Shown: positions 1-22,320 of the stretch, piece by piece
How the letters are laid out: every line of letters starts with the position of its first letter
How positions within the stretch are numbered: position 1 is the stretch's first letter
From: a virus
Reading direction: 5' to 3' (one strand)
Virus record (IMG/VR): IMGVR_UViG_3300042860_002348
Span: 1 to 22,320 of that record
DNA: 22,320 bases
The notes under the pieces: model-generated
What the model saw: only the letters and a program-made list of their open reading frames with translations
Databases searched by the model: none
Told to the model about the DNA's origin: nothing
Translations under genes and position numbers: made by a program

Positions 1-8
1 TCGCAGGC

Positions 9-101
9 TCAATAAAAAACCCAGCAGCGACCGCAAACGTCGCAATCATCTATGTCAGGAAAACGCTCACCAAATAAAATCGGCTTTGGCTTGTTGGTCA
101 T
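9..101 (-). CDS. Tiny CxxCxxC protein, 30 aa, unknown
   Basis: A 30-residue ORF beginning at ATG 101 and ending in TGA. The C-terminal half carries a cysteine cluster, C20-x2-C23-x2-C26, in the sequence DDCDVCGRCW, which could bind a metal. It starts 7 bases after the stop of the preceding gene, so it would be the last cistron of this cluster visible in the window. No clear Shine-Dalgarno sequence precedes it. The DNA at its 3' end (GCGAC...GTCGC, then a run of six T on the minus strand) looks partly like a terminator, but the T run is too far from the stem to be convincing. The gene is supported only by gene packing and the cysteine cluster. Function unknown. Confidence 0.35.
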   Translation of the reverse strand: MTNKPKPILFGERFPDIDDCDVCGRCWVFY

Positions 102-108
102 GGGTTGC

Positions 109-342
109 TCAGGGTATGGTGTTAAAAGCAAGAATGATGATGTCTGCTTTGTCGCTGACGTTCTGCTTGTTTCGCACAAGTCTCTGAATGTCTGGTATAT
201 CAATCGGCCGGTTTGCAGTCAGAGTGCCGTGCAGTGAATAGCTTTTACCGGAACGCCAAAATGTACCTGGCTCTTGGACTCTGGCCGAAAAGAAGTACCG
301 GATTTCAGGCATGGCAGGATTTTCCTCTAGATGGTTGGTCAT
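109..342 (-). CDS. Small hypothetical protein, 77 aa
   Basis: The ATG at 342 overlaps the TAA stop of the upstream gene by one base (TAATG), and a purine-rich GGAGAAGAAG stretch lies just upstream, so this start is preferred over a longer in-frame extension to 396. A second ATG at residue 11 is an alternative. The protein is soluble-looking, with no membrane segment. Its middle part (residues 14-45) has beta-rich character with the sequence YFFSARVQEPGTFW, and the C-terminus (DKADIIILAFNTIP) is hydrophobic strand-like. I do not recognise the family. It belongs to the run of tiny accessory genes at the left of the window. Confidence 0.6.
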   Translation of the reverse strand: MTNHLEENPAMPEIRYFFSARVQEPGTFWRSGKSYSLHGTLTANRPIDIPDIQRLVRNKQNVSDKADIIILAFNTIP

Positions 343-557
343 TACTTCTTCTCCACGATGGGCGAGAGGGATAGGTGCTGTTGAGGGATGCGCCATTCGC
401 GGCCATCAGGGCAGACGCAGTAGTAATGCGGCCAGCGATCGTGTGGGACCTGGCGGGTGATGACCACTTGCGCATCAGTAGCCCAGTTACGGACATAACA
501 GTGATCACCAGGAATGAACCGCCACGGCCGGGCATTCAGGACACGGGTATCAGCCAC
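342..557 (-). CDS. Small SH3-like hypothetical protein, 71 aa
   Basis: Starts at GTG 557, overlapping the stop of the preceding small membrane protein by 8 bases, and ends in TAA where it overlaps the next start. The composition (FIPGDHCYVRN, then alternating hydrophobic strands, then PDGREWRIPQQHL) resembles small SH3-like beta-barrel proteins in which a GD turn is followed by a closing strand, as in phage and plasmid accessory proteins. That fold assignment is an inference from pattern only. Cysteines at 20, 47 and 49 include a CxC pair. No signal peptide or membrane segment. Its role in the phage is unknown. Confidence 0.6.
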   Translation of the reverse strand: MADTRVLNARPWRFIPGDHCYVRNWATDAQVVITRQVPHDRWPHYYCVCPDGREWRIPQQHLSLSPIVEKK

Positions 558-729
558 GGATCAGCACCCCACGTTCGCGTTGCTGCAGCTGCTGTTCGTT
601 GTGCATGGTGAGACCAGCAGCAACGAAACCGGTAATGAGGATGATGTTGATCATGGCTCCGATACAGGCATGGGTCGCGGCAGCAATTGCAGCGCGACGT
701 AGGGGGATGTGAGCCGGCGGCACAACCAC
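550..729 (-). CDS. Single-pass membrane protein, about 59 aa
   Basis: Reading from GTG 729, this frame encodes a short N-terminus with two arginines (residues 11-12), then one long hydrophobic stretch (about residues 13-41, including MINIILITGFVAAGL), then a charged glutamine-rich tail. That is the shape of a small N-in or C-in single-pass protein. ATG 654 is an alternative start that would remove about half of the membrane segment, so the GTG is preferred. It begins 4 bases after the stop of the 54-aa gene and overlaps the next gene. Longer in-frame versions up to 861 run through that upstream gene and are rejected. Function unknown. A moron-type membrane protein is possible. Confidence 0.5.
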   Translation of the reverse strand: MVVPPAHIPLRRAAIAAATHACIGAMINIILITGFVAAGLTMHNEQQLQQRERGVLIRG

Positions 730-733
730 TGGA

Positions 734-898
734 TCATGATGGCTTGGATGGTGTGGTGATGGAAATGATTTCAGCGCCGGTGAATTGCATGTGGAAGGCC
801 TCGCGAATGGCCTGTTCGCCCCAGCCTTTCGGGACGGTCCATTCAAGGTTGTGGACTCCATGGCGGTTTTGATAGGTGATGACGTGTGTGAAGGTCAT
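734..898 (-). CDS. Small hypothetical protein, 54 aa
   Basis: Found by translating the minus strand from ATG 898, three bases after the TAG stop of the 113-aa gene upstream. It runs 54 codons to a TGA at 736-734. The sequence begins MTFTHVITYQ, has a tryptophan-rich middle (EWTVPKGWGEQAIREAF) and ends with a strand-like EIISITTP. This suggests a small alpha/beta soluble protein. It is too short for usual ORF cut-offs, but it fills exactly the space between two neighbours, as the other genes of this cluster do. No family recognised. Confidence 0.55.
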   Translation of the reverse strand: MTFTHVITYQNRHGVHNLEWTVPKGWGEQAIREAFHMQFTGAEIISITTPSKPS

Positions 899-900
899 GG

Positions 901-1242
901 CTAGACAAGTTCCTTACCGGTCATGCTGGGCAGTGACCAGTTGCGGCAATCGGGGCAGTGAGTGGCGTTGGTGATGTCGTCCGAGACCTTGAGTGCCTGT
1001 TTGGCGAGGGCACGGGCGAGTTGTGCGTCGATGGGGTGAGATTCATCCCAGGCGTTATCAGCGACGGATGCAGCGACGGTCCGGGTCGCATTGAGCAGAC
1101 CGATGAGCAGTGGCATGAGCGGGCGGTTGCGCTCGCTGGTAGGTGGCAGGGTGATCAGGCGGTGCCAGTCAGCAGGGATTGCTTGGCGTGCGGCCTGAAG
1201 CACTGCATCGCTGAGGGCAGCGTCGCATTGGAGATCAGCCAT
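901..1242 (-). CDS. Hypothetical protein with C-terminal CPDC motif, 113 aa
   Basis: The start is placed at ATG 1242 (MADLQCD). The frame stays open upstream to about 1278, but that extension runs into the divergent intergenic region. The protein is mostly alpha-helical by eye: alanine- and leucine-rich segments at residues 8-24, 45-70 and 80-95. Near the C-terminus is a CPDC knuckle (C96, C99) preceded by H95, a possible half zinc site. It is the first gene of the leftmost minus-strand cluster and is divergently oriented to the sigma factor gene, with about 98 bases between the two starts. Function unknown. Confidence 0.6.
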   Translation of the reverse strand: MADLQCDAALSDAVLQAARQAIPADWHRLITLPPTSERNRPLMPLLIGLLNATRTVAASVADNAWDESHPIDAQLARALAKQALKVSDDITNATHCPDCRNWSLPSMTGKELV

Positions 1243-1340
1243 AGGCGTGCGGCGGTGTGCTCTAGAACCATAGCGCACCAGTTCCGGTTTTGCTGCGCTA
1301 CGATGGGGGGCAATTCACAAAACCGCCTGCCCGCACCCCC
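1243..1340. promoter_or_regulatory. Divergent intergenic region upstream of the sigma gene
   Basis: This 98-base stretch separates the starts of two divergent genes, so promoters for both strands are expected here. On the plus strand, TGCGCTACGAT around 1292-1302 is a weak extended -10-like sequence without a convincing -35 box. On the minus strand, TTGTGAA (plus-strand ttcacaa near 1315) matches the upstream box of the duplicated leaders at 3114 and 4572, but the rest of that leader is absent. The exact start sites cannot be set from the sequence alone. Confidence 0.3.
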
Positions 1341-2390
1341 ATGAGCCAGAAATGGTGGCTGGACCAAGCCGGGCGGGTGCCGCTGCTGACACCTGCAGAG
1401 GAGATCGAGCTGGGAACGCTCATCCAGCGGTGGGTTACGCATCCGCAACCGGTACCGCCTGGCATCCGCAGGGCAGGGCAGCGGGCTAGGGAGCGGTTTA
1501 TCAAGGCGAATCTGCGGTTGGCGGCAGGGTTCGTGAGTAATCGGTGCCACCGGCTGGCCAAGCAGCACTCAGAGGAAGATCTGATCCAGGCGGCGAACGA
1601 GGGTCTGATCCGTGCTGTGGAGCGGTTTGACCCAGCGCGGGGGTATCGATTCAGCACGTATGCGTACTGGTGGATACGGCAGGCGGTGAACCGGTATGTG
1701 GACCTGTATGGGCGGTCGATTCAGATCCCTGGCAGCCATAGCCAGCACCTGTACCGGCTGGCTGGTATCAGGCGGCGGCTGCAGCGTGAGCTGAATCGTG
1801 ATCCCACCCGCGAGGAACTGGCGACCGAGCTGGGGGTATCGATGGCGGTGCTGGAGCAGGTATTGGCCAACGGCCGCAGCGTCGCCAGCTTGGATGAGGT
1901 GGTTGGTGATGACGAACTGACGCTGGGCGATCAGGTGCCGCATTGGGACCAGACGCCAGAGGACCAGGAGGAACAGCAGGAGCGATGGAAGCAGGCGGAA
2001 CAGCTGCGGCAGTTGATCGGGCAGCTGGGGAGACAGGACCAGCGGTTGCTGTCGCTGGCGTGGGGATTGGACGGCGAGGAACTGAAGCCGGGGGAGATCG
2101 GGCAGCGAGAGGGGCTGGCGGCCAGGGCAGTGTCGGTGCGGCTGGCAGAACTGCAGGCAGCGCTACGAACCGCATCGGTGCAGCTGGTGTTGGTGGCGGT
2201 GGAGCGGAAGAAACCGGAGCCGAGGGATCGGAGCAGGCGGCGGCGGGAACGGCCAGATCAGCTGGTGCTGGTGCCGGTCGAGAGGGTGAAGCCCGAGCCC
2301 CGGGCGCTGCGCAGGGTCGGAGGATTCCCCAGGAACTGGACCCGTCTCAGCGAGCGGCTGCGGGTCGCTGCTGCTGGGGGGAGTTGGTGA
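1341..2390 (+). CDS. Sigma-70 family RNA polymerase sigma factor, 349 aa
   Basis: Directs RNA polymerase to promoters. The start at ATG 1341 matches where cyanobacterial sigma factors begin region 1.2 (WWLDQAGRVPLLTPAEEIEL, residues 5-24). Region 2 spans about residues 50-123 and is well kept: LIQAANEGLIRAVERFDP, then GYRFSTYAYWWIRQAV, the core-binding and -10-recognition/melting part. Region 3 follows (about 130-185, with DPTREELATELGVS). Region 4 (about 217-276) keeps GEIGQREGL, but the recognition helix, normally SRERVRQIE-like, reads AARAVSVRLAE. So -35 recognition is probably changed or lost. Residues 277-349 are an extra basic tail with a 26-residue tandem repeat. It is the only plus-strand gene in a minus-strand phage region. 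Membership of the sigma-70 family is secure. Whether it serves the phage or is a carried host-type gene is inference. Confidence 0.93.
   Translation: MSQKWWLDQAGRVPLLTPAEEIELGTLIQRWVTHPQPVPPGIRRAGQRARERFIKANLRLAAGFVSNRCHRLAKQHSEEDLIQAANEGLIRAVERFDPARGYRFSTYAYWWIRQAVNRYVDLYGRSIQIPGSHSQHLYRLAGIRRRLQRELNRDPTREELATELGVSMAVLEQVLANGRSVASLDEVVGDDELTLGDQVPHWDQTPEDQEEQQERWKQAEQLRQLIGQLGRQDQRLLSLAWGLDGEELKPGEIGQREGLAARAVSVRLAELQAALRTASVQLVLVAVERKKPEPRDRSRRRRERPDQLVLVPVERVKPEPRALRRVGGFPRNWTRLSERLRVAAAGGSW
2181..2303 (+). repeat. In-frame tandem repeat in the sigma factor C-terminal tail
   Basis: Two copies of a 15-residue unit, QLVLVAVERKKPEPR (2181-2225) and QLVLVPVERVKPEPR (2259-2303), are offset by exactly 78 bases (26 codons), separated by an arginine-rich linker DRSRRRRERPD. 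The DNA copies are similar but not identical, so the duplication is not brand new. It lies just after conserved region 4 of the sigma factor. Confidence 0.85.
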
Positions 2391-2486
2391 AGAGTGACCC
2401 CCGCTCTGGGTCGGCCCGGCGGGCACGGGGGTGTTGATGGTGGCAGCGTAGGGATGACCCAGGCGTGCGGAGCAGGGGACTGGGCT
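2391..2486. other. Convergent intergenic gap
   Basis: About 96 bases between the stop of the plus-strand sigma factor gene and the stop of the minus-strand 70-aa gene. A short GCCC/GGGC inverted repeat is present around 2413-2425, but there is no T run on either strand, so no terminator is called. Nothing else is recognised here. Confidence 0.4.
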
Positions 2487-2699
2487 CTATCGGTTGCAGG
2501 CTACGCGGGCACGCGCAGCGGCTGCTTCCATCTGCAAGGCCTTGAGCCTGATGCGCTGCTGCTCGCGGCGCTCCACCTGCTCGGCCGAGTTGTACCACTT
2601 CGACGCGGCGCCGTGGACTGGGCAGTCCGGGCTCCAGTTGCGATGATCGGAGGCTTTCATGCCGATCCTGATGTGGCCGCAGGTGCAGTCAGTTTCCAT
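2487..2699 (-). CDS. Small Cys/His-rich protein, 70 aa
   Basis: Starts at ATG 2699 and ends in TAG. The N-terminal half carries CTCGH (C5, C7, H9), H19 and DCPVHG (C26, H29). This Cys/His spacing is seen in small phage proteins that probably bind one zinc ion. The C-terminal half (residues 38-68) is a charged helix (AEQVERREQQRIRLKALQ), suggesting a helical or coiled-coil tail. It sits alone between a terminator-like hairpin upstream and the convergent sigma gene, and a 13-bp direct repeat overlaps its last codons and the bases just before its ATG. With the hairpin in front, it may have weak or separate transcription. Function unknown. Confidence 0.65.
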   Translation of the reverse strand: METDCTCGHIRIGMKASDHRNWSPDCPVHGAASKWYNSAEQVERREQQRIRLKALQMEAAAARARVACNR

Positions 2700-2712
2700 G
2701 GTTGCAGGCTAC
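2492..2712. repeat. 13-bp direct repeat bracketing the 70-aa gene
   Basis: The sequence ggttgcaggctac occurs at 2492-2504 (inside the last codons) and again at 2700-2712 (immediately before the ATG), 208 bases apart. The identity is exact over 13 bases. It could be a trace of insertion or recombination of the small gene, or chance. Confidence 0.6.
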
Positions 2713-2738
2713 AGAAAAGCCCGGCGCTGGGGCCGGGC
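2712..2738 (-). terminator. Rho-independent terminator-like hairpin
   Basis: On the minus strand, GCCCGGC (2738-2732) pairs with GCCGGGC (2725-2719) around a 6-base loop (2731-2726), followed at once by TTTT (2718-2715) and TCTG. This is a 7-bp GC stem with a short T run. It follows the stop of the 88-aa gene (stop at 2764-2762) in the direction of transcription, so it probably ends the transcript that starts at the 3029-3120 leader. Confidence 0.7.
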
Positions 2739-2761
2739 GGGTGGTCGGTGGTGGGGGGGGA

Positions 2762-3028
2762 TCAGGTCCCGCAGCCGGTGGACAGGGTGCCAATCGGGCC
2801 AGACACCTTACGGCGTGCGCCGAGAACCGGGCACATGCTGTAAGAGCCCTCGGGCATGCACTGCTCTTCGCCTTCGTACTCCATAACCTTGCAACGAACA
2901 GTCTCAGTGCCATCGGTCAGGGTGACGAACTTGGCAGTGCGCTTGACTACTTCATAGGTCACGTGAAGATCGGCGTTGCCGATGAAGGTGAGTTGATAGC
3001 GGGAGCCGGCTTGGAAGGTGGCGGTCAT
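2762..3028 (-). CDS. Small cysteine-containing protein, 88 aa (RTAKFVTL / GSYSM motif)
   Basis: Begins at ATG 3028 directly after the conserved leader element and ends at TGA 2764-2762. A longer frame to 3067 would run through the leader hairpin and is rejected. The core reads YEVVKRTAKFVTLTDG (residues 25-40) and later GEEQCMPEGSYSMCPVL (residues 53-69). From memory, small phage and plasmid proteins of unknown role carry the same RTAKFVTL...GSYSM-P pattern; a profile search would be needed to confirm this. Four cysteines (46, 57, 66, 86). Probably a small beta-rich protein. It is the only gene between this leader and the downstream terminator, so it forms a single-gene unit. Confidence 0.7.
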   Translation of the reverse strand: MTATFQAGSRYQLTFIGNADLHVTYEVVKRTAKFVTLTDGTETVRCKVMEYEGEEQCMPEGSYSMCPVLGARRKVSGPIGTLSTGCGT

Positions 3029-3120
3029 GGCTGTCAGTGGCAGTGGAGGCGTTCCCCTCCGATGCACCTAATGTAACCGCTTGCGGACACCCTGCCCACC
3101 ACCACGGCGGACGGTTCACA
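3029..3120 (-). promoter_or_regulatory. Conserved leader, copy 1 (promoter-like core plus 5' hairpin)
   Basis: Reading leftward on the minus strand: TGTGAAC (3120-3114), 22 bases, then the 20-base core shared exactly with copy 2 (3091-3072). The core contains the palindrome CCGC-AA-GCGG and ends in TTACA. Next come TACATT-like -10 bases, then a GGAGG/CCTCC hairpin (3060-3045, 6-base loop), then CCACTGACAGCC just before ATG 3028. The same elements in the same order precede ATG 4423. The -10-like TACATT has no good -35 at 17 bases. A promoter with an operator-like palindrome is the simplest reading, not proven. Confidence 0.6.
3072..3091. repeat. 20-bp exact repeat, copy 1
   Basis: Plus-strand tgtaaccgcttgcggacacc, identical to 4530-4549, 1458 bases away. 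It contains the near-palindrome ccgc-tt-gcgg. Both copies lie in intergenic leaders of minus-strand genes, so this is a regulatory rather than a coding repeat. Confidence 0.9.
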
Positions 3121-3137
3121 CATTGTCACGATGGCGA

Positions 3138-3377
3138 TCACCTGAGCATGAAGTCAGACCTGAGCAGGTGCCACAGTCGAAACTCGCTGTAGTTCGCGGG
3201 CTCCGGCCAGTCCCCTGCGGTCACGGCATTGTCGGCCACTTTCGCGTCGGACACCGTGGGCCAGCCGTCTGTGCCATTGGCGAAGCTCTCCAGCTGCTCA
3301 GGCGTGGCCCTCTCCAGCCACTCCATGAACTCATCGGTGCTCATCTTGGCCGGGCTTTGAGGCCACTTGAACGTCAT
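3138..3377 (-). CDS. Small acidic hypothetical protein, 79 aa
   Basis: Starts at ATG 3377, overlapping the stop of the 117-aa gene by 4 bases (ATGA). A strong Shine-Dalgarno sequence AGGAG lies 7 bases upstream, inside a 14-base sequence repeated before the neighbouring gene. The protein is acidic, begins MTFKWPQSP, has a helical part with MSTDEFMEWLERATPEQLE (residues 12-30), and ends with a tryptophan-containing segment (FRLWHLLRSDFMLR). No membrane segment or known motif. It is the last gene of the leader-2 operon, just upstream of leader copy 1. Family unknown. Confidence 0.65.
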   Translation of the reverse strand: MTFKWPQSPAKMSTDEFMEWLERATPEQLESFANGTDGWPTVSDAKVADNAVTAGDWPEPANYSEFRLWHLLRSDFMLR

Positions 3378-3727
3378 TCCTGATCTCCTGATAGCGACCG
3401 CTCGATGCGCTGCAACTCGTTGCGGGCATCCTCCTGGCTTAGGTCGCAGTCGAAGCAGTCGGATTCGTCGATGGGCGCCGGCGGGCTGCCCTTCCTCGCC
3501 TGATACCGCTTGAACGCCTCTTCGCTGATTACCACCGCCGGCGGGCTGGTAAACAGGGCTTTCGTCAGCAGCTCCTTCAGCCGCCGACGATCCTCCAGCA
3601 GTGCGTGGATCAGCTCTGCCTCAGTGCCGCCCGACCGCAAGGCAGCGCCGGCCAGTGGGTCCGTCATTGCCCAGTCGCCCAGCGACTCGCGGCTGACGCG
3701 GCGTGATGGTGATTCGTAGCTGCTCAT
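3374..3727 (-). CDS. Hypothetical protein with CxxC, 117 aa
   Basis: The ATG at 3727 overlaps the upstream stop by 4 bases and is preceded by AGGAG 7 bases away, so this start is preferred over the long open frame reaching 4111. Residues 35-60 form a charged helix (TEAELIHALLEDRRRLKELL). Residues 87-96 hold DESDCFDCDLS (C91, C94), and the C-terminus is another acidic helix. This arrangement suggests a small helical protein with a possible metal-binding pair. It is co-transcribed with the tiny genes on either side. Function unknown. Confidence 0.65.
   Translation of the reverse strand: MSSYESPSRRVSRESLGDWAMTDPLAGAALRSGGTEAELIHALLEDRRRLKELLTKALFTSPPAVVISEEAFKRYQARKGSPPAPIDESDCFDCDLSQEDARNELQRIERSLSGDQE
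3378..3392 (-). promoter_or_regulatory. Shine-Dalgarno cassette, copy 1
   Basis: Minus-strand ATCAGGAGATCAGG followed by one base and ATG 3377. AGGAG is at good spacing and decides the start of the 79-aa gene. The same 14 bases occur at 3729-3742 before ATG 3727. Confidence 0.75.
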
Positions 3728-3951
3728 CCCTGATCTCCTGATGATGGTGTGCGTGATCTCCGCCTGCGCCGCTTCCTCTCCGCATCCGCCGCTCTCCCCG
3801 CTGGCGATCGCCGCCAGCACAGCGCGCACAGCGGCAGGCTGCGGGTGCTCACCACGGTGCAGCCGCACTGAGGGCAGACGGGCAGGGCGGGTAGGTCGCC
3901 CGCCAAACGGAGGCGATGGCGGCGGGTTTTTTCGGCGGGGGTTAGGGGCAT
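3724..3951 (-). CDS. Zinc-ribbon-like basic protein, 75 aa
   Basis: Starts at ATG 3951, overlapping the upstream stop by one base (TGATG), and its own stop overlaps the next start by 4 bases. The sequence has a basic N-terminus (PAEKTRRHRLRLAG), then CPQCGC (C26, C29, C31) and LCALC (C42, C45), which together make a CxxC...CxxC zinc-ribbon pattern. An arginine-rich tail follows (ERKRRRRRSRT). Such small basic zinc-ribbon proteins often bind nucleic acid, but that role is inferred only from charge and cysteines. Confidence 0.65.
   Translation of the reverse strand: MPLTPAEKTRRHRLRLAGDLPALPVCPQCGCTVVSTRSLPLCALCWRRSPAGRAADAERKRRRRRSRTPSSGDQG
3728..3742 (-). promoter_or_regulatory. Shine-Dalgarno cassette, copy 2
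   Basis: Minus-strand ATCAGGAGATCAGG, then one base and ATG 3727. It lies inside the coding region of the overlapping 75-aa gene and fixes the start of the 117-aa gene. Identical over 14 bases to the cassette at 3379-3392. Confidence 0.75.
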
Positions 3952-4175
3952 CAGTCCCCACCCTCAATCGCATCGGCCAGCGCCAGGAACTGGGCACGGT
4001 GGCGGGCTGTGGTGGGACGGGTGGCGTCGCGGGACGGATCACCCAGCACCACCTCCACGGCGGCGCGGATGATGTTGCCGGCATCGGCGTCCCAGCCGAC
4101 GAAGGCCTCACGGGTTCCTTGTAGCAGCGCCTCAGCGAACAGTGCTCGGCGCTCGGCGCGGGTCGGGATTTGCAT
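3951..4175 (-). CDS. Small helical hypothetical protein, 74 aa
   Basis: The start is placed at ATG 4175 (MQIPTRAERRALFAEALLQ). The open frame extends to a GTG at 4241, but the added part is proline-rich and overlaps the end of the 63-aa gene. The protein is mostly helical with alanine-rich segments (NIIRAAVEVVLGDP, HRAQFLALADAIEGGD) and no cysteines or membrane span. The stop overlaps the next start by one base, which supports the frame. No Shine-Dalgarno is visible at 4175, so the exact start is uncertain. Family not recognised. Confidence 0.55.
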   Translation of the reverse strand: MQIPTRAERRALFAEALLQGTREAFVGWDADAGNIIRAAVEVVLGDPSRDATRPTTARHRAQFLALADAIEGGD

Positions 4176-4231
4176 GGCAGATGGTGGCGAGTGGATGGGC
4201 GCCGGATGGGCTCCGGCGGGCCGTGGGGTGG

Positions 4232-4423
4232 TCAGGCCCACTCAAGGGCCTTGGCCTCAAACCATGCGATTGCATGGTCAAGGGTGGTGAATGATTTGAA
4301 TGTTGTCCACCGAGAGCACACCGAGAATTGGAGGCGCTTTGCCTCTGGGTGATGGAGCACAAAGAGGCGCATATCGGCGCCGGTGGTGGGGCTGCCGGTG
4401 ATGGTGGAGCGGATGGTGGTCAT
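4232..4423 (-). CDS. Small hypothetical protein, 63 aa, behind leader copy 2
   Basis: Starts at ATG 4423 immediately after CCACTGACAGCT, the same pre-start sequence as at ATG 3028, and ends at TGA 4234-4232. The longer frame to 4561 runs through the conserved leader and is rejected. The protein reads MRLFVLHHPEAKRLQFSVC followed by TLDHAIAWFEAKALEWA, a strand-then-helix pattern that could be a small alpha/beta fold. No membrane segment. It is the first gene of the short operon headed by leader copy 2. The two genes directly behind the two leaders (63 and 88 aa) are not clearly related in sequence. Confidence 0.6.
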   Translation of the reverse strand: MTTIRSTITGSPTTGADMRLFVLHHPEAKRLQFSVCSRWTTFKSFTTLDHAIAWFEAKALEWA

Positions 4424-4578
4424 AGCTGTCAGTGGCGATGGAGTGGAGCGGGGAATGCCGACGATCTGGCAGGCTCCCGTGGGCCAGGGGCCGGAGCCCC
4501 GGAGGAGGTTTCCCTCCCGATGCCCACACTGTAACCGCTTGCGGACACCACGGCCACCCATCAGGGGGTCAGTTCACA
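4424..4578 (-). promoter_or_regulatory. Conserved leader, copy 2 (promoter-like core plus 5' hairpin)
   Basis: Same order as copy 1. TGTGAAC (4578-4572) is followed by 22 bases, then the 20-base core (4549-4530), then a -10-like TACAGT. A hairpin follows, GGAGG-GAAA-CCTCC (4517-4504), whose loop fits the GNRA tetraloop pattern. About 60 bases absent from copy 1 (including GGGGC/GCCCC) come next, then the conserved CCACTGACAGCT before ATG 4423. Identical spacing between the upstream box and the core in both copies argues for a functional unit. No good -35 is seen. Confidence 0.6.
4530..4549. repeat. 20-bp exact repeat, copy 2
   Basis: Identical to 3072-3091, with the ccgc-tt-gcgg near-palindrome in the centre. 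It is flanked by further weaker similarity on both sides (gttcaca upstream, ggagg/cctcc downstream), so the repeated unit is longer than 20 bases but diverged. Confidence 0.9.
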
Positions 4579-4583
4579 ATTCG

Positions 4584-4718
4584 TCACCGACACATCCAGA
4601 TCGCGTGCCACGTCCCGCCCATCAGCAGCGCCCCGGCCAGCCCTGACCACAGCGCCACCCGCAGCTCATGCTCACGGATCGCGGCGGCCACCAGCCGCTG
4701 CACGTCCTCCCGGCTCAC
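4584..4718 (-). CDS. Single-pass membrane micro-protein, 44 aa
   Basis: A GTG at 4718 overlaps the TGA of the 124-aa gene by 4 bases (GTGA) and opens a 44-codon frame ending in TGA. The N-terminal half is an amphipathic, charged helix (REDVQRLVAAAIREHELR). Residues 21-42 are hydrophobic (VALWSGLAGALLMGGTWHAIW), a likely membrane span, and the chain ends with a short CR tail. The overlap and clean topology make it a credible gene despite its size. It lies at the end of the lysis-side operon, directly upstream of leader copy 2. It may be a small holin-like or regulatory membrane protein, but nothing in the sequence settles this. Confidence 0.55.
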   Translation of the reverse strand: MSREDVQRLVAAAIREHELRVALWSGLAGALLMGGTWHAIWMCR

Positions 4719-5089
4719 CTGCCCAGCACCTGCCGGGCCCAGCGCTGCGCCCACCCCTCGCGGCGGCCCCGGTTCATCGCCAGCAGCTCGCGGGCCATCT
4801 GCCGGTGCTCATTGCTCGGGGCGCCGAACGCGGGGGCATCACCCAGAGCGTGCTCCACCATCAGATTGGCCGCGGCCCGCTGCAGCTCGGCGATCATGTG
4901 CTCTTGCTGGTGGCACACCTGGATCAGCTCATCGCACCACTGGGCCAGCTCATCGCGGCTGAGCCGGGCGGCCCTCTGCCGCTGGCTCTGCATCATCGCC
5001 TGCCTCGACAGGCTGAGGGTGAGATCGAGGCCGAGCATGACAGCCGCTGCAGAGATTCCCCAGTCTGGCGACGATCGGCCGTTCGTCAC
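4715..5089 (-). CDS. Helical hypothetical protein, up to 124 aa
   Basis: The frame can start at GTG 5089 or at ATG 5038 (residue 18, MLGLDLTLSLSRQ). Neither has a convincing Shine-Dalgarno sequence. Most of the protein is predicted helix by eye: a glutamine/arginine-rich part (QSQRQRAARLSRDELAQWCDELIQVCHQQ), then an alanine-rich helix, then a C-terminal tryptophan/arginine segment. Two cysteines lie in the central helix. No enzyme motif is visible. It follows the HNH gene by about 70 bases and its stop overlaps the 44-aa membrane ORF. Function unknown. Confidence 0.55.
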   Translation of the reverse strand: MTNGRSSPDWGISAAAVMLGLDLTLSLSRQAMMQSQRQRAARLSRDELAQWCDELIQVCHQQEHMIAELQRAAANLMVEHALGDAPAFGAPSNEHRQMARELLAMNRGRREGWAQRWARQVLGR

Positions 5090-5159
5090 TGTTGCAACGG
5101 ATCCCAGAGGGTCAACCTGCTGGGTGGTGGTGGGGCTGGGCCAGCGGATCAGGTGCTAC

Positions 5160-5519
5160 TCAGGGCACCATGCCATCGACGTTCTGACCATGATGCTCGC
5201 CAGCCGGGGGATTCCCACCCCCTAGCCACCCATCTATCCGCCCCTCCCGCTCCGGGCAGTGCCAGGCCTGGGCCCGGAACCACTCCCGCCAGTCGGTGGA
5301 GCTCTTCGCCCCGTTGCACCGGCGGCAGGCCGGCACTAGGTTCGCGGCCACCGTCAGCCCGCCCCTGGAGCGGGGCAGAACGTGGTCAAGGGTGTCGGCC
5401 GGGTCGGCGCAGTACGCGCACTGACTGGCCCAGGCCTCGAAGATTCGGCGCCGGAACCTGGCTTTGGTGACTCGCTTGGGCTGGAGCTCGGTTTGGTCGA
5501 TCTCGTGGCCGAAAGGCAT
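5160..5519 (-). CDS. HNH endonuclease, 119 aa
   Basis: A small metal-dependent DNA endonuclease. Two CxxC pairs for a structural zinc (C34, C37 and C65, C68) bracket the catalytic stretch LDHVLPRSRGG (D45, H46) and N60 in NLVPACRRCN, which is the full HNH pattern. The start at ATG 5519 overlaps the endolysin stop by one base. Phage HNH proteins of this size either help terminase cut DNA at packaging or act as free-standing homing nucleases. No terminase gene is in the window, so the role here stays open. Its tight overlap with the lysis genes suggests it is a fixed part of the operon rather than a recent insertion. Confidence 0.92.
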   Translation of the reverse strand: MPFGHEIDQTELQPKRVTKARFRRRIFEAWASQCAYCADPADTLDHVLPRSRGGLTVAANLVPACRRCNGAKSSTDWREWFRAQAWHCPEREGRIDGWLGGGNPPAGEHHGQNVDGMVP

Positions 5520-6793
5520 CAGTGCTCAGCGATGATTGCCCATCCCGTGTTGCTGCCCTCCACCATCCACCGTGGGCCGAAGTTCCGCCGGCTGTACCTG
5601 GCGAACCGGGCCACGCCGCCCAGGGTCGCGCCGCTCACAAGGTCGGCCTCACCGAAGGGGTCGTGAACGATCAGGTGATCCTTCGTGTAGCCCACCACGA
5701 TCAGCCAGTGGCCGCCGCCGGTCGGTGCCGACACAGGGCCTCGATGCAGGAACCCGACCGGCACGGGCACGCCGGCGTTGATCTGCTGCTCCAGCGTGGC
5801 GAACCCGGCCACCTTGGTGAACCGGGCCTTGATGCCGTAGCTGCTCAGCGCCCGGATCTGCGCGGTCGGGTCAGTTGTGTCGCCGTAGGACTGAACCCTC
5901 TTCAGGTATTGATCGTCGCCGTTGGCGCCTCGCAGGGTGCCGGGCTTGAGGTACTGCAGCAGCATGGCGCAGGAACTGCTGAAGCACATCCGGGCGGCTT
6001 GGGCACGATCGGCAGAGTCCATCTGCGCGAACCAGGGCACCTGCAGCGGGTTGCCGTAGCCGGTCTGCTGCTGCAGCTGCACCGGAGGGCGGCCGGCCAC
6101 CGTCAGCCGCCCAGACTCCACCAACCCCCACACGCGGCGCGCCTCAGCCTGCCGGCGGTCAAGGTGCGGCACGCCAGGGCGGAAGTAGACCTCGCTGAAA
6201 TAGGCCGCCGCTCTGGCTGGGTCCATCCCTGCGGGCCGATCCTCGAACACCCGAGTCCAGCCGATCAGCGAGCCCTGCGGCGGATCGTGCAGGCCGGCGT
6301 ACTCCTCAGCGAAATACAGTTGCTGCCAGGCGTTGCCGCCCGGGTTAATCCCTTTGGCGATGGCAGCGGCTCGGGCTTTGTCGTAGGCGGTGCGCCGAAC
6401 GCCGGTGTATTGCATCGCCCCGCGACCGGCACCAGAGCCGGCCTCGATCACGTCGAGCTTGTCAAGCAAGGGGTGGCCGGTTTCGACGATCACGCAGCCG
6501 ATGAAACCGCACGCCTCAGCTACGGTCAGCGGACTGATCTTGTTTTGGCTGAGACGCGAGACCTCGGGCCCCGTCAGGAATGTCAGCCATGATTGAAGAT
6601 TGGCCAGCTCGTTCTGAGCCTCAGGTCTCGGCGCCGCAGGGCTCCCCTGTGCCCTCCACAGCTCGGTGAACTCCTGGCGTTGCTCATCGCTCAGCGACTC
6701 ATCCAGCGCCTGCAGGGCAGCCAGCTGATGCGGGGTGATGGTGCCGGCGCGGGCGAGATGCTCAGCAGCAGCGCGGACGGTGGCGAAGGTCAT
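5519..6793 (-). CDS. Two-domain endolysin: lysozyme-like plus C39-like peptidase, 424 aa
   Basis: The start at ATG 6793 overlaps the upstream stop by 4 bases (ATGA). The longer frame to 7033 only shadows that gene. Residues 1-60 are a helical N-terminus. Residues about 85-235 look like a lysozyme or chitinase-type fold: E104 in VIVETG, E117, and GRGAMQYTG (123-131), similar to the GRG-xxQ-TG turn of such enzymes. Residues about 245-424 match papain-like C39 peptidases: C270 in MCFSSSCAML, H362 in GGGHWLIVVGY, and D378 in LIVHDPFG. The protein would cut both the sugar backbone and peptide bonds of the cell wall at host lysis. No signal peptide is seen, so export would depend on a holin. The C39-like part is clearer than the lysozyme-like part. 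A virion-associated wall hydrolase is the alternative. Confidence 0.82.
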   Translation of the reverse strand: MTFATVRAAAEHLARAGTITPHQLAALQALDESLSDEQRQEFTELWRAQGSPAAPRPEAQNELANLQSWLTFLTGPEVSRLSQNKISPLTVAEACGFIGCVIVETGHPLLDKLDVIEAGSGAGRGAMQYTGVRRTAYDKARAAAIAKGINPGGNAWQQLYFAEEYAGLHDPPQGSLIGWTRVFEDRPAGMDPARAAAYFSEVYFRPGVPHLDRRQAEARRVWGLVESGRLTVAGRPPVQLQQQTGYGNPLQVPWFAQMDSADRAQAARMCFSSSCAMLLQYLKPGTLRGANGDDQYLKRVQSYGDTTDPTAQIRALSSYGIKARFTKVAGFATLEQQINAGVPVPVGFLHRGPVSAPTGGGHWLIVVGYTKDHLIVHDPFGEADLVSGATLGGVARFARYSRRNFGPRWMVEGSNTGWAIIAEH

Positions 6794-7668
6794 GTGATGG
6801 AGTCGATGAAGTTCCGATCGGGCCGCAGGTTGTCGATGTTGGCGAGCATCGTTCCCCGGAACCCATCCATCAGCCAGATGGGGCGGTTGGCCTTGGCTGC
6901 AGTCTGCAGGCCGGAGACGTTCGACCGCAGCGCCCAGCTGTGGTCGGTGTCGAACACCTGCGGACCCTTGAATCCGGCGACGGGGGCAGGCCCGCCAGGG
7001 GCGATCCAGTCGGCACCGGTGCGGCGCATCCATTGCTGGCCGCTGGAGGGGCTCGCGCCACGGGCATAGCTGACGCCCACGGGTGTATCGGTGAGGCGCT
7101 GGACCTGCTTGACCACCCAGCCCTGAAACCAGCCGGTGCTGGGCCTGGTCAATTCGTTCCCGACCTCGAACAGCACATTGTCATAGCCCTCCAGGGTGCG
7201 CACCATCCGCTTGATGTGCGCCTTCTGGTAGCGATTCCAGGGGCCGCGCGCGTGAACGTCGTGGTGGGTCTTCGGGCCATGCCCGCGGAAGGGGTGGAAC
7301 TCCCAGGCCCTCGGGAACAGATCGGGCAGGCTGCCCTCAAACAACACCACGCCGGTCACCATGTCCCGGCGGTCGGCCTCTGCAACGGCCTTCTCCATGC
7401 GCCGGTAGAACTTCCCGTTCAGGCTGAGGTCTTCCTTCCACGGCCCGCCCTTCACGCGGATCAGGCCGGGATCAGCGCCAACGAAAGGCGGGCTGGAGTT
7501 GACGAACGCCCGCGTCTCAATCGTCCATAGCCGGGTGAAGTTGCCGGTGAGCCGGTCGATCGGGGTGCGGTTCCCCGCCACCGGCTGCACCACGTCCCAG
7601 GTGTGGCTGCCGGCCAGCGTGCGGGCCTTGCCGTTAATCAGAAACCGGTCGCCCTTGACGGTGATCAT
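6790..7668 (-). CDS. Clan-A glycoside hydrolase-like protein (GH5-type barrel), 292 aa
   Basis: A probable polysaccharide-degrading enzyme of TIM-barrel type. The N-terminus VKGDRFLINGKARTLAGSHTW (residues 4-24) is the usual first strand of this clan. VLFEVGNEL (165-173) holds the N171-E172 acid/base pair. DTDHSW (240-245) sits where the barrel has its conserved histidine. The last active-site strand reads RPIWLMDG (262-269), with Asp at 268 where classical members have the nucleophile Glu. From memory, some uncharacterised family members also carry Asp here, so activity cannot be judged. It is translationally coupled to the small membrane gene before it and to the endolysin after it. Likely jobs are breaking host sheath or capsule, or assisting lysis. 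Confidence 0.8.
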   Translation of the reverse strand: MITVKGDRFLINGKARTLAGSHTWDVVQPVAGNRTPIDRLTGNFTRLWTIETRAFVNSSPPFVGADPGLIRVKGGPWKEDLSLNGKFYRRMEKAVAEADRRDMVTGVVLFEGSLPDLFPRAWEFHPFRGHGPKTHHDVHARGPWNRYQKAHIKRMVRTLEGYDNVLFEVGNELTRPSTGWFQGWVVKQVQRLTDTPVGVSYARGASPSSGQQWMRRTGADWIAPGGPAPVAGFKGPQVFDTDHSWALRSNVSGLQTAAKANRPIWLMDGFRGTMLANIDNLRPDRNFIDSIT

Positions 7669-7817
7669 TTCAGGTCGGGCAGGCGGTCGTTCGCGGCCTT
7701 GTCGGCGCGCCGGTAGAGCCGGCGCCAGAGCGGCTTGACCACCAGCTCAGCGACGCCCAGGCCGAGGAACCACACGGCCAGGGCCAGTCGCTCATCGTTG
7801 GCGGTGGGGTGTGTCAT
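7665..7817 (-). CDS. Small single-pass membrane protein, 50 aa
   Basis: Starts at ATG 7817, overlapping the stop of the 77-aa gene by 4 bases (ATGA), and its own TGA overlaps the next start by 4 bases. Coupling at both ends is strong support for a real gene. A short polar N-terminus (MTHPTANDE) precedes one hydrophobic segment (LALAVWFLGLGVAELVV, residues 11-27) and a basic tail (KPLWRRLYRRADK). By position, between two other small membrane proteins and the wall hydrolases, it is a candidate holin, antiholin or lysis accessory protein. Confidence 0.75.
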   Translation of the reverse strand: MTHPTANDERLALAVWFLGLGVAELVVKPLWRRLYRRADKAANDRLPDLK

Positions 7818-8047
7818 GAGTCGGGGTCAGTGGGGCGGCCCTTGCGCAGTTTCGGATTCAGGGTTTCGTATCCCAGCTGGAACGCCCCGGCGCTGGCGCC
7901 GCCGAGGCCCATGAAAGGCAGCCCGGTGAGCCAGCAGCGCTCTACATCCCCGCCAGCGCGGCGGCAGTCCACGATGTAGGCCATCCCCGCCAACACCGAC
8001 AGGCTGGCCGCTGAGAACACGCTGGCCAGGACAGTGGGGCGATTCAT
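7814..8047 (-). CDS. Two-pass small membrane protein, holin candidate, 77 aa
   Basis: Two hydrophobic segments, about residues 5-26 (TVLASVFSAASLSVLAGMAY) and 39-58 (WLTGLPFMGLGGASAGAFQL), are joined by a short loop with two cysteines (C28, C38), and the protein ends in a polar, basic tail. Size, topology and place next to an endolysin fit class II holins, which make the membrane hole that releases the endolysin. This is inferred from topology and context, as holins share little sequence. Coupled by ATGA overlaps on both sides. Confidence 0.7.
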   Translation of the reverse strand: MNRPTVLASVFSAASLSVLAGMAYIVDCRRAGGDVERCWLTGLPFMGLGGASAGAFQLGYETLNPKLRKGRPTDPDS

Positions 8048-8310
8048 CGGTTCAGCTCCAGCCGGATGGTGCGGCGGTCCAGTTCCTGCACTTCCTGCTC
8101 CAGCTTCTCGAACCTGAGCCCGAACTGAGTCTGATTGCTCAGGATCTGGGTGATCTGGGTTTCCAGCTGTTGCAGCCGGTTTGGCAGGCTCACCACCAGC
8201 CAGCCCATGCCGCCGGCAGTGGCGAGAATTGCTGCAGCCATCAGGCTGGCGGCGGTCGCTTCGAGCACCTGGACCCTGGAGAATCTGCGGCGTTCAGGTG
8301 GCGGGGTCAC
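8044..8310 (-). CDS. Membrane-anchored coiled-coil protein, lysis accessory candidate, 88 aa
   Basis: Starts at GTG 8310, with no ATG nearby. A basic N-terminus (ERRRFSRVQ) precedes one membrane span (residues about 18-41, ASLMAAAILATAGGMGWLVV). A heptad-type coiled coil follows (about 43-86: NRLQQLETQITQILSNQ, then FEKLEQEVQELDRRTIRLEL). The layout resembles XhlA-like or other holin-associated phage proteins, though their order of parts can differ. It is the first gene of the lysis block and overlaps the holin candidate by 4 bases. A 44-base gap separates it from the structural gene upstream. Confidence 0.7.
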   Translation of the reverse strand: MTPPPERRRFSRVQVLEATAASLMAAAILATAGGMGWLVVSLPNRLQQLETQITQILSNQTQFGLRFEKLEQEVQELDRRTIRLELNR

Positions 8311-8354
8311 GGGCGTGGCGGATCTGCCTCAGTCTGCAGAGCGGCAGCCAAGCC

Positions 8355-9356
8355 TCAGACCAGCCGCGCCAGGAACAGCGGATTGGCGGCATCCGCTGAG
8401 CTGTTGTTGGCGAAATTGAGCACCTCCCATTCCTCAACGCCAGCCGTGATCACGATGCTGTCACCAAAGCTAAAGCTGGTACTGGTGTAGGGGAAGTAGA
8501 CGGCGAAATCCTCCGGCAGCGGCTCATTCACGTAGAACGAATAGGAGCAGCCGAACAGAACGGGAGTGTAATTAGAGGCAAATGGCAAGTTGGTGCGCTG
8601 CAGGCGATAGGGGACGGAGATAACGTTGTTTGAGGCGTCAGAACTGGGATCATTTGAGGATGCAGACGATCCAACACTGCTATAGCCAAAAAGCCTTCGG
8701 CTCACTGCAAAAAAAGAATTAGTTGTAACATTTCTCAGTCCCTGACTTTGCGCATAGCTCCTGCGCAGCCTGTAAATATCTTGAAAGTGAGCACGTCCTA
8801 CGCTGGTAGCGCTTATAGCGTTTGCTTCCATCAGCATATTTACAGCATGATGGAAAAATACCTGATTCAGATCCAGCCACGGCACCAGCGTTGCAGAGTC
8901 TGGCGTGATCATAAACGGATAGGGCGTTGCGCCATTCCTGATCACAAACCACGAATAGTCCGGGTTGTCGGTGCTGGTGTAGCGAACGACGTTAATCTCT
9001 GTGCTGTTTGACAGCGTTCCAGCCAGTGAGAAATGGTTAGCCGTGGTGTTGGTTGTCGTGCTGTAGAAATCCGTGTATTGCGTCCCGGTCGGCACATGCG
9101 TCGTGGCGTTCCATCCGGTTGCCACACTGACGCCAATCGTGCTGGTTGAGATGACGAACCAGTAATAGCAGGTGCCGTAAGTCTTGGTGCCGTCGTACAC
9201 CACCTGCAGGATTCTGTTTTCAACGCTGCCGCTCAGGAAAGAGTCATACCAAGACACCATCAAGCCGGCGTCGATAAACGCATCTTCTAGCAGTTGCGCT
9301 GCAGCCGATGCCAGCCAGGGAGCAGCAGCGGAATAGGTTTCCTTGGTGACGGGCAT
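8355..9356 (-). CDS. Unrecognised phage structural candidate, 333 aa
   Basis: Starts at ATG 9356, two bases after the upstream stop. An N-terminal helix (residues 1-35) is followed by a long beta-rich, Ser/Thr/Asn/Tyr-rich stretch (residues 40-150), a helical middle (PWLDLNQVFFHHAVNMLMEA, residues about 160-215), a low-complexity Ser/Asn segment (GSSASSNDPSSDASNN), and a further beta-rich C-terminus. No enzyme motif is seen. Residue content and position among fibre genes suggest a baseplate or receptor-binding component. By eye its DNA, especially about 8560-9200, is less GC-rich than its neighbours, which may mean recent acquisition. Function unproven. Confidence 0.65.
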   Translation of the reverse strand: MPVTKETYSAAAPWLASAAAQLLEDAFIDAGLMVSWYDSFLSGSVENRILQVVYDGTKTYGTCYYWFVISTSTIGVSVATGWNATTHVPTGTQYTDFYSTTTNTTANHFSLAGTLSNSTEINVVRYTSTDNPDYSWFVIRNGATPYPFMITPDSATLVPWLDLNQVFFHHAVNMLMEANAISATSVGRAHFQDIYRLRRSYAQSQGLRNVTTNSFFAVSRRLFGYSSVGSSASSNDPSSDASNNVISVPYRLQRTNLPFASNYTPVLFGCSYSFYVNEPLPEDFAVYFPYTSTSFSFGDSIVITAGVEEWEVLNFANNSSADAANPLFLARLV

Positions 9357-9358
9357 GG

Positions 9359-9847
9359 CTACAGAAGAGAAACAAACGGAATGCTTAGCTCAATGCTAGG
9401 CGTGGGCTCATCAAACTCCAAAGAACCCTCTGGCGGCAGGGCAACATTCCCGCCAGCGCCGGTGGCTTGCAGTACGGCAAACGGCACGACAAGGTTCAGG
9501 CTTGCCGTGGTCTCAGAGCTGCCCAGCCCCAGTGACGGCACCGGCAGCACCACGTCAGAATCAACCAGTGCAACCATCGTTGCCGCTGGCTGCCCGACGA
9601 ATGCCGCACTGGCGGGCCATCCGGCAGTCGAAACCGTCACCTCATCGGCATAGCTGATCGACACCATCGGCAGGCTGCCGGTGATCTCGGCGATCCTGGC
9701 GGCGGCGTCCACCTCGGCGGCGATGGCCACCTCTGCCGCGTCAACAAGCGACACCTCAGCAGCACTGGCGCGATTGACCGCAGCGATCTGCGCCGGCTCG
9801 CCAACCACCAGCACCTCAGCCTTCAGCATGGCGCCGATGACGGCCAT
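9359..9847 (-). CDS. Alanine/valine-rich hypothetical structural protein, 162 aa
   Basis: Starts at ATG 9847, overlapping the upstream stop by one base (TGATG). The first 55 residues are alanine- and valine-rich with heptad-like spacing (AEVSLVDAAEVAIAAEVDAA), suggesting a helical stalk. The remainder is beta-prone and alternates small hydrophobic strands with Gly/Pro turns (LPMVSISYADEVTVSTAGWP, VVLPVPSLGLGSSE). No cysteine and no enzyme motif. Within the fibre block, a helix-then-beta layout fits a small fibre or adhesin attachment protein, but no family was recognised. Confidence 0.6.
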   Translation of the reverse strand: MAVIGAMLKAEVLVVGEPAQIAAVNRASAAEVSLVDAAEVAIAAEVDAAARIAEITGSLPMVSISYADEVTVSTAGWPASAAFVGQPAATMVALVDSDVVLPVPSLGLGSSETTASLNLVVPFAVLQATGAGGNVALPPEGSLEFDEPTPSIELSIPFVSLL

Positions 9848-10479
9848 CAGCTATTCCTCGAATAGGTCTTCGCCACCGTCGCCACACCCTGCAGCCAGTA
9901 GTACCGCTCACCGGCGCTGCTGGTCAGTGAGGCATCCCATCCGTAGCGGCCCACCTCCAGCCCGGCGGTGGTGGCCGGTGCCATCGTGACGCTCACCAGG
10001 CCATCGGCAGCGGTCTCCAGCGCGCAGGTGAACGTCGCCTTCTGCAGATCGTCCACCAGCCCCTTCACATCCGCATCGGCGGTGTAGCCGGTCAGGTCAA
10101 CCGGCTGGGCAACCACCATCGGATCGAGCGCGGTGTTCGCCACCGTGATGGCCGCCCCGCCGTTGGTGGCCGAGACGGTGAATGCGCTGCTGGTCAGCCC
10201 GGTAGCCGAGACGAAATACACCTGATTGAGCGTCAACCCGCAGGGTACGTCTGGCGCCTCAGGCGTGGTTGTCGCCGGCAGGGCGGCCTCTGCATCACCC
10301 GGCGGCACGATCACCACCTTGTCGCCAGCGCTCAGGCCGTGGCACGGCACGGTGAAGACCGGGTTGCCGCTGGTGACAGCAAACGCCGTGATGGCCTGCT
10401 GTTTCTGCAGCGCCCGGAACACCGCCCGGAACGTGCTGTTCTGCAGGATCGTGATGTCCAGCTTGGCGGGGTAGATCAC
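9847..10479 (-). CDS. Beta-sandwich tail protein with inserted repeat-type domain, 210 aa
   Basis: Starts at GTG 10479 with a 4-base overlap (GTGA). The outer parts (residues 1-25, LDITILQNSTFRAVFR, and about 125-210, PVDLTGYTADADVKG...GRYGWDASLT...YYWLQG) look like a BppU/DUF2479-type baseplate domain. Typical signs are an N-terminal ILQNSTF strand, a DLTGYT strand and a GRYGWD strand. Between them (about 30-122) is a separate module, PCHGLSAGDKVVIVPPG...LTLNQVYFVSATGLTSSAFTVSATNGGAAI. Its HGLSAGD / VYFV / FTVSATNGGAAI pattern recurs in many phage tail and fibre proteins. Likely part of the baseplate or fibre-attachment complex. Confidence 0.68.
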   Translation of the reverse strand: MIYPAKLDITILQNSTFRAVFRALQKQQAITAFAVTSGNPVFTVPCHGLSAGDKVVIVPPGDAEAALPATTTPEAPDVPCGLTLNQVYFVSATGLTSSAFTVSATNGGAAITVANTALDPMVVAQPVDLTGYTADADVKGLVDDLQKATFTCALETAADGLVSVTMAPATTAGLEVGRYGWDASLTSSAGERYYWLQGVATVAKTYSRNS

Positions 10480-10652
10480 TGGGCCTCGACCTCCGCAGCC
10501 ACCGCCTCAGGCGCGACCGGCTCAGGCTTGACCACCTCAACCGCCGCCAGGAACGCATCGATCTGGCCGGCGGCGAGCTGCTTGAGGATCGCATTGCCGC
10601 TGGCGTGGGCCACGCCGTAGGCGGTGATCAGCTGGATCAGCTGCTCTTTCAT
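10476..10652 (-). CDS. Small acidic protein, 58 aa
   Basis: The start is set at ATG 10652 because AGGAG lies 5 bases upstream. The longer frame starting at 10673 overlaps the fibre stop (TGATG) but has no ribosome site of its own. The N-terminal 35 residues form a helix (KEQLIQLITAYGVAHASGNAILKQL), and the tail is Pro/Glu/Ala-rich (EVVKPEPVAPEAVAAEVEAQ). It lies between the S74-type fibre and the baseplate-like protein, where short fibre-assembly or chaperone-like proteins are often found. That role is a guess from position. Confidence 0.6.
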   Translation of the reverse strand: MKEQLIQLITAYGVAHASGNAILKQLAAGQIDAFLAAVEVVKPEPVAPEAVAAEVEAQ

Positions 10653-10672
10653 CGGGGCTCCTGTCCTATCCA

Positions 10673-13120
10673 TCAGGCTAGAGACTGCAGCGCTGCCTCC
10701 AGCGCGGCGATCCTGGCCTCATGGTCGTTTGACACGTTGATCAGGTGCACGCCGAACCGGTCGTAGCTGACGCCCTCCGCCTGGCCTCCGACGCCCCACA
10801 TCACCATCTCCGGTGCATACTCCGCCACCTCTTCAGCGATCAGGCCCCACACCCTGATGGTCGGATCGTCGCTGGTGTTCTCCGGGTTCGGCAGGTAGCT
10901 CACCGGCCTGGTGGCTGACAGGATCCGGCGGCTTTCGGCCAGCGGTGCTGTCTCAATTTCGACCTTGTACTGCCGCGATGACGTGACCCGCTGCACCTGA
11001 TCGTTGGCGGTGTTCAGGTAGACGTTGGCGCTCACCCCCGTGGTGGTGTTGGTGCGGATGCCGGAGCTGAAGACGGTGCCGTTGGCGGTGAAGGTGCCAT
11101 CGCTCACCAGCGCGTTGGAGAACGTCTTGGCCCCGCCGATAGTCTGCGCGCCGGTGGTGTAGACGCCGTTGGTCACAGTGGCAGCGTTGCCGGTGATGTT
11201 GGTGGACCATGCCAGGCCCGTGGCCGTGCTGCTGTCTGCCACCAGCACCTGACCATTGGTGCCCACTGCCAGCTTGGTGAGGGTCGTAGCGGCGCTGGCC
11301 GCCAGCAGATCGCCTTTGGTGTAGCTGGCGAGGTTGGTGCCGCCCCTGGCCACCGCCAGGGTGCCGCTGGTCAGGTTGCTGGCGTTGCGGCATTCGGTGC
11401 TGACCTCCTCAATCGCCGCCTGCACGTTGGTGGCGATGATCGCGCCAGTGGCGACGAAATCCACCCCGCTGGCGGTCTGGGTGGTGTAGCCCGCCGATGT
11501 ATCCACCTCAACCCAGGCCGTGCCGGTGGAAAGCAGCAGATCGGGCGGGGCCAGCGCAACGGCGGGTGCGGGGCTGGTCCCTGTGCCGGACTCGCTGACC
11601 ACCAGGTAGTAGCCCGAGTTGGCCGCCGCAGCGGCAGGCAGCGCGTTGCCGACCACCAGACCCAGTGCTGTGCCCTCGGCGGTGGTGCTGGCTACTTCGT
11701 TGTCGGAGGCGTCATAGGTGCCGGCGAACTTGACCGCACCGGTGCTGATCCCGATCGGCTGCCAGACGTTGCCATCCCACATGAAGAAGGCTTTGTCGAT
11801 CGGGTTGAAGTGCAACTGGCTGATGTACTCAGCAACGGGGATCGCCTCGCCGATCTTCCCCACGCTGTAATCCGCCAGCTTGGCCCCGGTCACGGCGTCG
11901 TTCGCCAGTCGATCGGTCGGGAACTCGCCGGCCGTGATCTTGCTGGCGTTCAGCTCGGGGATGTTCGCCTCTGGGATGGTCGGCGCCAGATGCTGCTGCC
12001 ATTCGCTGCCGGTCCAGGTCCACTCCACACCCGTGGCGGCGTTGAACCACTGCTGCCCCACGAACGCCCCGCTACCGGACGGCGATCCGTTGCTCACCAC
12101 GGCAGAGGATTGATCCGCCAGTTTGGCGGCGGTGATCGCGTCGTCCTTTACCGCACCGGTGGGAATGCTCAGCGCGGCGTACTTCAGCTCGGTGATCACT
12201 CCATCGGCGATCGTTGCAGCGAATGTCCCGGTGCCGGTGCCGGTCACGTCACCGGTGAGGGTGATGGTCTGATCGCCGGTGTTGGTGCCCGAGCTGGTGC
12301 CCGAGAACGTCGAGCCGTTCGTCCAGGTGCCGGATGCCACCGCCAGCGTGCCCAGTCCCAGCGTGCTGCGTTGCGCTGCAGCATCGACACCAGCGATCAA
12401 GGCGCGGCCGGCAGCGGTCAGCGGCACCTCTTCAACTGGGCCCGCACCGGCGGAGCTGCGGCCCAACAGTCGATCAGTGGTGGAGACGTTCTGGATGCGG
12501 TCGTAGGTGACAGCACCGGCGGCGATCTTGGCCGTGGCTACCGCACCGGCGCCCAGCTTGGCCTCCAGTACCGCCCCATCAGCCAGCTTGCCGCTGGTCA
12601 CATTCAGGTCAGCCAGCGCGGCGGTGTTCACCGATCCGGCGGCGTAGGCGGCTGAGCCCAGCGGCGTCACCTTTGCCGTGGTCACAGCGCCGTCAGCCAG
12701 CTTCCCGGTGGTCACCTGCAGATCGCCGATGCCGGCGGTTGGCATCACCACCTGCTGGAATGCTGCGCCGTCCCACACCTGCAGATTGCCGGTGCCGCTG
12801 TGCAGCCACCCGCGCCCGCGATGGTTCCCCGTGCTAGGGGCTGTGACCGCAACGGCGGTTGCTGCATCGGCGGCCAGCTTGGCGGCGGTGAGCGCGCCAT
12901 CGCTGATAGCCACGGCGCCCAGCTTGGTCGTGCTGCCCTGATCCAGCTTGGCTAGGTCAATCTCGCCGGCGTCCACCAGGTCGATGCCGGCGGCGACCAG
13001 ATCCTTCAGCGTGATCCGCTTCGTCTCGCTGGCGGAAATGTCGGCGATGGGCACCGCATCATTGGCCGCCGCGCCAGCCTTCGAGAGCGGCGTGAGCTGG
13101 GTTATCCGCTGATCAGCCAA
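10673..13120 (-). CDS. Tail fibre protein with C-terminal S74 intramolecular chaperone domain, 815 aa
   Basis: A receptor-binding or side tail fibre. An in-frame stop lies four codons upstream and no ATG or GTG is near, so the start is TTG 13120. The N-terminus ADQRITQLTPLSKAG is typical of fibre attachment ends, and GAGG lies a few bases upstream. The shaft contains many imperfect copies of a KLADGAVTTAKV-like unit (for example residues about 75-200 and 320-345), as in trimeric beta-helical or coiled shafts. Residues about 713-815 form a Peptidase_S74 domain: S714 and K719 at the Ser-x4-Lys spacing of the self-cleavage dyad, then RVWGLIAEEVAEYAPEMV and SYDRFGVHLINVSNDHEARIAALEA. This domain helps fold the trimer and then cuts itself off. 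Confidence 0.92.
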   Translation of the reverse strand: MADQRITQLTPLSKAGAAANDAVPIADISASETKRITLKDLVAAGIDLVDAGEIDLAKLDQGSTTKLGAVAISDGALTAAKLAADAATAVAVTAPSTGNHRGRGWLHSGTGNLQVWDGAAFQQVVMPTAGIGDLQVTTGKLADGAVTTAKVTPLGSAAYAAGSVNTAALADLNVTSGKLADGAVLEAKLGAGAVATAKIAAGAVTYDRIQNVSTTDRLLGRSSAGAGPVEEVPLTAAGRALIAGVDAAAQRSTLGLGTLAVASGTWTNGSTFSGTSSGTNTGDQTITLTGDVTGTGTGTFAATIADGVITELKYAALSIPTGAVKDDAITAAKLADQSSAVVSNGSPSGSGAFVGQQWFNAATGVEWTWTGSEWQQHLAPTIPEANIPELNASKITAGEFPTDRLANDAVTGAKLADYSVGKIGEAIPVAEYISQLHFNPIDKAFFMWDGNVWQPIGISTGAVKFAGTYDASDNEVASTTAEGTALGLVVGNALPAAAAANSGYYLVVSESGTGTSPAPAVALAPPDLLLSTGTAWVEVDTSAGYTTQTASGVDFVATGAIIATNVQAAIEEVSTECRNASNLTSGTLAVARGGTNLASYTKGDLLAASAATTLTKLAVGTNGQVLVADSSTATGLAWSTNITGNAATVTNGVYTTGAQTIGGAKTFSNALVSDGTFTANGTVFSSGIRTNTTTGVSANVYLNTANDQVQRVTSSRQYKVEIETAPLAESRRILSATRPVSYLPNPENTSDDPTIRVWGLIAEEVAEYAPEMVMWGVGGQAEGVSYDRFGVHLINVSNDHEARIAALEAALQSLA

Positions 13121-13167
13121 GGGTGCGCCTCACCGCGACCGTCCACAGGCTCAGGCTACGGACTGGC

Positions 13168-14052
13168 TCAGTCGTCCACTTCCTGCAGCAGGTAATCCAG
13201 CGACTGCTCCAGCTCGATGCGGTCGTCATCCTCCTTCAGAATGTACTCAGCGGGTCTGCCGTAGACGAGCTGGATTTCATCGGTGGTGACGAAATCAATG
13301 GCGCAGCGCACAATGTCGCCAGCGCGCACCTGCACGCCGGAGCGGTTGATCACTGCGGTCAGGTTGTAGAAGATCGTGTCAACCGTGGGATCAATGTCCT
13401 TGTCGGTCAGATACAATGCTAGATCAAACTCGCTGCCGATCTCCACCCGCTGGATCAGCTGCAGCAGCAACAGCGATGGCTCGGTGAACCCGATCGTGCG
13501 GTAGTTGAACTCGCACTCAATCCGCCCGGCGCCGCTGATCAGCCCGGCGGACAGCTGCTGGCGGAAGCGGTCGCTCAGGCTGCTCGCGTCGATCGTCTGC
13601 CGGTCGGTGTTGAACTCATACCCCTCCACCGATCCCAGCAGGTTGAACTGCACATCGCGCACGCGCACGCTGATCGCCAACGGGTTGCCGGTGAACGCTG
13701 CCAGCGGGATCTCATTGGCGCGGACGTTGTTGACCGCATCGGTGAAGGTCGGGAAGAATCGCAGGCCGCCCACGGCATTGACGTGCACGTAGGCCGTGAA
13801 GCTCTCTTCGGGTGGGTCGGTGCTCTCCAGGCCCCACACGGACGGCGGGAAGCACACCAGCCCCCGTGCATCGGCGGTGCTGATGTCCACCCGATCGCCG
13901 ATCAGGATGTTGTTGATCGCCCCGTCGAATGACAGCCGGTTGAGCGACGTGTTCACGTCATCGGGGATGATCTGATCAGACACAATGCCGATGAAGGCCT
14001 TGGTGCCACGCCTCAGCTTGACGTTGCCTTTCGTGCCGAGGTAGTGCGTCAT
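13168..14052 (-). CDS. Tail-tube-fold structural protein, 294 aa
   Basis: Starts at ATG 14052, overlapping the upstream stop by one base. The protein is strongly beta-rich. Residues about 140-205 (DVQFNLLGSVEGYEFNTDRQ, SSLSDRFRQQLSAGLISGAGRIECEF) have the strand-turn pattern of phage tail tube proteins, in which a fixed loop is followed by SGSG-type turns. The N-terminal half (YLGTKGNVKLRRGTKAFIGI...VDISTADARGLVCFPPSVWG) may be a second, related beta domain. The C-terminus is acidic. It pairs with the next gene upstream, also tail-tube-like. It may form part of the tail tip or a decorated tube. Confidence 0.62.
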   Translation of the reverse strand: MTHYLGTKGNVKLRRGTKAFIGIVSDQIIPDDVNTSLNRLSFDGAINNILIGDRVDISTADARGLVCFPPSVWGLESTDPPEESFTAYVHVNAVGGLRFFPTFTDAVNNVRANEIPLAAFTGNPLAISVRVRDVQFNLLGSVEGYEFNTDRQTIDASSLSDRFRQQLSAGLISGAGRIECEFNYRTIGFTEPSLLLLQLIQRVEIGSEFDLALYLTDKDIDPTVDTIFYNLTAVINRSGVQVRAGDIVRCAIDFVTTDEIQLVYGRPAEYILKEDDDRIELEQSLDYLLQEVDD

Positions 14053-14492
14053 CAGGCGGCCTGGTTAATGGCCTCGTCGAAGTCCCCGTCCATCGTGAAC
14101 TGAATCGGCACCACCACCAGCTCACCCACCGCTGAGCCGATCACGGCGCTGGTGATGTAGGCGTACATCTTGATGTCGTCAAGGCCGCCGGTGTCTACGT
14201 CAAGCTCCAGGAATACCCGGTCTTGTTCAGTGATGGCGCCTTTTTTGTGGATCTTGGCCAGCAGTGCGGTGAACTGCGTTTTCTGTGCCGACTCGCCCGA
14301 CTCCAGCCGGTAGTACATCAGCGTGGCGCTGCCGGTCGCTCCCTTCAGCGATGGGATGAACGACCGCGCATCGGCGCCTAGGTCGGTGGTGGGCAGCAGG
14401 TCAACATTGGTTTCCACAGACCAGTTCTGCACCTTCGCGACAGGCTTGCCGCTGAAGATCAGCCCTCCGGTTCGGCCTGTGTAGAAACCCAT
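14052..14492 (-). CDS. Tail-tube-like protein, 146 aa
   Basis: Starts at ATG 14492, 30 bases after the tip-protein stop, with AGGAGG about 10 bases upstream, one of the few real Shine-Dalgarno sites in this operon. The sequence (YTGRTGGLIFSGKPVAKVQN, TTDLGADARSFIPSLKGATG, SATLMYYRLE, then FLELDVDTGGLDDIKMYAYI, VVVPIQFTMDGDF) follows the pattern of siphovirus tail tube subunits, which stack as hexameric rings around the DNA path. Size fits a single tube domain. Its place downstream of the tip gene is unusual, since the main tube gene normally precedes the tape measure, which starts at the window edge. It may be a second, tip-specific ring protein. Confidence 0.7.
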   Translation of the reverse strand: MGFYTGRTGGLIFSGKPVAKVQNWSVETNVDLLPTTDLGADARSFIPSLKGATGSATLMYYRLESGESAQKTQFTALLAKIHKKGAITEQDRVFLELDVDTGGLDDIKMYAYITSAVIGSAVGELVVVPIQFTMDGDFDEAINQAA

Positions 14493-14522
14493 CAGCTGGC
14501 GCCCTCCTGCATCTCAGGCTAC

Positions 14523-17453
14523 TCACCGCACGCTGAACAGCGCATCGGTGAAGTCTGCCACCCGGCTGAGCAGCTCACCGCCCACTGTCTCGCAGGGGTG
14601 CTCCAGCGCCTTGACCGTCACCTCACCTTCCTCGCTCATCGTCACCTCAGTCACCCGGAACACCCGTTTGCGATCAGCCGCGGCGCCCAACACGAACATG
14701 GCGCCCACGTCATCGCTCAGGGCGCTGGCCTTGCCGTCCGTCACCGTCACACTGGCCAGTGAGCGGACGTTGCCGCCGCTGCGATACACCAGCGCGGCGT
14801 AGGTGCCATCGCGCAGCTGATCACTCAGCGGGGCATTGAGCACGCCGCCAGGCATCACCACGCCAGCTGTCATCCGGTCCCAGGTGTTCAGGCCCACGTC
14901 CACGTAGATGTAGGCGCCCGGGCTCACCGGTGTGTCGGTGGGGACGGTTTGGAACTCGATGCCGCGCCGCACCCATCGCCGCTGATTGCACAGCAGCTTG
15001 CCGTAGAGGATCGCCTGCTCGCGCTGGGTGACGAACTGCGAAAGGTCGAACGTCTGGCGGATCGCTGCATCCTCGACGGCATCGCGCAGCTGCACATCCA
15101 CGCTGGCATTGCGCGGGAACACGTCATCTTCCTCTGTCTCCCGGTAGATCACCGAAGCGATCAGGTCCTGAACACTGGCGCCGTAGTCGAGGAACTCTTC
15201 GCGGTAGGTGCCCTCCAGGATGTTGCCGGTGGTGAACAGCGCCGAGATGCCCACGCGGCGATTGGCGCGCCCGCTGCTGTTGACCGGCACTGCCGGCACC
15301 AAGGTCTCCTTCCCGCCGATCTTGCCGAACTCCAGCAGCGAGTAAGGCGCCGCCTCGGCCCAGAACTGCCGCCAGGATCCGACCTCAGCAATCAGCGGGT
15401 CCATGAACAGCTGGCACCCGAGACCGCTGTTCTGGCAGAACCGCTTGCTCAGGGCCAGGCTGCCCCAGTCCACGCCGGATGGCTTGGCATACCGGCCGAT
15501 GCCGTTTTCTTCGTCCAGCACGGTATCCGCGAAAATGTCCGGCGCCCAGCTGGTGCTGTCTGCACTCTTGCTGTAGGTGCCATCGTCGTTCACCACCCAG
15601 GAATCCTTGCCCTCGGTGACGAACGCCGAGATGCTGCGCAGATCCTGCACGCCCCGGCCGCTGAACACCCCGAAAGCCAGCGTGCTCATCCGGCTGTACT
15701 TGCCCTCGGTCGATCCCAGCTGCTGCTCTGTGACGGCTGTGATCTGGAACTCTGGGCCCGCCTCGAAGCTGAACTGGATGTCGGTGTCGCTGCGGACGCT
15801 GAACAGATCCCACTCATTGGTGAGCACCGGCCCGCGATCCTTCAACGCCGAGCCGATGTCCTTCAGGTTGCCCACCCACCGAAACTGATTGCCACCGTGC
15901 GCAAAGCTCTCGCCCTTGCCGCTGTTCTCGATCAGGGCCACTTGCTGCTGACCGTTCTGCGCCCGCTCTGCCGCCAGATCGCTGATCGGCTGAAACTCGA
16001 ACTCCCACTTTTGACCGCTGCTGCCGGCGCGGAAATCCAGGCTGATGAAGTGATCCAGATCGGCGGATCTGCGGCAGGCGATGATCAGCGGCAGCAGGTC
16101 CTGGGTGGCCCGGCTGAGCGGTCGATACAACACCCGGAAGAACGACATTCGGGCCTTGATGCCGTTGTCGCTGGCCTTGTAACCCTCGGGCTCGCTGTCG
16201 CCGTACTTTTTTTGCCGGCCCTGGATGCGGCGGAACAGCTTGACCCGCATTGAGAACGACACCAGATCACAGGCCGTCACGGTCTGGTATGCGGCGCTGT
16301 CGGCCTTCACCAGCGCTTTGGTGTAGAAGTTGTCATCCTTGCTGCCATCGCCCGGCGCCTCGCGGTCGTCATAGGCCGTTGACGGTGTACGGCCGGCGGC
16401 GACGCAACGGAACGTGGCCCGCACCTCGTTGTCATCAAGGTTGGTGTTGTCGGTGATGCTGAGCAGGGCGAATCGGGCTGTGCCCAGCTGATAGGTGCTG
16501 CCCCGGTCCAAGCTGCTCACCAGCTGGTAACGCTGCTCCTGCGCGGCCTCTTCGGCGATGCTGGTTTTCCTGTCTTGGGTCTTGGCGAACACCAGCGTGA
16601 TTTCCGAGCCGACCGTGTAGACGCCCGTGCCGCCCGTGCCCCAGCCGTTGGCGGTGAGGGTGATGCCGTTGCCGGCGGTCACGATTTCGCCCTTGCTGTC
16701 GCGCTCCTGCAGCTGGACGTTGATCGGGATCGGATTAAATACCCCGCAGCTGGTCAGGCTGGAGGGGCTGAATGCCTGGCTGTAGCCGCTGCGGCGGGTG
16801 GCACCATCGATGATCCGGCACACGTCATCGCCCGGCGCGGCGCCCTCGCGGGAGGGGTCGCTGTCATCGCCGATCTGCCGCTGATTGAATCTGGCGTTGC
16901 CGTTTGAGTTGTAGTAGAGCCAGGTTTTCGATGCGGCGAACTCCCTCAGCGGAAGCTGGCCAAAGGCCACCCGGTCCCAGTCGATCCGCTGAATCCTGGC
17001 GGCGCCGGCCACTAGCAGCAGCTGCATGAACTGCGAGCTGCCGTAGCTGCGGACGCTGCTCCACACCAGCGACGTGGCGACGCGCACGCCGCCGCGTGGG
17101 TTCTGCGCGGTGTTGGTGTAAATCAGGTTCAGCGGCTCGCCGTACTGGGCCAGCTCCTGGGAGGAGTTGAACCCGAAGCGTGGGGCGAAGCGCTGCTCGC
17201 GGGTCTGGCGCGGGCTGCGGCCGGCGCTCGGCACCGATGGCCGCAGCAGCAGGGCGCTGGCCACCTGGAACAGGATGCCCACCACCGTGAGCACGATGGA
17301 TGCGGTGAGGGGGTTGCAGCGGATCTCCGCCTGCTGATCTTCGATGCTGGGGCTGTAATCCTTCTGCTGGGCCGCGATGAAGTCCAGGTAGTCCTCACGG
17401 CTGACGCCCAGCTGCTCAATCAGCTGGTACTCATAGGGCAGCAGGCGTCTCAT
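14523..17453 (-). CDS. Tail tip / central hub protein (lambda J-like position), 976 aa
   Basis: The host-contact hub at the tail end. ATG 17453 gives a 4-base overlap (ATGA) with the preceding gene and is preferred over GTG 17468. A membrane-like segment lies near the N-terminus (about residues 48-70, LTASIVLTVVGILFQVASALLL), as is common in tip-complex proteins made beside the tape measure. The long remainder is beta-rich with repeated Trp/Tyr-containing strands (for example GGVRVATSLVWSSVRSYGSS, AEAAPYSLLEFGKIGGKETL, PVSPGAYIYVDVGLNTWDRM), consistent with the hub and fibronectin-like parts of such proteins. Family placement rests on gene order (H-M-L-K-J) and size; the tip of the chain is divergent. 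Confidence 0.8.
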   Translation of the reverse strand: MRRLLPYEYQLIEQLGVSREDYLDFIAAQQKDYSPSIEDQQAEIRCNPLTASIVLTVVGILFQVASALLLRPSVPSAGRSPRQTREQRFAPRFGFNSSQELAQYGEPLNLIYTNTAQNPRGGVRVATSLVWSSVRSYGSSQFMQLLLVAGAARIQRIDWDRVAFGQLPLREFAASKTWLYYNSNGNARFNQRQIGDDSDPSREGAAPGDDVCRIIDGATRRSGYSQAFSPSSLTSCGVFNPIPINVQLQERDSKGEIVTAGNGITLTANGWGTGGTGVYTVGSEITLVFAKTQDRKTSIAEEAAQEQRYQLVSSLDRGSTYQLGTARFALLSITDNTNLDDNEVRATFRCVAAGRTPSTAYDDREAPGDGSKDDNFYTKALVKADSAAYQTVTACDLVSFSMRVKLFRRIQGRQKKYGDSEPEGYKASDNGIKARMSFFRVLYRPLSRATQDLLPLIIACRRSADLDHFISLDFRAGSSGQKWEFEFQPISDLAAERAQNGQQQVALIENSGKGESFAHGGNQFRWVGNLKDIGSALKDRGPVLTNEWDLFSVRSDTDIQFSFEAGPEFQITAVTEQQLGSTEGKYSRMSTLAFGVFSGRGVQDLRSISAFVTEGKDSWVVNDDGTYSKSADSTSWAPDIFADTVLDEENGIGRYAKPSGVDWGSLALSKRFCQNSGLGCQLFMDPLIAEVGSWRQFWAEAAPYSLLEFGKIGGKETLVPAVPVNSSGRANRRVGISALFTTGNILEGTYREEFLDYGASVQDLIASVIYRETEEDDVFPRNASVDVQLRDAVEDAAIRQTFDLSQFVTQREQAILYGKLLCNQRRWVRRGIEFQTVPTDTPVSPGAYIYVDVGLNTWDRMTAGVVMPGGVLNAPLSDQLRDGTYAALVYRSGGNVRSLASVTVTDGKASALSDDVGAMFVLGAAADRKRVFRVTEVTMSEEGEVTVKALEHPCETVGGELLSRVADFTDALFSVR

Positions 17454-17821
17454 CGCAGCCGATAACACTGGCCGGCGCCCTGCGGCAACGGCGTCATTAC
17501 CACAGTCTGTCCAGGGGCGATGAACACCACCCCGCCATCCACCGCCACGCCCAGCGCCGCTGCAGCGCCGGCCAGCAGGATCGGGTCGCCCGGCAGGGCC
17601 GCGGCCACGGGATCGGCCATCATGCCCAGCAGGCGCCGCAGGTGGAGCAGCCCGAACGTCTCAGCCGTGTGCTCGCGGTAGACCCACTCGAACTGCGCCG
17701 CGTGATCCGGCAGGCCCAGCCGCCGCCGTACCGCGCAGACCAGCTGGAAGCAGTCCGTGCAGCCGCTGCCATCACCAGGCCGGCAGCCCCACCGATACGA
17801 CAGGCCGATCAGATCGTTCAT
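17450..17821 (-). CDS. NlpC/P60-like tail assembly protein (lambda K-like), degenerate, 123 aa
   Basis: In lambda, protein K joins a JAB domain to an NlpC/P60 cysteine peptidase and is needed for tail tip assembly. Here only the second part remains. YRWGCRPGDGSGCTDCFQLV (residues 9-28) matches the catalytic-cysteine strand (C24, compare GVTDCYTL of lambda K). GDPILLAGAAAALGVAVDGG (78-97) aligns with the GDVLL...NHAAIYCGDG strand, but the catalytic histidine is replaced by leucine (L90), and the second histidine is absent too. The peptidase is therefore probably inactive and the protein structural. Coupled by ATGA overlaps on both sides. Confidence 0.78.
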   Translation of the reverse strand: MNDLIGLSYRWGCRPGDGSGCTDCFQLVCAVRRRLGLPDHAAQFEWVYREHTAETFGLLHLRRLLGMMADPVAAALPGDPILLAGAAAALGVAVDGGVVFIAPGQTVVMTPLPQGAGQCYRLR

Positions 17822-18282
17822 CTCAGGTAGAGCTCCGCATTGAGCGGCAGGATGCCCACGTTGTCGCTGGTCAGCGTGCGCGCCGGGAAGTTGGTGCCGA
17901 CCGAATCCATCGCCGATCGAAACCGCAGCTCCACGGTGTCATCGTTGAACCCGGCGCCCGAGCCCACGTAATAGTCCTCGTACTGATTGGCGATGGCGCC
18001 GGTGGCGTTGAGCCAGAGGGTGGTCAGGGTCAGCTCGCTTAGGCGGTTGCCGTCGCCTTCCTCCACCAGCCGCAGCACTACCTCCAGGTTGGGGAACAGC
18101 ACCTGCACGGTCTCATTGTCGCCGCCCAGGCTGGCCATCGCGCCGCTCACCTGGAACGGAGCGAAGTCGTACTTGTCGCCTAGGTAGGTGTACTCCTGGC
18201 CGATGAAGTAGTTCTGGTAGCGATGCCGCGTGCCGCCGCTGGTGCGCAGGTTGAACAGCTGAGCGATGCGGATCGTGCTCAT
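17818..18282 (-). CDS. Minor tail protein L-like, 154 aa
   Basis: Starts at ATG 18282 with a 4-base overlap. The core (GTRHRYQNYFIGQEYTYLGD, then YDFAPFQVSGAMASLGGDNE) has the pattern of lambda L / DUF1833-type minor tail proteins, in which a ring of beta strands carries the xYxPxPxxxxG motif. A second half (ETVQVLFPNLEVVLRLVEEG...TLTTLWLNATG) continues the beta-rich fold. The C-terminal iron-sulfur-type cysteines of lambda L are missing, so this is a shorter version. It would form part of the tail tip ring between the tape measure end and the hub protein. Order in the operon strengthens the call. Confidence 0.68.
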   Translation of the reverse strand: MSTIRIAQLFNLRTSGGTRHRYQNYFIGQEYTYLGDKYDFAPFQVSGAMASLGGDNETVQVLFPNLEVVLRLVEEGDGNRLSELTLTTLWLNATGAIANQYEDYYVGSGAGFNDDTVELRFRSAMDSVGTNFPARTLTSDNVGILPLNAELYLR

Positions 18283-18695
18283 ACGTTCAGCTCCGCCACC
18301 AGCTCCACGGTAATGCTGCTGATCTCATTGCCGGCCCACTGAATCGATGGCGGGCCCGCGTACTCCCACAAGCAACCGTCAGGGGAGCGCAGCATCGAGC
18401 GCAGGCCAGGGCGCTGCGGGCTGCTGCTCTGGCCAGCAGTGGTGACGCCAGCAAACGTCTCAGGCGGCAGCTCGAAGCGATCGTCTTCATCGATGTTTTC
18501 GTAGTGCCGCACCACCTGCAGGATGTCCCGATCGCGGCGGTTGGCGAAGGTGAGGCGCAGCTGATAGCCGAACTTTTTGTTTCCGTATCGGCGCTTGACC
18601 GTCGTGCCCGCCATGGTGCGGAACGCCTTGACCGGGTAGGCGCCGAGCGTCATCTGCCGCTCGTTCGGTTTCAGGTCGGGGAAGGTCGCGGCCAT
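18279..18695 (-). CDS. Minor tail protein M-like, 138 aa
   Basis: Starts at ATG 18695, overlapping the tape measure stop by one base (TGATG), and its own stop overlaps the next start. The N-terminal pattern, PNERQMTLGAYPVKAFRTMAG (residues 11-31) followed by KRRYGNKKFGYQLRLTFANR, is the small beta-barrel of distal minor tail proteins that bind the tape measure end. The strand after it is FELPPETFAGV, followed by WEYAGPPSIQW near the C-terminus. Identity is low but order, size and fold pattern agree. In lambda this protein is needed to start the tail tip. Confidence 0.68.
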   Translation of the reverse strand: MAATFPDLKPNERQMTLGAYPVKAFRTMAGTTVKRRYGNKKFGYQLRLTFANRRDRDILQVVRHYENIDEDDRFELPPETFAGVTTAGQSSSPQRPGLRSMLRSPDGCLWEYAGPPSIQWAGNEISSITVELVAELNV

Positions 18696-21600
18696 CAGCG
18701 GATGCCCACCTTGCTGCGGGTTGCTGGGCTCTGCTGCAGTCTGTCCAGCGTCATGCTCATCCCGCGCCTGGCGCCATCGTTGGCGGCACGCTTGCGGGTT
18801 TCGGCCATCGCCGCCTCCAGCTGATCGCGGGAGACGTACTCCACCCCGTTGATCGTGGTGGTCTCGAAGCTCATGGCCAACACCGGTGAGGGGTTGCTGC
18901 CGGCGGGCGATGCACCCATCAGCTCGCGCATCCGATCGCCACGGGCACCGTCCGGGGCCTGCAGCGCCACGGGGATGCGGCGGCCATCAGGCAGCGGCAC
19001 ATAGGCCTCATTCATCGAGCCCTCGCCGAACAGGGCCACCTGAGGGGTGCTGGCGACGCCACCGCGGCTGTAGGCCTTCAGCGGCAGTGGGCCGGAAGGG
19101 GACATGATGCCGCCGTTGGCGAAGCCGGTAGTGGGGAAGCTGAGGGCGGGGCTGATCCCGCCAGCGCCGAATGGGCCGGTTGAGGATCCAGAGAACCCGC
19201 CACCCGCAGAGCTGCCGATCCCGGCGAACATCCGGGCGATGCCGATGGCGATGTACTGGGCAATCATCTTTTTCGCGGTGTCGATCAGCGCGCTGGCGAT
19301 GCCCTGCAGGAAGTCGGCGAACACTTCTTTGGCGGACTTGGTGCCGGCGATCATCTCCGCCACGCCGCTGGTCACAAGCGACGCGGCAGCATCAGCCGCC
19401 TGGCCAATGGCGGGGTACTTCTGCAGGATCTCGTCAAGCTCGCGCTTCTGCTGCTCCAGCACGTTGAACACCGCCGGCTCGGATGCCTGGCGGGTCAGGT
19501 CTTGCATCATGCGCTGACGCTCCGCCAGGATCTCATTCAGATCCTGTTCAGCCCTGAGCCGAGCCAGCGCCAGCTGTTGCTCCTTTTCGCGCTCCAGCCC
19601 TTCACGGATGGCGGCGGTTTCAGCCACGCCGCCGAGCCGGGCGATTTCCTCTTCAATCGCCTTCAGGCTCTGCAGTTTCTCTAGGTGCTGCTGAGTGATG
19701 TTGTCAATCTCGATTTCAAGCTCCAACCGGCGGCGCTGCTCATCGGTTGTGGCACCTAGCAGACTCCTTTCATTGTGAAGCTGCACAGCGGTCTTGGCTC
19801 GTTCTTCGTTGAACTCTTCGAGCTGTTTCTGTGCGGCGGCTTGCTGTTCGCGGAGTTGCTGCATTGCGGCCATGTTTTCTTCGTAGCCGGCGACTTGGGC
19901 TTGCGCCTGTTCAACAGCGCCAAACCCAACATTCTCCATTGAGCCGCCAAAGAATGTGCTCAGCGCTTTCTGGCGATGTGGTCCCATCCGCTGCACGCCG
20001 CTCACGGCGCTGGTGCCGAATGAGTCGCGGGCGTTGCGATTGGCGCGAGGATTGCCGGCCAGCACGGTGGTATAGAGGTCCAACAGGCTGGCCCCCTGGG
20101 TGCTCATCCCTGCGCCCTTGAAGCGGTCTTGGAAATACCGCACAACAGGCCCCATCACCTGCTCCTCAAATGACTGGCCGGGAGTGACGCCGTACTGCCG
20201 CCGCTCAGGCGCGCCGAACTGGATCAGGCCTTGGTAGTTACCGCCAGCGCCACCACGGATTGACGGGCTGAAGGTGCCGGCGGTCTCAAAACTGATGATC
20301 GTCGCCAGGTCGAGCGGGCTGACGCCGAGCTTTTGAGCCGCAGCCACCAGCGCCTTGCCGCGGCTGGAAAGCTCGAACCTTGGGGCCGCAGCAGCCCTGC
20401 CCCCCGTGCCAGCACCTGCTCCACCGCCGCCAGCAGCGCCGGGCAGTGCGGGGGCGGGTGGAGCACCGGGGAGGGTGCCGGGAGCCTGAGGCACAAATGG
20501 CGCGGCACCCGCCACAGGCCGACCTGTCGCCGTGTCGTAGGTGATCCCGCCCACGGTGTAGGTGTTCGGCACGCCTGCCGCCTGCAGCCGCTGCTGACCC
20601 GTCTGCATCGCGCTGACAGCTGCATCCCCCACATTGATTCCCGCCGTGGCCAGGATTGCCATGAACGGGTTGGAGTAGTTGATCATGTTGGAGATGGTCT
20701 GCTGCCATCTCGACTGCACGAAATCAAACGCCGCAGAGAACACGTTGCCGATCGTGGTGGAAACGCTCTGCATCGCGCCCGCCAGCCACTGGCCGTCAAC
20801 GCCGATGGCGCGCAGGGCCTCGCCAGCGCGGTCGCGTGCCCAGCCGAACATTGCCGCGAAGCTGTTGGCGATGTTCTGCACACCTTTGGCCAGGAACTGA
20901 CCCATCGCCGTAGCCGCATCGGTGATGCGCTTAAACGACGCCTGCGCGTCAGCGGCGATTGATCCCCAGAACAGCTTGAACCGCTCGGGGTAGGTGTTGA
21001 CAAACTCCCTGAACGGCTCGATGAACTTGTAGGCCGCTGCCGTGGCCGCAATGATCCCGGCGGCGGCCAGTACCCAGGGATTGGCCAGCACGGCGAGGTT
21101 GAGGCCGGTCTGCGCTGCAGTGGCGGCGCCTGTTGACGCGGCATAGGCCTGCATGGCCTTCGTTGCAGCGCTGATCCCGCCAATGGCGCTCATCGCCGTG
21201 GTCAGGCCGAGAACGGCAACACCGGCAACGGCCGCGGCGGCTCCAACCTGCTTGATCGGCTCTGGCAGTTTGCTGGTCTGCTCCAGTATTCCGGTTGCCG
21301 CCTTAGTGAGCGCGATGGTGGCTGGCAGCAGCGATTGCCCGAACTGAATTTGCAGCTCCTGCCCCGCAATCTGCAGGTTGCGGAACTGCTGAGCCGGGCC
21401 TTTCATCGCCTCAGCCAGCTTGGGGGCGCCGTCGCGCTCGATCCGCCCGAGAGCGGTCAGCACGATGTCGCCGGTGATCCTGCCCTCTTTCGCAAGCTCG
21501 CGGATCTGGCCGATCGGCACGCCCATCACTTCAGCGATGCCCTGCACCACCGCCGGGGTCTGCTCAAACACGCTGTTCAGTTCTTCGCCGCGCAGGACGC

Positions 21601-22312
21601 CGGTGCCGAGCGCCTGGCTCAGCTGCAGAAACGCCGCGCTGGCCTCAGCCGACGTGGTGCCGCTCAGCTTCGCTGCCGTGTTGAATCCGTTGTAGACCGT
21701 GCTGATCTCCTCCAGCGTCAGCCCGACTGGCCGCAGCCTGGCGTAGATCTGGGCGAACTCTTGATTGGTCTGCGTCTGCGCAGTGCCGAACCTCTGCGCG
21801 GCTGCGGTAGCAGTGGCCTGCACCCGGCTGTAATCGTCAAGGCCCTGTGACAGCGACCTCAACCGCCGCTCTGACTCCTCACTCGCCACCACGGCGCCCA
21901 GCGATCCGCCGATGGCCCTGCCGGCGCCGATGGTGGCCAGGCTGCCGGCGAGGCCCGCTGCCAGCCTGCGGCCCAGTGAATCACCCGCCGCCGCTGCCGT
22001 CCCATCCAGCCCCCGCAGCTTCCCTTCCAGCTTCTGGATCTCCGCCCCGTACCGCTGAAACTCCCTGCTGCCGATCTTGGCCTGCTCCTGCAGCCCACGG
22101 AATGCGCCAATGCTGCTGCGGATGCCGGCGATCGTGTTGTCGTTAGCGCGGGCGAACTGGAACGTCGCGGCCCGCAGGGTGCTGATCTCGCGCGCTGTGG
22201 TCTGGCTGTTCTTGCCCAGATCCTGCAGCGACTTCTTCACCCGGTCGATATTCCCGCCGCCCTTCACCTCGGCCGACAGCCGGATGGCGGTATCCAGGCT
22301 CATCCGGGCCAT
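18695..22312 (-). CDS. Tape measure protein with embedded lysozyme-like domain, 1205 aa
   Basis: Sets tail length and passes through the host envelope when DNA is injected. ATG 22312 is the first start after an in-frame stop (22318-22316), so the gene is complete. Residues 145-330 form the classical tape-measure N-terminal domain (RLRPVGLTLEEISTVYNGFN, LSQALGTGVLRGEELNSVFE). Residues about 355-430 are hydrophobic and alanine-rich. Residues about 645-790 hold a lysozyme/transglycosylase-like domain (LDLATIISFETAGTFSPS, with E676 as the likely catalytic Glu, then GNYQGLIQFG). Residues 795-945 are a long coiled coil, and the C-terminal 200 residues contain a hydrophobic patch (IASALIDTAKKMIAQYIAIG). 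The wall-cutting domain would open the peptidoglycan during entry. Confidence 0.95.
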   Translation of the reverse strand: MARMSLDTAIRLSAEVKGGGNIDRVKKSLQDLGKNSQTTAREISTLRAATFQFARANDNTIAGIRSSIGAFRGLQEQAKIGSREFQRYGAEIQKLEGKLRGLDGTAAAAGDSLGRRLAAGLAGSLATIGAGRAIGGSLGAVVASEESERRLRSLSQGLDDYSRVQATATAAAQRFGTAQTQTNQEFAQIYARLRPVGLTLEEISTVYNGFNTAAKLSGTTSAEASAAFLQLSQALGTGVLRGEELNSVFEQTPAVVQGIAEVMGVPIGQIRELAKEGRITGDIVLTALGRIERDGAPKLAEAMKGPAQQFRNLQIAGQELQIQFGQSLLPATIALTKAATGILEQTSKLPEPIKQVGAAAAVAGVAVLGLTTAMSAIGGISAATKAMQAYAASTGAATAAQTGLNLAVLANPWVLAAAGIIAATAAAYKFIEPFREFVNTYPERFKLFWGSIAADAQASFKRITDAATAMGQFLAKGVQNIANSFAAMFGWARDRAGEALRAIGVDGQWLAGAMQSVSTTIGNVFSAAFDFVQSRWQQTISNMINYSNPFMAILATAGINVGDAAVSAMQTGQQRLQAAGVPNTYTVGGITYDTATGRPVAGAAPFVPQAPGTLPGAPPAPALPGAAGGGGAGAGTGGRAAAAPRFELSSRGKALVAAAQKLGVSPLDLATIISFETAGTFSPSIRGGAGGNYQGLIQFGAPERRQYGVTPGQSFEEQVMGPVVRYFQDRFKGAGMSTQGASLLDLYTTVLAGNPRANRNARDSFGTSAVSGVQRMGPHRQKALSTFFGGSMENVGFGAVEQAQAQVAGYEENMAAMQQLREQQAAAQKQLEEFNEERAKTAVQLHNERSLLGATTDEQRRRLELEIEIDNITQQHLEKLQSLKAIEEEIARLGGVAETAAIREGLEREKEQQLALARLRAEQDLNEILAERQRMMQDLTRQASEPAVFNVLEQQKRELDEILQKYPAIGQAADAAASLVTSGVAEMIAGTKSAKEVFADFLQGIASALIDTAKKMIAQYIAIGIARMFAGIGSSAGGGFSGSSTGPFGAGGISPALSFPTTGFANGGIMSPSGPLPLKAYSRGGVASTPQVALFGEGSMNEAYVPLPDGRRIPVALQAPDGARGDRMRELMGASPAGSNPSPVLAMSFETTTINGVEYVSRDQLEAAMAETRKRAANDGARRGMSMTLDRLQQSPATRSKVGIR

Positions 22313-22320
22313 GCTCTATT

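Follow-up and report, generated by a model that had tools for sequence, protein, structure and literature searches.

A full-length cyanosiphovirus sigma factor with an altered -35-reading helix: a candidate late sigma that may be tethered to the host sliding clamp

We analyzed a 22.3-kb virus record (the window) in which most genes serve tail and lysis functions and lie on the - strand; flanked by these, in the opposite direction, is a gene for a 349-aa sigma-70 factor (table 1). On balance, we favor the reading that this gene encodes a late sigma factor which reads promoters without a -35 element and is probably anchored to the sliding clamp of the host, in the manner of T4 gp55 and gp45 but with different parts. 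Other genes recognized in the window by Pfam include an HNH endonuclease (5160-5519) and a single protein that combines Phage_lysozyme2 and Peptidase_C39_2 (5519-7033).

The open frame of the sigma gene spans positions 1290-2390, and the ATG at 1341 falls where region 1.2 begins (MSQKWWLDQAGRVPLLTPAEEIELG). Pfam matches above the cut-off were obtained for Sigma70_r1_2 (8e-7), Sigma70_r2 (2e-16), and Sigma70_r3 (7e-12), and none for Sigma70_r4. Region 4 is nevertheless still present, as its helices appear in an AlphaFold2 model. Alignment of the region 4.2 helix without gaps (host EIGRQINVSRERVRQLEAKAILKLR, window EIGQREGLAARAVSVRLAELQAALR) placed AARAVSVRL where the host has SRERVRQLE, with the recognition residues replaced. 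The frame, the Pfam matches, and this alignment confirm what an earlier note had described, namely a sigma-70 factor on the opposite strand with AARAVSVRLAE at the -35-reading helix. Judged from its residues, the protein appears to lack canonical -35 reading despite having region 4. The same note had placed region 2 close to ordinary cyanobacterial sigmas, which holds except that the end of region 2.4 and region 3.0 diverge at the extended -10 reading site (window RSIQIPGSHSQHL, host RTIRLPIHISEKL). Residues H455 and E458 of sigma-70, in the E. coli numbering that we take to apply here, read the extended -10 element. Their equivalents in the host are lost in the phages that bear the promoter-like motif described below (window IPGSHSQ, host LPIHISE) and are retained in phages S-CBS1 and S-CBS3.

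Table 1. Positions of the sigma gene, its parts, and candidate promoter sites in the window
Feature	Position	Strand	Basis or remark
Sigma-70 factor gene, 349 aa	1341..2390	+	S-LBS1 homologue, 67% identity
Sigma region 1.2, residues 7-31	1359..1433	+	Pfam PF00140
Sigma region 2, residues 54-120, with -10-reading YAYWWIRQ helix	1500..1700	+	Pfam PF04542
IQIPGSHSQ, residues 127-135, end of region 2.4 and region 3.0; sigma-70 H455/E458 equivalents replaced	1719..1745	+	Alignment
Sigma region 3, residues 136-208	1746..1964	+	Pfam PF04539
Sigma region 4, about residues 210-286; modelled helical, without Pfam Sigma70_r4 match	1968..2198	+	
Altered -35-reading helix AARAVSVRLAE, residues 260-270	2118..2150	+	Gap-free alignment to host SRERVRQLE
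Clamp-binding-like motif 1, QLVLVAV, residues 281-287	2181..2201	+	Duplicated unit
Clamp-binding-like motif 2, QLVLVPV, residues 307-313	2259..2279	+	Second copy of 57-nt repeat, 78-nt spacing; tail disordered in model
Sigma upstream region with TACGAT -10-like box; candidate host-sigma early promoter	1279..1340	+	Equivalent to TATRRT boxes conserved upstream of relatives' sigma genes
TCCGTAGCCTGA, full match to candidate late promoter, gap between tail genes	13151..13162	-	
TCTCTAGCCTGA, candidate late promoter at gene junction	10673..10684	-	
TAGCCTGA, candidate late promoter between J-like and major tail protein genes	14514..14521	-	
TCTGTAGCCTG, candidate late promoter; ATG of 2487-2699 ORF just downstream	2705..2715	-	
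TAGCCTG inside 3' end of ORF	2497..2503	-	Probably not a promoter

Among cultured phages, Synechococcus phage S-LBS1 is the nearest relative; its sigma (ATS93205.1) shows 67% identity over 81%, and the gene occupies the same locus, where it converges with the lysis module and diverges from gp157. The altered helix, mostly STRALEVRL or a variant of it, was also found in about 40 relatives from viral contigs at 54-73% identity; these relatives, S-LBS1 included, are cyanosiphoviruses that have both the helix and the locus in common, and recurrence of the gene at one locus in related phages, which the earlier note had proposed to look for, is thus observed. A tree built on regions 1.2-3 separated the window clade (100/100) from host sigmas and put it outside the host group 2 sigmas, the placement that the note had left to phylogeny. 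A wider group of 25 rows (94/82), also outside host sigmas, holds altered-helix, tailed sigmas. Host group 2 sigmas share regions 1.2, 2, and 3 with the window protein; they differ in having a canonical 4.2 helix and no tail, and the best host matches reach 34-43% identity. The exception, at 56%, is a window-clade sigma (L086) on a short 5.6-kb contig of a Synechococcaceae MAG, which groups with phages and represents either a prophage or a co-binned phage. S-CBS1, S-CBS3, and KBS-S-2A carry more distant sigmas, located close to the lysis module or at the same junction of early and late genes; these have an intact helix of SRER or SREA type, keep the E458 equivalent, and group apart from the window clade, and only the KBS group among them has a clamp-like tail. 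The earlier statement that full sigma-70 genes are uncommon in siphoviruses is therefore not borne out, since S-LBS1 and these three phages each have one at a similar place. Among cyanophages in general, the presence of a sigma gene is a common feature (65 of 153 genomes by one review, PMC10452541). Two further arrangements were noticed among the contigs. L036, L037, and L038 (about 3914-5925) carry a tandem sigma pair, one with an altered helix and a QLSLFAA tail and the other tailless with a canonical SRERIRQRE, and the sigma of viral contig L055 is nearly identical to a Prochlorococcus sigma, which suggests that this contig is probably host DNA within the viral collection.

A candidate target of the sigma was found on the late strand. 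The word TAGCCTG was first spotted by eye in intergenic gaps of the window and S-LBS1 and counted afterwards on the late and the other strand of 17 contigs (window, S-LBS1, and 15 relatives), where it occurred 65 times on the late strand versus 11 on the other; without G011 and G018, the counts were 64 versus 4 in 15 contigs. None of the other 64 possible TANNNTG words is as strongly biased toward the late strand, and the same holds in comparison with 57 TAG-containing 7-mers of similar total. Aligned sites gave TCCRTAGCCTGA on the late strand, with no sequence information from -45 to -7 and no signal at -35. The TCCR of this motif lies at the extended -10, the element read by H455 and E458 in sigma-70. 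The extended pattern TYYVTAGCCTG (T[CT][CT][ACG]TAGCCTG) was found 35 times on the late strand and never on the other; as the contigs and clade members share ancestry, all these site counts overstate independence. In nine further, held-out contigs, the extended pattern again occurred on the late strand alone (18 vs. 0; 16 vs. 0 in contexts unseen before, P-value = 3e-5) and plain TAGCCTG was weaker (29 vs. 9); this set is not fully blind, because two of its contigs (G037 and G051) came from a pattern scan of viral contigs with the motif. That scan returned many chance matches, and the sigma was present in 8 of 40 longer contigs, these two being new.

An ATG opening an ORF of at least 60 codons lies 3-9 nt downstream of 19 of the 65 late-strand sites, always at 5 or 6 nt, compared with 13 of 363 other TANNNTG words at that spacing (P-value = 1.8e-9). 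Transcripts from such sites would start near the ATG and hence be leaderless. TAGCCTG is rare in host strands (4 copies in 519 kb), and phages with other sigma types show no bias (late/other: S-CBS1 2/0, S-CBS3 0/1, KBS 0/0). The bias is also absent in G011, G013, and G018. Within the window clade, the sigmas of G011 and G013 (L024 and L034) are each other's sisters, and a different box may serve their lineage. When the weight matrix was relaxed, it shifted toward CAGCCTG, a word common in coding sequence, and the strand bias disappeared, so the strict word was retained. Exact repeats within single genomes revealed nothing besides the motif, and TATAAATA-like T4 late boxes were in no clear excess.

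The other distinctive part of the protein, which the earlier note did not mention, is its C terminus. Host sigmas end a few residues past region 4, whereas sigmas of the window clade continue beyond it: VQLVLVAV is followed by a basic linker and, close to the end, by another QLxL; in the window the QLVLV unit is doubled as a 57-nt repeat with a spacing of 78. Other related sigmas end in EQLSLFAA, GTQLALFGPLE, GEQLRLF, GQLALPLV, QPTLPLML, or QPSFW, the motif being kept while linkers vary. The bacterial beta-clamp-binding consensus is QL[S/D]LF, or more loosely QxxLF, with variants such as QLSLPL and the QLVLGL of Pol IV, and is often C-terminal (PMC12309361; PMC3716654; PMC4549789). QLSLF, QLALF, QLRLF, and QLALPL of the altered-helix clade match this consensus, and the tail motifs agree at the sequence level with known clamp binders in both consensus and C-terminal position; the two QLVLV copies of the window are internal and lack the aromatic residue of QLxLF. 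Within the last 16 residues, QL.L was present in 37 of 130 viral sigmas, 14 of 1532 other viral ORFs, and none of 79 host sigmas, and QL.LF in 6, 1, and 0 of the same sets; these two patterns are nearer the published consensus than a broad tail expression that was devised after the tails had been inspected. In the AlphaFold2 model (mean pLDDT 78.8, pTM 0.42), residues after about 284 are disordered. The helix change and the tail occur together across the clade, and host sigmas keep SRERVRQLE without a tail. KBS-like sigmas combine a clamp-like tail with an intact helix, indicating that the two traits are separable. Because the N-terminal domain of a phage DnaN was not found in 24 relatives, some of them fragments, the likely partner of the tail is the host clamp. 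At the DNA level, the 3' end of the sigma gene (2175-2390) is more conserved against relatives than the body (pS 0.25 vs. 0.62), reflecting either recombination or constraint on the DNA. A different conserved C-terminal motif, SSSL[IT]WGW[GS], was seen with altered 4.2 helices in L059, L064, L066, L071, L079, and their relatives.

A GCACC-TATRRT box was also considered as the target of the phage sigma. It is found only upstream of the sigma gene and at the early divergent promoter of S-LBS1, never upstream of late genes, and was therefore taken to be of early, host type. In the S-LBS1 record (L082), two divergent promoter regions (31804-31899 and 22952-23040) have CCCTACCCC..CATACCG..GCACCC-TATRRT in common and are probably early promoters. 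The same record has repeated CTGCCTAACCTC upstream of the terminase genes (34236-34641), within a duplicated stretch.

Three other explanations were weighed. That the altered helix contacts the -35 region differently was the proposal of the earlier note, and conservation of STRALEVRL within the window clade, with a dN/dS of about 0.2 in region 4, does indicate that the helix is still under selection. We nevertheless regard the reading of a new -35 sequence as highly improbable, since the logo is blank from -45 to -7 and G017, G019, and G020 share the motif despite quite different 4.2 helices; the clade seems to have abandoned -35 reading rather than re-targeted it. TAGCCTG might instead be a signal for translation, processing, or binding of another protein, with the sigma serving TATRRT-type promoters upstream of itself and of helicase/primase genes. 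The location of the sites at gene junctions would suit this explanation, which we consider quite unlikely: the key sigma-70 positions T-12, A-11, and T-7 are kept together with G-6, the word does not pair with the anti-Shine-Dalgarno sequence and is nearly absent from host loci, and the spacing of 5-6 nt to ATG, as well as cases with AGGAGG instead, suits a -10 box.

The third explanation accepts that the sigma reads TCCRTAGCCTGA without a -35 element, as an extended -10 factor, and assigns the tail another role, such as a degron, a docking motif for some other protein, or a contact with polymerase. The promoter evidence holds independently of the clamp, the AA or VA at the end of some tails resembles ssrA-type degrons, and dN/dS is higher in the tail than in the body (0.41-0.46 vs. 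about 0.2). On the other hand, the ends ELL, RLF, SFW, LPLV, and LPLML are not explained by a degron, and QLxL[F/L/PL] fits the clamp consensus throughout, so we consider this explanation rather unlikely.

A reasonable hypothesis for the favored late, clamp-tethered sigma is as follows. The factor would probably be expressed from a host-sigma-type early promoter with a TATRRT box and would displace the host sigma on host RNA polymerase. Through region 2 and the changed 2.4/3.0 segment, it would then read T-16 C C R T-12 A G C C T-7 G A before late genes. No -35 box would be used, and the -35-reading helix could therefore have drifted. In place of the -35 contact, the flexible tail at the C terminus would probably provide the upstream hold, its QLxL motifs docking on DnaN, the sliding clamp of the host; late transcription would thereby be coupled to replication of the phage DNA, as it is by gp55 and gp45 in T4. 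With good confidence, on the basis of co-occurrence, we regard the motif as the promoter that this sigma uses. Binding of the tail to the host clamp is suggested by its motifs and appears reasonably likely, and dependence of activation on replication, which draws on the T4 analogy, is put at an even chance. The suggestion of the earlier note that the sigma redirects host polymerase to phage promoters is likely to be right, given a phage-specific, promoter-like motif on the late strand and a helix altered across the clade.

T4 late promoters show no -35 conservation, and gp55 and gp33 bear C-terminal clamp-binding motifs (PMC2988020; PMC7892883). By analogy with gp55/gp33/gp45, the window protein would be a phage sigma-like factor acting on host RNA polymerase; its candidate late promoters show a -10-type box and no signal at -35, and its flexible tail carries a putative clamp-binding motif at the C terminus, as in gp55. 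Unlike gp55, which has region 2 only and no region 4, it is a full sigma with regions 1.2-4; its motif is of the bacterial beta-clamp type, its candidate promoter is a different one, and its presumed partner is a host rather than a phage clamp such as gp45. The S-LBS1 sigma resembles it in locus, altered helix, two QLVLV motifs, and late TAGCCTG motifs, and has a shorter tail; the part of its published description consulted presents it only as a divergent RpoD and does not discuss there the helix, tail, or promoters (PMC6157547).

Clamp-activated transcription has been called unique to T4-related phages (PMC2988020), and we found no paper on a clamp-binding sigma outside T4 in the open-access literature. 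We tentatively suggest, at slightly less than even confidence, a second and separately evolved replication-coupled late transcription, in which a full-length sigma-70 swapped -35 recognition for docking on the host beta clamp and serves -35-less promoters, some giving leaderless late mRNAs. If this is true, the same solution would have arisen independently from an ordinary sigma and the host clamp, and would thus be one that recurs; the system would also offer a simple test of sigma function after the loss of -35 recognition. The cultured relative S-LBS1 makes the hypothesis testable. It would also name the late promoters of a widespread freshwater cyanophage group, to which this virus of freshwater picocyanobacteria belongs.
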